A DNA stretch of 64,000 nt from Acidobacteriota bacterium. GTDB lineage: Bacteria; Acidobacteriota; UBA6911; RPQK01; JAJDTT01. How positions within the stretch are numbered: position 1 is the stretch's first letter; the number at the start of each line of letters is the position of its first letter. The translations under genes were made by a program, and so were the position numbers. Below are positions 1 through 64,000 of the stretch, piece by piece. The notes beneath the pieces were generated by a model, which saw only the letters and a program-made list of their open reading frames with translations, was not told the origin of the DNA and ran no database searches. Where the stretch lies: the NCBI GenBank assembly GCA_028874215.1, contig JAPPLF010000018.1, positions 1 to 64,000 of the forward strand, written 5' to 3'.

Positions 1-65
1 GCCCAAGCGCTAGGACAATGCTATGCTGATGCGAACACGGTAAAGTCGGGCTAGCAGCCAGCCGA

Positions 66-756
66 TTGGACGGCGACCAAAATGGAGTCGATACTACTGG
101 CGCTCTTGGAACGGATCTTCACCGCGATCGGATCGACCGACTTCTGGGAGGTGATTCCGTATCCTGTCCAGAAAACCAGGGTGGTGCCATCCTGGGGACT
201 TATCTCGGTCCGAGTCGGGCGATGGGATTACTGCTGGACGGGGACGAGACCGTACCCTATCGATTGACTCCACGCGGTAAGAAGATTTGGGAATTACGCC
301 GCGAGTGCCTGAATGGTTCGCCGGTAATGACTGCCATCTCCACCGGACAAGAGATCTCACGAACTCTGATCGAATCGGCCGTCCCGCATTTCTCCCTTGC
401 CAAGTTAGCGAGTTCGGGAAGGGAAGCGAGGCTTCTCCGCAAAGCCTTCATTGAGCCTTGGGGAACGGTCGGCCAACCCGGTCACGACCGCGTTGCCAAG
501 GCGTACAGGTGTCAATGGAACCCGGATGTGGGCTGCGAAGATGCTCGCAAAGACGTCAGACAGTGCGAATGGGCTGCTTGTGCGCAACTTCCGAAACTGC
601 CTCGACGGTGGAGCGAAGACGAGGATCGAGTACGCTTGGGCGGAGTATGAGTACCGGCGCCGATGCCATGGAGTCCGAAGAATCCTCCTCGACGTTGTTG
701 CCGATGTTCGGACGCAGCTGCAACGAACCCACGACTGGTGGCAGGAGGCGCGCTGA
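66..756 (+). pseudogene. Frameshifted remnant of an unrecognised gene
   Basis: No single frame spans this stretch, but two adjacent frames read like protein. The frame open from 66 to 650 has its protein-like part at about 220-465, including PYRLTPRGKKIWELRRE, which resembles a winged-helix recognition region. The frame open from 451 to 756 continues with charged, protein-like sequence ending in RTQLQRTHDWWQEAR. Joining them near 460 would give one product with a +1/-1 shift. A third short frame at 82-267 may be the start. The gene is convergent with the peptidase/ATPase pair at 764-3087. I do not recognise the family. The frame assignment is by eye, so this could also be non-coding. Nothing else is visible in bases 1-65. 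Confidence 0.3.
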
Positions 757-763
757 CCTCGAC

Positions 764-1525
764 TCAGCCGTTTTGCGGAAGCAGCAGTCCCCGCACGACT
801 TCGGGTGTCCCGATCTTAAGGCCGTTTCGCCGCAGATCGGTGCACCATGAATCGAGGTAGCCACCGAAGGTTTCGTTATCGTTGGGGTCCCAACGGTCTA
901 GCCATCGGCAGGATTCCCAGAAAGACGGTTCCTGACTGAATCGGGGTCGTAGAGCAGCGGCCACGATACCCGTCCGGACGCGATCGTACCGGTTCGTTTC
1001 CAATTCACCGATGTTTGCGGCAAACCACGTCGGCAGGTCCCCTCCCACGGACGCCCAGTGTTGCTGCTCCCGGTCGCGAGCGTAGGTCTGGTGATTGGGC
1101 GCGAACTGCGCCGCCCTGTACACGGCGAGCGGCGGCTGACGCTTCCAGTCGTCGGCCAGCCGATGGAGGACGAACAACGACGCCAACTCGCACAAGGTCT
1201 CCTCGAACCACTTGTGGCGATGTTCTCGGTAACGTTCGAACCCGGTCAGCACATGGCAGAGTTCATGTGAGAACTGAAAGACATACTGAGACCAATAGGT
1301 GTCGCCGGTGCTCAGCAGGATCTGGTAGGGCCGCTGTCCAAAGACCACCATGGAATAATCCTGTTGCCAACGGGAGATGTGGATGGGCGCGTCCGGTCTG
1401 GCGCCGAAGGCCGACGTCAGCATCCGGAATGCCGATTCGAGAACGGCCAGTATGGAAGTCAGACTCGCTTGGCCCCAGTTTCCGTTGACGACCGTGATCC
1501 TTCCGTCGTTGCTGGTCGCGTCCAT
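764..1525 (-). CDS. HExxH zinc-metallopeptidase-like protein
   Basis: A 253-residue protein with the zinc-binding signature FSHELCHVLTG (HELCH at residues 87-91) and a downstream WFEE at 107-110 that could supply the third, glutamate ligand as in gluzincin peptidases. There is no signal peptide or membrane segment, so it should be cytoplasmic. Its ATG overlaps the stop codon of the upstream ATPase gene in a TGATG arrangement, so the two are translationally coupled and probably act together. No specific family is recognised beyond the HExxH core. Proteolytic activity is inferred; the substrate is unknown. The convergent broken gene at 66-756 follows directly. Confidence 0.6.
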   Translation of the reverse strand: MDATSNDGRITVVNGNWGQASLTSILAVLESAFRMLTSAFGARPDAPIHISRWQQDYSMVVFGQRPYQILLSTGDTYWSQYVFQFSHELCHVLTGFERYREHRHKWFEETLCELASLFVLHRLADDWKRQPPLAVYRAAQFAPNHQTYARDREQQHWASVGGDLPTWFAANIGELETNRYDRVRTGIVAAALRPRFSQEPSFWESCRWLDRWDPNDNETFGGYLDSWCTDLRRNGLKIGTPEVVRGLLLPQNG

Positions 1526-3087
1526 CAGTCTCTCCCGGCGACCTTTTCGGAGACGATGAAGGCCCCGGTCGCTCCGGCATCACTCCTGCCCAATCGATTC
1601 CGAAAGTCCGACAGGTCGCGGCAGATCCAGCCGGCGGTCTCCAGCCGGTCCCGTTGTCGGGACGGAAAGCGTGGACTGTAGAGTGCCCACTCCTGGTCCC
1701 AGTCCGAGAATCGCCTTCCTTCGTCCGTCCGGAGGAAACGCTGCACATGTCGGCGAAACGACGCCAATGAATCGTCATCGTGCTCCCTCGGATTCCGTTT
1801 GCACGAACCGAATCGTACGCGTCGAGTGTCATCGTTGCGCGCGATCAGATCGATCTCGATTTCGCCGCCGCGCCGGGGCCGCTTCCAGTATCCGCCAATC
1901 GGAGCAGTCACCGGAAAATCGGTACTGCCGGCCCTTGAGACTTCTTCAATAGCCAAGTGCACCAACTCCTCGAAGGCCCGCCCTTCCAGCGTACTCAGAC
2001 GGGGAATCAAGAGTTGCGTCACCTCCCTGGTGGGGCGGGTGCGGGCGGCCATGCAGGCTGGCTGGAGAGCGGCCGTCCAGGCTCTCAGAAACGGATCGGA
2101 AACCGAATAACGGGCTCGACGCGTACCGTCGCCCGCCAACAATGGGAGATCTTTCCGTATCAATTGGAGGTCGCCGGTGAGGGTTTTCAGGTAGGGCCCC
2201 GGAGTCGTCACTTCCGGGAGTGCCCGCCTGAAGTCAGCGTGGCTGCATCGAGGACGTTGGGCGACAACCCGCAGGATAGCGAGGGAAGTCCTCCGGAGCT
2301 CATGTCGCAGCAACATCTCTCCTTCCTGTTGCAGCGGAGCGCCCGTGCGCAGGTACAGGCTGGCGCAGACTTCGGCGGCCCAGTCGCTCCAGTTGGGAAC
2401 ACGGTCGACCTCCTCCACTTCCGCGAAGTGCCTCCAGAATTTGGGAACGCCCCCGAAGAGGGTCCACAACGTGAGAAAGCGATTCGGGTCGTCCGCTTGG
2501 TGCAGGTCACTGACATGGAAGACGGTTCTCAGATCCCAGGGGCCAAGATTCAAATTGAACGTCGTTCTCCCGAACAACGGTGTCCGGCTGTCTTGGAGAA
2601 GAGAATTCATCTCCGCCTGGACCGAACCGAGGACGATGAGCCCGCCCTCGGTCTCGGTGTCCTGTAGCTGATCCACCTGAAATTGAAGCAGGGAGGGCAG
2701 GGCGCGGAGCGGCCCTCGGAGGCAGATCTGAAACTCGTCGAGTGCGACGATGACGCCTTTGGCGCAGAGCGAACCGATGGCTCCGGCGATGGCTGGCAGT
2801 GTGCTCACGTCATTCAACTTTGGGATCAAGCCCCCGAGTCCGGACTGGAACGCCGCGTCACGGAAGACTTGGGCAAAATCGGCCGGAGTACTGTCGGGCA
2901 GCTGAACCATCAGGCAGCGTCGACCAACCTGATGGTCCTCACGGTGAGTGGCCAGTGCCTGTTGGACCAGGGCCGTCTTCCCGATTCGCCGCCGCCCTCG
3001 GATCGCTCCGAAGAACCAACGTTGCCGCCGGAAACGATCCAAGAGGCACCCGAGCTCCTCCTCCCGACCGTAGAAACCCCAAGACAT
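1525..3087 (-). CDS. AAA ATPase with C-terminal PD-(D/E)xK-like domain (archaeal-ATPase/DUF234 type)
   Basis: A 520-residue cytoplasmic protein. It opens with YGREEEL and a P-loop GRRRIGKT at residues 31-38; a Walker B-type strand ending in VALDEFQ follows near residue 115, then GLIVLGS as a likely sensor-1 strand. The C-terminal third has RAFEELVHLAIEE and later EIEIDLIARN followed by FGSCK, the spacing expected of a PD-(D/E)xK nuclease-fold domain like the DUF234 tail of the archaeal ATPase family. The family is widespread in archaea and in some bacteria, often as orphan or accessory genes of unknown role. Here it is the first gene of a two-gene operon with a HExxH protein (TGATG junction). 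A perfect palindrome sits one base from its ATG, suggesting autoregulation. Family call is good; function is open. Confidence 0.75.
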   Translation of the reverse strand: MSWGFYGREEELGCLLDRFRRQRWFFGAIRGRRRIGKTALVQQALATHREDHQVGRRCLMVQLPDSTPADFAQVFRDAAFQSGLGGLIPKLNDVSTLPAIAGAIGSLCAKGVIVALDEFQICLRGPLRALPSLLQFQVDQLQDTETEGGLIVLGSVQAEMNSLLQDSRTPLFGRTTFNLNLGPWDLRTVFHVSDLHQADDPNRFLTLWTLFGGVPKFWRHFAEVEEVDRVPNWSDWAAEVCASLYLRTGAPLQQEGEMLLRHELRRTSLAILRVVAQRPRCSHADFRRALPEVTTPGPYLKTLTGDLQLIRKDLPLLAGDGTRRARYSVSDPFLRAWTAALQPACMAARTRPTREVTQLLIPRLSTLEGRAFEELVHLAIEEVSRAGSTDFPVTAPIGGYWKRPRRGGEIEIDLIARNDDTRRVRFGSCKRNPREHDDDSLASFRRHVQRFLRTDEGRRFSDWDQEWALYSPRFPSRQRDRLETAGWICRDLSDFRNRLGRSDAGATGAFIVSEKVAGRD

Positions 3088-3088
3088 T

Positions 3089-3118
3089 CGGATAAGATAA
3101 AAGATATTATCTTATCCG
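3089..3118 (-). promoter_or_regulatory. Perfect palindrome abutting the ATPase start codon (putative operator)
   Basis: CGGATAAGATAA at 3089-3100 and its exact reverse complement TTATCTTATCCG at 3107-3118 flank a 6-base spacer. One base separates the palindrome from the ATPase ATG at 3087. It is AT-rich in a GC-rich setting and contains GATAAT-like -10 sequence on the minus strand. There is no room for a Shine-Dalgarno outside it. It is best read as an operator or promoter overlapping a short or absent leader, or as an mRNA hairpin over the start. The remaining bases to 3314 show no gene. Confidence 0.6.
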
Positions 3119-3314
3119 TCAAGTGCCGGGGGCGGAAGTTTTCGGGTCGCGGGCTTTATCAAGTGGCCGAATACGAGAATCGTTGGCTGGTGCCGGTCGG
3201 CCGGCAGTCGCGGGCATCTTCAAGTGCTGGCTGCGGGACCATGGGATCGTCCGGCCTGGTCTGGACGGCTGTAGTTTCATCGGGGTCCGGAACCCGGACC
3301 GATTGGAAACCTGA

Positions 3315-6300
3315 TCAGAACAGCAGCCGAAAGCCGATCTGCATCTGGAAGGGTGGTCCCGGGATGTTCCCCGTCAGGTATTCGCCGTCTTCGCCCCGGG
3401 TCCGGGCGAAGTTGGGGTTCGACGGTCGTCCGTCAAGGCCACAGGACAAGTCGCGCGAACTGGCGCAATAGTTGGCGACGGTGGAGAAACCCTGGCGGAG
3501 CGTGACATTGTCGCGGTTGAAAAGGTTGAAGAATTCCAGCGAAACCACCGCTTGCCGGTCCGCGCCGGCCGAGAACCGCTTCTGCACCCTCAGGTTGATG
3601 TCGGCAACGGGCACGTCGCGGAACGCGTTTCTGGTGAACGGCACGCCGGGCGCGCTGTAGGGACGGTCGGCGCCGCCCCGGTCCTCGTTGGAATCGGTGC
3701 CCATTCGAGCGTCGAACGGCGCGCCTGAGAAGATGTACATTCCGGTCGAGATATCGACGTCTCCGGGCAGCATGACCACGCCCGTCACGTGGACCTGGTG
3801 CCGGCGGTCGAGTCTGCTGGGACCGTACTCCGAGGCCAGGTCGTATCCGTTCTCGTAGGACACTCCGCTTGCCGACCGTTCGTTGTCGTCGTTGGATTCG
3901 TTTTTGGACAACACGTAGTAGGCGCTGAACTGTCCCCAGGAGCGGCGGATCTCCGAGCGGACCGTCAGCGCGCGGTAAAGCGCCGACGCGGTCGACTCGC
4001 GGACCGTCACGCTGTCGAGTCCCGGCACCGGCCGCGCCGTTCCGCTCCGCAGGCCGAAGAATGGACGTTGCGCCGGATCGTCGCGCCTCACTGCCGGCAG
4101 CGGCACGTTGAGGTCCCGGTTGCGTTGCAGGTGAATCGTGTCGACGACGAGCAGGTCGGCGCCCAGCGACCAGCCGGGACTGATCTCGTGCTCGACGCCG
4201 GCGCCAAGCTGCCTCGCCATCGGGTTTCTGAAGTCCCGGTCCATCAGGGTGAGGCGGGCGCCGGCGAACGGGTTGTTCTCGATTCCGAGCGCGGTGGCGA
4301 TGGCCGACATCTGGTCCGGGGTGAGGGTCGGCAGGTTGTCGAGAGTCCGCTCGTTGAGGTCGATCCCGATCAGATTCATCTGCTCGTACAGGGTGTCATT
4401 CGGATTCCCCGGAGGGACGCGAAACGGCAGGGCCACCGTCACGTCACCCGGCGGCACGCGGAAGTTGTTCATCGGACCGGACAGGAGCAGCAACGGGGTC
4501 CGCGCGTAGTAGACGCCGGTGAACCGCCGAACCACAGTCTTCGCGCCGCCGGTGGGGTCCCACGCGAAGCCGGCCCGGGGACCAAACTGCTGACGGCTGC
4601 TCGGGATCGTCGACGGGTCGACGGTGCGGCCGATGGGGAACCTGACGCCGCCCAGTTGATCGAGCAGGGTCCGGTTGTCGGCGTCGGGGGCCGGATTGAG
4701 CTGGGCGTCCCAGCGAAGTCCGTAGTTGACCGTCAGTGTGGGCGCCACGCGCCACTCGTCCTGCACGAAGAGTCCGACCTCGTCGGTCGCGAACGAGTTT
4801 TTCAGGTTTCCGATCTGCTGAACGTAGATCAATGAGCGGGAGTCGAACCGGTTGGGGATGGCGCCGCCGACGCCGATGATGTCCAGTGTGGTCTCGACGT
4901 CCGAGCCGAAGACGAGATAGCCGCCGTTCTGGAAGAAGCCGAATATCTGGTCGATGAAGACGTGGTTGACGTCGAATCCTGCCTTCACCCCGTGCGAGCC
5001 GGCGAGCCACGTCACATTGCCGCCCGCCTGCGCCCGCCAGTCGTACTGCGTCGTGGGGCGGAAACTGCGGGTGCCGAATTCCCCGAGCGACAGATCGACG
5101 AGCGGCTTGAGGGCATTGGCCGAGCGCGGCCGGTCCTCCCGCGAATATTGCCCGCGCAGTTCGAAGAGGAGGTTGGATGACGGCGCGCCGGTGAACTGGC
5201 CGACCGCCGTCTGCGTCGAATCCTCCTCCGTGCCGTTGGTTTCGAGCGAGCGGTGGGTGGTCGGAACGATGACGCCCCCGACGCCGTCGGAATTGAGGGC
5301 CCGGTTCGTGCTGCCGTTGTAGCGGACGTTGAAGCGGTTTCCGCGCGCCAGGTCGAAGTCGAACCGGGCCAGCCAGGCTTTGGCGTCGTTGGTCACGTCG
5401 AAAGGTGTCTCGAGGCCTCGATAGTGTTCGTACCCTTCGCGGCTGGCCGCCGTGGGCGAGAAGCCGGAGAGCCGGGTGAAACGCACCTCGCGCCCCGCCT
5501 TGAACTCCTGCTGTTCGTAGGCGACGAAATAGAACGCCCGGTCTCGGACAAGCGGGCCGCCCAGGGAGCCGCCGAACTGGTGCTGCGTCGGCGCTGCGTC
5601 CTGGCCGAACGCGTTTTGCAACGCGAGTTGCTCGGGCCGCAGGAGGTAGAACGCCGACCCGTGGGTTGCGTTCGTGCCCGACTCGGTAATGGCGTTGACG
5701 AGCCCGCCGGTCGACCGGCCGAACTCGGGCGAGTAGCCGGCCTTGACCACCCGGAACTCGCGGATCGCTTCCTGGGGAATCGTAAACGTGAACTGCGAAC
5801 GTTCTCCGCCCCGGATGCCGCCGAAGAACGGCTGGTTGTAGTCGGCTCCGTCGATGCTGACATTGCCGTTGATGCCGCGTTGTCCCGCCAGCGAGATCTG
5901 TCCGCGCTGTGGCTCGACCTGAGCGGTCGGAGTCAGGGAGACGAAATCATGGAAGCGCCGGCCGTTGATGGGCAGGTTCGAGATGGCCTGGCGGTCGAGC
6001 GTCACGTCGGACGTGTCCGTCGTGGTTTCGACGGCGGAGGTCCTTGCGGTCACCGTGACATCCTCCGCGACACCGGCAGGAGCGAGGGTGAAACTGATGG
6101 TCCGGCGGGCGCCCACGGTGATCGTCACGTCGTCGAGACGCACGGCGCGGAATCCGGGTAGCTCAGCGCGGATGTCATACCGGCCGGGCGGCAACAGCAT
6201 GATGCTGTAGGACCCCATGGGGCCGGAGACGGCGGCGCGGGTCAGGCCGTTGTCCGGGTTGACGGCGGTCACGGTGGCGCCGGGCAGGACGCCGCCGGTC

Positions 6301-6404
6301 GTATCTTCGAGCAGGCCCGTGATCTCGGCGGTGGTCGCCCGGTTCTGGGCCAGTCCCGGAAAGGAAAACAGGAGCACGACAACCGGGATAAAACGCGCGA
6401 TCAT
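3315..6404 (-). CDS. TonB-dependent receptor with N-terminal carboxypeptidase regulatory-like domain (Oar-like)
   Basis: A 1029-residue outer-membrane transporter. Residues 1-20 are a signal peptide ending in FPGLAQ. Residues about 25-110 form a carboxypeptidase regulatory-like beta-sandwich (AEITGLLEDTTGGVLPGATV, then PGRYDIRAELPGF). A plug domain follows (LPINGRRFHDFVSLTP, then SPEFGRSTGGLVNAIT). The rest is a large beta-barrel ending in IGFRLLF with a C-terminal phenylalanine, as usual for barrel insertion. This architecture is the Oar-like receptor class greatly expanded in Acidobacteriota. It imports large substrates, often glycans or peptides, using TonB energy; the substrate cannot be read here. 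It is divergent from the ATP synthase operon. Complete, with no frameshift. Confidence 0.88.
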   Translation of the reverse strand: MIARFIPVVVLLFSFPGLAQNRATTAEITGLLEDTTGGVLPGATVTAVNPDNGLTRAAVSGPMGSYSIMLLPPGRYDIRAELPGFRAVRLDDVTITVGARRTISFTLAPAGVAEDVTVTARTSAVETTTDTSDVTLDRQAISNLPINGRRFHDFVSLTPTAQVEPQRGQISLAGQRGINGNVSIDGADYNQPFFGGIRGGERSQFTFTIPQEAIREFRVVKAGYSPEFGRSTGGLVNAITESGTNATHGSAFYLLRPEQLALQNAFGQDAAPTQHQFGGSLGGPLVRDRAFYFVAYEQQEFKAGREVRFTRLSGFSPTAASREGYEHYRGLETPFDVTNDAKAWLARFDFDLARGNRFNVRYNGSTNRALNSDGVGGVIVPTTHRSLETNGTEEDSTQTAVGQFTGAPSSNLLFELRGQYSREDRPRSANALKPLVDLSLGEFGTRSFRPTTQYDWRAQAGGNVTWLAGSHGVKAGFDVNHVFIDQIFGFFQNGGYLVFGSDVETTLDIIGVGGAIPNRFDSRSLIYVQQIGNLKNSFATDEVGLFVQDEWRVAPTLTVNYGLRWDAQLNPAPDADNRTLLDQLGGVRFPIGRTVDPSTIPSSRQQFGPRAGFAWDPTGGAKTVVRRFTGVYYARTPLLLLSGPMNNFRVPPGDVTVALPFRVPPGNPNDTLYEQMNLIGIDLNERTLDNLPTLTPDQMSAIATALGIENNPFAGARLTLMDRDFRNPMARQLGAGVEHEISPGWSLGADLLVVDTIHLQRNRDLNVPLPAVRRDDPAQRPFFGLRSGTARPVPGLDSVTVRESTASALYRALTVRSEIRRSWGQFSAYYVLSKNESNDDNERSASGVSYENGYDLASEYGPSRLDRRHQVHVTGVVMLPGDVDISTGMYIFSGAPFDARMGTDSNEDRGGADRPYSAPGVPFTRNAFRDVPVADINLRVQKRFSAGADRQAVVSLEFFNLFNRDNVTLRQGFSTVANYCASSRDLSCGLDGRPSNPNFARTRGEDGEYLTGNIPGPPFQMQIGFRLLF

Positions 6405-6462
6405 TTGACGTTACCTTCCTCCTCGTGGGCCGACTGGCTGGCGAGGGCTCGCCCCGGATTCC

Positions 6463-6492
6463 TTGACCTGCGTCGGACGATCATGTTAGAAG
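6463..6492 (+). promoter_or_regulatory. Candidate promoter of the atp operon
   Basis: TTGACC at 6463-6468 resembles a -35 box, and TAGAAG at 6487-6492 matches four of six -10 positions with 18-base spacing. Initiation would fall near 6499, downstream of the ATG at 6483 but upstream of the TTG at 6525, which favours the TTG as the real atpF start. Assigned by eye. Confidence 0.3.
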
Positions 6493-6524
6493 ATGCCCCG
6501 TCTAGAGACGGGAGTGGGAGAACC

Positions 6525-6947
6525 TTGCTGACACCAGATTGGACGCTGCCGGTTGCCGCGGCCATATTTTTGACCACTCTCTTCATTCTCAACCGGGTAC
6601 TCTTTCGCCCCCTTTTCGAGGTCCTGGCCGAACGGCAGGCCCGGACGACCCAGGTGAGCGGTCGAGTCCAGGAAATTCTGGATGAACATCAGATTCTCCA
6701 CGAAGAATACCAACAGAAGCTGGCAGAGGAGAGGCAGGCGGGATACAAGCTGGCGGAATCGGTTCGAGCCGAGGCGCTGAAAGAGGGAAACAACCGAGTT
6801 GCGCAAGCGCGCCAACGGGCAGAGACCATGCTGGCGAACGCGAGGAGTGAGATCGAAGCGGATCTGGACTCGGCCAAGCGGCATCTGAGTCGCGAAGCCG
6901 GGGAGACCGCGCGAATCCTGGCCGACAGGATTCTGGACCGGGCCTGA
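6525..6947 (+). CDS. atpF: ATP synthase F0 subunit b (first of two)
   Basis: About 140 residues from a TTG start. One N-terminal membrane helix (LPVAAAIFLTTLFILNRVLF, roughly residues 7-26) is followed by a long charged amphipathic helix rich in E, R, A and Q, the dimerising stator stalk. The TTG at 6525 is chosen because GGGAGTGGGAG lies just upstream and the protein then begins at the usual point before the membrane helix. The in-frame ATG at 6483 would add 14 residues, and a still earlier start at 6405 overlaps the TonB promoter side. It anchors F1 (through delta) to F0 in the inner membrane. It is the first gene of the F1F0 operon; a second b-type gene follows after about 195 bases. Confidence 0.85.
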   Translation: MLTPDWTLPVAAAIFLTTLFILNRVLFRPLFEVLAERQARTTQVSGRVQEILDEHQILHEEYQQKLAEERQAGYKLAESVRAEALKEGNNRVAQARQRAETMLANARSEIEADLDSAKRHLSREAGETARILADRILDRA

Positions 6948-7003
6948 GGGCTGCCGGCCTTCCCCGGTTTTCTTTTCCCGAAATTTCCGGAGGGTGAACA
7001 GCA

Positions 7004-7023
7004 ACCCGAGTACAAGCTCGGGT
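7004..7023 (+). other. Hairpin between the two b-subunit genes
   Basis: ACCCGAG (7004-7010) pairs with CTCGGGT (7017-7023) around a 6-base loop. No U-tract follows, so it is not a standard terminator. It lies in the unusually long 195-base gap between the two atpF genes, where it could set relative mRNA stability or act as an attenuator. Role inferred. Confidence 0.35.
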
Positions 7024-7142
7024 CCGGAATTCAGGCTTGACGACACAGCCGGATGCTATCGGTTGCCGCCTGAACGCCGTTGAATCAGCCGCTACCGGCC
7101 GATGAGAACCGAAAAAACGTGAACGATCAGGCGGAAGCCTCC

Positions 7143-7724
7143 ATGGGAACAGGGAAAAAGGGTTCGCGCCGGCGATACGGGCGACTCTGGTTGGCGCTGC
7201 TGGTGGCGGCGCCCCTCATGATCGCTGCCTCGGGAGGGAGCGGCTGGGGCTGGATCGAGACCGTCGGCCGGTGGTTTAATCTCGCCGTCCTGGTGGGCAT
7301 CATCGTCTACTTTCTACGAGCTCCGCTGCGGCAGTTTCTGGTCGACCGCAAGCGTGGCATTCAGGAAAATATCAGCTCGGCGGGACAGGCCTTGCAGGAG
7401 GCCGAAGAGCGGCTGTCGACGGTCAAGGGGCAGATCGAGGGGCTGGACGATGAACTGGCCGGCATGAGGCAGACCACGATCGAGGAATCGGAGTTGGAGC
7501 GGCAGCGCGTGTTGGCACGGAGCCAACGGGATGTGGACCGCCTGACCCGGCGAGCGGAAACGGAGATCCAGTTGCTGACTCGCGTGGCCCGGAACGAAAT
7601 CCGGTCCCACGCCGCCGATCTGGCGGTGGGTCTGGCCCGGCAGAGGTTGAGTCAGGAGCTGACGGCTGAAGAGGACGCCCGGGTCGTGGGCAGGGCCGTC
7701 GAGCACCTCGACAGCCGAAACTGA
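7143..7724 (+). CDS. atpF: ATP synthase F0 subunit b / b' (second)
   Basis: A 193-residue stator subunit. Residues 15-30 are hydrophobic (WLALLVAAPLMIAAS) and residues 44-58 form the expected membrane helix (WFNLAVLVGIIVYFL), followed by LRAPLRQFLVDRKRGIQ and a long coiled helix to the C terminus. The extra hydrophobic segment ahead of the usual helix may be a cleaved or second membrane segment. Start: ATG 7143 has GGCGGAAG 5 bases upstream; an in-frame TTG at 7080 would add 21 polar residues. Two diverged b subunits imply a b/b' heterodimeric stalk, as in photosynthetic bacteria and several other phyla. Confidence 0.85.
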   Translation: MGTGKKGSRRRYGRLWLALLVAAPLMIAASGGSGWGWIETVGRWFNLAVLVGIIVYFLRAPLRQFLVDRKRGIQENISSAGQALQEAEERLSTVKGQIEGLDDELAGMRQTTIEESELERQRVLARSQRDVDRLTRRAETEIQLLTRVARNEIRSHAADLAVGLARQRLSQELTAEEDARVVGRAVEHLDSRN

Positions 7725-7745
7725 GCAAGTTGGAAGGAACCGACT

Positions 7746-8285
7746 ATGGCTTCGTCACGGGCACGCAGGTACGCTCGGGCCCTGGCCGAAGTGGCCGTTC
7801 AGGAGGGCCGTGAGACGCGGGTCCAGGAAGACCTGGACTCGTTTGGCGCGGCTCTGCAGGCTTCACCCGAGTTGGTGGAGACGTTGATGAATCCGGCCAT
7901 TCCCTTCGCTCCCAAGCGCAGGATCACAGAGGAGTTGGCGGGCCGGCTCTCTCTGGTCGGCATCACGGTCAACTTCATTCTGGTGCTGCTTGAGAACGGT
8001 CGAATCGGGGAATACGGCGAGTACGTCGAGGCTTACACCGAGGCCATGGACCAGCGGGCCGGCGTCGTCCGGGGTGTGGTGACCTCGGCGAGGGGTTTGG
8101 ACTCGGAGGTTCGGAGTCGCCTCACCGAAGTTCTTTCGGAATTGTCACGGGCCCGGGTTCGTCTTTCCTATGAGGAGGACGAGTCCCTCATCGGCGGGCT
8201 CAGGATCCAGGTCGGATCCGTTATCTACGATGGCTCCATCCGGACGCAGTTGGAGGAGGTCCGGCGGCGGATCGGCCAGGAATAG
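7746..8285 (+). CDS. atpH: ATP synthase F1 subunit delta
   Basis: A 179-residue soluble subunit joining the top of the alpha3beta3 head to the b/b' stalk. It begins with the typical ARRYARALAEVAVQEG helix and ends with the conserved GGLRIQVGSVIYDGSIRTQL segment, which matches the C-terminal signature (G-G-x-x-x-x-x-G-x-x-x-x-D-x-S) of delta/OSCP proteins. AAGGAA lies 6 bases upstream of the ATG. It sits 21 bases after the second b gene in the conserved b-delta-alpha order. Length is normal. Confidence 0.93.
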   Translation: MASSRARRYARALAEVAVQEGRETRVQEDLDSFGAALQASPELVETLMNPAIPFAPKRRITEELAGRLSLVGITVNFILVLLENGRIGEYGEYVEAYTEAMDQRAGVVRGVVTSARGLDSEVRSRLTEVLSELSRARVRLSYEEDESLIGGLRIQVGSVIYDGSIRTQLEEVRRRIGQE

Positions 8286-8351
8286 CCGGCTGGAGTGAAC
8301 GGCGCCGCGGCGCCGGACTGCCGTTCCCGGATCGGGATTCGACGGAGTTGA

Positions 8352-9893
<1,542 letters not shown>

Positions 9894-9949
9894 CCTCCGG
9901 ATCCGATCCGGACCCGAGTCCAATGCCTCGGCTGGACGCCTGAAACAAT

Positions 9950-10828
9950 ATGCCCGGCAACCTGATTCACTTCCGGCGGCGAGTTCGCTCGGTCAAGAAC
10001 ATCCAGCAGATCACCAGGGCCATGAAGCTGGTGGCCGCTTCCAAGCTGAAGCGGGCCCAGGACCGGATCGTGGCGGCCAGGCCTTACGCCAACCGGATGC
10101 TCTCGGTGCTCAATTCCATGGCTCGGCGGATCGATCCCGGCCAGCACCCGCTTCTGGCACAGCGGGACCGCGAAAGAGTGATGCTGGTGGTCGTCACGGG
10201 CGACCGCGGGCTCTGCGGATCCTTCAATTCCAACATCATCCGATCGGCCATGGGCTTCATCGAGGACGAGGCGGCCAACCGGACGCTGAGCCTGACGCTG
10301 GTCGGGCGGCGGGGTGTGGATTGGTTCAAGAGCCGGCCCTGGCCCGTGCGCCACGAGTTCGTGAACATCATGACCCGGGTGGATCACCGTTACGCCCGGG
10401 AGATCGGCAAGGGGATCATCGACTATTTCTCGGCCAGCGAACTGGATGCCGTCTACCTGGTGTACAACGAGTTCAAATCCGTGGTGCGCCAGGACGTGGT
10501 CCTGGAGCCTTTGCTGCCGATCCGGCGCCTCGAAATCAAGGAGGCCGAGCAGGAAGCGGATTTGGGAGTCGACTACATCTACGAGCAGCCGCCCCGTGAG
10601 ATGCTGGACTTTCTGCTTCCGCGGCACGTGGAGACTCAGATCTTCCGGGCGATGCTGGAGTCGGAGGCGGCCGAACACGGAGCTCGAATGACGGCCATGG
10701 ACGCCGCCACCAGGAACGCCAAGGAGATGATCGACAAGTTGACCCTGACCATGAACCGTATCCGGCAGGCTTCCATCACCACGGAGATCATCGAGATCGT
10801 CAGCGGAGCGGACGCCCTGGAAGGGTGA
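9950..10828 (+). CDS. atpG: ATP synthase F1 subunit gamma
   Basis: A 292-residue central rotor shaft. The N terminus carries RRRVRSVKNIQQITRAMKLV and the C terminus TLTMNRIRQASITTEIIEIV, the two long helices that form the coiled-coil shaft inside alpha3beta3; the latter matches the gamma signature. The Rossmann-like middle domain contains VVTGDRGLCGSFNSN. No clear Shine-Dalgarno is seen before the ATG at 9950, so it may depend partly on coupling to atpA, 56 bases away. Normal length. Confidence 0.95.
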   Translation: MPGNLIHFRRRVRSVKNIQQITRAMKLVAASKLKRAQDRIVAARPYANRMLSVLNSMARRIDPGQHPLLAQRDRERVMLVVVTGDRGLCGSFNSNIIRSAMGFIEDEAANRTLSLTLVGRRGVDWFKSRPWPVRHEFVNIMTRVDHRYAREIGKGIIDYFSASELDAVYLVYNEFKSVVRQDVVLEPLLPIRRLEIKEAEQEADLGVDYIYEQPPREMLDFLLPRHVETQIFRAMLESEAAEHGARMTAMDAATRNAKEMIDKLTLTMNRIRQASITTEIIEIVSGADALEG

Positions 10829-12277
<1,449 letters not shown>

Positions 12278-12279
12278 TC

Positions 12280-12684
12280 GTGGCGCTACCCGAGGCCCTT
12301 CAGTTGGAGATCGTGGCGCCCGACCGGCTGGTCTTCAGTGGCGAAGTGGGCGAGGTCACCATACCGGGGGCGGAAGGGTACCTGGGCATCCTTCCCGGCC
12401 ACGCGCCGCTCCTTTCCGAGTTGAAGACGGGCGTCATCTCCTACCCCGAGGGTGAAGACCGCGTCCAACTGTTTTGCAGCTCCGGGTTTGCCGAAGTCCT
12501 TCCCGACCGGGTGATCGTCCTGGCCGAGCAGGTGGCATCCCCCCAAGAGATCGACGCCTCCCAAGCCCGGGCGGACAAGGAAAAGGCCGAGGAGATGCTC
12601 CGCTCCCGGGATCCCGGGACCGACTACCAGGCCGCCCTCATCCTTTTGGATCAGGCTTCCACGCGGCTGCAACTGGTGGAATAA
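12280..12684 (+). CDS. atpC: ATP synthase F1 subunit epsilon
   Basis: A 134-residue subunit that binds gamma and the c-ring and regulates ATP hydrolysis. The N-terminal beta-sandwich shows LQLEIVAPDRLVFSGEV and IPGAEGYLGILPGHAPLL, typical of epsilon; the C-terminal helical part is short but present. It starts with GTG two bases after the atpD stop, with AGGAGG inside the end of atpD, so it is translationally coupled. Last gene of the operon. Subunits a (atpB), c (atpE) and AtpI do not occur in this window and must be encoded elsewhere. Confidence 0.93.
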   Translation: MALPEALQLEIVAPDRLVFSGEVGEVTIPGAEGYLGILPGHAPLLSELKTGVISYPEGEDRVQLFCSSGFAEVLPDRVIVLAEQVASPQEIDASQARADKEKAEEMLRSRDPGTDYQAALILLDQASTRLQLVE

Positions 12685-12721
12685 CTCCGACTCCGAACCC
12701 CTCGACGCGGTCCGCCGGGGA

Positions 12722-12750
12722 CCGACAGAGCGGAGCCGTTTTGCTATAAT
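12722..12750 (+). promoter_or_regulatory. Promoter for tRNA-Gln
   Basis: TATAAT at 12745-12750 is a perfect -10 box. CCGACA at 12722-12727 matches four of six -35 positions at exactly 17-base spacing. Transcription would begin near 12757, about 16 bases before the mature 5' end of the tRNA. A small stem (CGGTCC at 12708-12713 with GGACCG at 12719-12724) overlaps its upstream edge. Confidence 0.6.
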
Positions 12751-12772
12751 GCGCTCCGTTCGGCCCACCGGA

Positions 12773-12846
12773 TGGGGGATGGTGTAACGGCAACACGCGT
12801 GGCTCTGGACCACGTTATCGGGGTTCGAATCCCTGTCCCCCAGCCA
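12773..12846 (+). tRNA. tRNA-Gln (anticodon CTG)
   Basis: A full cloverleaf can be drawn. The acceptor TGGGGGA (12773-12779) pairs with TCCCCCA (12836-12842), the anticodon stem CGTGG/CCACG encloses loop CTCTGGA with anticodon CTG, and the T-arm CGGGG/CCCTG carries TTCGAAT. The discriminator is G and the CCA end is encoded (12844-12846). It reads CAG codons. It stands alone between the atp operon and the efflux operon. No integrase or duplicated 3' end was seen next to it, so there is no sign that it serves as an attachment site here. Confidence 0.95.
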
Positions 12847-12993
12847 ATTCTCCAGGACGGATCGTTCGATGCCTCACCCGCCCGGAGATTCCGGCAGACA
12901 GCGGATCGCGGCCGGTGATCCCGTAGTTGCCCGGAGAAAGATGCTCTCCGCGAGATGGGAGCAGAGGCCGCGCCGGCCTCGACTCCGGCGTCC

Positions 12994-15900
12994 TCAGTCC
13001 TCGGGGGACGCCGTGCGCGCCACCGCCGATTCGTAGCGGAAACCTTTGAACTTCACCCGAAACAGGAGCGCGTAGAGCACCGGCACCACGCCCAGGGTGA
13101 GAATCGTCGCGAACGCCAGGCCGAAGATCACTGCGATTGCCATGGTCTCCCACATGGGGCCGCCTCCGAACCAGAGTGGCAAGAGTCCGCCGATGGTGGT
13201 GACGGTGGTCAGCAGGATGGGCCGCAACCGGCGCTGGGACGCCTCGATCACGGCATGCGCGGGGGTGCGGCCTTTCTCCCGGATCTCGATTCTGATCCGG
13301 TCGAGCAGGACGATCGCATTGTTGATCACGATGCCAGCCAGGGAGATAAGCCCGAGCAGGGTCATGAATCCAAAATCGGCTGCCGTCACGAGCAGGCCGA
13401 TCACGGTTCCCACCAGTGCAAGAGGAATCGTCAGCAGGACGATCAGAGACCGGCGAATCGAATTGAACTGCGCCACCAGCAAGATGATGATCAGCAATGC
13501 CGCATAGGGAAGCTTGGCAACGATCGCTCCCTCGCTGCGCGCGGACTCCTCCACCTCGCCTCCGATTTCGTAAAAGATCCCGGCAGCCCAGGACGGCGAC
13601 GTTTCCTCCAGCCACTCGCCGATCTGCCGGGTGACCTCGGCTGCGGTGGCGCCGCCTTCCAGTTCACTCGATACGGTGACGGTGGTCAGCCGGTTCCGGC
13701 TCAGAGCCTTGGCCGGCTGCCAGCCGAGCGCCAGATCGGCCACCTGCATCAAGGGCACGGACGTGCCCCGGCTCTGGGAGAAGACGTTCAGGCTCTCCAG
13801 TTTCGAGATGTCCTGCCGGCCGGCCGCCACGGACCGAATCGTCACCGGGATGATCTCGGATCCTTCGCGATACTCGGTCGCCTTGTACCCGCTCAGAATC
13901 GACCTCAGCGAGACCGCGATGTCCTGATGAGTCACGCCGTTGCGCTTCGCTCGAGCGGCATCGACATCGACGGTCAACTTCTTGGTCATCTCACCCCAGT
14001 CGTCGTCCACGTTCCGGGTCCCTTCGATGGAGCGAAGACGGCTCTTGACGTCGTCCGCAATCGCGAACACCTGATCCCGGTCGTTGCCGGAGATCCGGAT
14101 CTCCACCGGGTTCCGGATCACGGATCCGAGGGAGAGCGGGCCGACCGACGGAATGAAGGAAGGATGCCGGTCTTCGCAGAATCGCTCGATCTTCCGCGCC
14201 AACTCGGGAAGGACATTCGCCGCCGTGAGATTGAACAGGCCATAGGCGTACTCCGGGCTCGGTGGTTCGGGTCCATAGGTGAGCGTGAAACGGGGCGCTC
14301 CCTGACCGACGTAGGTGGACCAGGAGACCACTCCGTCGGGACGTTCCGGGTTGCCGGCAAGTTCTTCCCGGACAAAGTTGTCGAATTCCTCGGCAAACCG
14401 CCGGGTCTCCTCGATGGAGGTGCCGATGGGCGCCTTGAACTCGGCCGTCATCATCGGCGTGTCGTCGCCGGGGAAGAACACTTTGGGAACCCTTGAGAAT
14501 CCCCAGAGCGAGACCACGAAAACCACCACGGCGACAGCCGTAGAAAGAAGGGGGATTCTTACCATGGCCAGCAGGAGTACCCGGTAAGCTCGATAGAAGA
14601 GACTCGCGTATTCCTGTCCGCGCTCGGCGGCGGGAACGCGCAGGAACCGGGAGCACAGGAGGGGGACGACCGTCAACGCCAGCAGCCAGGAACTGAGGAG
14701 CGCGATGGTGACGACGACGAACAGGACCCCGGTGTACTCGCCCATGCTGCCTTCTGCGAGATAGATCGGCAAAAACGCGGCCGAGGTCGTCAGCGAAGAG
14801 GTCAGCAATGGAACGCGCAGCTCCTTGGCGGACTGGACGGCAGCCTGCACGCGCGGAGTTCCGTGGGACATGGCGACCATGATGGATTCGCTCATGACGA
14901 TGGCATTGTCCACCAGCATGCCCAAGGCGATGATCAACGAGGCCAGCGTCATCTGGTTCAGTCCCAGGTCCAACCACGCCATCACGAGGAGGCTGGTCAG
15001 GAGGGCGCAGGGCACCAGGGCCGCGACCACCAGACCGGTGCGAAGGCCGAGCATGAGCAGCATGCAGCCCAGCACGATGACGACGGCCTGCAGAACGCTG
15101 ATGGCGAAATCGTTGACCTTGTTCTCGACACGGACCGGCTCGAAGGCCACGATGTCCAGATCGATCCCGAGCGGATACCGGCCCCGCAGCCGGTCGAGCG
15201 CTTCCCGCAATTCCTTTCCGAGCGCGACGACATTGCCGCCCTCTCGAACCGAGACCGCCACGGCCAGGGCCGGTCGTCCGTTGGCTCGCACCATGCTCTC
15301 GGGGGGATCGACGTAGCCGCGAGTCACCTCCGCGATGTCCTCCAGGTGCAGGAATTCCGGTTGGTCGGGTGCGCTGATAACGGTCCGCTTCAATTGCTCC
15401 ACCGTTTCGAAGCTCCCCGACGGCTCCAACTCGAAACGCTCCCGCCCTTCCACGATGCTTCCGCCGGAGATCAGGATGTTGCGGGACTCGAGAATCTGGC
15501 TGATCTGGCTTACGGAGAGCTGCAGCTCGGCCAGCCGGACGTCGTTGTACGTGACGAAGATGCGCTCGTCCTGCATCCCCACGATGTCCACGCGGCCGGC
15601 GTTGGCGAGCCTGAGCAGCGCGTCCCGCAGTTGCTGCGCCACGTCCTTCAGTTCGCGGTAGTCGAATCCGTCTCCCGTCACGGCCACGATCGTTCCGTAG
15701 ACGGCGCCGAACTCGTCGTTCACCTGCGGCTGAGACGCGCCCTCGGGGAGGTGGCGGGCGACCGCTTCCACCTTGCGCCGCACGTTGTCCCAAATCGGAC
15801 GCATGTCATTGAACTCGTTTCGGATATTCACGGAAACGATGGAAATTCCGGTCTTCGAGGTGCTGCTCACGAAGTCGATCTCGGGGATCTCCTGGACCGC

Positions 15901-16107
15901 CTTCTCGATCTGGTCCGTGACCAGATCCTCGACGCGTTCCGGGTTTGCGCCCGGAAAACCGGTCACGATCTGGCAGGTGCGGATCGTGAAGCCGGGGTCC
16001 ATGGTTTGCTCCATGGTCCGGATGGCGATGACGCCGCCCAGCAGAGTCGCCAGGAGAATGACGGCGGTGAGACGGTCGTTGGAGATGGCGAAACGCGTGA
16101 GATTCAC
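12994..16107 (-). CDS. RND-family inner-membrane efflux transporter
   Basis: A 1037-residue proton-driven pump of the AcrB/HAE1-like resistance-nodulation-division superfamily. It has twelve expected membrane helices in two repeats with two large periplasmic loops. TM1 starts at RLTAVILLATLLGGVIAIRT. SLIIALGMLVDNAIVMSESI and GIVINNAIVLLDRIR are the paired TM4/TM10 signatures, where the first keeps one Asp (VDN rather than DD). It forms a trimer that exports substrates through the partner adaptor and TolC. Its ATG overlaps the adaptor stop by four bases (ATGA). Third gene of the operon TolC-adaptor-pump. The substrate cannot be predicted. Confidence 0.93.
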   Translation of the reverse strand: MNLTRFAISNDRLTAVILLATLLGGVIAIRTMEQTMDPGFTIRTCQIVTGFPGANPERVEDLVTDQIEKAVQEIPEIDFVSSTSKTGISIVSVNIRNEFNDMRPIWDNVRRKVEAVARHLPEGASQPQVNDEFGAVYGTIVAVTGDGFDYRELKDVAQQLRDALLRLANAGRVDIVGMQDERIFVTYNDVRLAELQLSVSQISQILESRNILISGGSIVEGRERFELEPSGSFETVEQLKRTVISAPDQPEFLHLEDIAEVTRGYVDPPESMVRANGRPALAVAVSVREGGNVVALGKELREALDRLRGRYPLGIDLDIVAFEPVRVENKVNDFAISVLQAVVIVLGCMLLMLGLRTGLVVAALVPCALLTSLLVMAWLDLGLNQMTLASLIIALGMLVDNAIVMSESIMVAMSHGTPRVQAAVQSAKELRVPLLTSSLTTSAAFLPIYLAEGSMGEYTGVLFVVVTIALLSSWLLALTVVPLLCSRFLRVPAAERGQEYASLFYRAYRVLLLAMVRIPLLSTAVAVVVFVVSLWGFSRVPKVFFPGDDTPMMTAEFKAPIGTSIEETRRFAEEFDNFVREELAGNPERPDGVVSWSTYVGQGAPRFTLTYGPEPPSPEYAYGLFNLTAANVLPELARKIERFCEDRHPSFIPSVGPLSLGSVIRNPVEIRISGNDRDQVFAIADDVKSRLRSIEGTRNVDDDWGEMTKKLTVDVDAARAKRNGVTHQDIAVSLRSILSGYKATEYREGSEIIPVTIRSVAAGRQDISKLESLNVFSQSRGTSVPLMQVADLALGWQPAKALSRNRLTTVTVSSELEGGATAAEVTRQIGEWLEETSPSWAAGIFYEIGGEVEESARSEGAIVAKLPYAALLIIILLVAQFNSIRRSLIVLLTIPLALVGTVIGLLVTAADFGFMTLLGLISLAGIVINNAIVLLDRIRIEIREKGRTPAHAVIEASQRRLRPILLTTVTTIGGLLPLWFGGGPMWETMAIAVIFGLAFATILTLGVVPVLYALLFRVKFKGFRYESAVARTASPED

Positions 16108-17312
16108 TGCTGTCTCTGCGGCGGAGCGATCCGGCGCACTTTCTGCCCGTCCTGGAGTCGGCTGACGCCGGCGGTGATCACCTGGTCCCCCGAGGAGAGC
16201 CCTGTCAGGACTTCAATGCCGCCGGCCACCAGCCGCCCCGTTTCTACGGCCCGCCGCCGCGCGAAACCCAGATTGTCGCTGCCGAATTCGACGATATAGG
16301 CGAAAGTGCCTTCCCGATCGGAGGCGATGGCGCTCAACGGGACCACGAGACGGGACGAGGCATCGTCGGAGGAGGATTCGATCTCTGCCTCGACGGTCAT
16401 GCCCGGAGCGATGGGAACGCCCTTCGAAGTGCCCGACTCGTCGCGCCATGTGCGCTGCAGTTCGATGGTCGCCGGGTAGGTGGCGACCCCTTGGGAGGGG
16501 ACGATTCCCACGTTTCTCACACGGCCGGCGAAAGTGCGTCCCGGAAACGCGGAGAAGGTCACGGTCGCGGCTGTGCCGCCTCGTATCTGGGAGATCAGGT
16601 TCTCGGGGACGCTGATCTCGACCTGTGGAGTCCGTCCGGTCACCATCTCCACCACCGGCGACCCGGCCTGGAGGAACTCGCCCTCTTCCGCCTTGACTTC
16701 GGCGATGGCGCAGGCGACGGGCGCCCGCAGTGTGGCGTAGCCGACTTGCAGCTTGGACAGCTCCAGTCTCTGTTGGGCCGATTCGACACGCGACCGCGCC
16801 GATTCGCGTTGCGCCAGAGCCGACTCGAAATCGCCCTGCGAGACGCTGTCCGTCTCGTACAAGCCTTGGATTCTCTGGAATTCTGAAGTCGCCAGAACCT
16901 CCCGGGCCTTGGCTTCGGACAGGGAGGCTTCGATTTCGCGCACCTGGATCTCCAGATCCACCGGGTCGATTTCTGCGATCAATGCTCCCTCCTGGACGAT
17001 TTCCCCCTGCTCGACATGCAACTTGTGGACCCTGCCGGAGACTCGGAAGGCGAGGCCGGCACTCCTCTCTGCTTTCGCAACGCCGGTGAAACGGAGGACC
17101 CGGGCTCCACCCTGGGCGGACACCTCAACGGACTTGACCGGACGGGGCCGAGGTTCCGGAAGTGGTTCCTGCGGGCGCTCTCCGGATCCACAGGACCCGC
17201 CGCCGAGCGCCATCGCCGCCGCGCCGAGGAGCCTCGCCGTTGCCCGGAGGACGCGTCCTGCCGGGCGGCAGAATCCGGTCACGGGTCGAGTTGCTTCAGT
17301 CCGTGTGCACAT
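16104..17312 (-). CDS. RND efflux periplasmic adaptor (membrane-fusion protein)
   Basis: A 402-residue adaptor. The N terminus has a hydrophobic stretch ending ALGGGSCGSG, a weak lipobox, so it is probably membrane-tethered. Barrel-sandwich strands (GRVHKLHVEQGEIVQEGALI, then APVACAIAEVKAEEGEFLQA) flank an alpha-hairpin of long helices (residues about 125-190), followed by a beta-barrel and a membrane-proximal domain. It links the RND pump to TolC. GGGAGAGAGGG precedes the ATG. It overlaps the TolC gene by 17 bases upstream and the pump by 4 bases downstream, so the three are coupled. Confidence 0.9.
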   Translation of the reverse strand: MCTRTEATRPVTGFCRPAGRVLRATARLLGAAAMALGGGSCGSGERPQEPLPEPRPRPVKSVEVSAQGGARVLRFTGVAKAERSAGLAFRVSGRVHKLHVEQGEIVQEGALIAEIDPVDLEIQVREIEASLSEAKAREVLATSEFQRIQGLYETDSVSQGDFESALAQRESARSRVESAQQRLELSKLQVGYATLRAPVACAIAEVKAEEGEFLQAGSPVVEMVTGRTPQVEISVPENLISQIRGGTAATVTFSAFPGRTFAGRVRNVGIVPSQGVATYPATIELQRTWRDESGTSKGVPIAPGMTVEAEIESSSDDASSRLVVPLSAIASDREGTFAYIVEFGSDNLGFARRRAVETGRLVAGGIEVLTGLSSGDQVITAGVSRLQDGQKVRRIAPPQRQQ

Positions 17313-19707
17313 CGCGCCCTCTCTCCCGGTAGAACTTCTCCAATCGCCGGAGCCAGGCGTCGCGTTCCGCCGGAGATCGGAAATAATCGAAACGTCCCAC
17401 CGCGCGCTGCACCGCCATCAAGTGGATCAGGTGGTCGAACACGGCGTTGGCCGCGCTCAGGTCCGCGGCCAGCATTTGCGACTGGGCATCCAGAACCCGG
17501 ATGATGCCCACCACACCCTGCGAGTAGGAGTTGCGGACCAGTTCGAAGTTCTCCCGGGCAGCGGACGCGGCTTCCTGCGCCAGCTCGATCCCGGCGAAGG
17601 AGACGCCGGCTTCCAACAGGGCCGAACGGACCCGCTGTTCGATGGCCAGTCGAGTGGCCGTCCGCTCGATCGCCATTTCTTCGAGTTCGATCTGCGCCCG
17701 GCTCCTGCGGGCTCGCAACGCCCCTCCCTCGAAGAGGGGTAGCGAAGCACGAACGCTGATGCTCCAGTCCGTCCCGCCCCCTCCGAGTCCCTCCGGGAAG
17801 AGACTCAGGCCGCCGGCGCTCCGCTGTCCCTGCACTTGCGCGTCAAGCCCGAGTTCCGGCAGATACAAGGCTCGTTTGGAAGCCAGCACGATTCTCTTGC
17901 GGGCCCGGATGGACGCGTCGATCCGCCTCAGCTCCGGGGAGCCGTCCAGCGCTTCGAAGGTCATGAACTGCCGAAAGAGACCGAACGCTCCCCGACGCTC
18001 GATGTAGGGTCGCAGACGTTCGAAGTTGACCGTCAGGCCGGGGTCGGCGAGACCGGCTTCGGAGGTCTGGAACGGTTCTTCCAGTGACCGGTTGAGGACG
18101 CGGTTGACGGCGATCTCGGCTGCCTTCCGACGCGCCGATGCCTCCAGGAGGGCGAGCCGGTTACGGGCGATCTCGCTGCGCCAGCGCAGGACTTCGTCCC
18201 GTCCGGTCGCGCCGGCACGGAAACGACGGCGCGCCAGACTCAGGTTGGACCGGCTCAATTGCAGGTTGTTGCGCTGGATTGCGTCGTAGGTCTTGGCGCG
18301 GAGGACGTCGAGATAGCTCTGGGCAGCTTCCAGCACGATGTCCAGCCGCAACTGCCACGCCTCTTCTTCGCGAGCGATCTGGCTCTGGCGCTCCACGTCG
18401 TAGCCTGCCCGGACCCGTTCCGAATACAGCAACTGGCTGAACCCGAGCGAACCGGAAAGCTGGCGGTCCCCGAACACGGCGCCCGCCCCGGCCAGCTTGC
18501 TGCCCCCGCCCGAAACGCTCACCCGCGGCAGCAGGGGCGCCCGAGCTTCGCTCACCAGCCGCAGCCCGGCATCGATCCGCTTCCCGGCCGCAGCCAGGTC
18601 GAGATTGACCTTGACGGCATCCTCCACCACGGCCGAGAGGGAAAGCAATCGCCCGGCCGGCGCGGCCGCCTCCCCCAGGAGTTCGGCATCCGTCAAGGTG
18701 GAGAACTTCAGGTCGACGCCGATGGCGCTCGCGGTCGTCAGGTTGAGGGTCAACTGCTCGCCCACGCTGAAATCGATGGGCAACTCCGCCGCCGCCTCGC
18801 CCTGCACGATGTTGAAGAGGTTCAAGGCGACGCGCCGGACGAACGACTGCTCCGAGCGGTCCAGCTTCAGACTGGCCATCGCTCCGCGCTGGACGTCGGT
18901 CCTTCCGGCGAGAGCGTAGGAGGGCAATCTCTTCTCGATCAATCCTGCGATGAGCCGCTCGAACTCTCCAGGGGAGAGGTGGGACAGAAGGCCCAATATC
19001 ACCGCCTCGGTATCGGGAGGCAGCGCGTCAAGCGCTGCTTCGGCGGAGTTGCCCACCACTATGAAATCCACGGCAATGCCCATGGGAGCGAGACGGCGGC
19101 GGAATTCGCCGCGCATGGCTCGCAGCGGCTCCTCGAGGCGCGGTATGGTCAGCACCGCGAGCCGGGAAAAGGGCGCGAGCTTGCGGAACTCCCGGATCTC
19201 GCGCTCCAGATCCTGGTTGTAGGAGACGTAGCTCAGGTTTCTGACACCACTCACCCGGTGCCGTGACAGGCTCTCCCTGCCGGGCACCGGGCGCTCGCGC
19301 ACTTCCACGGGCAGGCCTTCGACTTCAGGGTTCAGCACGGGCGCCGCAATCACCGGCTTCGGCAGGTCTGCGGCACGCGCCGCCTGAGAGGCTCCCACGA
19401 TGCCGAGCACCAGGACCGCATCGACTTCCGGGTCCGCCAACAGAGCGCTCAGGTGTCGGCGGGACGTTTCGGCGGTCCAATCACCCACCATTTGTTTCTC
19501 GGGTGGGAAGGAAACGTCATGGCGGCCGCCCAAGAGACGAATGGACTCTTTTCGGACCGCCTCTCGAAATGCGAGCTCGCGATCGGCCGCGCCGTCGAGC
19601 ACCGTTCCCACCCGAACGGTCGACATTTGCGCCGCAGCCGGAATGCCGGACAGGATGGCCAGCAGTGCAGCACCGCAACCCAGCTTGGATCGAGCGATCA
19701 TTCCCAT
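17296..19707 (-). CDS. TolC-family outer-membrane factor with N-terminal periplasmic binding-protein-like domain
   Basis: About 803 residues, far longer than ordinary TolC proteins (about 450). Residues 1-27 are a signal peptide ending in IPAAAQ. Residues about 30-330 resemble an ABC-type periplasmic binding protein: alternating strands and helices such as VDAVLVLGIVGASQAA, RLAVLTIPRLEEPLRAM and EAVILGLLSHL. From about 345 the sequence becomes a TolC/OEP repeat (VNLDLAAAGKRIDAGLRLV, later IEQRVRSALLEAGVSFAGIE and NSYSQGVVGIIRVLDAQSQM). The open frame runs upstream to 20049, but the signal peptide and GGGGAGAA before it favour ATG 19707 (or 19701). It heads the efflux operon. A ligand-sensing export channel is an inference; the fusion itself is direct, with no internal stop. 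Confidence 0.82.
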   Translation of the reverse strand: MGMIARSKLGCGAALLAILSGIPAAAQMSTVRVGTVLDGAADRELAFREAVRKESIRLLGGRHDVSFPPEKQMVGDWTAETSRRHLSALLADPEVDAVLVLGIVGASQAARAADLPKPVIAAPVLNPEVEGLPVEVRERPVPGRESLSRHRVSGVRNLSYVSYNQDLEREIREFRKLAPFSRLAVLTIPRLEEPLRAMRGEFRRRLAPMGIAVDFIVVGNSAEAALDALPPDTEAVILGLLSHLSPGEFERLIAGLIEKRLPSYALAGRTDVQRGAMASLKLDRSEQSFVRRVALNLFNIVQGEAAAELPIDFSVGEQLTLNLTTASAIGVDLKFSTLTDAELLGEAAAPAGRLLSLSAVVEDAVKVNLDLAAAGKRIDAGLRLVSEARAPLLPRVSVSGGGSKLAGAGAVFGDRQLSGSLGFSQLLYSERVRAGYDVERQSQIAREEEAWQLRLDIVLEAAQSYLDVLRAKTYDAIQRNNLQLSRSNLSLARRRFRAGATGRDEVLRWRSEIARNRLALLEASARRKAAEIAVNRVLNRSLEEPFQTSEAGLADPGLTVNFERLRPYIERRGAFGLFRQFMTFEALDGSPELRRIDASIRARKRIVLASKRALYLPELGLDAQVQGQRSAGGLSLFPEGLGGGGTDWSISVRASLPLFEGGALRARRSRAQIELEEMAIERTATRLAIEQRVRSALLEAGVSFAGIELAQEAASAARENFELVRNSYSQGVVGIIRVLDAQSQMLAADLSAANAVFDHLIHLMAVQRAVGRFDYFRSPAERDAWLRRLEKFYRERGRDVHTD

Positions 19708-19934
19708 GCCTCGCGTGTTCTCCCCGATGCGGCTGACAAGGTCGACTTCATTGGAGTTTCTCAGGTCACGGTGCCGCCAGATCCGCTCTGAAGTCCCAAT
19801 GACACACCCGATACAACATATCGTCCGGAAAATCGGAGAGATTATACTGAACAACCCGTTCCGGCCGCCGAAGCGAACCGCAGCTCCGGCCGCATCCGGA
19901 ACGCTGCATGTGGCAGTGGAAAGGAACTTTTCGG

Positions 19935-21134
19935 ATGTCAGAGCATACTCCGGTTCGAATGATGGCCATATTGTCGATGGGACTCGCCGCCCTGGTGGGG
20001 TTGAACCCCTGGCCGGCGAGCCTCGCTGGAGGGTCCGCGGCAGCGGCAAAGCGGGCCGAATGGACCCACCCCCAGGCTCGACAACTGGTCACGGACCGCG
20101 ACGGCCCCTTCGTTTTGCTGGACGACGGCCGGCTCATGACGGTGGAGGGCAACGAAGCCCACTTCTCCCGCGACGACGGCCGCACCTGGAGCAGCAGGGG
20201 ACCCGTGTTCCGGGAACGGGACCCCGAAATACATCGGGAATGGCGCGTCCTGCACAAGACCCGGGAGGGCGCTATCGTGCTGGTGTTCCTGGACACCAAG
20301 ACCCGGAAATGGGGTTGGAACAACGAGACCCACGAACCGGAGCCCGGTGTCTTCAACGAGGTCTGGTCCGTACGCAGTCTGGATGGCGGGGAAAGTTGGA
20401 TCGATGCCCAGCTCCTCTCCCGGGAATACTGCGGGGCCATGGTCGATATCCTGGAGACCAGTTCCGGCCGGGTGGTGGTTCCCGTGATGAAGGTCCTGCG
20501 CAATCCGGGGCGCCACGCCTTCGTATTCTACTTTTCCGACGACGCGGGCCGCACCTGGGCCCGGAGCAATCTCATCGATCTGGGTGGACACGGGCATCAC
20601 GACGGGGCCATCGAGCCGACTCTGGTCCAACTCCGGGACGGCCGCCTCTGGACTCTGATCCGCACCAACTGGGACCGCTTCTGGGAGGCGTTCTCCCAGG
20701 ACGAGGGCCGTTCCTGGCGGGTGATCCGTCCCAGCGGCATCGACGCCAGCAGCGCCCCGGGCCACCTGATCCGCCTGTCCAGCGGCCGTCTCGTCCTGGC
20801 CTGGAACCGTCTCCACCCGGAGGGGATGACGCTCCAGGAGTGGAACCGCACGCCCGGAGCGCGCAGGGAATTTCCCTATTCCCGCATTCCCGGCAGTTCC
20901 CAGCGGGGAGAGCTGTCCATCGCCTTCTCGGAAGACGACGGCAAGACCTGGACCCGCCCCCAGGTGGTGGCCCGGCAGCCCGGCGGGTGGCTCTCCTACC
21001 CATTCCTGTTCGAACGCCGGCCCGGTGAGATCTGGCTGACGACCCACTATGCGGGGATTCGCACCGGCGGCAGGAGGGAGATCATTGCCGGCGTGCGGCT
21101 GCGGCTGATGGAGTCGGATTTCGCTGGAGAATGA
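19935..21134 (+). CDS. Secreted sialidase-like (BNR/Asp-box) protein
   Basis: About 399 residues. The N terminus is a signal peptide (MAILSMGLAALVGLNPWPAS). The body is a six-bladed propeller of the sialidase superfamily with at least four Asp boxes: SRDDGRTW, SLDGGESW, SDDAGRTW and SEDDGKTW. Such exo-acting proteins include true neuraminidases and glycosidases of other specificity. The catalytic Arg triad and Tyr/Glu were not located with certainty, so sialic acid specificity is unproven. ATG 19935 is chosen over 19908 because AAAGGAA lies upstream. It is divergent from the efflux operon, separated by 227 bases without a gene. First gene of the glycan region. Confidence 0.8.
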   Translation: MSEHTPVRMMAILSMGLAALVGLNPWPASLAGGSAAAAKRAEWTHPQARQLVTDRDGPFVLLDDGRLMTVEGNEAHFSRDDGRTWSSRGPVFRERDPEIHREWRVLHKTREGAIVLVFLDTKTRKWGWNNETHEPEPGVFNEVWSVRSLDGGESWIDAQLLSREYCGAMVDILETSSGRVVVPVMKVLRNPGRHAFVFYFSDDAGRTWARSNLIDLGGHGHHDGAIEPTLVQLRDGRLWTLIRTNWDRFWEAFSQDEGRSWRVIRPSGIDASSAPGHLIRLSSGRLVLAWNRLHPEGMTLQEWNRTPGARREFPYSRIPGSSQRGELSIAFSEDDGKTWTRPQVVARQPGGWLSYPFLFERRPGEIWLTTHYAGIRTGGRREIIAGVRLRLMESDFAGE

Positions 21135-21185
21135 GTTTTCGGAGAGCGTCTGTCCCTGGACGGGTGCGCTCTTGGTCCTTGTTCC

Positions 21186-22418
21186 TCAGCTTGTGGAATT
21201 CGCGCCCAACTCCTCCAGGTACCACTGGCAGAACCGGTCCACCGTCTCCTCGGCGGTACTGTAGATTCCCGGACGGTAGTAGCGGCTGTTGACGCCGGCC
21301 TGGTTGTTCTCGCAGATCTCCTTGTCCTCTTCCAGCGTCTTGAGCCACAGCCAGGTCACCTCGTCCGGATCGTAGTCGACGCCCTCGACGGCGTCGGGAT
21401 GCACGAGCCAGGTGAGCTCCACCTCGGTCTCCTGGGCGGAGACCGGCGTGAACCGGGTCGCCATTCCGTAGTCGTTGGTGGCGACGAGCCAGTTGATGGG
21501 AAAGAACATGATGGAGGAGACGCCCCCGTCGTAGGCGTCGTAGTCCCCCATGAGGGGAGCCAAGGGTTGCCCGGTCCTGCTCTGGGTCAGATAGCCCGGA
21601 CGGATGGGTCGGCGGCCCCCGTGCTGCCGGATTCCCGTGTCTCGGTCGAACGGTTCGGGATCGTGATCCGTCCGGCAGATCTCCTTCTTCCACCGGGAGG
21701 TGTAGCGGTCCAGCTCCTCGCCGAAGCGCTTCGATTCGCCCGCCCGCACGTAGCTCATGACGGAGGTCAGCTCGGGATGCGTGTGAAGGCAGTGGTAGCA
21801 CTCGAAGAAGTTCTCGGCCACCAGCTTCCAGTTGGCGCGGATGACGTGACTGACGCGCGAGCAGATCTTGGCTGCCGGCCATCCATGGGGAGAAAAGAGG
21901 TTCGAGATGTCCCGGGCGAGGGGATCGAACGGCGGGGGCGCCTCGGCCAGGCAGATGAAGATCAGTCCTTCAACGACGCGGACATGGCAACGGTGCAGGG
22001 GGAAATCCTCCCGATCGAAGCCGCCGGGCATGTGCCGGGCGGAGAGCAGGGACCCGTCCAATCCGTAGGTCCAGGAGTGGTAGGGACAGACGAAGCGCTT
22101 GACCGAACCCTCCTCCTCCAGGCAGATCCTGGATCCGCGATGCCGGCAGACATTGAGCAGGGCGCGGATCTCGTCGTCCCGGTCCCGGACGATCACCACC
22201 GACTCTCCGCCCAGAGAATAGAGGAAATAGTCGCCGGCGGCCGGCAGCCGGCTCACGTGGCCCACGATCTGCCAATGGCGCAGGTGGATCCGCTCCATGT
22301 CCAGCTCGAAGATCCGCGATGAGTTGTAAAACGGCTGCTCCAGGGTGAGGCCGGGCTTTCGGGAGTCGATCAACTGCGACAAGGAGAATCCGTTACCGAC
22401 TGCGTCTGTCATAACCAT
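21186..22418 (-). CDS. Rieske non-heme iron oxygenase, alpha subunit type
   Basis: About 410 residues. The Rieske [2Fe-2S] site is CRH (C91, H93) and CPYH (C111, H114). The mononuclear iron site follows in ENFFECYHCLHTHPE (H209 and H214), as in ring-hydroxylating oxygenase large subunits and the carnitine/glycine-betaine monooxygenase group. It needs a reductase and possibly a ferredoxin partner, not encoded alongside; the ferredoxin at 51853 is too far to claim. The 5' end has three in-frame options (TTG 22430, ATG 22418, ATG 22412), none with a good Shine-Dalgarno. The esterase upstream is on the same strand. Substrate unknown; in this context a glycan substituent or a quaternary amine is conceivable. 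Confidence 0.87.
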   Translation of the reverse strand: MVMTDAVGNGFSLSQLIDSRKPGLTLEQPFYNSSRIFELDMERIHLRHWQIVGHVSRLPAAGDYFLYSLGGESVVIVRDRDDEIRALLNVCRHRGSRICLEEEGSVKRFVCPYHSWTYGLDGSLLSARHMPGGFDREDFPLHRCHVRVVEGLIFICLAEAPPPFDPLARDISNLFSPHGWPAAKICSRVSHVIRANWKLVAENFFECYHCLHTHPELTSVMSYVRAGESKRFGEELDRYTSRWKKEICRTDHDPEPFDRDTGIRQHGGRRPIRPGYLTQSRTGQPLAPLMGDYDAYDGGVSSIMFFPINWLVATNDYGMATRFTPVSAQETEVELTWLVHPDAVEGVDYDPDEVTWLWLKTLEEDKEICENNQAGVNSRYYRPGIYSTAEETVDRFCQWYLEELGANSTS

Positions 22419-22455
22419 GTCACATCGCAATTGAATTGAACGCGGAAGCCGCCAT

Positions 22456-23358
22456 CTATCTGGCCAGCAGCTTTGCCATCAGGAACTCCGTCGCACTGGC
22501 GTACTGCGCCGACTTCGATACGCCTTCGATGAGCAAGTGGCACTCGTGTCCCAGGCGGTCCGACTTCTCCTTGACCTTGATCCCGTACACGGGGTGGTGG
22601 ATCCCGTGCCCGGCGTCCTCCGAGGGGAGCGTCATGTTGTTTCCATACGTCATCAGCAGCGGGGGATCGTCGGCGGTCAGATGATTGTAGGGCGAGAACT
22701 CGATGTAAAGCGGCCGGTGCTTCTCGTAGTTGGCCAGGGCCGCTTCGATGGTCTGCTCGCCCACCGCCATGTTGATCATGCGATGCTTCAGGACGTTGGG
22801 TCCCAACCAGGGTTCGATCACCTTGGGGTCGATGGAGGTCTGTCCGCCGTGAACTGCCGCCGCCGTCACCCGGGTCGACTCGCGGAACACGGGGTCGGCG
22901 GCGTGGGGGTCCGCCAGATCGTCGTGCAGCAGGAGCCACATGGAGGTGCACGCTCCCGCGCTGCTTCCGGTCAAAGCGATGCGACGCTTGTCGAGGTTCC
23001 ACTCCGAGGCCTTCCAGCGCAGAAACTGGATGGCCCGGGCTGCATCGTGAACCGGAGCCGGAAGGGGGGACCCGGGGGTCAGGCGGTAGTTGACGGCGGC
23101 GTAGGAGATACCCTTCTTGAGGTACGGTCGGAAATCCGACAAGTGCCGGGTCTTGTCGCCGCCGGTCCAACCTCCGCCGTGAATGAAGACCAGGAGGGGG
23201 CGGGGACCCTGGCCCTCCGCTTTCCAGAAATCCAGCCGGTTGCGTGCGTGCGGTCCGTAGGCCACGTCGGCGTGGGTCGGCGCCGGCGGGGTCCAGGCAC
23301 CTGCCAAGGTCGAAGTGCACGCCGCCAAGCTCGCCAGCAGGAGCCAGAGAATTGTCAT
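22456..23358 (-). CDS. Secreted alpha/beta-hydrolase (acetyl-esterase/lipase type)
   Basis: A 300-residue exported esterase. The oxyanion-hole motif HGGGW is at residues 60-64 and the nucleophile elbow GSSAG at 131-135 (Ser133). A GHECH stretch near the C terminus probably supplies the catalytic His. The N terminus MTILWLLLASLAAC is a signal sequence with a possible LAAC lipobox at Cys14. A very strong Shine-Dalgarno (GAGGAGGAAACC) fixes ATG 23358; the long open frame upstream is an antisense shadow of the gene at 23638. It belongs to the BD-FAE-like esterases that deacylate polysaccharides. Same strand as the Rieske gene. Confidence 0.85.
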   Translation of the reverse strand: MTILWLLLASLAACTSTLAGAWTPPAPTHADVAYGPHARNRLDFWKAEGQGPRPLLVFIHGGGWTGGDKTRHLSDFRPYLKKGISYAAVNYRLTPGSPLPAPVHDAARAIQFLRWKASEWNLDKRRIALTGSSAGACTSMWLLLHDDLADPHAADPVFRESTRVTAAAVHGGQTSIDPKVIEPWLGPNVLKHRMINMAVGEQTIEAALANYEKHRPLYIEFSPYNHLTADDPPLLMTYGNNMTLPSEDAGHGIHHPVYGIKVKEKSDRLGHECHLLIEGVSKSAQYASATEFLMAKLLAR

Positions 23359-23477
23359 TTCGGTTTCCTCCTCTGAAACGCGCCTATCAGGAGACTCGGT
23401 TTCACGGAGGTTAGCACAAGCCGTTTCCCGGCGGCAGAAGCAAAGTGGCCGCTTCTTGGGGAGCACTCTCCCACGAA

Positions 23478-23496
23478 GGGACAGTCCGTTTTTCCG
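23478..23496 (+). repeat. Short dispersed repeat, copy 1
   Basis: GGGACAGTCCGTTTTTCCG recurs at 48005-48023 with one C-to-T change. It lies in the 279-base gap between the divergent esterase and the propeller protein, which holds no gene. Function unknown. Confidence 0.5.
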
Positions 23497-23637
23497 GAGC
23501 ACAGGAAGCGGGGGAGTGGTCCAGCCGAGTATGGTGATTCCGGACAGGGACCTGTAATCTCTGGGATCCGGCCCGCCCGCGGTGATGCGGGGGCAGCGCG
23601 GCAAAGCTGCAGCAGACGCGGAAATGGAGGTTCGATC

Positions 23638-25101
23638 ATGAGATGGAGAGCGTTGGTTCTGGGAACGGCGGTCCTGTTGTCGTCTCCTGTGGCGGTAACC
23701 GGTTGGGGGAAGTCCGATTTCGACGCGTCGTTGGACATGGGATCCCGGCGGGAGCTCTTCGTGGACTACCACCTGATCGGACAGCTCCGGGGCACCCGCC
23801 TGAAACTGCACGTTCCCCGGCCCGGAGGCGTCGCCATCTCCTACGAAAAACCCTGGGAAGACTGGTACTCCTTCTACACCACCATCCTCAAGGACGGCGA
23901 TACCTACCGCATGTACTACCGCTGCGGCATGGGGGGGCAGTCCTACACCTGCTATGCCGAGAGCCGGGACGGGATTCGTTGGACCCGTCCTTCCCTGGGT
24001 CTGGTCGAGGTCCAAGGGAGCCGTGAGAACAACCTGATCCTGGACTCGGGACACCAGTTCTGCCCCTTCATCGACGGCCGCCCGGGCGTACCGGCGGCGG
24101 AGCGCTACAAGGCCAACATGGAAGCCAGGGGAGGGCTGCTCGGGTACATCTCCGCCGACGGTATTCGTTGGAAGCTGGTCCGCGAGGAAGCGATCGTCCC
24201 CAGGAAAATCAGGAACCACTTCGACTCCCAGAACGTGATGTTCTGGTCGGCGGCGGAGGGCCGTTACGTCCTCTACTGCCGGCACGCCGTCGGGGGGCGC
24301 CGGTCCGTGGCGCGCTCCACTTCCCGGGACTTCCTCAACTGGACCGATCCTGTCCTCATGACCTACAGCGATACGGGCGCCACCGTCCCGTCCCAGCATC
24401 TCTACACCAACCAGACCCATCCTTACTTCCGGGCGCCGCACATCTACGTGGCCTTGCCGGGCCGTTTTCAAGCCGGCCGCCGGGTCCTGGACGAGGCCCA
24501 GACGGCGGAACTGGGCCCGGACCCGGGCTTTCCGCGCGATCCGGACTGGAGAGTCCGGGACATCGCGGATGGGGTTCTCCTGACCAGCCGCGCCGGCACC
24601 ACCATCTATGATTTCACCTTCCGGGAGAGCCTCGTCCGTCCCGGCATCGGCCTCACCAACTGGACCTCGCGCACCAACTACCCGGCGCTGGGAGTGGTTC
24701 CCACCGGACCGGCGGAGATGTCCTTCTACGTCCAGCGGGACTACGGCCAGACCAACGCCCGGCTGGAGCGGATGGTGTTGCGGACGGATGGCTTTTCGTC
24801 GGTCCATGCCCCCTACGAGGGGGCCGAGATGATCACCAGGACCCTCCGGTTCAGCGGCAGCGAGCTGGTGATCAACTACGCCACCTCGGCGGCCGGTAGC
24901 CTCCGGGTCGAAATTCAGGACTCCGGCGGAAATCCCATCGCCGGTTTCTCGGCGGACGACGCCGTCCGGATCATCGGAGACCAGATCGAGCGAGTGGTCT
25001 CCTGGAAGGGGGGCAGCGACCTCAGCCGGATCGCCGGGAAGCCGGTGCGGCTGCGTTTCGTCATGAACGATGCGGATCTCTATTCGTTTAAGTTCCGGTA
25101 G
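23638..25101 (+). CDS. Secreted beta-propeller/beta-sandwich protein, paralogue A (GH43/GH32-like)
   Basis: A 487-residue protein with a signal peptide (residues 1-22). The N-terminal domain looks like a five-bladed propeller of the GH32/43/62/68/117/130 superfamily: RRELFVDYHLIG, PWEDWYSFYTTILKDGDTYR, CYAESRDGIRWTRPSLGL. The C-terminal 100 residues form a sandwich-like module with the family hallmark TSAAGSLRVEIQD, then WKGGSDL and MNDADLYSFKFR. GGAGG lies 7 bases before the ATG. Three close relatives lie at 26340, 41642 and 59211, sharing the same order of motifs. Catalytic acids were not assigned, so the enzyme class is inferred. It is probably a glycosidase or glycan-binding protein of the periplasm or cell surface. 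Confidence 0.7.
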   Translation: MRWRALVLGTAVLLSSPVAVTGWGKSDFDASLDMGSRRELFVDYHLIGQLRGTRLKLHVPRPGGVAISYEKPWEDWYSFYTTILKDGDTYRMYYRCGMGGQSYTCYAESRDGIRWTRPSLGLVEVQGSRENNLILDSGHQFCPFIDGRPGVPAAERYKANMEARGGLLGYISADGIRWKLVREEAIVPRKIRNHFDSQNVMFWSAAEGRYVLYCRHAVGGRRSVARSTSRDFLNWTDPVLMTYSDTGATVPSQHLYTNQTHPYFRAPHIYVALPGRFQAGRRVLDEAQTAELGPDPGFPRDPDWRVRDIADGVLLTSRAGTTIYDFTFRESLVRPGIGLTNWTSRTNYPALGVVPTGPAEMSFYVQRDYGQTNARLERMVLRTDGFSSVHAPYEGAEMITRTLRFSGSELVINYATSAAGSLRVEIQDSGGNPIAGFSADDAVRIIGDQIERVVSWKGGSDLSRIAGKPVRLRFVMNDADLYSFKFR

Positions 25102-25116
25102 GCCGGGAGTGCCGAC

Positions 25117-26139
25117 TCACACGCCGGGCAGGGCCACCTTGGCCAGGTAGATGCTGGTCTCGTCTTCGTGGGACGAGTAGTAGCTGATCCAGAGAAGCCC
25201 CTGGTGCAGGACCATTCCGGCGTAGCTGGTGTCTCCCCCCGATGGCAGCTCCAGGATCTCGGTTGCCGTCGCTGCCTCCGGGTCCATCCACCAGAGGAGG
25301 GTCCGGCGCTCGCCGCCGGGAAGGTGCTGGCGGCCCGACGCCACCAGGCGGCCATCCGGCAGGACCAGGAGGTCGGGACCGCCGATGACCACGTTGAGAT
25401 CCTTCCAATTCCATTGTGTGTACGGCGGCTGCGAGGTTCCGATCTGGGCGGTGTTGTCCTCCCCGTCGCGCCGCAGAAGGCAGACAGCGGTTCCATCGTC
25501 CCGGAACACGATGGCGGTTTCGTTGGGAGACCCGCGATCGAAAAGGACGGGCACCAGGGTCTCGAATCGGAGTCCGTCTTCGCTCTTGTAGAGCCGGACG
25601 AACTCGTCCTGGCTGGGGCGGTGGCCGGCGGCCCGGTGATCGGCGTATGCTCCGCCGTAGGCCGTCCCTTTATGCCAAGTGACCCGCCAGAGCAGGAAGT
25701 CGGGCTCGCCCACCCGCTGAGGGGTGCTCCATTTTGTCCCGTCCCGGGAAAACCAGACCAGCGAGTAAAACTCCAGGTGGTCCTCGGCCAGGTCCCGCCG
25801 GTCCAGCGCCAGCGCCATGAGACGCCCGTCCGGGGTCACCTCCAGCTTGGGGTCCCTCAGATCCTGTCCCGGTTCTCGGGGAAAGTGGGCGACAGAGGAC
25901 CACGTTTCCCCGTCCGCCGAGGTGATGATCCGGATGGTTCCGTCGGAGGAAACGTGACTCTCTCCTTCCCGAAAAGTGCAGAACCAACGGTCCTGGAAGC
26001 GGACCAGATCGGTGAAGGCGCTATGGGGAGCCCGGTCCCAGATCTTTTGGACCGAGACCAGTTGGGCCCCCGGCGGCCCGCAGCCGGCGGCCAAGGATAC
26101 GGCCGGGAGCAACAGCAGGAATGGATTCCATCTCGACAT
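25117..26139 (-). CDS. Sialidase-like (BNR) lipoprotein
   Basis: A 340-residue propeller protein. The signal sequence ends in the lipobox LAAGC (Cys20), so it is membrane-anchored. Asp-box-like turns include TSADGETW, SRDGTKW and KSEDGLRF. The start is fixed by GAGGAGAATCGA just before the ATG. It is convergent with paralogue A (15 bases apart) and divergent from paralogue B. It is shorter and more diverged than the sialidase at 19935; the catalytic residues could not be placed with confidence. Exo-glycosidase or a non-catalytic relative are both possible. Confidence 0.72.
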   Translation of the reverse strand: MSRWNPFLLLLPAVSLAAGCGPPGAQLVSVQKIWDRAPHSAFTDLVRFQDRWFCTFREGESHVSSDGTIRIITSADGETWSSVAHFPREPGQDLRDPKLEVTPDGRLMALALDRRDLAEDHLEFYSLVWFSRDGTKWSTPQRVGEPDFLLWRVTWHKGTAYGGAYADHRAAGHRPSQDEFVRLYKSEDGLRFETLVPVLFDRGSPNETAIVFRDDGTAVCLLRRDGEDNTAQIGTSQPPYTQWNWKDLNVVIGGPDLLVLPDGRLVASGRQHLPGGERRTLLWWMDPEAATATEILELPSGGDTSYAGMVLHQGLLWISYYSSHEDETSIYLAKVALPGV

Positions 26140-26339
26140 TCGATTCTCCTCGTGCGGTACGGACCGGATCGAGTATAGGCTGACGATTCGAAAACGAAAG
26201 GCAGCGGGCCGGCTCGCCCAGCACCATCAACCCATAGTAAGCTGCCACCTCTCCCGTCACTTTGGTGTATCAGCCCCCTCGCGATCGCAATCGGGCCGGC
26301 CGGGGCAATGGCTCCCAAGACAAGGAAGATCCGGATCTC

Positions 26340-27839
26340 ATGAGCCAGCGTCGAGAGACCCGCCGCGACTGGCTCAAGTCTGCGGGCGTCGGCGGCCTGA
26401 CGCTGGGAGCAGGGGCATTCCTGCCCGGCCGGAGCGCCGTCCCCGATCGCTCCGGACCCGTCGACGTCGGATCGCGGCGGCAGTTGTTTCTGGACGACTT
26501 CTGGTTCGATTCGTCACGCAATATCGAACTTGCGCTGCACCGTCCCGTTCCCCGCGAAACGGCGCTGGAGAGCGACCGGCCCTGGGAAGCGGAAGGCATC
26601 CACTACAGCTCCGTCGTCCACTCGGGCGGCCGCTATCAGATGTGCTACCGGGCAGGGCGCCGAACCTGCTATGCGGAAAGCGGCGACGGCATCCTCTGGA
26701 CCAAGCCGAACCTGGGCCTCCACCCGTTCCGAGGTTCCCGGGACAACAACATCCTGGGAGGCGCCGAGCTGCACAACGCCAGCCAGATCCTGGATCCCAA
26801 CGAGCCGCCGGGCAGTCCCGGACGCTACAAGATGATCGCCTCTTCCGGCGGGCTTCGCGGTTATGTCTCTTCGGACGGTATCGGTTGGAAGCCGGTGCGG
26901 GAGACTGCCCTGGTCACCTCGGGGCCCTTCGACAGCCACAACACCCTGCTGTGGGACGATGAACACGGGCGCTACGTCATCTACATGCGTGGCGTCGACA
27001 CGTCGACCGGAGGTCCCGTGATCTGGGATCCCGTCGGACGGCGTTATGTCCACAACCGGCCCGAAGTGGACAAGTCCCGTTTCAAAGGCGGCCGCCGAGC
27101 GATTCGGCGCTGCGAGTCCCGGGATTTCCTCCACTGGTCGGAGCCGGAACTGGTGTTGGCCCGGGACCGGAAGGATCCCGCCAACCTTCATCACTACACC
27201 AACGCCGCCGTCAATTATTTCCGCGCGGCCCGCAGTTTTCTCATGTTCCCCATGGTGTTCTACGTCAGGGACGACAAGAGCCTGCCTTATCAAACCGGCC
27301 TCTCCGACATTCAATTGGCCACCAGCCGGGACGGAGTGCATTGGCGGCGTCCGCTCCGGAAGCCTTTCCTGAGCCCGGGTCTCGACCAACGCAATTGGGT
27401 GGACCGGAATCCCATCATGGGGCAGGGGGTGGTGCCCACCGGGGCCGACGAGATCTCCATGTACTACACGGAGCTGTACCGCTCGCCGGAATGCCGGCTC
27501 CGGCGGTGCTCGCTGCGGAGCGACGGCTTCGTGTCGGTGGAAGGCCCCTATGCAGGATGGGGTGAATTCACGACCCGGCCCATCGTGTTCAGGGGCGCCC
27601 GGCTGGAGCTCAACTACAGCACCAGCGCAGGGGGCGGCCTTCGGGTCGAGCTCCAGGACGAAACCGGAACTCCGCTCCCGGGTGTGGGAATGAAGGATTG
27701 CCCTCGGATCACCGGAGATCGAACCGGGGGAATCGTGCGGTGGAAGCCCGGGGTTGACCTCGCCCGCTTCGCCGGCTTTCGGGTTCGCCTGCGGATTCGT
27801 CTCCGCGACGCCCATCTGTACGCATTCCGGTTTCACTGA
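26340..27839 (+). CDS. Tat-exported propeller/beta-sandwich protein, paralogue B
   Basis: A 499-residue member of the same family as 23638. A twin-arginine signal (TRRDWLKSAGVGGLTLGAG) replaces the Sec signal of paralogue A, so it is exported folded, perhaps with a cofactor or quickly folding core. Then come RRQLFLDDFWFD, CYAESGDGILWTKPNLGL, and the C-terminal hallmark STSAGGGLRVELQDETGTPL with RDAHLYAFRFH. ATG 26340 lies at the Tat signal; the frame is open upstream to 26262. It probably shares a transcript with the propeller-PHP lipoprotein 130 bases downstream. Confidence 0.7.
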   Translation: MSQRRETRRDWLKSAGVGGLTLGAGAFLPGRSAVPDRSGPVDVGSRRQLFLDDFWFDSSRNIELALHRPVPRETALESDRPWEAEGIHYSSVVHSGGRYQMCYRAGRRTCYAESGDGILWTKPNLGLHPFRGSRDNNILGGAELHNASQILDPNEPPGSPGRYKMIASSGGLRGYVSSDGIGWKPVRETALVTSGPFDSHNTLLWDDEHGRYVIYMRGVDTSTGGPVIWDPVGRRYVHNRPEVDKSRFKGGRRAIRRCESRDFLHWSEPELVLARDRKDPANLHHYTNAAVNYFRAARSFLMFPMVFYVRDDKSLPYQTGLSDIQLATSRDGVHWRRPLRKPFLSPGLDQRNWVDRNPIMGQGVVPTGADEISMYYTELYRSPECRLRRCSLRSDGFVSVEGPYAGWGEFTTRPIVFRGARLELNYSTSAGGGLRVELQDETGTPLPGVGMKDCPRITGDRTGGIVRWKPGVDLARFAGFRVRLRIRLRDAHLYAFRFH

Positions 27840-27969
27840 TTCCTGCGTGGCGGGTGCCGGGACAAGAAAGCGTTCAGAACATCGGTTCGATCTCCGATCC
27901 GCCGGACAGTCCCACTCGGCTGTTATTGTTGAGACCGGCCGGATCACCATCATTTTCGGAGGATCTACA

Positions 27970-30849
27970 GTGGAATTCGGACGCGTGCCGGTCCCGGTAT
28001 CGGGCCTCGGAGTGCTGGTTTTGGCCCTTGGCTTGACCCAATGCCGGCCCGGCGGCCCCTCTCCGCCGCCGTCGCCTGAATCTCTGCTCCCCGAATCCTC
28101 CTTCCGGATCCGGTTGGGGCTCCTCGATGAAGAACCCGGAATCTGGAGCGGCAGGCTGGTTCCGGTCGCGGGTCAGGAGCTGGAACTGAGGCCGGACGAG
28201 TTCCGGGCCAATATCTACCGCCACAGCTTCCTCGACAGCATCCACTCGGTCGACGCCGATCCTCAACTGCCCAACGACCAGATCCAGAGGGGACTGGCTT
28301 GGGTGGCGGCCACCCGCATGAGTTGGGGTCGAAGGGGGAGGAGCGCTCTCCGGCATCCAAGCGTCATCGTCAACGTCCTGGAGAATCCGGGAGATCAGCC
28401 CATCCGGGTCGAGACGGAGAAGGGAGCGTTCAGTCTCCGGCCCGACGGCATCCCGCTCTTCCAGGCCGAGACGTTTCTGGACGGAGCCGTCCTGGTGGAA
28501 TCGGTCCCGCCGTCTTCGCCTCTGGCCGCCGAGCGCTTCGACATCCAGGACTATCCTTCAATGACATCGACGCGATCCGGCAAGCTCTGGGCCGCGTGGC
28601 AGGAATACGTCGAGGGGGAGGCGGACCTGGTCGTGGCCCGGTCACGGGGCGAGTCGGGCTGGGGCCCGGTCCATCTGCTGGATGAGGACATGGATGCGTT
28701 TCGCACCGCCGTGGCCGAGGATTCCAAGGGGCGGATCTGGGTGATCTGGTCTGCCCAGGTGGAAGGAAATTGGGATCTCTACGCGCGAAGTTTCGATGGA
28801 GAGCGATGGTCATTCCGCTACCGGCTCACCGAACATCCCAGCCCGGACGTCTACCACCGGGCGGTCACGGATTCGGAAGGCCGGCTCTGGTTGGTCTGGC
28901 AGAGGACGATCGACGGCTTGACCCAAATCGTGGCTCAGGACTTCGACGGCCAATACTGGGGCGAGGAGGTTCGGATCAGTGAGGGTGCGGCGGCCGGGGG
29001 AAACAACTGGTGGCCGTCGGTGGCCGCGGGTCCCGATGGTGATCTGGCCATCGCCTGGGACGGCTACGCTTCCGGAAGCTACGACGTCTATCTCCGGCTG
29101 CGGCGGTCGGGGCGATGGGAGGACGTCCGGAGCGTGGCTGGGACGGCTCGATTCGAGGCCGGTGCCTCGGTGGCCATGGACGGCGAGGGACGGATCTGGA
29201 TCGCCTGGCACGAGTCGGGACCGCAGTGGGGCAAGGACACGGGACGGCTCGTCGATCAAAGCGGCCAGGCCAAGGGAACGGAGCTCTACGAGACCCGGAC
29301 ACTGCGGGTGGCCTGCCTGGACGACGGCAAGTGGATGACGACGCTTCAGGACCCCGCCGTCCACCTGGGGGAGGGGAAATGGGAGATGCCCCATCTCCAG
29401 ATGGATGCGTCGGGTCGTCCCTGGCTGCTGGCCCGGCACCTGAAGATGCGCCAGTCCGAGGGCCGCGGACGCTACTTCCCCTTGTGGGAGATCGTCTGCC
29501 TGCGATACGACGGTTCCCGGTGGACTCGTCCCACCCCGCTTTTCCACAGCGCGGGCCGAAACGACATGATGCCGGCGTCCGCGCTGGATTCGGAGGGCCG
29601 CGTCTGGGCGGTCTGGCCCACCGACAATCGGAGCACCAAATCGTTTCTGGCGGTGCACGGACAGGTCATGGTGGGCCTCTTGGGCCGCGGCGGGCCGGCG
29701 CCGATGGAGTTGTCTCGACTTCAGCTTCCGCCCGTAGACCCCTTCGATCCCGTTCATCCCGGAGAGGCCGGCGACCTGGAGCGAATCCGCTCCTACCGGA
29801 TTCACTCACGAGGCCGGACCTATTCCATCTACCGGGGAGACTTGCACCGCCACACCGATATCTCCCTGGACGGCGGCGGCGACGGCTCCCTGGTGGACGC
29901 CTACAGATACGCCCGGGACGCCGCGGGGCTGGACTTCCTGGGGGTCACGGACCACAACCACGAGATCGTCGAGCCCTACAACTGGTGGCGGAACCAGAAG
30001 GTCGCCGACCTCTTCCAACTGGAGAGCTTCGCCGCCTTCTACGGATACGAGCGCAGCCTCGAATTCCCCAACGGCCACCGCAACGTCTTCTTCATCCGCC
30101 GGGGAACCTCGATCCTTCCCATCGAGACCGCCGAGCACCTGGGCCTGGAGGGGTCCGAGAGGCTGTTCTGGCACCTCCGGCGCAAGAACGGAACCTCCAT
30201 TCCGCACACCATGGCGACCGGTTCCGGCACCGACTGGCGGGACAACGACCCCAAGGTCGAGCATCTGCTGGAGATCTTCCAGGGAATGCGGGAGACCTAC
30301 GAGCACCCGGGGGCCCCCCAGCCCATGACGGGTGAGCCCAGTTCCACGCTGGAACAGGACAACCGGCCCTTTCGGCGGTTGGGAACGGCCTGGAGCGCGT
30401 TGGAGAAGGGCTACAAGCTGGGATTCATCGCCTCCTCGGACCATTTATCCACCCATATCAGCTACGCTTGCCTGATCGCCGAAGAGCTGACGCCGGAGGG
30501 GCTCCTGGAGGCCATTCGCGCCCGCCGGGCCTATGCCGCCACCGACAACATCATCCTGGATGTCCGATTCCTGGGCTCGGACGGGGAGCACCTGATGGGG
30601 GAGGCGTTCCGAACTACGACGCCGGTTCGACTCCAGGCCGACCTCACGGGCACGCAGGACATCCGGCGCGTGGACGTCATCAAGGACAACCGGATCGTTT
30701 ACTCGGTGACGCCGGACAAGAGGGAGGTAAAGTTCCAGTACGCGGACGGCGCCTCCGAGCCGGGGGAGAGCTACTATTATCTTCGCGTGATCCAGGAAGA
30801 CGGAGAGATGGCCTGGGGGTCCCCGGCCTGGATCCACTACCAGCCTTGA
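27970..30849 (+). CDS. Lipoprotein: beta-propeller fused to a PHP-type metal hydrolase domain (DUF3604-like)
   Basis: 959 residues from a GTG with GGAGG 7 bases upstream; an open frame extends back into paralogue B but is a shadow there. The signal ends in LTQC, a lipobox. Residues about 180-590 contain repeated tryptophan blades (GKLWAAWQEYVEGEADLVVA, GRIWVIWSAQVEGNWDLYA, GRLWLVWQRTIDGLTQIVA), a clear propeller. From about residue 622 a PHP-type site appears: GDLHRHTD, GVTDHNHE, SIPHT and SSDHLSTH, supplying the His/Asp clusters of a multinuclear metal centre. The C terminus is a beta-rich tail. Known PHP enzymes are phosphoesterases; DUF3604 proteins are uncharacterised. Surface-anchored hydrolase of glycan phosphate or sulfate esters is a guess. 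Confidence 0.78.
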   Translation: MEFGRVPVPVSGLGVLVLALGLTQCRPGGPSPPPSPESLLPESSFRIRLGLLDEEPGIWSGRLVPVAGQELELRPDEFRANIYRHSFLDSIHSVDADPQLPNDQIQRGLAWVAATRMSWGRRGRSALRHPSVIVNVLENPGDQPIRVETEKGAFSLRPDGIPLFQAETFLDGAVLVESVPPSSPLAAERFDIQDYPSMTSTRSGKLWAAWQEYVEGEADLVVARSRGESGWGPVHLLDEDMDAFRTAVAEDSKGRIWVIWSAQVEGNWDLYARSFDGERWSFRYRLTEHPSPDVYHRAVTDSEGRLWLVWQRTIDGLTQIVAQDFDGQYWGEEVRISEGAAAGGNNWWPSVAAGPDGDLAIAWDGYASGSYDVYLRLRRSGRWEDVRSVAGTARFEAGASVAMDGEGRIWIAWHESGPQWGKDTGRLVDQSGQAKGTELYETRTLRVACLDDGKWMTTLQDPAVHLGEGKWEMPHLQMDASGRPWLLARHLKMRQSEGRGRYFPLWEIVCLRYDGSRWTRPTPLFHSAGRNDMMPASALDSEGRVWAVWPTDNRSTKSFLAVHGQVMVGLLGRGGPAPMELSRLQLPPVDPFDPVHPGEAGDLERIRSYRIHSRGRTYSIYRGDLHRHTDISLDGGGDGSLVDAYRYARDAAGLDFLGVTDHNHEIVEPYNWWRNQKVADLFQLESFAAFYGYERSLEFPNGHRNVFFIRRGTSILPIETAEHLGLEGSERLFWHLRRKNGTSIPHTMATGSGTDWRDNDPKVEHLLEIFQGMRETYEHPGAPQPMTGEPSSTLEQDNRPFRRLGTAWSALEKGYKLGFIASSDHLSTHISYACLIAEELTPEGLLEAIRARRAYAATDNIILDVRFLGSDGEHLMGEAFRTTTPVRLQADLTGTQDIRRVDVIKDNRIVYSVTPDKREVKFQYADGASEPGESYYYLRVIQEDGEMAWGSPAWIHYQP

Positions 30850-31131
30850 CATCTCCCGTCATCCTTCCGCCTGTTTCCTCGCCTGAGACTTTTTCCATAC
30901 GCTCGTAGTCGGTCGCACGCCGTTCGCGTCGGGAAATGTCGATGAGCGGCTTCAAGTTGAGGAGGTGCGTTCCGGGCCTCGAGACTTACCCCTCGGACCG
31001 GCCAATCCAAGTCAGGGAGGGTCTGTTTCTTCCCAGGCCGGATCATGCCGATCCGCTTCACTGTATCTTGCCGGCTCCAGGCAGCAGATTTTCTGGGAAT
31101 GCCGGTGGTATACTTCGGCCACTTGGCAATC

Positions 31132-31899
31132 ATGTTGTTTCGCGTGACACCGATCCGGCTGGATTCGAACCTGATCCGAAACTGCCGTCGCAACTCCTGG
31201 CTTCCCGGGCTAATCGCCTGCCTTTTCACGATGCTGGCTCCGCTTTCGGCAGCATCCGGTCCGGAACCACCCGAGGGCTTTGCCGCACTCTTCGACGGCA
31301 AGACCCTGGCCGGATGGAAGGGGTTGGTGGAAAACCCCATCAAGCGTGCTGCCATGTCCCCGGAGGAACTGGCGGAAGCTCAGAAGAAGGCCGACCAGCG
31401 CATGCGCGCCCACTGGAAAGTGGTCGACGGTGTTCTGGAGTTCGACGGCAAGGGAGACAACCTGTGCACCGACAGGGACTACGGTGACTTCGAACTGTAT
31501 GTCGACTGGAAGATCCTGGAAGGCGGCGACAGCGGCATCTACCTGCGCGGAAGTCCCCAGGTTCAGATCTGGGACACCAGGTTCGAGAAGTACCGCAGGC
31601 ACGGTAACGACAAGGGCTCGGGAGCACTGTGGAACAACAAGATCCATCCCCGTTTTCCCCTGGTGAATGCGGACCTTCCTGTAGGCCAGTGGAACACCTT
31701 CTACATCAAGATGGTCGGCGACCGGGTCACGGTGAAGCTCAACGGCAAGCTGGTCACCGATCAGGCGGTGATGGAGAATATATGGGACCGGTCCCGCCCG
31801 ATCGATCCTCGCGGACAGATCGAGTTGCAGAGCCATGGCAACCGGCTCTGGTTTCGCAGCATCTACGTTCGCGAGTTGGACGGGGCAACGGCGCCATGA
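31132..31899 (+). CDS. DUF1080 (3-keto-disaccharide hydrolase-type) protein
   Basis: About 255 residues. Hydrophobic N terminus LPGLIACLFTMLAPLSAASG, then the DUF1080 laminin/concanavalin-like fold: GFAALFDGKTLAGWKG, FELYVDWKILEGGDSGIYLR, GQWNTFYIKMVGDRVTVKLN and GQIELQSHGNRLWFRSIYVR. DUF1080 enzymes in Bacteroidota and Planctomycetota act on 3-keto-glycosides made by Gfo/Idh/MocA oxidoreductases, and three such oxidoreductase-type genes lie at 40225-47865. The start is uncertain: ATG 31132 gives a sensible signal, while the frame is open from 31045. The 282 bases before 31132 contain no recognisable gene. Confidence 0.82.
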   Translation: MLFRVTPIRLDSNLIRNCRRNSWLPGLIACLFTMLAPLSAASGPEPPEGFAALFDGKTLAGWKGLVENPIKRAAMSPEELAEAQKKADQRMRAHWKVVDGVLEFDGKGDNLCTDRDYGDFELYVDWKILEGGDSGIYLRGSPQVQIWDTRFEKYRRHGNDKGSGALWNNKIHPRFPLVNADLPVGQWNTFYIKMVGDRVTVKLNGKLVTDQAVMENIWDRSRPIDPRGQIELQSHGNRLWFRSIYVRELDGATAP

Positions 31900-31962
31900 G
31901 CGAGTCGAGCTGAGTTCCGGCGCATCCAGCCCACCCGTTCCCGGTTGCTCCGTTGAACCCGA

Positions 31963-33444
31963 TCAATCCTTTCGAGATGTGTCGGGACCTCCTGCGGATC
32001 GATAGTCCGGATTACGTCGGGGCATCTGGGCTCCCACCGAATTTCTCCAGTTCTCCAGATCCGCGGCCAGCTCCCGGGTCTTTTCGGGCCTGCCGGACGC
32101 CAGGTCGGTGGATTCTCCCAGGTCGCCGGTCAGGTCGAAAAGTTCGTAGCGATTCTCCAGCCCGAAGATCCTCTCCTCGTGCCATTCCAGCAGTTTGAAC
32201 CGTCCCTTCCGCACGGCGCTCGAAGGCAGGGCGCCGGAACCGTGGTAGTGGGGGTAATGCCAGAAGAGGGCGTCCCGGTCCAGCGAGGCGGCCCCTCGCA
32301 GGAGCGGCAGCAGGCTCACGCCGTCGATATCGTCGTGCTTGCCGTCCCCTCCTGCGGCTTCCACGAACGTGGGGAAGAGATCGACGCTGCTGACCGGTTC
32401 CTCGACGACACTGCCGGGGGCGACCACGGTCGGCCAACGGGCGATCAAGGGGACCCGGATCCCTCCTTCGTATAGGTCCCCCTTGCCGGCCCGGAGCGGG
32501 TGGTTCGCGGGGCCCTGCCCGTTGCCGTCGCTCCATTCCAAACCGCCATTGTCCGAGAAGAAGAGGACCAGAGTCCTTTCGGACAGGTCCAGCTCGTCGA
32601 GTTTGGCCAGCAGCCGGCCGACGCTCAGGTCCAGGGTCTCGATCATGGCCCCGATGACCGGGTGGTTGGTGGGCGCGTCGGCATCCGGCTTCGCCCGGTA
32701 CTTGGAGATCAGCGCCTCCTTCTCCACCAGGGGGGTGTGAACGCTGTTGTGCGAAACGAAGAGGAAGAAGGGCCTCTCCCGGTTCTTCTCCATGAACTCC
32801 AGGGATCGGTCCGTGATGATTCGCACGTTGTGGGCGTCGTTCTCCGGCGTCTGCCACTCACGGGCCATGCGGGGGACCGGCTTGTAGGTCACGAAGTGGT
32901 CGTCGAAACCCTGTTTGTCCGGATTGAAGGGCAGGCTCCCGGGAGGGGTCTTGGCCTGGCTGAGATGCCACTTGCCGAATGCGGCCGTGACATAGCCCGA
33001 ATCCTTCAGCGCCTCGGCGACCGTCTCCTCCTCCAGAGGTAGACGTCGGGTCCAGTCCGGCTCCAACAGCTTGACGGCGTTCCCGGCGTAATCTCCCGGC
33101 GAGATGAACTGGGTGACGCGGAGTCGCGCCGGATTCTTGCCCGTCATGATGCTGGCCCGGGTCGGGGAACAGATGGGACTGGCGGCGTAGGCGTCGGTGA
33201 AACGCATCCCCTGGCGCGCCAGAGCGTCCAGATGGGGGGTCTCGTAGAAGCTGCTTCCGTAGCAGCCCAACTGGTTCCAGGCCAGATCGTCGGCCAGGAT
33301 CAGGACGATGTTGGGCCTCTCCGGCCGTCGGTTGCAGGCTGAAGTGAGTCCCAGCAGGGTGACCGCAAGAACCAGCCAAAATACGGTCCGTGGTCCAGGT
33401 CTGTTCAAATTTTCCCCACGCCCAGGTGCGGCCCGGGTCCTCAT
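31963..33444 (-). CDS. Sulfatase 1 (lipoprotein)
   Basis: A 493-residue type I arylsulfatase-family enzyme. Lipobox LTSAC (Cys37), metal-binding DD at 52-53 (ILADDLAWNQLGCYG), and the formylglycine site CSPTR with Cys92, followed by ASIMTGKNPARL. GKWHL and later SDNGG and EGGIRVPLIARWP complete the family motifs. The start is ATG 33444, overlapping the upstream racemase-type gene by four bases (ATGA); the longer open frame is a shadow. Last gene of a four-gene operon (MFS, hydrolase, racemase, sulfatase). It removes sulfate esters from glycans in the periplasm or at the surface; specificity unknown. Confidence 0.9.
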   Translation of the reverse strand: MRTRAAPGRGENLNRPGPRTVFWLVLAVTLLGLTSACNRRPERPNIVLILADDLAWNQLGCYGSSFYETPHLDALARQGMRFTDAYAASPICSPTRASIMTGKNPARLRVTQFISPGDYAGNAVKLLEPDWTRRLPLEEETVAEALKDSGYVTAAFGKWHLSQAKTPPGSLPFNPDKQGFDDHFVTYKPVPRMAREWQTPENDAHNVRIITDRSLEFMEKNRERPFFLFVSHNSVHTPLVEKEALISKYRAKPDADAPTNHPVIGAMIETLDLSVGRLLAKLDELDLSERTLVLFFSDNGGLEWSDGNGQGPANHPLRAGKGDLYEGGIRVPLIARWPTVVAPGSVVEEPVSSVDLFPTFVEAAGGDGKHDDIDGVSLLPLLRGAASLDRDALFWHYPHYHGSGALPSSAVRKGRFKLLEWHEERIFGLENRYELFDLTGDLGESTDLASGRPEKTRELAADLENWRNSVGAQMPRRNPDYRSAGGPDTSRKD

Positions 33445-34211
33445 CGGCGCCCGTAGAAATCCCTCAACTGCTTCACGTCGTCGGCAGGAGGAAATTGGAA
33501 GAAGCCTGTCCGGCTCACGGGTGGCAGGCCCGTCAGCCGGCAGATGTCGCACATCATCTCCGCCATCTTGAAGCCGGTGACCATGCCGTCGATGACCGGG
33601 GCGCCGATCTCGTCGATGGCCTGGGCGCCGCGGTGGGTCAGAACGGAGCCCATGAGGGTGCATCCCGAGATCAGCATCTCCGCGCCGTCCTCCCGGACAC
33701 ACTGCCGGGCCACCTCGACCGCGCGCCGGTAGACCTTGTCTTCCGAAGTCTTCTCCGGATAGAGGTCATTTGCATCGATGCCGATCGACCGGTGTGAAGC
33801 CACTTTGCCGTCCAGGCCGTACTGCCTCAGGATCATGCGTTGGATGCGTCCGTTCTGATCGTCCACGGAGACGAGGGAGAACCGTTCACACATGGCGTAG
33901 GCCATCAGAGCCGCCGACTCCAGCGTGGCCGTGACCGGAATGTCCACCAGAGAACGCGCTTCGTAGAGTCCGATGTCCAGGTTGCAGGAGATGAAGACGG
34001 CGTCGCACCCGTCCTTCTCGGCCTGTGTCACCTGCTCCAGCGTCGCATCGGTGCACTTGTGCCGGAAGTAGAGGAACTGGTTGTTCTTCAGCGGATATTC
34101 GTCGGCGATGTTGACCATGTCGAACTCGGTTCCGCTTCGCCTGATCCTCTCCAGATTCTCCCGTCCCCTGAACTCGGTTCCGCCGAAGGGATTGATCACT
34201 CTGACTCGCAC
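33441..34211 (-). CDS. Asp/Glu/hydantoin racemase-family protein
   Basis: A 256-residue cytoplasmic enzyme. Two cysteines in the expected acid/base positions are seen: SCNLD (Cys76) and SGCTLMG (Cys184). The N terminus MRVRVINPFGGTEF is typical of hydantoin/Asp-Glu racemases. The family uses two cysteines for cofactor-independent proton transfer at C-alpha, or acts as maleate isomerase or decarboxylase. Its start overlaps the hydrolase gene by 16 bases and its stop overlaps the sulfatase start, so all are co-translated. A racemase inside a sulfatase/MFS operon suggests the imported compound is not a plain sugar, or that a lactone or acid is formed; this is inference. Confidence 0.78.
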   Translation of the reverse strand: MRVRVINPFGGTEFRGRENLERIRRSGTEFDMVNIADEYPLKNNQFLYFRHKCTDATLEQVTQAEKDGCDAVFISCNLDIGLYEARSLVDIPVTATLESAALMAYAMCERFSLVSVDDQNGRIQRMILRQYGLDGKVASHRSIGIDANDLYPEKTSEDKVYRRAVEVARQCVREDGAEMLISGCTLMGSVLTHRGAQAIDEIGAPVIDGMVTGFKMAEMMCDICRLTGLPPVSRTGFFQFPPADDVKQLRDFYGRR

Positions 34212-35089
34212 GACGACTCCTCCGGCCCGGTTTTCTCTCCGCTGCGGAGGATCCAGTCCGCAGCATCGTGGTGGGCTCCGTCATAAGTGGTGTGGCCGTT
34301 TGGATTCTCCGAGGGGGTGATCACCAGCTTGATCGCATCCCCCGACCAGATGCCCTGCAAGGGCTTCATCTGATCGGGCGACCGCTTCATGAGATTCAAG
34401 GCGAAGTCTATGGCGTGATGGCCGCCCACCCGCATATCGTTGTGTCCCATCTGGATGAAGAGGCGGCGCCCAGCCAGCTTCGGCGCCAACGCCATGACGT
34501 CCAGAGAACGGGCCGCAGCTTTGTCCGCCGTTCCCTGGAATTCCCGCAAGGCCAGCAGATCCGTAACCGGAGCGAAAGCGACGACGGTGCCGACCCGAGG
34601 CTCGACCGCGGCGAAATGCAGGGCCAGGAAACCCCCGCGGGAGGGGCCGAAAGCCACAATCCTCTCGGGATCCGTGACTCGCTGCCGGATCAGGTGGTTC
34701 AGCACCGACGAGGTTTGTTTCAGGAAGTCGGCGAGGAACTCCTCACCCTTCTCCAGGCGGTGTCGCCACCCGGCAAGGCCGAAGGGTTCGCCGGACCTCT
34801 GATCCTCGCCGTGGCAGGGACTGTCCAGAGCGACGGCAAGGAACCCGTGCCGAGCCAGGATCCGACACATTTTGGCGGACCTTCCCTCCAGCCCCGAACG
34901 CATCCCCCCGCCAAAGACAAGTATCGTCGGAGCGGGCCGCTCACCTGCCTCCCCCAGCAGAGCGAAGCGGACCCCGGAAGGGGACTCCAAGACCTGGACC
35001 CCACCGGGTTTCTCCACCTCCCTCCGGGTCTGACCGGGAAGAGGAGCCACGACTGCCAACGCCAGGGAAAAGATGGCGATGATTCTCAC
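34196..35089 (-). CDS. Exported alpha/beta-hydrolase (dienelactone hydrolase/prolyl-oligopeptidase type)
   Basis: 297 residues from GTG 35089, which has GAGGA 7 bases upstream and begins a signal peptide (IIAIFSLALAVVAPLPGQ); the open frame to 35152 would spoil that signal. The nucleophile elbow is GPSRGGF, with ALDSPCHGEDQR as the preceding loop and HHDAADWIL near the C terminus for the catalytic His. It probably hydrolyses an ester or lactone in the periplasm. Second gene of the MFS-hydrolase-racemase-sulfatase operon; it overlaps the next gene. Confidence 0.75.
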   Translation of the reverse strand: MRIIAIFSLALAVVAPLPGQTRREVEKPGGVQVLESPSGVRFALLGEAGERPAPTILVFGGGMRSGLEGRSAKMCRILARHGFLAVALDSPCHGEDQRSGEPFGLAGWRHRLEKGEEFLADFLKQTSSVLNHLIRQRVTDPERIVAFGPSRGGFLALHFAAVEPRVGTVVAFAPVTDLLALREFQGTADKAAARSLDVMALAPKLAGRRLFIQMGHNDMRVGGHHAIDFALNLMKRSPDQMKPLQGIWSGDAIKLVITPSENPNGHTTYDGAHHDAADWILRSGEKTGPEESSCESE

Positions 35090-35186
35090 TTGCGAATCCT
35101 CAATCCTCAATCGGCCCAACGGCTTCATTAAACCACTGGCAGGTGGCCTCATCGAGTTTCGGATCGGCCGGCGTCGCGCTCCGCGC

Positions 35187-36404
35187 TCAGCCGCCGGTGG
35201 CCGTCAATGTCAGGAGCCCTGCCACCAGGAACAGGCCGATTGCCGATCCGACGGCGATCAGGAAACCCCTCTGCACGTTCGTCCGTTGGGCGTAGGCGCC
35301 GATCGCCATGGGGATGAAGGTCCAGCCCAGGCCGCTGATGGCAAACAGGAGTCCGACGGCGCGTCCCTGCACCGGCCCCGGGAAATGACCCAGCAGAATC
35401 GCCATGATCGAAGGAAAGATGGGACCGAAGATCAGGCCCGCCGCGATGACGAGGGCGATCGCCGTCCGCCGGGTCCGGCTCCGGACCACGCCCGAGGTGA
35501 CCCCGATGCAGCCCAGCGCCAGGACCAGGATCAGCACTGCTTCGCTCGGGGCTTCCAGTCCCAGTCCGGAGACGAATCGCGCGGTAAACGGTCCCAGCAC
35601 GAATGCGGTGAACAGGCGCGACGCCATGTAGGCCAGCCAAAACGCCGACAGCAGTTTCGCCGCCCGGGCCTCGGAAACCCCTCGGTCCCCCAGGAAGGTG
35701 GTGGTCCAAGTGCCCATCGCCGCCTCCAGGGGACCGTGGAAGAACAGCGCCATGGAGCAGAGCCACATGACCGGATCTCCCAGCAGGGACCAGGTCTCCG
35801 GACCCAATACGCTGCCTCCCCCTCCCGCCGACATCGCGGCCGGAAGGTCGGAGAATCCTGCCACCACGGCCTGGAGGGCGACGAGTCCCGCCAGCAGTCG
35901 AAGGGCCGGAGCGAGTCCCAGGCGGCCGAGTGCCCAGGCAACCGACAGCGGAGTCAGGAATGCCCCCAGGCCGAAGAAGACGTTGCCCAGGTTCGTCGCA
36001 AAGGAGATCGCCGGAATATCCCCGGAGAGAAAGGCGGGAGGCTTCAGCACGTGGGGCACCAACACATTGATCACGTTGATCTGCGCCGCCCAGGCGGCAC
36101 CGAGCAGAAGCACCGAAACCAGGGCCGTGGCATAGCGGTGCGAGGCCGCCAGCGTCAAAAGGCCCAGCACCATCAGGACGGTGCCGCCGACCAGGACCAC
36201 CTGCCGTCCCATCAGATCGGTCAGGAAGCCGGCGGTGAGGATCACCGGGATCGTGGTGAAGCCGAAAAGCGACACCAATCCGCCGACCCGGCCCTCGTCG
36301 ATCCGGAGCTTCTGCGCCAGCGCCAGTTTCACGCTGCCCACGAGGGCAAGACCCATGCCGGTGATCAGCAGGCACGCGACGGTTGTTGGAAGGAGCAGGC
36401 TCAC
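35187..36404 (-). CDS. Major facilitator superfamily permease
   Basis: A 405-residue polytopic protein with about twelve hydrophobic helices. The loop 2-3 signature region reads [13 protein letters not shown] (D-x-x-G-R), and [10 protein letters not shown] lies at the central loop. It begins with GTG 36404 and shows no Shine-Dalgarno, so the start is tentative. It is the promoter-proximal gene of the operon ending in sulfatase 1, and probably takes up the small product released outside the cell. Divergent from sulfatase 2. Confidence 0.83.
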
Positions 36405-36550
36405 AATTGTTCGAAATGGTATCAGGCGTATCCCTGGACTTGAGTCAAGAGTATGCTTTTTCTCGAAATTCGCCTGTCAAGGCGGCCCGGGATCGTTGCT
36501 GCAAACTCTTCATTCCGATGTCCGGACTCGTGTTGAGATCTTATTCCAGA

Positions 36551-38005
36551 ATGCTCCGGGTTTTGTTGCCGGCGGCGGTGATCTCGCTCTGCGGTTGTTC
36601 GCAAACCCGCCCACCGGATCCTTCGGAGGCCCGCCCGCCCAACATCGTTCTGGTCTTCATTGACGACATGGGCTACGCCGACATCGGCCCCTTCGGCGCC
36701 CAGGGTGACCCGACTCCCAATCTGGACCGCATGGCGGCGGAGGGCATGCGATTCACGGATTTCCAGGTTTCGTCCGCAGTGTGCACGGCGTCCCGGGCGG
36801 CCTTGATGACCGGCTGCTATCACCGCCGGATCGGCTTGTCGGGGGCTCTGGGGCCGAGTTCCCACATCGGCATCCACCCACGGGAAGTCACCCTCGGGGA
36901 ACTGTGTCGAAGCCGGGGTTACGCCACGGCGTGCTTCGGGAAATGGCACCTGGGCCACCATCCCAAGTTCCTGCCGCTGCAGAACGGTTTCGACGAATAC
37001 TACGGCCTGCCCTATTCCAATGACATGTGGCCCGAGCACCCCACCGCCGGGGATCGCTTTCCCGATCTGCCCCTGATCGAGGGCAATCAGGTCATCAATC
37101 CCAGGGTCACGGGGCAGGACCAGAGTCGGCTCACGGCCAAGTACACCGAGCGCGCCGTGGATTTCATCGAGCGGAACCGCGATCGCCCCTTTCTGTTGTA
37201 CCTGCCCCACAGCATGGTCCATGTGCCGCTCTACGTCTCCGACAAGTTCAAGGGCCGCAGCGGACGGGGCCTGTACGGCGACGTGGTCATGGAGATCGAC
37301 TGGTCGGTGGGACAGATCCTCGATGCCCTGGAACGCACCAACCTGGACCGGCACACCCTGACGATCTTCACTTCCGACAACGGGCCCTGGCTCAGCTACG
37401 GCGATCACGCCGGGTCTGCGGCTCCGCTGCGGGAGGGCAAGGGCACGTCGTTCGAAGGGGGAATCCGGGTCCCCGCCATGATGCGCTGGCCGGGGCGGAT
37501 CCCGGCGGGAACGGAGTGCAACGAACTGGCCTCTACCATCGATGTCTTTCCGACGGTCGCGGCTCTGATCGGCGCGGAGCTGCCCGGACACAAGATTGAC
37601 GGGAGGGACATCCGCTCCCTGATATTCGCGGAACCCGGGGCTCGCTCGCCTCACGAGGCCTTCTTTTCCTACTACCGGAACGGCCAACTGCAGACCGTGC
37701 GGGACCGCCGCTGGAAGCTCCACTTTCCTCACCGGTACCGAACGCTGTCGGGCCGGGCCGGAGGGACCGGCGGCTACCCGGTCCCCTACGATCAGGCCGA
37801 GACCGGACTGGAACTGTTCGACCTGAAGCAAGACGTGGGGGAGGTCTCCGACCTTGCTCCGGAGCATCCGGAGATCGTTGAGCGGCTGCGCCGGTACGCG
37901 GTCCGGATGCGGGACGAGCTGGGAGACAAGCTCACCCAACGAAAAGGTCGGGGAATTCGGGGGCCCGGAGAACTCGGCCCGGACGACAGCCGTCTGGAGT
38001 GGTAG
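36551..38005 (+). CDS. Sulfatase 2 (lipoprotein, CTASR type)
   Basis: About 484 residues. Lipobox in ISLCGCSQ (Cys16). [11 protein letters not shown] gives the metal-binding Asp pair, and the formylglycine site is CTASR (Cys78), a C-x-A-x-R version, followed by [28 protein letters not shown] and [13 protein letters not shown] are present. ATG 36551 gives the cleanest lipoprotein signal; ATG 36518 adds 11 residues and cannot be excluded. It is convergent with sulfatase 3. Formylglycine-generating enzyme is not in the window and must act from elsewhere. Confidence 0.88.
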
Positions 38006-38087
38006 TCCATTCGAGCCTGGAGGCCCAGGCCTGGTGAGTGCCGGTACGCCAGTCCATTTTGAAGAACCGGGTGGCTACCGAACGGTC

Positions 38088-39548
38088 TTACTTGTTCCTG
38101 GGCCGATTGCGGTATGGAGGCCACTCGATTCGCTGCGCCTCGTATCGGGGCCACTTCCAGGCCGGCCACACCGGGCTCTTCGCTTGGACATCGGCGTACA
38201 TCGACCGCAATTGATCTGCAAGTCTGGCCAGTTGCTGCGGCTCTCGTTCCGCCAAATCCCGGGTTTCGCCAATGTCGACGCGAAGGTTGTACAGCTCGAA
38301 CCGCGCCAGCCTCGCGGTCTTCAGCATCCGCATCTCGTCGGGCACGATGTCGGCCGTGACTCGCAGGTCGGGTTGGTCCAGGTGCGCCAGGATCTTCCAG
38401 TCCCCGGCGCGCATGGCGACTTTGGGCTTTCCGCGAGCCCGCAGGAAGTGCCAATAGAGTGGCGTCTTCCGCTCAAGCGGTGCTCCCGCCAGCAGGGGTC
38501 GAATGCTGACACCGTCGAGAGTACGGCGTCCGGGCACGGACACTCCGGCGAGATCGCAGAGCGTCGGCAGCAGATCGACGCCGCTGACGGGAATGTCCGA
38601 CTCGGACCCCGGCTTGACATGTCCCGGCCAGCGGATGATGCCCGGGACGCGGATTCCGCCCTCGTAGAGATACCCCTTCTTGCCGCGCAAGGGTCCCGCC
38701 GATCCGTGCGGGTGGATTCCCGTGATCGCCGGTCCGTTGTCGCTGGTAAAAACGACGAAGGTGTTGTCGCGCAAACCAAGCTCGTCGATGGTCTCGGCCA
38801 GCCTCCCAAAGGAATCGTCGAGTTGTGTGATGTTGCCGTGATGAGCTCGATAGCTGGGGTCGCCGGAAGGATAGAGATCGGCGAACCGCTTGTCGCTCGC
38901 GATCGGCTCGTGCGGCTCGTGGTAGCAGACATACATGAAGAACGGCTTCGTCTTGTCCCGGACTTCTTTCAGCCAGTGAATGGCCTCGTCGGTCACCAGC
39001 GGCGCGGCATAGCCCTCGAGTTGTCCGGCCGGTTTGCCGTTGCGGACGAAGTTGTCGGGATTGCGGTGATTCGGCAGGGCATTGTTCTGCGTGGAAAACC
39101 AGTAGTTGAAGCCATGATCCGAGGGTTGCGGTTGAGTGGGCAGATTGAAGTCGCCGTTAAGGTGCCATTTGCCGACGTGACAGGTGTCGTATCCAGCGTT
39201 CCGCAGCAGCGTCGCGACCGTGATCTCTTCCCTCCGGACGTGCATGGGAGAGAACATGGGGATCCAGTTGTGCACGCCGGCCCGATAGGGCGTTCGCCCC
39301 GTCATGAACCCGGTCCGCGCCGGGGAGCAATTCGGCGCCGCCGCGTAACAGCTCGTCAACCGCAGTCCTTCGCGCGCCAACCGGTCCAGGTTGGGCGTCT
39401 TGATCTTGGGATGACCGTAACCAGCCAGATCGCCGTAACCCAGATCATCCGCCAGCACAATCAGGAAGTTCGGCCGCGTGTTCTCTTGCGCGACCGCAGC
39501 CCCGACGACAAAGAACGCCAGTAAAGGGACGATCGTTCGGAGCGTCAT
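38088..39548 (-). CDS. Sulfatase 3 (secreted, CSPAR type)
   Basis: 486 residues. Signal peptide LLAFFVVGAAVAQ; LADDLGYGDLAGYG carries the metal ligands; formylglycine site CSPAR with Cys74; then TGFMTGRTPYRAG and GKWHLNG, SDNGPA, EGGIRVPGIIRWP. GAGGAGAACCGCCC precedes the ATG. It follows the broken sialidase-like gene on the same strand (60 bases). The four sulfatases differ in sequence around the active-site cysteine, implying different sulfate positions or sugars. Confidence 0.9.
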   Translation of the reverse strand: MTLRTIVPLLAFFVVGAAVAQENTRPNFLIVLADDLGYGDLAGYGHPKIKTPNLDRLAREGLRLTSCYAAAPNCSPARTGFMTGRTPYRAGVHNWIPMFSPMHVRREEITVATLLRNAGYDTCHVGKWHLNGDFNLPTQPQPSDHGFNYWFSTQNNALPNHRNPDNFVRNGKPAGQLEGYAAPLVTDEAIHWLKEVRDKTKPFFMYVCYHEPHEPIASDKRFADLYPSGDPSYRAHHGNITQLDDSFGRLAETIDELGLRDNTFVVFTSDNGPAITGIHPHGSAGPLRGKKGYLYEGGIRVPGIIRWPGHVKPGSESDIPVSGVDLLPTLCDLAGVSVPGRRTLDGVSIRPLLAGAPLERKTPLYWHFLRARGKPKVAMRAGDWKILAHLDQPDLRVTADIVPDEMRMLKTARLARFELYNLRVDIGETRDLAEREPQQLARLADQLRSMYADVQAKSPVWPAWKWPRYEAQRIEWPPYRNRPRNK

Positions 39549-39608
39549 GGGCGGTTCTCCTCAAGAGAGCTGAGGTTCCCGGCACCTGGAACCGGCTCTA
39601 TTGTTTCC

Positions 39609-40001
39609 TTAGCGGACGGTAGTCCGGATGGCTGGCCGGGGCCAGCAGCCTCCATCTCGTAGAACATCCGGGTCTCCCACCGGCGGACCGAAGGAGACGG
39701 GATCGGACCAGGTCTTTCCCGGGTCGTCACTGCGAGTCAGGAATGTCTCCTGGCCCCGGCCGTCTTCCGTGGGACGGAGAAAAATGAGTTCCAGCGTTCC
39801 CTTCCGGTCCAGGAAAGAGGCTCCACAGATGGGATAGCCTTGTTGGACGCGGTCGAACAGGACCCGATAATGGGAGAATCGCAGAATCGTTCTCGTGGGC
39901 TCCCCCCGTCCGGAAGGCGGGGCGGCCAAGGCAGGAGCCGATCGGGCTGCCGTGAACAGGGTGTAGAGCAAAAGTGTGAGGGTGGCGGGTCTTCGAGCCA
40001 T
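39609..40001 (-). pseudogene. Truncated sialidase-like (BNR) gene
   Basis: Starts well: GGGAG before ATG 40001, signal peptide (TLTLLLYTLFTAARSAPALA), propeller start ILRFSHYRVLFDR, and an Asp box TRSDDPGKTWSDP. It then stops at 130 residues, about one-third of a normal sialidase. Just past the Asp box, other frames look more protein-like: RWETRMFYEM in one, and LLAPASHPDYRPLRKQ ending at a stop in another. An internal deletion with one or two frameshifts would explain this. It could alternatively be a short secreted protein, but the loss of the propeller makes that unlikely. It lies directly upstream of sulfatase 3, on the same strand. Confidence 0.6.
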
Positions 40002-40224
40002 TGTTGCTCCCGTGCCGGTCCGTGGTAGAAGTCCCGCGTAGCACCGAGACCGGAACTCGGCCCGCCGGACAAGCCCTGACGAACGAGAATGTTCGATCAT
40101 TTTTGATCCGGAAACAACCCGGGCTGCCCGGATTCGGATCCGGTGGAGGCGCAGCGGCGGCTTTCGCCACGGACCGCCGGCCGTGCCGCCGGGAAGAGGT
40201 CTCGCCCGGGCCAGGAGGAAGAGG

Positions 40225-41595
40225 ATGAACCGACCGAACAGGAGCGCCCCGCCGTCCGACCGCCGAAGTTTCCTCAAGCAGGTGTCCGCCGCCGGCCTCG
40301 GTGTCGGTTTGACGCCCGCCGTCCTGAAAGGCGCCGATGACCGCAAGGTCAGCCTCGGATTCATCGGCGTAGGGGGCCGGGGATCGAATCTGCTCAGGCT
40401 GTGTCTGCGGTTTTCCGACGTGAGCATACCGGCGGTTTGCGACATCGCCCCCGACAACCTGCGCCGGGCTCAGGATCGGGTCCAGTCGTCGGGCCGCCCA
40501 CGTCCCGAGGGCTACGGAGAGGATGAGAATTCCTACCTCGAGTTGTTGCAACGGGACGACCTCGACGGTGTCGTCATCGCAACGCCCTGGGAACTGCACA
40601 TCCGCATGGCCATCGATTCCATGAAGGCCGGAATCTACGCGGGAGTCGAAGTCGGTCCGGCCAACTCCATCGAAGAGTGCTGGAACCTGGTGGAAACCTA
40701 CGAGGAGACCCGGGTTCCCTGCATGCTCCTGGAGAATAACTGCTATGCCCGATACAACATGGCGATCCTCAGAATGGTCCGCGAGGGTGTGTTCGGGGAA
40801 CTGATCCACTGCCAGTGCGGGTATGCCCATGATCTGCGCGAACGCCTGGTCCTGGGAAAGGGCACGGGCCCCACTCCAAAGGGGGACGGGGACTACCGCT
40901 CCATGCACAACCAATACCGTAACGGAGAACTCTATCCCACCCACAGCATCGGCCCCATCGCCCATTGTCTGAACATTCAGCGGGGGAACCGTTTCGAGTA
41001 CCTGACCTCTATGGCGACCAAGTCACGAGGCTTGCGCAAATGGGCCCAGGACAATCTTCCTCCCGGTCACCCGCGTCGAGACATTGCCTGGAAACAGGGG
41101 GATCTGGTCACCACCACCATCAAGTGTGCCAATGAGGAGACGGTGGTCATCAAGTTCGACACTCGCCTGCCGCGGCCCAACTCCTTTCTGTACGTGGTCC
41201 AGGGTACGAAAGGAGTCTGGATGCAGGATGCAGACAGCAGTTCCAAGAACAAGTCCATGATCTACCTGGACGGCATGGAGCCACGGCACCGGTGGCAATC
41301 CTTCGATCGATTTCAGGAGCGGTATGAACATCCGCTATGGAAGAGTTACCTGGCCGCGGGAATCCGCAAAGGACATGGCGGAACCGACTTTCTGGAGCTC
41401 CGGGCCTTCAAGGAGTGCATCAAGCGGAAGATCAACACCCCCATCGACGTCTACGACATGGCGGCCTGGATGGCGATCTCGCCCCTCTCCGAGCAGTCGA
41501 TCCGGCGGTCGAGCGCACCGGTGGACTTCCCCGAGTTCACCCAGGGGAAGTGGATGAGCAACCCGCCGTTGTTCGGGTTCACGGAAGCGTACTGA
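40225..41595 (+). CDS. GH109-type NAD-dependent glycosidase (Gfo/Idh/MocA fold, Tat-exported)
   Basis: 456 residues with a twin-arginine signal (DRRSFLKQVSAAGLGVGL). NAD-binding GFIGVGGRG begins the Rossmann fold. The lysine of the usual E-K-P motif is absent (GVEVGPANSIEECW), as in GH109 alpha-N-acetylgalactosaminidases. Other GH109-like stretches, recalled from the Elizabethkingia enzyme, are MLLENNCYARYNMAILRM, GVFGELIHCQCGYAHDL, LYPTHSIGPIAHCLNI and GGHGGMDF-like GGHGGTDFLE. These enzymes remove alpha-GalNAc by a transient oxidation of the sugar with bound NAD+. AGGAGGAAGAGG precedes ATG 40225. Divergent from the truncated sialidase and convergent with paralogue C. Confidence 0.78.
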   Translation: MNRPNRSAPPSDRRSFLKQVSAAGLGVGLTPAVLKGADDRKVSLGFIGVGGRGSNLLRLCLRFSDVSIPAVCDIAPDNLRRAQDRVQSSGRPRPEGYGEDENSYLELLQRDDLDGVVIATPWELHIRMAIDSMKAGIYAGVEVGPANSIEECWNLVETYEETRVPCMLLENNCYARYNMAILRMVREGVFGELIHCQCGYAHDLRERLVLGKGTGPTPKGDGDYRSMHNQYRNGELYPTHSIGPIAHCLNIQRGNRFEYLTSMATKSRGLRKWAQDNLPPGHPRRDIAWKQGDLVTTTIKCANEETVVIKFDTRLPRPNSFLYVVQGTKGVWMQDADSSSKNKSMIYLDGMEPRHRWQSFDRFQERYEHPLWKSYLAAGIRKGHGGTDFLELRAFKECIKRKINTPIDVYDMAAWMAISPLSEQSIRRSSAPVDFPEFTQGKWMSNPPLFGFTEAY

Positions 41596-41641
41596 GTCCG
41601 CAGCCGCGGCGCGGCTTCCCGGGGCCACGATCACACGGCTT

Positions 41642-43165
41642 CTATTGGAACCTCATGGAGTAGAGGTCCGCATCCTTCATGACGAAGCGGAGCCGAACCG
41701 GCTTCCCCGAGAGCTGCCCCAGATCATGGCGGCCTTCCCACGTGACCGGACGTTCGATCTCGTCCCCGATGATCTCCGGGCAGTCGGACAGAGAGAGTCC
41801 GGGGAAGGGGCGGCCTTCCATGTCCTGAACCTCCACTCGAAGACTTCCGGCGGCGCTGGTGGCGTAGTTGATCACCAACTGTTTTCCCGAAAAGACTAGG
41901 GGTTTCGTGAGCATCTCGCCTCCCTGGTAGGGAGCCCGAACCGAGCTGAATCCATCCAGGCGCAGGGTCAAGCGCTCGATGTGCCAGGAAGGTTGGGCAT
42001 AGTGCCGGCTCACGAAGAAAGACATCTCCGCGGGTCCCGTCTGCACGACTCCCTTGAGCGGATAGTTGGTCCGGGAGATCCAGTTCTCCGGCCCCGGCCC
42101 CGGCCGCACCAGGGCCTCCGGAAAGGTCCGGTCGAACCGGGTGGTCCCGGGCCGGGTCGTCAAGAGGACCGCGTCCGAACAGTCCCCGTAGTAGACATTC
42201 CCCCCTTGTGACGCCATCTGCATCCGGTCCAACTGGGCGTCGGTCACGACGCGCCGGCCGCTCATGAAACGGGCGGCCAGACCCACGTAGAGATGGGGGG
42301 CTCGAAAATAGGGCTCCGTGTTGTTGGTGTACAGGTGGTCGGAGGGTATGGCGGTCCCGGTATCGCTGTAGGTCATCCCCTTCGGCTCGGACCAGTGGAT
42401 CAGGTCCCGGGAGGTGGCGCGCTGAACGGACCGGATTCCTGCCGCAGAAGAGCCGGTGGGCCGGCTGACCATGTAGCGGAAATAGCAGACGTAGAGTCCT
42501 TCCGTCTGTGACCAGAAGAAATAGTTGGAAGCGTCGAAGGCGTTGCGGATTCCGGTCGCGATGATGGGCTCCTCTCGCAACCGGCTCCACCGGAACCAGT
42601 CCTTGGAACCGTACAGGTAGACGTGCATGAGGAAGGGTTCCTTGGACTGGAGGATGGCGCGGATTCCCTTCACGCGCTCGGAGGCCGGCACGCCGGGGCG
42701 GGAGTCGACGAAGGGATAGAGGCTGGACAGCGGACTGAGGCCGGTTTCGTCCATCAGGGCGACGACGTTGTTCTCCCGGGTGCCCGCCACGTCCACGAGT
42801 CCCAGATTGGGTTTATCCCAGCGGACGCCGTCGCGGCTCTCGGCGTAGCAGACGACTACTGAATCGTCTTCGGACCAGCCCCGGTAAAACAGGCGATAGA
42901 TGCCGCCGTCGCGGATCACCTCGTATCCGAAATTGAAGGGGCCCTCCCAGGGCTGGTCCGCCTTCAGGACGGTTCCCGCCGGCTCGGGGCGTCCCAGCGT
43001 CAGGCGCGCTCCTTCCAGCCGATCGATCAGGTAGTGATCGACGAAGAGTTCCAATCGGGTGCCGATCTCCACGGGCGCCTCGGTTTGGCTTTGCTCCGCG
43101 GGGGGCGCCGCACCCGGGGAAACCGTCAGGAGACACGCCACGACAGCCAAAATTCTCGTTCTCAT
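41642..43165 (-). CDS. Secreted propeller/beta-sandwich protein, paralogue C
   Basis: 507 residues. Signal peptide ILAVVACLLTVSPGAAP; then TRLELFVDHYLIDRLEGARL, GGIYRLFYRGW and CYAESRDGVRWDKPNLGL. Its C-terminal module has TSAAGSLRVEVQDMEGRPF, WEGRHDLGQLSGKPVRLRF and MKDADLYSMRFQ. GGAGG lies 7 bases before ATG 43165; the frame is open upstream but this is shadow. Its closest relative by eye is paralogue A, including the run YSDTGAT/YSDTGTA and LYTNxTxPYFRAPHxYV. It lies downstream of sulfatase 4 on the same strand, so desulfation and this activity may be coupled. Confidence 0.7.
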   Translation of the reverse strand: MRTRILAVVACLLTVSPGAAPPAEQSQTEAPVEIGTRLELFVDHYLIDRLEGARLTLGRPEPAGTVLKADQPWEGPFNFGYEVIRDGGIYRLFYRGWSEDDSVVVCYAESRDGVRWDKPNLGLVDVAGTRENNVVALMDETGLSPLSSLYPFVDSRPGVPASERVKGIRAILQSKEPFLMHVYLYGSKDWFRWSRLREEPIIATGIRNAFDASNYFFWSQTEGLYVCYFRYMVSRPTGSSAAGIRSVQRATSRDLIHWSEPKGMTYSDTGTAIPSDHLYTNNTEPYFRAPHLYVGLAARFMSGRRVVTDAQLDRMQMASQGGNVYYGDCSDAVLLTTRPGTTRFDRTFPEALVRPGPGPENWISRTNYPLKGVVQTGPAEMSFFVSRHYAQPSWHIERLTLRLDGFSSVRAPYQGGEMLTKPLVFSGKQLVINYATSAAGSLRVEVQDMEGRPFPGLSLSDCPEIIGDEIERPVTWEGRHDLGQLSGKPVRLRFVMKDADLYSMRFQ

Positions 43166-43317
43166 CGTCCATCCTCCAGGTTGAAGGAACCCGTGCCAAA
43201 AAGGGAACATCCCATTCGGCCTCGTCAGCCGCCTGTTGTCCGGGCCTTCCCGAACCGGATCGGGAAGAGATCCGAATTCTTGGTCGCAAAACGCAGGCGG
43301 ACGGCGTTCCCCGTTCA

Positions 43318-44700
43318 CTACTCCCGGCCCTCGAGCCTGTCCATTACGGCCTGAAACTTCCCGGTGATCCGCCGCTGTTCCTCGTTGCGTTGTGACACCG
43401 GAATGGGGATGGCTTCCAGCACATCGGATTCGACGTCGTAGAGTTCCCCGTTGCCGTACAGCTTGTATCGCCGATCGCGTACGAACGTGAGTTGCGAGTA
43501 CTTGTCCTTGTCCCATCCCGGCCTCGGCTCGAAGTGCATGAAGACCCAGTCGCGGGAACGGCCGTTACGGCCCAACAAGCGATCCGCGAAGCTGGCGCCG
43601 TCGATCAGGGGCTCGTCCGGAAGCCGGTAGCCTGCCAGTTCCGCCAAAGTCGGATAGATATCCACCGAGTCGATGAGATCCTGTGAGACCACGCCGGCCG
43701 GAACGGTGCCGGGCCAACTGGCGATCATCGGGACTCGGGTTCCGGCATCGGTGGTCTTTCCCTTGCCTCCACGGATCGTCCGGTCTCCAAGCTGGGAAGT
43801 AATCATCCTGTGGGTGCCGTTGTCCGCGTAGAACAGGACCAGAGTCCGCCGGCGCAGGTCGAGCCGGTCCAGGTTGGCCACGATACTACCGACCAGCTTG
43901 TCCATGTAGGCGACCATGTCGGCAAAGTAGGCCTTGTCCTGCTCGTGGCGCCGGGAGTCCTCCCGCCATTGGGGGCTGTCGGGAGTGGGTACGAAGGGGT
44001 CGTGCGGGAGCGCCATTGGGTAGTACACAAAGAACGGGCCGTCCCGGTTCCGCTCTACGAAATCGTTGATGTATTCCACGAAGAGGTCCGGCCCGTAAGC
44101 CCCCGTCTGCTCCCGGACCAGCTTGCCATTGAGGTCGTAAGTGGGGTCCGCGTACCGCGATCCCTTGTCCTCGGTGTGCCAGGCATGCCAGAGCAGGTAT
44201 TCGTCGAATCCCGAATCGGCGCCCCGCATCCCGGTCCCCCGTCTCACCGCCGCCCCGGGATAGTCCACCGGATCGTAGCTGTGCAGTTGCCATTTGCCGG
44301 AGATCAGCGTCCGGTAGCCCGCCTCCTGAATCAGATGGCCGAACGTCCGCTCCCTTTTCGGCAGGATTCCGAAGCCTTGCCAGTAACGGTGCTGATAGCG
44401 CCCCGTCATCAATTGCACGCGGGTGTTGGTGCAGAGCGGCTGGGAATAGGCGTGGTCGAAGCGAATCCCCTGGTGGGCGAGGCGGTCCAGCATCGGCGTC
44501 GAGTAGGAGCGGCCGCCGTAGGCGCCCAGAGTTTCGTAGCCGAGATCGTCCGCCAGGATCAGGATGATGTTGGGACGATCCTGGCGGGTGCCGGTCTCCG
44601 TTTTGCAGGCAGGGACCGACGCGGCGATCACCATGCCGAGGAGGATCAGGTGCCGGGCCTGCACGTGGAAGAACTGGCAGATCCCCGGCGATGCTGTCAA
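43318..44700 (-). CDS. Sulfatase 4 (lipoprotein, unusual CTNTR motif)
   Basis: About 460 residues. A hydrophobic signal ends in VPAC (Cys32), a probable lipobox. ILADDLGYETLGAYGG supplies metal ligands. The active-site motif reads CTNTR (Cys90), followed by VQLMTGRYQHRYW: the Pro of C-x-P-x-R is replaced by Asn. Later motifs (SGKWQLHSYDPVDYPG, YADNGTHR, DAGTRVPMIASWPG) are intact. The start is uncertain: TTG 44700 is outermost, GTG 44664 also gives a usable signal, and neither has a clear Shine-Dalgarno. Whether formylglycine is installed at CTNTR is an open question. It is upstream of paralogue C and divergent from the tandem oxidoreductases. Confidence 0.85.
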   Translation of the reverse strand: MTASPGICQFFHVQARHLILLGMVIAASVPACKTETGTRQDRPNIILILADDLGYETLGAYGGRSYSTPMLDRLAHQGIRFDHAYSQPLCTNTRVQLMTGRYQHRYWQGFGILPKRERTFGHLIQEAGYRTLISGKWQLHSYDPVDYPGAAVRRGTGMRGADSGFDEYLLWHAWHTEDKGSRYADPTYDLNGKLVREQTGAYGPDLFVEYINDFVERNRDGPFFVYYPMALPHDPFVPTPDSPQWREDSRRHEQDKAYFADMVAYMDKLVGSIVANLDRLDLRRRTLVLFYADNGTHRMITSQLGDRTIRGGKGKTTDAGTRVPMIASWPGTVPAGVVSQDLIDSVDIYPTLAELAGYRLPDEPLIDGASFADRLLGRNGRSRDWVFMHFEPRPGWDKDKYSQLTFVRDRRYKLYGNGELYDVESDVLEAIPIPVSQRNEEQRRITGKFQAVMDRLEGRE

Positions 44701-44784
44701 GTAAAGTCGAAACCCATTGACCCAGGTTCGGACGTTGGAGCAATATTGCCGAGTCGTCCAAGTCAGTTCTCACGGAACAGCCAG

Positions 44785-44808
44785 ATGCTTATGGAGAAGG
44801 AAAAATGA
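44785..44808 (+). other. Mini-cistron overlapping the start of the first tandem oxidoreductase
   Basis: The frame MLMEKEK ends in TGA overlapping ATG 44805 (ATGA). The same arrangement, MLMEEE ending in TAG and overlapping GTG 46390, precedes the duplicate gene. The purine-rich Shine-Dalgarno of the main gene lies within it. It could provide termination-reinitiation, or be a by-product of the duplicated ribosome-binding site. Confidence 0.3.
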
Positions 44809-46280
44809 CGAATCAGTGGAAGCGCCGGCGTTTTCTCAGCACTACGGGCCGTGCAGCGGCGGGGTTGGTGATTCTCCCCAACAGCCGTTCGGTCTGGGGC
44901 TACCCGGCCAATGAGAAGCTCGACGTCGCCGTTATCGGCGCCGGCGGAATGGGAGGATGGAACCTCGTCCACATAGCGGGGGAGAACGTGGAGTTCCGGT
45001 CGGGCATGAGAGTCAAGCCGGATTCACAGCCGGAAATGACCGGGGAGAACATCGTAGCTCTCTGCGACACGGACGAGCGGTCGGTGGCCGAATTGACTCC
45101 AGGACGCCGGAATCCTCCGAGCCACGCCTTCGCCCGCTATGGACGAGCCAGGAAATTCAACGATTACCGGAGGATGCTCGACGAGTTGGATCGCCAGATC
45201 GATGCCGTGGTCGTGAGCACTCCGAACCACAACCACGCTCCGGCGAGTGTTGCGGCGATGCGGCGCGGGAAGCACGTCTACTGCGAGAAGCCGGGCGCCG
45301 ATTCGGTCTTCGAGGCTCGCATGATGGCCAAGGTGGCCGCCGAGCAGCAGGTGGCGACGCAATTGGGAACCCAGATGCACGCCTCGGACAACCACCGCCG
45401 CGTCGTCGAACTGATCCGCGCCGGAGCCATCGGCGCGGTGGAGGAGTGCCACATCTGGCTCCGCTCGGGACGCGGCGCGAGTGACCGCCCGGCCGAGACG
45501 CCACCCGTCCCCAAAGGGCTTCATTGGGATCTCTTCCTGGGGCCGGCGCCTTACCGTCCCTACCACCCCACCTATTCCCGCGGTTGCGGCGGCAACTGGC
45601 ATCGGTGGTGGGATTTCGGCTCCGGCAGCTTCGGCAACATGGGTTGCCACTACCTGACACCGGCCTTCCGCGCATTGGATCTCCGCTATCCGGTCTCGGT
45701 GGAGGCCCAGGGGCCGCCACCGCACCCAGAGACGGCACCCGGGCAGCTTCATGTCCGCTACCGGTTCCCGGCCCGCGGAGAGATGCCGCCGGTCACCCTG
45801 ACCTGGACACATGGAAGTCAGCCGCCGCCGGTGTTTGCGGAGAACGACTTCCCCAAATGGGCCTGGGGCGTTTTTGTGGGCACCGAGGGAATGCTGCTGG
45901 CAAGCTACGGGCAGCGGATGCTCTGGCCTGAGAAAAAGTTCGCACACTTCGAGCCGCCCAAACCGAGCATCCCGCCTTCCATCGGTGCGGAGATCGGCCT
46001 TCGCGCTCCATGGGTAGCCGCGTACAAGAACCACCCGGACTGGCGTCGGACGGCTGAAGTCGGCCATCGCGCCGAGTGGATCGCCGCCTGCAAAACCGGG
46101 AGCCCGACGGGCTGCAACTTCGGCGCTTCCGGCCCCATCTCGGAGGCGGTCATGCTGGGGAGCGTCGCCTATCGCACCGGCGCCAAACTCGACTGGGACG
46201 CGGACAACCTGCGGGTCGCCAACTCTCCGGAGGCCGACGCGCTGCTGCGAAAGAAATACCGTTCCGGTTGGACGTTGTGA
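44805..46280 (+). CDS. Gfo/Idh/MocA-family oxidoreductase, tandem copy 1
   Basis: 491 residues. An RRRFLSTTGRAAAGLVIL signal suggests Tat export. NAD(P)-binding VAVIGAGGMGGWNL, then VVVSTPNHNHAPASVAAM and the intact E-K-P catalytic motif in KHVYCEKPGA, followed by LGTQMHASDNHRR. The C-terminal half (GLHWDLFLGPAPYRPYHPTY, GGNWHRWWDFGSGSFG) is the bacterial Gfo/Idh/MocA C-terminal domain common in Planctomycetota and Acidobacteriota. It probably oxidises a sugar or glycoside, perhaps to a 3-keto form for a DUF1080 enzyme. Followed after 109 bases by a near-identical gene. Confidence 0.87.
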   Translation: MTNQWKRRRFLSTTGRAAAGLVILPNSRSVWGYPANEKLDVAVIGAGGMGGWNLVHIAGENVEFRSGMRVKPDSQPEMTGENIVALCDTDERSVAELTPGRRNPPSHAFARYGRARKFNDYRRMLDELDRQIDAVVVSTPNHNHAPASVAAMRRGKHVYCEKPGADSVFEARMMAKVAAEQQVATQLGTQMHASDNHRRVVELIRAGAIGAVEECHIWLRSGRGASDRPAETPPVPKGLHWDLFLGPAPYRPYHPTYSRGCGGNWHRWWDFGSGSFGNMGCHYLTPAFRALDLRYPVSVEAQGPPPHPETAPGQLHVRYRFPARGEMPPVTLTWTHGSQPPPVFAENDFPKWAWGVFVGTEGMLLASYGQRMLWPEKKFAHFEPPKPSIPPSIGAEIGLRAPWVAAYKNHPDWRRTAEVGHRAEWIAACKTGSPTGCNFGASGPISEAVMLGSVAYRTGAKLDWDADNLRVANSPEADALLRKKYRSGWTL

Positions 46281-46389
46281 ACTCAAAGGGAAACCGGAAG
46301 GGGACTGCCTGTTTCGAACTCCGGGGAGAATGTAATCTCGAGATTCGGGTCCGCATTCGGAACGGCCGGATGCTGATGGAGGAGGAATA

Positions 46390-47865
46390 GTGGCCAACCA
46401 GTTGAAACGGCGACGTTTTCTCGGCACTGCGGGCCGCGCTGCGGCGGGCTTCGTGATTCTTCGCGACAGCCGTTCGGTGTGGGGCTACCCTGCCAACGAA
46501 AAGCTCAATATCGCCGCTGTCGGCGTCGGTGGCATGGGAGCGTGGAACCTCGCCCACATGGCGGGGGAGAACGTGGAGTATGTGACGGGCATGAGAATCA
46601 AGCCGGCTTCGCAGCCGGAGATGACCGGGGAGAACATCATAGCTCTCTGCGACACTGACGAACGGTCGGCGGCAGCTTCGGCTCCGAGGCGCCGGAATCC
46701 TCCCGGGCACGCCCTCGCCCGCTATGGACAAGCTAAGAAGTTCCACGATTACCGGCAGATGCTCGACGAGCTGGACCGCCAGATCGACGCCGTGGTGGTG
46801 AGCACGCCGGACCACACCCATGCTCCGGCCAGTGTTGCGGCCATGCGGCGCGGCAAGCACGTCTACTGCGAGAAGCCGGGAGCCATTTCGGTCTTCGAGG
46901 CCCGTATGCTGGCCAAGGTGGCCGCCGAGCAGCAGGTGGCGACCCAGTTGGGAACCCAGATCCACGCTTCGGGCAACTACCGCCGCATCGTCGAATTGGT
47001 CCGCGGCGGAGCCATCGGTACGGTGAAGAGTTGCCATATTTGGGTCCGCTCGGGACGCAAGCCGATTGACCGTCCGACCGAGACTCCACCTGTCCCCGAA
47101 GGGCTTCATTGGGACCTTTTCCTGGGGGCGGCTCCTTACCGCGCCTATCACCCCACCTATTCCCGGGGTTGCGGCGGCAACTGGCAGCGCTGGTGGGATT
47201 TCGGCACCGGCAGTCTGGGCAACGCCGCCACCCATTTCTTCAACTTGGCCTTCTGGGCTCTGAAGCTCCGCTATCCCGACTCGGTGGAGGCGGAGGGTCC
47301 GCCACCGCATCCTGAGACGGTTCCCGAGCGGCTCCATGTCCGTTACCGGTTCCCCGCGCGCGGCGAGATGCCGCCGGTGACCCTGACCTGGACCCAAGGC
47401 AGTCAGCCGCCGCCGGTTTTTGCGGAAAACGACTTCCCCGACTGGCCCTGGGGCGTCTTCGTGGGGACCGAAGGAATGCTGCTGGTGAACTACCCGCAGC
47501 GGATGCTCTGGCCTGCGGAGAAGTTCAAGGGCTTCGTGCCGCCCAAGCCGAGCATTCCCCCGTCCATCGGCGCGGAAATCGGCCGCCGCCCGGAGTGGAT
47601 GGCCGCCTACAAGCACCACGAATCGTGGCGGCGAACGTCTGAAGTCGGCCATCGCGCCGAGTGGATTGCCGCTTGCAAATCCGGGAGTCCGACGAGCTGC
47701 CATTTCGGCTATTCCGGTCCCATCTCGGAGGCGGTCAACCTGGGCGCCGTTGCCTACCGCACCGGAGCCAAACTCGACTGGGACGCGGACAACCTGCGGG
47801 TCGCCAATTCTCCCGAGGCCAATGCGCTGCTGCGCAAGGAATACCGTTCCGGTTGGAAGTTGTGA
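46390..47865 (+). CDS. Gfo/Idh/MocA-family oxidoreductase, tandem copy 2
   Basis: 491 residues, the same length as copy 1 and alignable end to end without gaps by eye. It starts with GTG; GGAGGAATA lies directly upstream. Tat-like RRRFLGTAGRAAAGFVIL, IAAVGVGGMGAWNL, KHVYCEKPGA, GLHWDLFLGAAPYRAYHPTY. Differences cluster in surface-looking positions and in the substrate side (NHNHAP to DHTHAP; MGCHYLTPAFRALDLRY to AATHFFNLAFWALKLRY), so the copies may handle different sugars. A clear tandem duplication that includes about 30 bases of leader. Confidence 0.87.
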   Translation: MANQLKRRRFLGTAGRAAAGFVILRDSRSVWGYPANEKLNIAAVGVGGMGAWNLAHMAGENVEYVTGMRIKPASQPEMTGENIIALCDTDERSAAASAPRRRNPPGHALARYGQAKKFHDYRQMLDELDRQIDAVVVSTPDHTHAPASVAAMRRGKHVYCEKPGAISVFEARMLAKVAAEQQVATQLGTQIHASGNYRRIVELVRGGAIGTVKSCHIWVRSGRKPIDRPTETPPVPEGLHWDLFLGAAPYRAYHPTYSRGCGGNWQRWWDFGTGSLGNAATHFFNLAFWALKLRYPDSVEAEGPPPHPETVPERLHVRYRFPARGEMPPVTLTWTQGSQPPPVFAENDFPDWPWGVFVGTEGMLLVNYPQRMLWPAEKFKGFVPPKPSIPPSIGAEIGRRPEWMAAYKHHESWRRTSEVGHRAEWIAACKSGSPTSCHFGYSGPISEAVNLGAVAYRTGAKLDWDADNLRVANSPEANALLRKEYRSGWKL

Positions 47866-48004
47866 TCTCGACGGAATGCCTGCTGCCCGCTCCATGACGG
47901 ATGACCTCGGTTTTCCGGATCCTGGATTCGGCCGGGCCGGCCATCCACGGAAAGCCGTTCCGGGACCGGGGATCAAACCCAGAGGATGGGGAAGCGAACA
48001 AAGG

Positions 48005-48023
48005 GGACAGTCTGTTTTTCCGA
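48005..48023 (+). repeat. Short dispersed repeat, copy 2
   Basis: GGGACAGTCTGTTTTTCCG differs from 23478-23496 at one base. It lies in the 160-base gap between convergent genes, against the 3' end of the antitoxin gene. Confidence 0.5.
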
Positions 48024-48025
48024 GT

Positions 48026-48271
48026 TCATTCCTGTCCTTCGAAAGACGGCAGGATCTCCGGCGGCAGGGGCTCGTCAAAGTCTTCCGAGATGTAAGCGCG
48101 GCCTTCCCAGCCTCCAGGTTGCCGCGGAGCGGCTCTCTGCCGGAGGGGCCCCAGACGAGCTACGGGCTTTCCGGACCTGGCGATGATGATTTCCTCTCCT
48201 CCGGCAGCCCGATCGACGAGCCGGGAGAGAGGCGAATTGGCTTCGTTTAGATTGTAGACCGTCGTAGCCAT
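48026..48271 (-). CDS. Phd/YefM-family antitoxin, apparently orphan
   Basis: 81 residues. The N-terminal half TVYNLNEANSPLSRLVDRAA and EEIIIARSGKPVARLGPL is the Phd/YefM DNA-binding fold; the C-terminal tail (AYISEDFDEPLPPEILPSFE) is the toxin-neutralising part of antitoxins usually paired with PIN-domain (VapC-like) ribonucleases. GGAG lies 7 bases before ATG 48271. Normally the toxin gene follows, overlapping. Here only 160 bases remain before the convergent oxidoreductase ends at 47865, with no toxin frame. It is either a leftover of a lost pair, or it protects in trans. Confidence 0.82.
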   Translation of the reverse strand: MATTVYNLNEANSPLSRLVDRAAGGEEIIIARSGKPVARLGPLRQRAAPRQPGGWEGRAYISEDFDEPLPPEILPSFEGQE

Positions 48272-48485
48272 GTCCAACTCCGAAGTTGGTCAACCCTGGT
48301 CGAACATATTCTGCCGGATTCTCGTCCGTCAACGTCAGTGCCGGTCAGGTCGATGGTGTCCTCGGCTCGAATTGACGCCGGCCCAAAAATGTTGTGTGAT
48401 TCTGCGCGTCCAATAACCTGCGGCGGCCGCCGGCGCCGGGTCGAGTGGGCACGTTCCACCAAGGAATCAATCGAGGAGAAGATCC

Positions 48486-48968
48486 ATGAAGAAAGCTCTC
48501 GTCATTGCAGCAGTTCTTATGACTCAGTTCTCTCTGGAGGCCCAGGAGGATCTCCGCGGGACCGCCGAGGTGACCTTGAAGGGGAAGAAGGTCTCCATCG
48601 AGTATGGGCGTCCCTCTTTGCGGGGCCGCGACATGCTGGGCATGGCCAAACCGGAAATGGTCTGGCGCATGGGCATGAACGCGCCCACCACCATGAAGAC
48701 GGAAGCGAATCTCGTCTCCGGCGGAGTCTCGATTCCCGCTGGCGATTACAAGCTGCAGGCCAAGTGCATCGGCCCCGACCAGTGGGAGTTGCTCTTGAAT
48801 GGAGGCGAGTTGGTGGTTCCCATCAAGACGGAAGTCGTCGACGCCAACGTGGAGACGTTCACCATCTATCTCCTCCGCAGCAGATACGGGCAGGACACGG
48901 GCGGGGCCAGATTGAGGGCGGACTGGGGCAACAAGAGGTTGACGGCTGAGTTCAAAGTCTCGGACTGA
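48486..48968 (+). CDS. Secreted DUF2911 protein
   Basis: 160 residues with a signal peptide (KKALVIAAVLMTQFSLEAQ). The conserved core KKVSIEYGRPSLRGRDM, PTTMKTEANLVSGGVSIPAG and NVETFTIYLLRS identifies the uncharacterised DUF2911 family, small periplasmic beta-rich proteins common in Bacteroidota and Acidobacteriota. GAGGAG precedes the ATG by 7 bases. It is divergent from the antitoxin gene over about 214 bases that hold no other gene. Function unknown. Confidence 0.82.
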   Translation: MKKALVIAAVLMTQFSLEAQEDLRGTAEVTLKGKKVSIEYGRPSLRGRDMLGMAKPEMVWRMGMNAPTTMKTEANLVSGGVSIPAGDYKLQAKCIGPDQWELLLNGGELVVPIKTEVVDANVETFTIYLLRSRYGQDTGGARLRADWGNKRLTAEFKVSD

Positions 48969-49048
48969 ACGCCCGAGGCGGAGCATTCGGGCGGTTGCGG
49001 AGCCGGTCGGATTCTCCGGAGCCGGCCTGGTCTACGGGAAGTTCGAGA

Positions 49049-49609
49049 TCAGTATCCGGAACCCTCGCGCATGGCGCCGGGCGCCTGCGGTTCGATGACG
49101 CCGCAAGCCAAGGTTGCGACGGTCTCTCCTCCGGCCGTCATGATGACCACCGAGCGTCCGACCACCGATCGAGGCCCCTCCGACAAGGCGATCTGGTGAA
49201 CGTCGGTCATGAAGTGCGCCATTCCGCTTTCGTCGGCTTCGATCTCGCCCAATTGACCGGCGGGATTCCCGGAGCCGGATCCTTCGGGGTCGAAAATTGC
49301 GCCCGCGCCGGCTCCGTCCCCCGAGCTGCAATCGCCCACCTCGTTCACGTGCAGGCCGTATCGCCCCGGCGACAGTCCGGTCACGTGAGCCATGACGTGG
49401 ATTCCACCACCCATCTCCTCGAAGGCGACGATTCCTTCGGTGTCGTTTCCTTCGGTGGGATGGAGAATGGCGGCCGCCGCCAGACCGGTATCGGCCTCCA
49501 TTGCCCCTTCGGGTCCGGTCGAGTCGACCTCGTCGGAAACCGGTCCGCAGGACAGAGCCAGGAAAACCATACCGATCGGCACCACGCCTCTTCGCGCTGT
49601 TTTATTCAT
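49049..49609 (-). CDS. SodC-fold lipoprotein lacking copper/zinc ligands
   Basis: 186 residues. Lipobox LALSC (Cys21) anchors it to a membrane. The Cu/Zn superoxide dismutase fold is recognisable: HVTGLSPGRYGLHVNEVGDC, GAIFDPEGSGSGNPAGQLGE and VVGRSVVIMTAGGETVATLACGVI. Compared with normal SodC, HxH becomes HVN, the His before F-N-P becomes Ile, the zinc His run is missing, and the last copper His in SVVIHA is Met. The structural cysteines (GDC, ACGVI) remain. It is therefore unlikely to dismutate superoxide and may be a structural or binding relative. GGAGAG precedes ATG 49609 by 7 bases. Confidence 0.78.
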   Translation of the reverse strand: MNKTARRGVVPIGMVFLALSCGPVSDEVDSTGPEGAMEADTGLAAAAILHPTEGNDTEGIVAFEEMGGGIHVMAHVTGLSPGRYGLHVNEVGDCSSGDGAGAGAIFDPEGSGSGNPAGQLGEIEADESGMAHFMTDVHQIALSEGPRSVVGRSVVIMTAGGETVATLACGVIEPQAPGAMREGSGY

Positions 49610-49696
49610 GATGACGCTCTCCATCCTTGTTTGGGTTGCCTTCCGCCCCGCAATTCCCGCTGGGCCGCCGAGTGCATGCCGGTCATCAGTCCACAT

Positions 49697-50665
49697 TCAT
49701 GAAGCCGAGACCGGCGCATCGTACAGGGCCAGTACCCTTCTGGCATCCCTTTGGACCTTCTCGATCAATTCGGGAGGGCTCAAGGGCCGGGCGTGAGGGG
49801 CGTTGCTCAAGACCAGGCGGGAAGGGAACTCCAGGGTTTCACTCTCCAGGGTAAGGACCACTCCCCCGTCCTCTGCCGGTTCCACCGAATCGCCCCATTG
49901 CTCCTTGATCCAGGGAGCCGCGTCCGCGTCGAAATAGACGCGCATCTTGCGATCTCCGGGGAACCGAAGGAAGTTGTTTCCGACCCCGCGCACGTCCGCG
50001 CCCTCGGGGGGGGAGAAGGAGTCGTTCAACAGGTCCACCGACAGGACCCGGTCGAACTTGAAGGTCCGCACGTCACGCCGGAGTTCGCAATAGCCCTCCA
50101 GGTACCAGTAGCCCAGGCGCTTGGTCAGATGGTAGGGGCGAACGTTGCGGCTCAAGGTTTCGTTCCGGGTCAGGGAATAGTAGTCGATCCGCACCTTGAA
50201 GTGTTCCTCGACGGCTTGGCGCAAGAGCGCAAAGTGTTCGGAGACGGGTCGGGACGGCCGGTCCACGACGACCCGATTCTCGATCCGGAAACGGGAGTCC
50301 TCCGAGTGGGAGATGGCCTGTTGGATCTTGCTCTTCAGCGATCTGACGGCACGAGGATCGACTTCCGGGTCCAGCAACTGGAGAGAGACCAGCAACGCCA
50401 CGGCTTCGGACCGGGTAAAGCGCAGGGGGCGGTTCAACATCTGGTCGAACTCGATGAAGACGCGACGGTCTTCCACGTAGATGTCCACGTAGTCGTCGGG
50501 CCGAAACGGAGGCTTGCCGATGAGGAGCATGAATTCCATCTCCTTCAGCAGGTCTTGGGGGCGCATCTCCACCTTTTTGGCGAGATCGTCCAACCAGATT
50601 CCCTGGTTCTGGGAGACGTAGCTCATGATCAGGAGAATGCGGTTGATCCGGTCGGCGACGTTCAT
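49697..50665 (-). CDS. WYL-domain transcriptional regulator, PafC-like
   Basis: 322 residues. N-terminal winged helix-turn-helix (NRILLIMSYVSQNQGIWLDD), then an extension and a WYL domain (VRIDYYSLTRNETLSRNV, YHLTKRLGYWYLEGYCELR, RTFKFDRVLSVDLL), with a C-terminal WCX-type domain. In actinobacteria the PafB/PafC pair is a DNA-damage response activator that may sense single-stranded DNA through WYL. The ATG overlaps the stop of the upstream partner by four bases (ATGA), so the two are made together as a heterodimer. Targets unknown. Confidence 0.85.
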   Translation of the reverse strand: MNVADRINRILLIMSYVSQNQGIWLDDLAKKVEMRPQDLLKEMEFMLLIGKPPFRPDDYVDIYVEDRRVFIEFDQMLNRPLRFTRSEAVALLVSLQLLDPEVDPRAVRSLKSKIQQAISHSEDSRFRIENRVVVDRPSRPVSEHFALLRQAVEEHFKVRIDYYSLTRNETLSRNVRPYHLTKRLGYWYLEGYCELRRDVRTFKFDRVLSVDLLNDSFSPPEGADVRGVGNNFLRFPGDRKMRVYFDADAAPWIKEQWGDSVEPAEDGGVVLTLESETLEFPSRLVLSNAPHARPLSPPELIEKVQRDARRVLALYDAPVSAS

Positions 50666-51633
50666 AACAGATTGCGAAGCGTCCGGGCGATCTCGTTTCG
50701 CATCTCCGCCGGAGCCAGCACCCGGGCATCGGTCTTCAATTCCAGAATCCAGGAGATGAAGCCGGAGCGGTGGGTCACTTCGATGTCGAATCGGTTCTCA
50801 CCCGTGGGAACGGCGCGAGTCAACTGGGGGAGCAGTTCGGGAAGCCGATGCTCGGAAACCTCCACCGAAACCCGAACCGGCTCATGGATGGCGAGTTCCC
50901 AGGGCTGCTGATTCTGATACGGCTTCAGGGAGAAATCACTGGGAATCGTGTAGTCGGGACTCCCCGGACGCCTCCGGTTGACGATGACCTCGCTCATGCG
51001 CGAGAGGACGAAGCAACGAAGCCCCTGCCGCAGGTGGTCCCAACCCACAAGCGTCCAGTTGCCCTTCCGTAGAATCAGGCCGTAGGGATCGACTTTGCGC
51101 CGGGTCGTCTCGCGAGTGGAGAAGGCGTAGTACTCGATCTCAATACTCTTCTTTCGCTCCAACGCTTCCCGGATCTGGTGCACCAAGTTCGGCCATTTGC
51201 CGGTGACTCCCCCCTTGGGGAAGGAGATCTTCAATTCGGGCGGGGGAGGGGTGACCTGACTGACGCTGATGATCTTGTAGAGGGCGGATTTCAACTGGGG
51301 CTGGTAGGGGAAGTTCAAATTGTCGCGGACGGCGTCGGCCGAGAGCATCAGCAAGGAAGACTCTGTGGGATTGAACTCGATTTCGCGAAGGAAGAGCTTG
51401 TCCTCACGGATGGCGTAGCCGTCTTTGGACACCTCGGGCCCGCTCTTGTAGTCGATGGGAATCCCGAGAGTGATGAGTTCGGCCTTGTCCCGCTCGAATT
51501 TTCGCTGATTCGACTCCTCGACGCCCCGGGCATAGTCCTCCGGGAAGTGGTTCTTGATCTCTCTCCAGGAGACCGGCTCGCTGGAGTTGAGGAGGTAGGC
51601 GATCAAGTCCAGTAGGCGTTCGGTGCGATTCAC
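50662..51633 (-). CDS. WYL-domain transcriptional regulator, PafB-like
   Basis: 323 residues from a GTG start. N-terminal helix-turn-helix (NRTERLLDLIAYLLNSSE, VSWREIKNHFPED), then the WYL domain with IEYYAFSTRETTRRKVDPYG and GNWTLVGWDHLRQGLRCFVL. It is the first gene of a two-gene unit with the PafC-like protein (4-base overlap). A TAGAAT hexamer about 10 bases upstream of the GTG suggests a very short or absent leader. Confidence 0.85.
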   Translation of the reverse strand: MNRTERLLDLIAYLLNSSEPVSWREIKNHFPEDYARGVEESNQRKFERDKAELITLGIPIDYKSGPEVSKDGYAIREDKLFLREIEFNPTESSLLMLSADAVRDNLNFPYQPQLKSALYKIISVSQVTPPPPELKISFPKGGVTGKWPNLVHQIREALERKKSIEIEYYAFSTRETTRRKVDPYGLILRKGNWTLVGWDHLRQGLRCFVLSRMSEVIVNRRRPGSPDYTIPSDFSLKPYQNQQPWELAIHEPVRVSVEVSEHRLPELLPQLTRAVPTGENRFDIEVTHRSGFISWILELKTDARVLAPAEMRNEIARTLRNLL

Positions 51634-51743
51634 TGCGGGATATTCTAGCAGTCCGCGACACGACTCGACACCGCATTAGCCGGGGGGGAGGGACGACACT
51701 CCAGTCGCCCATTCCCTTCTTGACACGTTGTCGTCGGGGCGCC

Positions 51744-51789
51744 CGGCGGTTGGAAGGCGCCGTTCCCGTCCGGCGGTTGGAAATCGCCG
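51744..51789. repeat. Dispersed dyad repeat, two tandem units
   Basis: CGGCGGTTGGAAGGCGCCG (51744-51762) and CGGCGGTTGGAAATCGCCG (51771-51789) repeat with a 27-base period. The reverse complement of the second differs at one base from a unit at 60884-60902. They sit in the 219-base gap between the WYL genes and ferredoxin. Confidence 0.6.
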
Positions 51790-51798
51790 CCCGTCCGC

Positions 51799-51826
51799 TT
51801 GACCTGGGTTCTTTTTTCGTTAAATT
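51799..51826 (+). promoter_or_regulatory. Candidate ferredoxin promoter
   Basis: TTGACC (51799-51804) and TAAATT (51821-51826) with 16-base spacing resemble a housekeeping promoter. Transcription would start near 51833, leaving a short leader carrying GGGAGGAG before ATG 51853. By eye only. Confidence 0.4.
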
Positions 51827-51852
51827 GGATAGGATCTACGAGGGAGGAGATC

Positions 51853-52128
51853 ATGACCTTCGTCATTGCTGAGCCCTGTATCGGAACCAAGGACACGGCC
51901 TGCGTGGACTCCTGTCCGGTTGATTGCATCCATCCGCGCGCGGATGAAGTCGAGTTCACCGATGCCACCATGCTCTACATCGATCCGGTGGAGTGCATCG
52001 ATTGCGGCGCCTGTGTGCCCGAGTGCCCGGTAGAGGCCATCTTCCCGGACGACGAAGTTCCCGAGGAGTGGGATCACTACCTCGAGATCAACGCCCAGTG
52101 GTACGAAGAGACCGGTTACAATCGCTGA
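51853..52128 (+). CDS. fdxA: Seven-iron/4Fe-4S ferredoxin
   Basis: 91 residues. Two cysteine clusters are present: [18 protein letters not shown] near the N terminus and [16 protein letters not shown] in the middle, the pattern of FdxA-type 3Fe-4S/4Fe-4S ferredoxins. The C-terminal [17 protein letters not shown] is also typical. It is a soluble low-potential electron carrier. GGAGGAG precedes the ATG. The isochorismatase-like gene follows 10 bases later, so they are probably co-transcribed. Confidence 0.9.
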
Positions 52129-52138
52129 AACCGCTCAC

Positions 52139-53170
52139 ATGCCCCGGCCCCAGCTTCCGGTTCCCCCCCACTTCGATCCAGACCGGGTCGATGAGGTCTG
52201 GCGCGTTCCCTATCAGGAGAGAGCCCGGGAAGCGGCGGAGTGGAGAATCCGCTACGGCGTCACGCCTGCGGCCCAGGACCGGATACGGATCTGCCTGGTG
52301 GCCGTGGACGTACAGAACACCTTCTGCATTCCCGGGTTCGAGCTCTTCGTGGGGGGAGCGTCCGGACGCGCGGCGGTGGAGGACAACCTTCGGCTGTGCC
52401 GGTTCATCTATCGGAATCTGGGCGTCATCACCCGGATCTGTCCGACCATGGACACGCACCGTCCGGTGCAGATCTTCCATCCCCTGTTTCTGATCGACGA
52501 GGCCGGAGAGCACCCCGAGCCGTACACCGTCATCTCGGCCGAGGACGTGAGGCGGGGCATCTGGCGGATCAATCCGGTCGCCTGCTCCCAGGTCGGAATG
52601 GATGGGGAGACCGGGCAGGCTCATCTCCTCCACTACGTCAGCCGGCTTCAGGCGGAAGGGCAGTATCAGCTCACCGTCTGGCCCTACCACGGGATGTTGG
52701 GCGGGATCGGTCACGCCCTGGCGTCGTCATTGGAGGAGGCGGTCTTTTTTCACAGCGTCTGCCGCCAGAGCCAGCCCGATTTCCAGGTCAAGGGAGACTC
52801 GCCATTGACCGAGCATTACTCGGTTCTGGGTCCGGAAGTGATGGAGGGGGCCGACGGCGCACCCATCGGCGAGAAGAACCGGACCCTGCTGGAGTCGCTC
52901 CGGTCGTTCGACGTGGTGATCGTGGCGGGACAGGCCAAGAGCCATTGCGTGGCCTGGACCGTCGACCATCTCCTGGAGGAGTGCTCGGCCGGTCCGGAGG
53001 ATTTCGCCGGGAGGGTCTACCTGCTGGAGGACTGCACCTCGCCGGTGGTGGTGCCGGGCGTCGTCGACTACACGGAGGACGCCGCGGCCGCCTTCCGCCG
53101 GTTCTCCGGCGCCGGAATGCATGTGGTCCGGTCCACCGATCCCATGGAAGTCTGGCCCGGCATCCCGTGA
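52139..53170 (+). CDS. Isochorismatase-like cysteine hydrolase
   Basis: 343 residues, longer than usual (about 200) because of an N-terminal extension. The catalytic Asp lies in VAVDVQNTF and the nucleophile Cys in [12 protein letters not shown], matching the D-K-C triad family that includes nicotinamidases and N-carbamoyl-amidohydrolases. The middle ([20 protein letters not shown]) is typical of the nicotinamidase-like branch. The substrate is not predictable. It lies between ferredoxin and the MBOAT gene, all close and co-directional. Confidence 0.78.
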
Positions 53171-53188
53171 TTCCCGCCGCCGGCTGAA

Positions 53189-54604
53189 ATGCTCTTCAAC
53201 AGCTTCCACTACATCCTTTTCTTCCTGCTGGTGCTCCTCGTCGTAGACGCGGTCCGCAGGCGCCGGTTCCAGCACCTGTTCCTGCTGCTGGCCAGCTACT
53301 ACTTCTATTGGGTGTCGTCGACCTGGTACGTCCTGCTGCTCCTCTATTCCAGCTTCCTCGACTTCTACTGCGGGCGGGCCATCGGGAATTCGACCCGCTT
53401 GCGGACGCGCCGGATCCTCCTGGCCGTCAGCATCGCCGGCAACCTGGGGGTCCTGGCCTATTTCAAATACACCAATTTCGCTCTCGCCAGTGTGGAGACC
53501 CTCTTCGGCAGCCTGGGCTTCGGGGTACGGCTCCCGGGATGGGAGATCTTCCTGCCCATCGGCATCTCCTTCTACACCTTCCAGAGCATGAGCTACACGC
53601 TCGACATCTACTTCGGCAAGCTGAAGCCTGTGGACTCCATCCGGCAGTTCGCTCTCTACGTCTCCTTCTTTCCCCAGTTGGTGGCCGGTCCCATAGTCCG
53701 GGCACGCCATTTCCTGCCGCAGCTCGTCCGGATGCCCATGGTCAACTGGGACCGGATCCGTTTCGGATCGACGTTGATCCTGTACGGGCTCATCAAGAAG
53801 GTCTGCGTGGCCGACAACCTGTCGGGATTCGTCGAAACGGTCTTCCACGGGGATCTGACACACGACTCCCTCTGGGTGTTTCTGGGCATCGTTGCCTTCG
53901 CCATCCAGATCTATTGCGACTTCTCGGGGTACACCGACATCGCCATCGGTTCGGCCCGGGTCATGGGCTTTCGTTTTCCGGACAACTTCGACTTTCCCTA
54001 CTTCTCGCACAACATCACCGAGTTCTGGAAACGGTGGCACATCAGCCTTTCCAGTTGGCTCCGGGACTACCTCTACATTCCCCTGGGCGGAAACCGGAAG
54101 GGCCGGCCGCGGCAACTGGTGAACCTGATGGTGACCATGCTCCTGGGCGGACTCTGGCACGGCGCCGCGTGGCACTTCGTGCTCTGGGGCCTGTACCAGG
54201 GGATTCTGCTCATCGTCCACAAGCTCCTGATCTGGCGGCGGCCGGCATCCGGGTCCGGAATCTGGAATCCCCTGAAGATCCTGGGGACCTTCTATCTCAC
54301 CTGCATCGGCTGGCTCATCTTCATTCTCCCGGACCTGGGCACGCTGTCTTTCTACGTCAGGAAGATGATCTTTTGGGACTTCAACACCGCCGGGCTCTCG
54401 GCACTGATCGACAGCCACCCCTTGCCCCTTTTCCTGATGGCGGCGTTCGCCTTGATCCATCTCCTCAGCTACCGGATGGGCCGCCTTTCCCGCCGGCTGG
54501 CGTCATCGCGAACCTTGGGCTGGAGCTGGATCATGTTGGGAGGTCTGCTGGTGCTCTATCTGTTTGCCGGGGGGCAGGCGAGTTTCATTTACTTTCAATT
54601 CTGA
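53189..54604 (+). CDS. MBOAT-family O-acyltransferase (AlgI/DltB-like)
   Basis: A 471-residue polytopic inner-membrane protein. Conserved GISFYTFQSMSYTLDIYFGK, FCDFSGY-like YCDFSGYTDIAIGSARVMGF, then FWKRWHISLSSWLRDYLYIP and the catalytic His in GLWHGAAWHFVLWG. Such proteins move acyl groups, usually acetyl, across the membrane to cell-surface polysaccharides. It is paired with the SGNH-like gene downstream that would finish transfer, as AlgI with AlgJ/AlgX. The start ATG 53189 has no strong ribosome site. Confidence 0.92.
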   Translation: MLFNSFHYILFFLLVLLVVDAVRRRRFQHLFLLLASYYFYWVSSTWYVLLLLYSSFLDFYCGRAIGNSTRLRTRRILLAVSIAGNLGVLAYFKYTNFALASVETLFGSLGFGVRLPGWEIFLPIGISFYTFQSMSYTLDIYFGKLKPVDSIRQFALYVSFFPQLVAGPIVRARHFLPQLVRMPMVNWDRIRFGSTLILYGLIKKVCVADNLSGFVETVFHGDLTHDSLWVFLGIVAFAIQIYCDFSGYTDIAIGSARVMGFRFPDNFDFPYFSHNITEFWKRWHISLSSWLRDYLYIPLGGNRKGRPRQLVNLMVTMLLGGLWHGAAWHFVLWGLYQGILLIVHKLLIWRRPASGSGIWNPLKILGTFYLTCIGWLIFILPDLGTLSFYVRKMIFWDFNTAGLSALIDSHPLPLFLMAAFALIHLLSYRMGRLSRRLASSRTLGWSWIMLGGLLVLYLFAGGQASFIYFQF

Positions 54605-54663
54605 TCTCCCGGTCCCGGCGGAAGGGCTTGAGGGGCAGGATATAATTGAAGCGAAGGAGCCAT

Positions 54664-55950
54664 ATGGTTGTAGATCCGTTGGCGAGGACGGTCAGAGGCC
54701 GGAACAGGGATCTGCCCGGCCTCGCCAAGCGCCTCCTCAAAATACTGCTGGGCCTGGCGCTGACGCTGATCGCGGCCGACTTCATTCTGTTGGAGATGAA
54801 TCGGAGGCTGCTGATTCTGCCCCAGTTCGACATGGAGCTTCTGCCCTACCACGACCCCCGGGTGACCCGCCGGAACGCGCTGCTCCGGGCCTATCCGGAC
54901 CCTCCCAAGGTCATCTTCACCGGCGACTCGCGCACCAAGAACGGCATTGTCCCCGAAGTCGTGGCCCGCACCCTGGGAGTCCCGCACCAGACGCTGTTCA
55001 ACTTCGGCACCGGCTCCCAAGTGGCCCGTTTCGCCCGGGAGGCGTTTCTTCCCCATCTCCTGGACATCGAGGTCCGTCCCGACTTCCTGGTCTTCGGGGT
55101 GAGTCCCGACTGGCCTCTCGAGAAGCGCAAGCTCTGGAAGCTGATCGACCGTTACCGGGAGTCTCTGGCCTATCGGTTGGAACACGCGCCAGCCTCGGGC
55201 GGCGATGCCGTCGAGGGTTTCGTCACCCGCTTCCTCTCCTACCGGTTCGCCCTGTTCCGCTACCGGCAGGACCTGATCGAGCAGGAGCTGCTTCCCGATC
55301 TGAGCTGCTGGTTCCTGGACGACTGCTACCGGGATGCGCGGGACCCCAGGGCCACTCCGGTTCACTTCAAGGATTTGGAGCGGCGCTCGGGATTCAAGAC
55401 CGCCTGCGGCTGGGGCCCGCAACCCTACGGCGGACACATGTCCGGGGAATTCACGAAACGCGCCCGCTTCGACGAGGAGACTCCTCTGGACGAGGAGAAC
55501 CTGGTGGGGTTGTTCGAGGCGTGCCGCAACCAGGGGATCACGCCGCTGCTTCTCATCATGCCGGTACACGACACCTTCCGCCGGGTCCACGATCCGCTCA
55601 TGTCCCGGAACCAGGCCCGGCTGGAGGAACTGGCGGCCCGGGAGAAGGTGGATATCCTCCGCGCCAGGCGCGACTACGGCGACCGGGGCCTGTTCGTGGA
55701 CGGGCATCATCTCTCTCATCGGGGCGCGGTCTACTTCAGCGCCGATCTGGCCCAGGCCTTGTCCCCGCATCTGAAGGTCTCCCGGCGCGCCCGGGCCAGA
55801 GGGCGCGCCTCCACCGAAGACCTGGTGAGGTGGATGTACGATCTCAATCCCGAGATCGAGACCCTCTGGGGCCGGAGTGCGGAGGAGGCTCTGGGCCCTT
55901 CCGGCGACCGCGTGGCGAACCGCCGACGCACGCGGGACCTGAGCCAGTGA
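54664..55950 (+). CDS. Membrane-anchored SGNH-like protein, probable MBOAT partner
   Basis: About 428 residues. One N-terminal membrane helix (LLKILLGLALTLIAADFILL) places the rest outside the inner membrane. VIFTGDSRTKNG resembles the SGNH block I (GDS) and VDGHHLSHRGAVYFS the block V Asp-x-x-His. AAGGAG is 4 bases before ATG 54664. By position it should complete O-acetylation of an exported polymer. TATAAT at 54641-54646 may be an extra promoter, but no good -35 is seen. The 169 bases before pdxA hold no other gene. Confidence 0.7.
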   Translation: MVVDPLARTVRGRNRDLPGLAKRLLKILLGLALTLIAADFILLEMNRRLLILPQFDMELLPYHDPRVTRRNALLRAYPDPPKVIFTGDSRTKNGIVPEVVARTLGVPHQTLFNFGTGSQVARFAREAFLPHLLDIEVRPDFLVFGVSPDWPLEKRKLWKLIDRYRESLAYRLEHAPASGGDAVEGFVTRFLSYRFALFRYRQDLIEQELLPDLSCWFLDDCYRDARDPRATPVHFKDLERRSGFKTACGWGPQPYGGHMSGEFTKRARFDEETPLDEENLVGLFEACRNQGITPLLLIMPVHDTFRRVHDPLMSRNQARLEELAAREKVDILRARRDYGDRGLFVDGHHLSHRGAVYFSADLAQALSPHLKVSRRARARGRASTEDLVRWMYDLNPEIETLWGRSAEEALGPSGDRVANRRRTRDLSQ

Positions 55951-56119
55951 CTCCCGGCGTTCTGCCAGCAGTCCGCGCCCTTGCAGGAACGGTCGAATGC
56001 CGTGACGACTTTTTCCACGGGCTGCTATCATCCTCAGATTGCGGTTTCACCCGGATTGACCTCCAAGGGTCCAAACCCGTTGAGCGTCAACGACATGGGT
56101 GCAGGAGGGGGCGAACGGC

Positions 56120-57196
56120 GTGAGCAGGCAGATGGCAGCTTCCAAGCGGCGGCCCCGCGTGGCGGTCACCATGGGAGATCCGGCCGGGATCGGGCCTGAG
56201 ATCTGTCTGCGGCTGCTGGCCGACTCCCGGGTGCTGAGGCGTTGCGTCCCGGTCGTGTTCGGGAATGCGGAGGTGCTGGACCGCGTCGCCCGCGCCTGCC
56301 GGCTTCCCGGTCCGGACCGGGTCGTGACCGGGGAGCAGGGACACTCGGATCTTTCCGAATCCTCACCCGCCGTGGTCGATCCGGGTGGGTTGGAGGCCTA
56401 TCGAGTCCGGCCCGGCCGGGTCCAGGCGTCTTGCGGCCGCGCCGGCTTCCGTTTTCTGGAAGCGGCCGCCACCAGGACTATGAACGGAGAATTTGCTGCC
56501 CTGGCCACCGGTCCCATCAACAAGCAGGCCCTGCAGGCCGGCGGAATCCCGTTTTCGGGGCATACTGACTACCTGGCCGCCGCCACCGGTACTCCAGCGG
56601 TCTACATGATGCTGGCTTCGGACGAACTGCGGGTCAGCATGGTCACGGGGCACGTCGGGGTCGAAAGGGTCTCCAGGGAACTCACCAAGGCACGTGTGCT
56701 GGAGGCCATTCGGCTGACTCGGGATGCGGTCGTGAACCTGCGCGGCGAGACGCCGCGGCTGGCGGTGTCGGGACTCAATCCCCACGCGGGGGAGGGCGGG
56801 CTCTTCGGTTCCGGCGAGGAAGAGCATGTCATCCGGCCCGCGGTGGAGGCGGCCCGGCGAGAGGGAATGGAGGTGGACGGCCCCTTGCCGGCCGACACGC
56901 TCTTCGTCCCCTCGGTCCGTTCCCGCTACCAGGCCGTGGTGACCATGTATCACGATCAGGGCCACGTTCCCTTCAAGATGATCTCTTTCGACCGGGGCAT
57001 TCACATGACCCTGGGCCTTCCCCTGGTGCGCACCTCGGTGGCGCACGGGACCGCCTTCGACATTGCGTGGACCGGACGAGCCAGTCCCCAGAGCCTGATA
57101 CAGGCTGTCCTCTGGGCCGGAAGACTGGCGGAGCGGAAGCGGGCGGTTCGCGGCAGATCTGCCGCGGGCAGAACCGCGGCGCGCCGGGTCGGTTGA
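56120..57196 (+). CDS. pdxA: 4-hydroxythreonine-4-phosphate dehydrogenase
   Basis: About 358 residues. Starts VAVTMGDPAGIGPEI, the PdxA hallmark. Metal-binding histidines are in FSGHTDYLA, TMYHDQGHVPFK and SVAHGTAFDIAW. It oxidises 4-phosphohydroxy-L-threonine with NAD+ in pyridoxal phosphate synthesis; PdxA2-type relatives work in other pathways such as D-threonate or 4-hydroxythreonine use. GTG 56120 has AGGAGG about 10 bases upstream; ATG 56132 is an alternative. No pdxJ lies nearby, so this may be PdxA or PdxA2. It is co-directional with the MBOAT cluster. Confidence 0.9.
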   Translation: MSRQMAASKRRPRVAVTMGDPAGIGPEICLRLLADSRVLRRCVPVVFGNAEVLDRVARACRLPGPDRVVTGEQGHSDLSESSPAVVDPGGLEAYRVRPGRVQASCGRAGFRFLEAAATRTMNGEFAALATGPINKQALQAGGIPFSGHTDYLAAATGTPAVYMMLASDELRVSMVTGHVGVERVSRELTKARVLEAIRLTRDAVVNLRGETPRLAVSGLNPHAGEGGLFGSGEEEHVIRPAVEAARREGMEVDGPLPADTLFVPSVRSRYQAVVTMYHDQGHVPFKMISFDRGIHMTLGLPLVRTSVAHGTAFDIAWTGRASPQSLIQAVLWAGRLAERKRAVRGRSAAGRTAARRVG

Positions 57197-57234
57197 CGTA
57201 GACCGGAATCCCCGGTTGGACGCCGGATCCCGGT

Positions 57235-59121
57235 TCAACGGCGCCAGGGCGGCATCAGGGTCGGCTGATTCGCGAACCGCTTCATGGCGATGGCCAAAGT
57301 CGCACCGGCGCCCGGGCCCAGCCGAACTTGAAAGAACGGCGCGCCGATGGGCGTCTCCTCTCCCTCCACCGTCGCGGACAGGCACTGGTGCTCTCCGTAG
57401 GAGCCACCCTGGACGATGACGGTTCGCGGCTCGAGCTGATTGACGTTGACCAATGTGACCGTGGTCTTGTCCGGAGTCAACTCCGTCACCAGGGCTGCTA
57501 CGTCCCGGGGAATGCCGGGCCGTCTCCGGTCCGGGTCGAAGTAACGCAGCCGGGCGTGAAGCAGGCTTCCCAGGTGGCCGATCCGTTTCCGGTGTTCCTT
57601 GCCGCGATTGATGTAGTCCTGGGCGTCCTTCACCAGGGTGAGGCGGAAACGGGTTTCGTGCGCCAGGTGGTTCAGGCCGCCCAGCATGATGTGGACCAGG
57701 GAGCCGACCCGGGCCGGACTGTACCGCATGGGATCATCGGCCAATCGGGTGTCGGGAGTGGTTTCGTCCCGGCCCATGGCCTCGATCTTGTCCCGGATGG
57801 TGACGAAATCGTCCTGCATTGCCCGTTCGGGGTAGCCCGGATCGTTCCCCTCCAGGAAATCCAGCCAGCCGCGCTTCGGCAGGAGCGCGCGCTCCTTCTT
57901 CTCCATCAGGAAGTAGAACAAGTCCAGAGCGCCCTCGGAGTACTTTTGAGGCCGGTAGGCGTACCAGCCCTGATCGCCGTACATCTGGGGGTAGACCGTC
58001 TGGCCCTCCTCCACCTTGGAGTTGGCGTTGACCACGTCCATCTGCCGCCGCCAGGCGTCCAGGTACTTGCGGTCGCCGGTCAGCAGAAACGCATTGGTCA
58101 AACCCACGAGGCCGTACTCGTGCTGGTTGCGGTTCACGTAGGTGGTGGTGTCGGGCACCCGGACCGTGAACCCCCAACCATAGGCTCCGGCGTACCACTT
58201 GCCGCTCTTGCCGCCGACTTTGCCGTCCAATCCCACCTTGGAGGGCATGATCCCGCCGTTGGCCTCCATCCGATCCATCCAGGCGTCCACGTACTCCAGG
58301 ACCCACTTCTTGTATTTCTCTTCGTGGTTCAGCATGTAGGCCTGGGTCGCCAGACTGGTGGACAACAGGTTCAACGGGTGGTCGCCGACGATGTCGGTGT
58401 AGTCCTCGAAGTGCTCCAGCATGAGCCGGTAGTTCTTTTCGCTATGGAGCGGCTTGAAGCGGTTCTCGATCTCGATGGGGTCTCCGGCCCAGTCCACGGG
58501 CCTCGCGTCCCGCAGCAGCGGTCCCCGGCTCCCGTTGAAGAGGCTTCGGATGACCTTGTGCTCGGGGTCGTAGTTCGGGGCCCCAGGGTCCTCATTCATG
58601 TAGAGGCCGGCGAAACGGCGCATGCGGCGCTGGAAGAGGACGTCTTCCGGGTCGGAGAGCGCCTGCTGCTCCAGGACCACCAGGCCTTCGCCGATGTGGA
58701 TCCAGTCCATCTTGGTGTGGAATTCCTTGAAGTACATGCCGTCGCGGGCGAACTCCACGTCGGTGGTCTTGGCCAGGGTGTATTGCCGCAGGTGGCCCTC
58801 CCAGGCTTTCTTGTACATCTGCCGGACATCGTCGGAGGCGCCCAAGGAATGAAGGATGGGCCAGTCCCGGAGGTTCTCGATGGCGTCGTCGGGACCGTCG
58901 AGGGCGCCCCATCGCACGGTGCAGATGAGGAATCCCCGATCATCGAAGTATTTCTCGTAGAACTTCCTGCAAGCCGCCGCCTGGGTGCGCAGCAGCTCCC
59001 GTTGCATCACCGCCCAGCCGGGCGGCGGCATGGAAGTGTCGACGGCGATCTCCACCCCCGCCAGAAGCGGGCATCCCGCCAAGATCAGGACGGTTGTAAG
59101 TTTCGTGCACAAGGTTTTCAT
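57235..59121 (-). CDS. Large secreted protein of unrecognised family
   Basis: 628 residues. Signal peptide TVLILAGCPLLAGVEIAV. The middle is helix-rich with repeated aromatic motifs (WEGHLRQYTLAKTTDVEF, YKKWVLEYVDAWMDRME, VNRNQHEYGLVGLTNAFLLT, GDRKYLDAWRRQMDVVN, QGWYAYRPQKYSEGALDLFY). It looks like an (alpha/alpha) toroid as in polysaccharide lyases and glycuronyl hydrolases, followed by a beta-rich tail with TVTLVNVNQLEPRTVIVQGG. I do not recognise a named family. It is divergent from paralogue D across 89 bases, so shared regulation and a role in glycan breakdown are likely but unproven. Confidence 0.6.
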   Translation of the reverse strand: MKTLCTKLTTVLILAGCPLLAGVEIAVDTSMPPPGWAVMQRELLRTQAAACRKFYEKYFDDRGFLICTVRWGALDGPDDAIENLRDWPILHSLGASDDVRQMYKKAWEGHLRQYTLAKTTDVEFARDGMYFKEFHTKMDWIHIGEGLVVLEQQALSDPEDVLFQRRMRRFAGLYMNEDPGAPNYDPEHKVIRSLFNGSRGPLLRDARPVDWAGDPIEIENRFKPLHSEKNYRLMLEHFEDYTDIVGDHPLNLLSTSLATQAYMLNHEEKYKKWVLEYVDAWMDRMEANGGIMPSKVGLDGKVGGKSGKWYAGAYGWGFTVRVPDTTTYVNRNQHEYGLVGLTNAFLLTGDRKYLDAWRRQMDVVNANSKVEEGQTVYPQMYGDQGWYAYRPQKYSEGALDLFYFLMEKKERALLPKRGWLDFLEGNDPGYPERAMQDDFVTIRDKIEAMGRDETTPDTRLADDPMRYSPARVGSLVHIMLGGLNHLAHETRFRLTLVKDAQDYINRGKEHRKRIGHLGSLLHARLRYFDPDRRRPGIPRDVAALVTELTPDKTTVTLVNVNQLEPRTVIVQGGSYGEHQCLSATVEGEETPIGAPFFQVRLGPGAGATLAIAMKRFANQPTLMPPWRR

Positions 59122-59210
59122 TGGTCTAGTCGATCCTTCCCTTCCGGTCCTCCAGGACGTTGCCGGACGCTCTCTGGACGCAGTCGCCGTTAGTATGGAG
59201 AATATTGGCC

Positions 59211-60800
59211 ATGCAGGTCACCCTCCGAGCGATTTTCACTCTTTTTCTGGCCGTTTCGGTGCGTGGTGCCGGACACGTCGAAGTGCGTGACGTGGGCACC
59301 GACCTCCAGCTTTTCGTGGACGACTGGCTGGTGGATTCACTGGACGGCGTTTACCGGCAGTTGCACCGTCCCCGAGCGGCGGAGGTGGCCATCCAACTGG
59401 ATCGTCCCTGGGAGGGACTCTATCTTTACGACCCCAGCGTCATGAAGGACGGCTCCCGGTACCGGATGTGGTACCGGGGGGGCGGCCCCTCGCGGCCCCA
59501 CCTCTGGGCCTATGCCGAGAGCGCCGACGGCATTCACTGGGTCAAGCCGGAACTGAACCTCATCGAGTTCAAGGGCTCCAGGAAAAACAACCTGGTCTGG
59601 CCGATTCCGGGAGGCATCTGCTCCACTCTCGCCATCTTCAAGGACCCCAACCCGGAGACTCCGCCGGATGAGCGCTACAAGTCCATCTGCACCGGAAAGG
59701 AGCCGGGCGCCGGCCACGACCGGCCCGTCATTTACGGCCTGGTCTCTCCCGACGGGCTTCGATGGCGCATGATCCGGGAGCAGAAGCTGCTGCAGCCGCC
59801 TTGGGAGGACGGGGCGCTGGACTCGCACAACATCGGCCTCTGGGACCCGGGACGCGGGCACTACGCCATCTATGCCCGGGGCTGGTATCGGCGGGGAAGC
59901 GTGCCTTACGGCTCCAAGACCGTCCGCAAGGAGCTCTACCACGTCACGGCCCAATTGCCCTCGGGGACAGAGTTCACGGTGCCCAGGATCCGGGACATCC
60001 GGCGCTTCGTCTCCAAGGACTTCCTGAACTGGTCGGAACCCGAATATCTCCAGTACCGGAGCACCCCCGAGGAGCATCTCTACAAGAACGCCGCCACTCC
60101 GTACTATCGAAGACCCGACCTGATGGTCATGTTTCCCAAGCGGTTCATGCCCGAGCGGGTTTTCGACCCGGATTGGCCCCATGTCTACATGGAGCCCTGG
60201 GCAAACGCGCCCGATTGTTCGAGCATGGAGGTGCCGGGCATCACCTGGATCTACGGTTGCGCCGGACTCTCGGACATCGTCTTCATGTTCAGCCGGGACG
60301 GCATCACGTTCACCTATTTTCGCGAGGCCTTCATCCGTCCCGGGCGGGACATCCGGAACTGGCACGGCAGGGCCATCGAAGTGGGACCCACGCTGGTTCC
60401 CACCGGCGACGGGGAGATGTCCCTTTACTTCGTGGAGAATTACGGAACCCAGACGGTCAAGATCCGGCGCGGCGTGCTGCGGGAAGACGGGTTCGTCTCG
60501 CTGCAGGGCAACTTCGAGGGCGGATCGGTCCGGACCCGGCCCTTCCGCTTCTCAGGCTCCCGGCTCACGCTGAACTACTCCACCTCGGCCGCGGGGAGCC
60601 TCCGGGTCGAGATCCAGGACCAGCGGGGAGATCCCCTGGAGGGCTACGGCCTGGACGATTGCAAGTTGATCTTCGGCGACGAGCTGCAGCGGACCGTCAA
60701 GTGGAAGGGCGGCGCCGACCTGTCTACCCTGGCCGGTCAGACCGTGCGAATGAAGATCGAAATCCGTGACGGCGACCTCTTCTCGCTGCAGTTTCATTAG
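59211..60800 (+). CDS. Secreted propeller/beta-sandwich protein, paralogue D
   Basis: About 529 residues. Signal peptide LRAIFTLFLAVSVRGAG. Then LQLFVDDWLVDSLDGVYRQL, the blade motif GSRYRMWYRGGGPSRPHLWA, AESADGIHWVKPELNL, and a C-terminal module with TSAAGSLRVEIQDQRGDPL, WKGGADLSTLAGQTVRMKI and RDGDLFSLQFH. The longest member of the four-gene family, with extra sequence in the middle (RGWYRRGSVPYGSKTV region). ATG 59211 has GGAGA about 10 bases upstream. Divergent from the unknown secreted protein at 57235. Confidence 0.7.
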   Translation: MQVTLRAIFTLFLAVSVRGAGHVEVRDVGTDLQLFVDDWLVDSLDGVYRQLHRPRAAEVAIQLDRPWEGLYLYDPSVMKDGSRYRMWYRGGGPSRPHLWAYAESADGIHWVKPELNLIEFKGSRKNNLVWPIPGGICSTLAIFKDPNPETPPDERYKSICTGKEPGAGHDRPVIYGLVSPDGLRWRMIREQKLLQPPWEDGALDSHNIGLWDPGRGHYAIYARGWYRRGSVPYGSKTVRKELYHVTAQLPSGTEFTVPRIRDIRRFVSKDFLNWSEPEYLQYRSTPEEHLYKNAATPYYRRPDLMVMFPKRFMPERVFDPDWPHVYMEPWANAPDCSSMEVPGITWIYGCAGLSDIVFMFSRDGITFTYFREAFIRPGRDIRNWHGRAIEVGPTLVPTGDGEMSLYFVENYGTQTVKIRRGVLREDGFVSLQGNFEGGSVRTRPFRFSGSRLTLNYSTSAAGSLRVEIQDQRGDPLEGYGLDDCKLIFGDELQRTVKWKGGADLSTLAGQTVRMKIEIRDGDLFSLQFH

Positions 60801-60853
60801 GAGCTCCCCCACCGGCCCGGTCCGGCGGATGTCCGGTAGAAAAAGGAATGGGG

Positions 60854-60902
60854 CGGCGGTTTCCTAACCGCCGAACAGACAAGCGGCGATTTCCAATCGC
60901 CG
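60854..60902. repeat. Dispersed dyad repeat, two tandem units
   Basis: CGGCGGTT/AACCGCCG (60854-60873) and CGGCGATT/AATCGCCG (60884-60902) are perfect 8-base inverted repeats spaced about 30 bases apart. The second is 18/19 identical to the reverse complement of 51771-51789. They lie in the 289-base gap before the DprA/RecQ operon, which holds no gene. They could form a stem-loop bounding the unit. Confidence 0.65.
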
Positions 60903-61089
60903 AACTCCTGACTGACAAACTTGGCGACGAAGACCGAGCGATTGGAATTCGTTTCTTATTTCTCAGAACCGGGTTGCTTCGCGCAATTCACCTGAGGCAT
61001 TCCAGCGAGACTTGAGGCGATCTTCAGACTCGTTCTTGGAGACTCCGTATCGAGCCGAAATTCGTGACGGCGCCGGCCTTGGTCGGGAG

Positions 61090-62646
61090 TCACTCCTCAA
61101 ACAGGCGTTCCGTCGAACGAATATACGTCACGGGATTCGTGTGTTTATCCAGGACCTCCTCCCCAGCCAATCGATCCAGCCATTGCCGGGCCTGATATTC
61201 CCTGACACCGAGTTCCACAGATACCTGGCGTGCTGTCTTGGGTGTGACTACGACACGAGGAATCAGACGCCGCACGACATCGTGCAATTCTTGCGCGTAG
61301 TCTTCAATCACATCGGATGGTCGATAGGATTCGGTCCCGCTGGTTTGTATGTGTTCCATGCTCTCCCCGGATCGTCCTTCCTGAACTAGGCCGTGTGTCG
61401 AATGAACGTACTTCACGGGCCGGGTGCTTTTCTCCAATTCACCATCTGCAACCAGATTTTGCAGCCAATTCTCGGCTTGAGGTTTGGTGACGTTCAAGAC
61501 GTTGGAAACCTCCTCGGGCGTCTTGGGATGTGCAAGGAAACGTCGCATCAGAGAACGTATGGACTGAAGGAGTTCCTTGGAAGCGCTTCCGGATTGGCGG
61601 GGTTCGTCGCTGGTTGACGGTGCCGGTTCGGAAACCAAGTGAGGATCTGTCGCCAGCCGGGTAGAAGAAAGCTTGAGTTGGTAAGGGCGGACCATCGTAT
61701 CCGTACTGGCGAGAACCTTTTTGAATCCGTCCGGATCCGTCGGATTCGGCCAAGATTTCGCCCCTCGGCGCTGCAACTCTTTCAGCGCGTCATGTGCATC
61801 CCCACGTGAGAGCACGTGAACTGGCGTGGAGTATTTCCTCAGCTGCTCTACGGCCCCCGCCCAGGTTCCTCCCTTGTTGACGACTGCATGGGCCACCAAG
61901 GCGGCATTGGCCAAGGCGTAGATCACCTTGTTTCTCTGCATCGCGTGGCCCACATTGAACCTTGCTCCCGGATCGTACGGAGAGACCAGCACCAGCCGTT
62001 CCTCCAAGACCAGATTTCGATGCATTCGGTTCATGGACGTTCTCTCAAGATTCCCCGCCAACACCCCCACGGCTGATCCGCCAGCCTTCAAGACGCCATT
62101 CATTGCGGCCTGATCCACACCTCGCGCCGCTCCCGACACGATGGTGCAGCCTGCTCTGGCCGCAAGGGCGGAGACGCCTTCGACGTAGTGAAGAGTCGGC
62201 TCGTCGACATTGCGCGATCCAACGATGGCCAAGGCACTGCGGGCTCCGATGATCTCTCTGTTCCCACATCCGTAAAGCACAGCCGGCGCGTCTTTACGCA
62301 ATCGCTCTTTGAGCATCCGCGGGTATTCGCCGTCGGCACGGCTAACCACCCAGATCGCTCTTGCCTGCCATCGTCGCACGGCCTGGGCCAGAGCGAATCC
62401 CCGGCCCACTAGCGCCGTGAGGCGGGACGTGTCCGCCACGGAGCTACAGTTGTCCAAGAGAGAGTCCGAGTGGCTCTTCAACAGGTCGGCCGGTTGGACT
62501 CCAAGAGCATAGAGGCGACCAGCAAGCTTGTTGTATTCACCCGCTGTGAGGGGTTTCACTCCACCCCTGACCCCACCTGCGATGAGGGGTGCAGTCAATA
62601 GTAGGATCGCCTTAGTGTTCAAGGAAAGATCCATATCCCCGTTCAT
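61090..62646 (-). CDS. DprA-like protein with two tandem winged-helix-like repeats
   Basis: 518 residues, longer than standard DprA (about 290-370). Rossmann-fold core with [16 protein letters not shown] (residues 139-154), [19 protein letters not shown] and the late motif [13 protein letters not shown]; standard DprA binds ssDNA and loads RecA. The C-terminal part has two copies of a winged-helix-like unit: residues about 375-417 ([20 protein letters not shown] ... VKYVHST) and 470-512 ([20 protein letters not shown] ... VTYIRST). GGAGGAACACA precedes ATG 62646, which overlaps the RecQ stop by four bases. The coding region is less GC-rich than the centre of the window. Second gene of the operon. 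Confidence 0.8.
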
Positions 62647-64000
62647 TGTGTTCCTCCGGCATCGGCGAGCGCGAGCGGCCACACAGCGTCACATCCGCGG
62701 CGGCGAAGTTCCCAGGTGAGAACTGTGAAGGTCCATCGGGAGTCCACGATATCGTCCATCAATAGCACGGGGCTCTTGAGAATGGCGGTTTTGTCGACTG
62801 TCACCGATCCAACGATGTTTCGCGCTTGCTTGTCGCTGTTTTCCATCGTTTTCTGTTCCGGACGGTCCTCTTTTTTTACCATCGTTACGCGGAATGGAAG
62901 CCCGAGCGCTGCTGCGAGACGCCGGGCGAAGTCAGGAACAAGGTCCGGATGGCAGTAGGACGGAACGGCGGTGACCCATTCCGGGAACGGATCGGGCCGC
63001 CACTGTCGCACCAGAGAAACACAAGCGTCTACGAGAGAGTCGGAGAATCTGTTGTCTACGTACTTTCCTTGCCGTACGAGATCCCCCCAGCCGTCGTCTG
63101 CCCAGGCACTGAGCGCTCTGCCGCGTTCTGCCTGATGATCGCGATCGATCCGCTTGCCTGGTGGCCAAGTCCGCCGTGGTCTAATGATCAGGCTATTGCG
63201 GCGCAAAAATGCAACGGCCTCACGAACTCGTTGCGGTGCTACTGTCGTGGATAAATTTGGGAGGTTTGGCGAAAAAACATTCTTGGACTCGCCGTCCAGG
63301 GACCGGATCAGGAACTCCATATGGCCGGAGGGCAGTCCGATGTACTCCTGCATTTGTGCTAGCTCAGTATGCCGCAGGTCAGTGAGCCGTCGCGCTCGAT
63401 TCCAGAACTCTTGACTCAAGGTTGCAGCCGTGAGCTGCCACTTCGCTCCCAGCTTGGCGATCGGCGCCGGCGACTCCAGGGAAAGTAGTTGAAAGGTTTT
63501 TTCTATTCGACGGTAACTGACGTTAACCGCCATTTGAATCTCGCGGAACGAAAGGCCATCGGGAGCATCTTCCAGTGCCGAGACCACCGCGTCGACCTCA
63601 TTTTCGGTCGGGAAAGCACTTCTGATGAAATAGTCTGCGATCTCCGTATCCTCGTGACCGCTCAGGAGCACCCCGTATGCCGCTCTGAGTGCCCGCCCCG
63701 CCCGTCCGACCTGTTGGTAGTAGGCCACGACCGAGCCAGGGGCTTGGTAGTGAATTACAAATGCCAGATCCGGTTTATCGAATCCCATCCCTAGAGCCGT
63801 TGTTGCAACCAGCGCCTTGAGTTCGTTGTCGAGCAAGGCTTGCTCCAGTTCCGGTCGGCCCGCACCGGATCTGCTCGTGTATGCGGCCACGTTGAGACCG
63901 CGTGACCGGAGCCAGGAGGCCACGAGTTCGGCGTCGCGAACCGTCAGCGTATAGACAATTCCGCTGCCGGAGAGCGACCGCAACTGATCGGCCAGCCAGG
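62643..64000 (-). CDS. RecQ-family helicase fused to a ComF-like phosphoribosyltransferase domain (partial)
   Basis: The 5' part lies beyond the window; the frame is open through base 64000. The visible residues begin in helicase domain 2 ([20 protein letters not shown]), with motifs V and VI as [20 protein letters not shown] and [15 protein letters not shown] winged-helix-like segment follows, but the four-cysteine zinc site of standard RecQ was not seen. The C terminus is a phosphoribosyltransferase-like domain: [20 protein letters not shown], then the PRPP-loop [13 protein letters not shown], and [15 protein letters not shown], resembling ComFC. Its stop overlaps the DprA start (ATGA). It is a helicase that would unwind DNA and couple to DprA; the PRTase ligand is unknown. 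Confidence 0.82.

Follow-up and report, generated by a model that had tools for sequence, protein, structure and literature searches.

The PsyrTA pair of Pseudomonas syringae was reportedly described by Sberro in 2013. In the related ShosTA and P2 DprA-PRTase systems, no RecQ helicase is known to be fused to the phosphoribosyltransferase (PRTase). Like PsyrTA, these two systems combine a DprA-like antitoxin with a PRTase effector (PMC9122126). In E. coli, RqlHI shows PRTase-dependent genotoxicity, and RqlI binds RqlH and restrains it (PMC4670107). In all cases rqlH precedes rqlI, RqlH has as its standard architecture a helicase fused to a PRTase, and E. coli RqlH lost most of its toxicity through the exchanges DIVD663EVME or D663A (PMC4670107). 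ComFA/ComFC/DprA likewise bring a helicase, a PRTase and a DprA function together in one pathway, but there the genes are separate and the helicase belongs to another family.

We analyzed a window of 64,000 nucleotides (C18:1-64000) from a draft genome of 5.7 Mb in 113 contigs and read the sequence past the window end to C18:79000 (15 kb beyond 64000). We conclude that a gene pair at the window end is very probably a PsyrTA (RqlHI) toxin-antitoxin operon, which was acquired as accessory DNA and in which PsyrA restrains a PRTase toxin.

The gene pair and its protein domains

Both genes are located on the minus strand. The psyrT gene (rqlH-like) occupies positions 62643 to 64000 in the window, corresponding to the C-terminal 451 aa, and continues to C18:64694. 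Extension of the sequence past 64000 recovered the full N terminus, and the complete open reading frame (C18:62643-64694; L002:2144-4195) has a GTG start and encodes 683 aa. The psyrA gene (rqlI-like; 61090 to 62646) encodes a predicted DprA/SLOG Rossmann antitoxin of 518 aa with two C-terminal winged helices. The psyrT stop and the psyrA start overlap in an ATGA at 62643 to 62646 on the minus strand (...GGAGGAACACAATGAACGGG...), the 4-base overlap that an earlier note on this DNA had reported, and translational coupling of the two genes is likely. The overlap places the psyrA start at 62646; the GTG at 62682, given as the start in the list of open reading frames, makes the gene too long. Approximately 60 bases upstream of psyrT, outside the window, we found the 22-base palindrome GACCTCGATCCGATTCGAGGTC (C18:64754-64775), a possible operator.

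The PADLOC PsyrT profile matched the window-truncated helicase protein with 513 bits, and TIGR00614 (RecQ) matched the helicase core with 227.9 bits, above its cut-off. In the AF2 model of PsyrT (mean pLDDT 91.2), residues 1-481 were matched by RecQ structures with Z scores of 34-41. The ATPase motifs are intact, including Walker A K51 and DEAH D150, which correspond to the helicase residues K49 and D148 of E. coli RqlH. Since the structure search with the whole model returned the RecQ part only, the PRTase domain (about residues 515-680) was examined by sequence profile instead. A family profile of the C-terminal 179 residues retrieved PRPP synthetases and PRTases from the PDB (best E 5e-6), and Pfam Pribosyltran was matched by 19 of 21 family members; the window PsyrT alone gave a weak match (E 0.08). 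These profile matches support a PRTase fold after the RecQ helicase.

The PRPP-binding loop, DDIVDSRWT, was located by its motif at residues 647-655 (62730 to 62756, minus strand) and is near-universal in the family. Among 68 relatives, D647 is invariant, and D648, S652, W654 and T655 are conserved in at least 90%. The DIVD in this loop is identical to the motif mutated in RqlH, and the locus further shares with RqlHI of E. coli F11 the RecQ-like helicase-PRTase toxin and the DprA-like partner (PMC4670107). About 8 of 74 relatives have another residue in place of the last Asp of DIVD, showing that this Asp is not strictly required family-wide.

The psyrA product scored 420.2 bits with the PADLOC PsyrA profile and 124 bits with Pfam DNA_processg_A. 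With TIGR00732 (dprA), it reached 87.5 bits, under the cut-off of 191.15. Foldseek analysis of its AF2 model (mean pLDDT 83.5) revealed similarity to DprA (3uqz, E 5.5e-15) and ShosA (8zva, E 6e-14). The ShosA profile gave only 94.8 bits, far below the PsyrA score, and an identity as ShosTA was rejected on this basis. AF2 models both winged helices (tandem wHTH) at residues of about 353-415 and 443-510, and among 44 PsyrA proteins, two clear copies were found in this one only.

In summary, the locus shares with PsyrTA of P. syringae the domain order, the gene order with its overlap, the PRPP loop, the DprA-like partner and high profile scores, but differs from it by the extra winged helix and by belonging to a branch without the four zinc cysteines. 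Furthermore, 80 relatives were fetched, and in nearly all whose sequence extends far enough, a PsyrA partner follows immediately downstream; thus, neither the fusion nor the gene pair is due to chance. Profiles, structures and motifs bear out the earlier description of a RecQ-type helicase fused to a PRTase and followed by a DprA-like gene. Of the ComF-like character ascribed to the domain, the PRTase-like part stands by family profile and Pfam, while a closest kinship to ComF is conjectural.

Zinc cysteines and spread of PsyrT

The four RecQ zinc cysteines and five further residues are missing in PsyrT and its branch. The tetracysteine zinc domain is reportedly present in RqlH of Mycobacterium smegmatis, and an E. 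coli plasmid relative retains CL..CGKCENC; both are absent from this PsyrT. The zinc-less branch comprises 23 of 68 sequences (22 besides this PsyrT) from about 14 phyla, with a split support of 100, and in the other 45 sequences the cysteines are present with few single losses. Judged by sequence, this branch has lost all four RecQ zinc cysteines. Since the PADLOC profile does not demand the tetracysteine site, we consider its absence a variant. The branch also includes a helicase-PRTase relative (L118:6001-8124) with a canonical DDLVYTGAT loop and no zinc cysteines. No PsyrA was detected in the 6 kb downstream of this gene, and because it forms a long branch and has the canonical TGAT PRPP loop, its placement in the tree is unsure.

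The closest relatives of PsyrT, which are 66-68% identical, belong to Bipolaricaulota, Nitrospirota, Pseudomonadota, Acidobacteriota and others, and include a copy on Sinorhizobium pSymB (66%). One genome of the same order harbors a relative with 49% identity. This patchy distribution points to horizontal spread of psyrTA. Phage carriage was rejected: a search of 50,697 records of phages with a threshold of E 1e-60 gave no PsyrT match.

The insertion and other psyrTA loci

The psyrTA genes are part of a 4.6-kb insertion (C18:60803-65407), the left part of which (60803 to 64000) lies in the window. It adjoins a resident chromosomal gene (59160 to 60802, plus strand; 546 aa), which is 90-96% identical in three congeners and whose product had no Pfam or NCBIfam match. 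Self-BLAST and alignment revealed a left direct repeat of 599 bp (60204 to 60802, plus strand) with 97.5% identity to the right copy, which is located outside the window (C18:64818-65407; L002:4319-4908). Both repeats, approximately 0.6 kb long, reproduce the resident gene's 3'-terminal part and differ by 15 substitutions in 590 positions plus 9 gap columns. In the congeners G001 and G002, the resident gene is directly continued by the sequence that, in this genome, lies beyond the right repeat, revealing an empty site. No recombinase gene was visible in the insert, and a single crossover with a circle bearing the same 3' gene end would yield the observed structure.

The GC content is 57-61% inside the insert versus 63-66% across most of the region beyond, and intergenic dyad repeats (60853-60901 and 60937-60952, within 60853 to 60952) are located at the left insertion end, downstream of psyrA. 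The earlier note had pointed out the dyad repeats and a GC content lower than in the centre, and similar dyads are also present in the congener G003. The insertion is followed by genes for a uracil-DNA-glycosylase-like protein and an LTXXQ protein. Tandem 0.3-kb copies with 84% identity (L002:6238-6539 and 6565-6866) were observed within an LTXXQ/metal-resistance-like gene. In the window, two neighboring 1.5-kb stretches (44773-46284 and 46358-47869), also 84% identical, represent a tandem gene duplication.

Full-length PsyrT is encoded in this genome only among four genus members, and other RecQ-like matches cover the helicase part only. Thus, psyrTA is accessory and not core in the genus. 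G003 has the left junction, but psyrT is gone except for a tail of ~64 bp; psyrA remains as two pieces with 94-96% identity, which precede the terminal ~30 bp of the right repeat. The left-repeat copy is 98.0% identical to that of G003 and about 90% identical to the other congeners. Based on the shared junction and the psyrA and repeat remnants, the insertion most likely arose before this genome and G003 diverged, and G003 most likely lost the toxin gene but kept pieces of the antitoxin gene. Misassembly is a highly improbable explanation of the insert and its repeats: this draft genome could in principle have been misassembled at repeats, but the repeat copies differ from each other, and the independent G003 assembly shares the junction, the psyrA pieces and the repeat end.

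Other psyrTA loci adjoin Schlafen, type I restriction-modification (R-M), PIN toxin and Fic genes, and on an E. coli plasmid psyrTA sits between hsdS and hsdR. In an uncontrolled tally of 96 neighboring proteins, matches to R-M, PIN, Fic, Schlafen, HamA and BrxL were scattered, and we read no enrichment into them. Of 49 other loci, 3 have psyrTA closely flanked by direct repeats on both sides, versus 0.22 expected by random placement, albeit in a small sample. In the type I R-M locus L041, copies of an hsdR-like 5' end, recognized by translation (5926-5984, 9415-9468 and 11482-11540), separate stacked modules, namely psyrTA and then an IrrE/PIN pair. In L046, from a Chlorobiaceae MAG, a duplicated recC 5' end (2246-2391 and 9387-9532) brackets a defence island with psyrTA; a 146-bp copy is located 3.6 kb upstream, and an intact recC follows psyrA. 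The duplicated edge is thus the 3' end of the resident gene in our locus, the hsdR-like 5' end in L041 and the recC 5' end in L046.

We also considered integron cassettes, since attC-like repeats were seen beside psyrTA in L041, L075 and L088, and rejected them. The supposed attC corresponds by translation to the hsdR-like 5' end in L041, by eye to a promoter-like stretch in L088, and to a 203-bp repeat in L075, and the folds of these repeats are weak. As a tentative and rather improbable generalization, PsyrTA could be a homology-borne cassette: recombination at one end of a gene already in place would duplicate this gene edge, require no recombinase of its own, and allow stacking with defence modules.

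Proposed function and rival readings

By analogy to RqlHI of E. coli, for which neutralization of the toxicity by the partner was demonstrated (PMC4670107), psyrTA most likely encodes a DNA-damaging toxin restrained by a DprA-like protein. PsyrT is a RecQ-family helicase whose C-terminal PRTase would be the effector, and PsyrA, probably made by coupled translation, would bind PsyrT and keep the PRTase silent. The complex may watch single-stranded or unwound DNA and could be disturbed by phage or plasmid replication or by loss of PsyrA. The freed PRTase would then act on a nucleotide or on DNA, leading to genotoxic stress and growth arrest. In such a scheme, psyrTA could plausibly serve as a phage or plasmid alarm. 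In P2 phages, the DprA-PRTase pair confers protection from T7 and lambda, which supports the defence reading (PMC9122126). However, this reading is weakened by the result that PsyrTA in its native host E. coli NILS69 conferred no detectable phage protection (PMC12409345). The mobile, possibly anti-phage alternative of the earlier note holds; in this scheme, we infer the DNA trigger, the PRTase substrate and the defence role.

The same negative phage test (PMC12409345), together with the RecQ core with its intact ATPase motifs and a beneficial DNA function proposed by the RqlHI authors (PMC4670107), would also suit a DNA-repair or replication-stress module, in which the pair performs a helpful DNA reaction and toxicity is a by-product of partner loss. 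We consider this unlikely, though worth keeping in mind, given the patchy accessory distribution, the mobile context and the loss of the toxin gene in G003. We give almost no credence to the competence-like operon that the earlier note had suggested, in which the helicase-PRTase and DprA would process ssDNA taken up during natural transformation. The domain types are indeed those of ComFA, ComFC and DprA, and the RqlHI authors raised the same analogy (PMC4670107). But a canonical dprA (C73; 254.9 bits, above the cut-off of 191.15) and ComEC (C93) are encoded elsewhere in the genome. ComEC is present in 4/4 genus members, and so are dprA matches, which are above the cut-off in three and split in two in G002. 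In addition, psyrTA is missing from two congeners, and the best family match is PsyrTA. Nor does the helicase play the part of ComFA, as had been supposed; its fusion to a PRTase is standard for RqlH (PMC4670107). No competence genes were found in the examined part of the 15 kb past 64000; with a pair that is not core, no adjoining competence operon and a real PRTase domain, the observations that the earlier note had named as contrary to its own reading did not emerge.

Read as a toxin-antitoxin pair, the locus is no longer a guessed competence operon but belongs to a named family with testable residues. The PsyrTA/RqlHI family is already known; new are the zinc-less PsyrT branch and the second winged helix of PsyrA. 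The occurrence of a zinc-less RecQ branch across many phyla is useful for asking about the role of the zinc domain in the toxin. The empty, intact and decayed sites of the congeners provide a natural record of gain and toxin loss, and the gene-edge duplications at both flanks hint at a way in which small modules could travel without an integrase.
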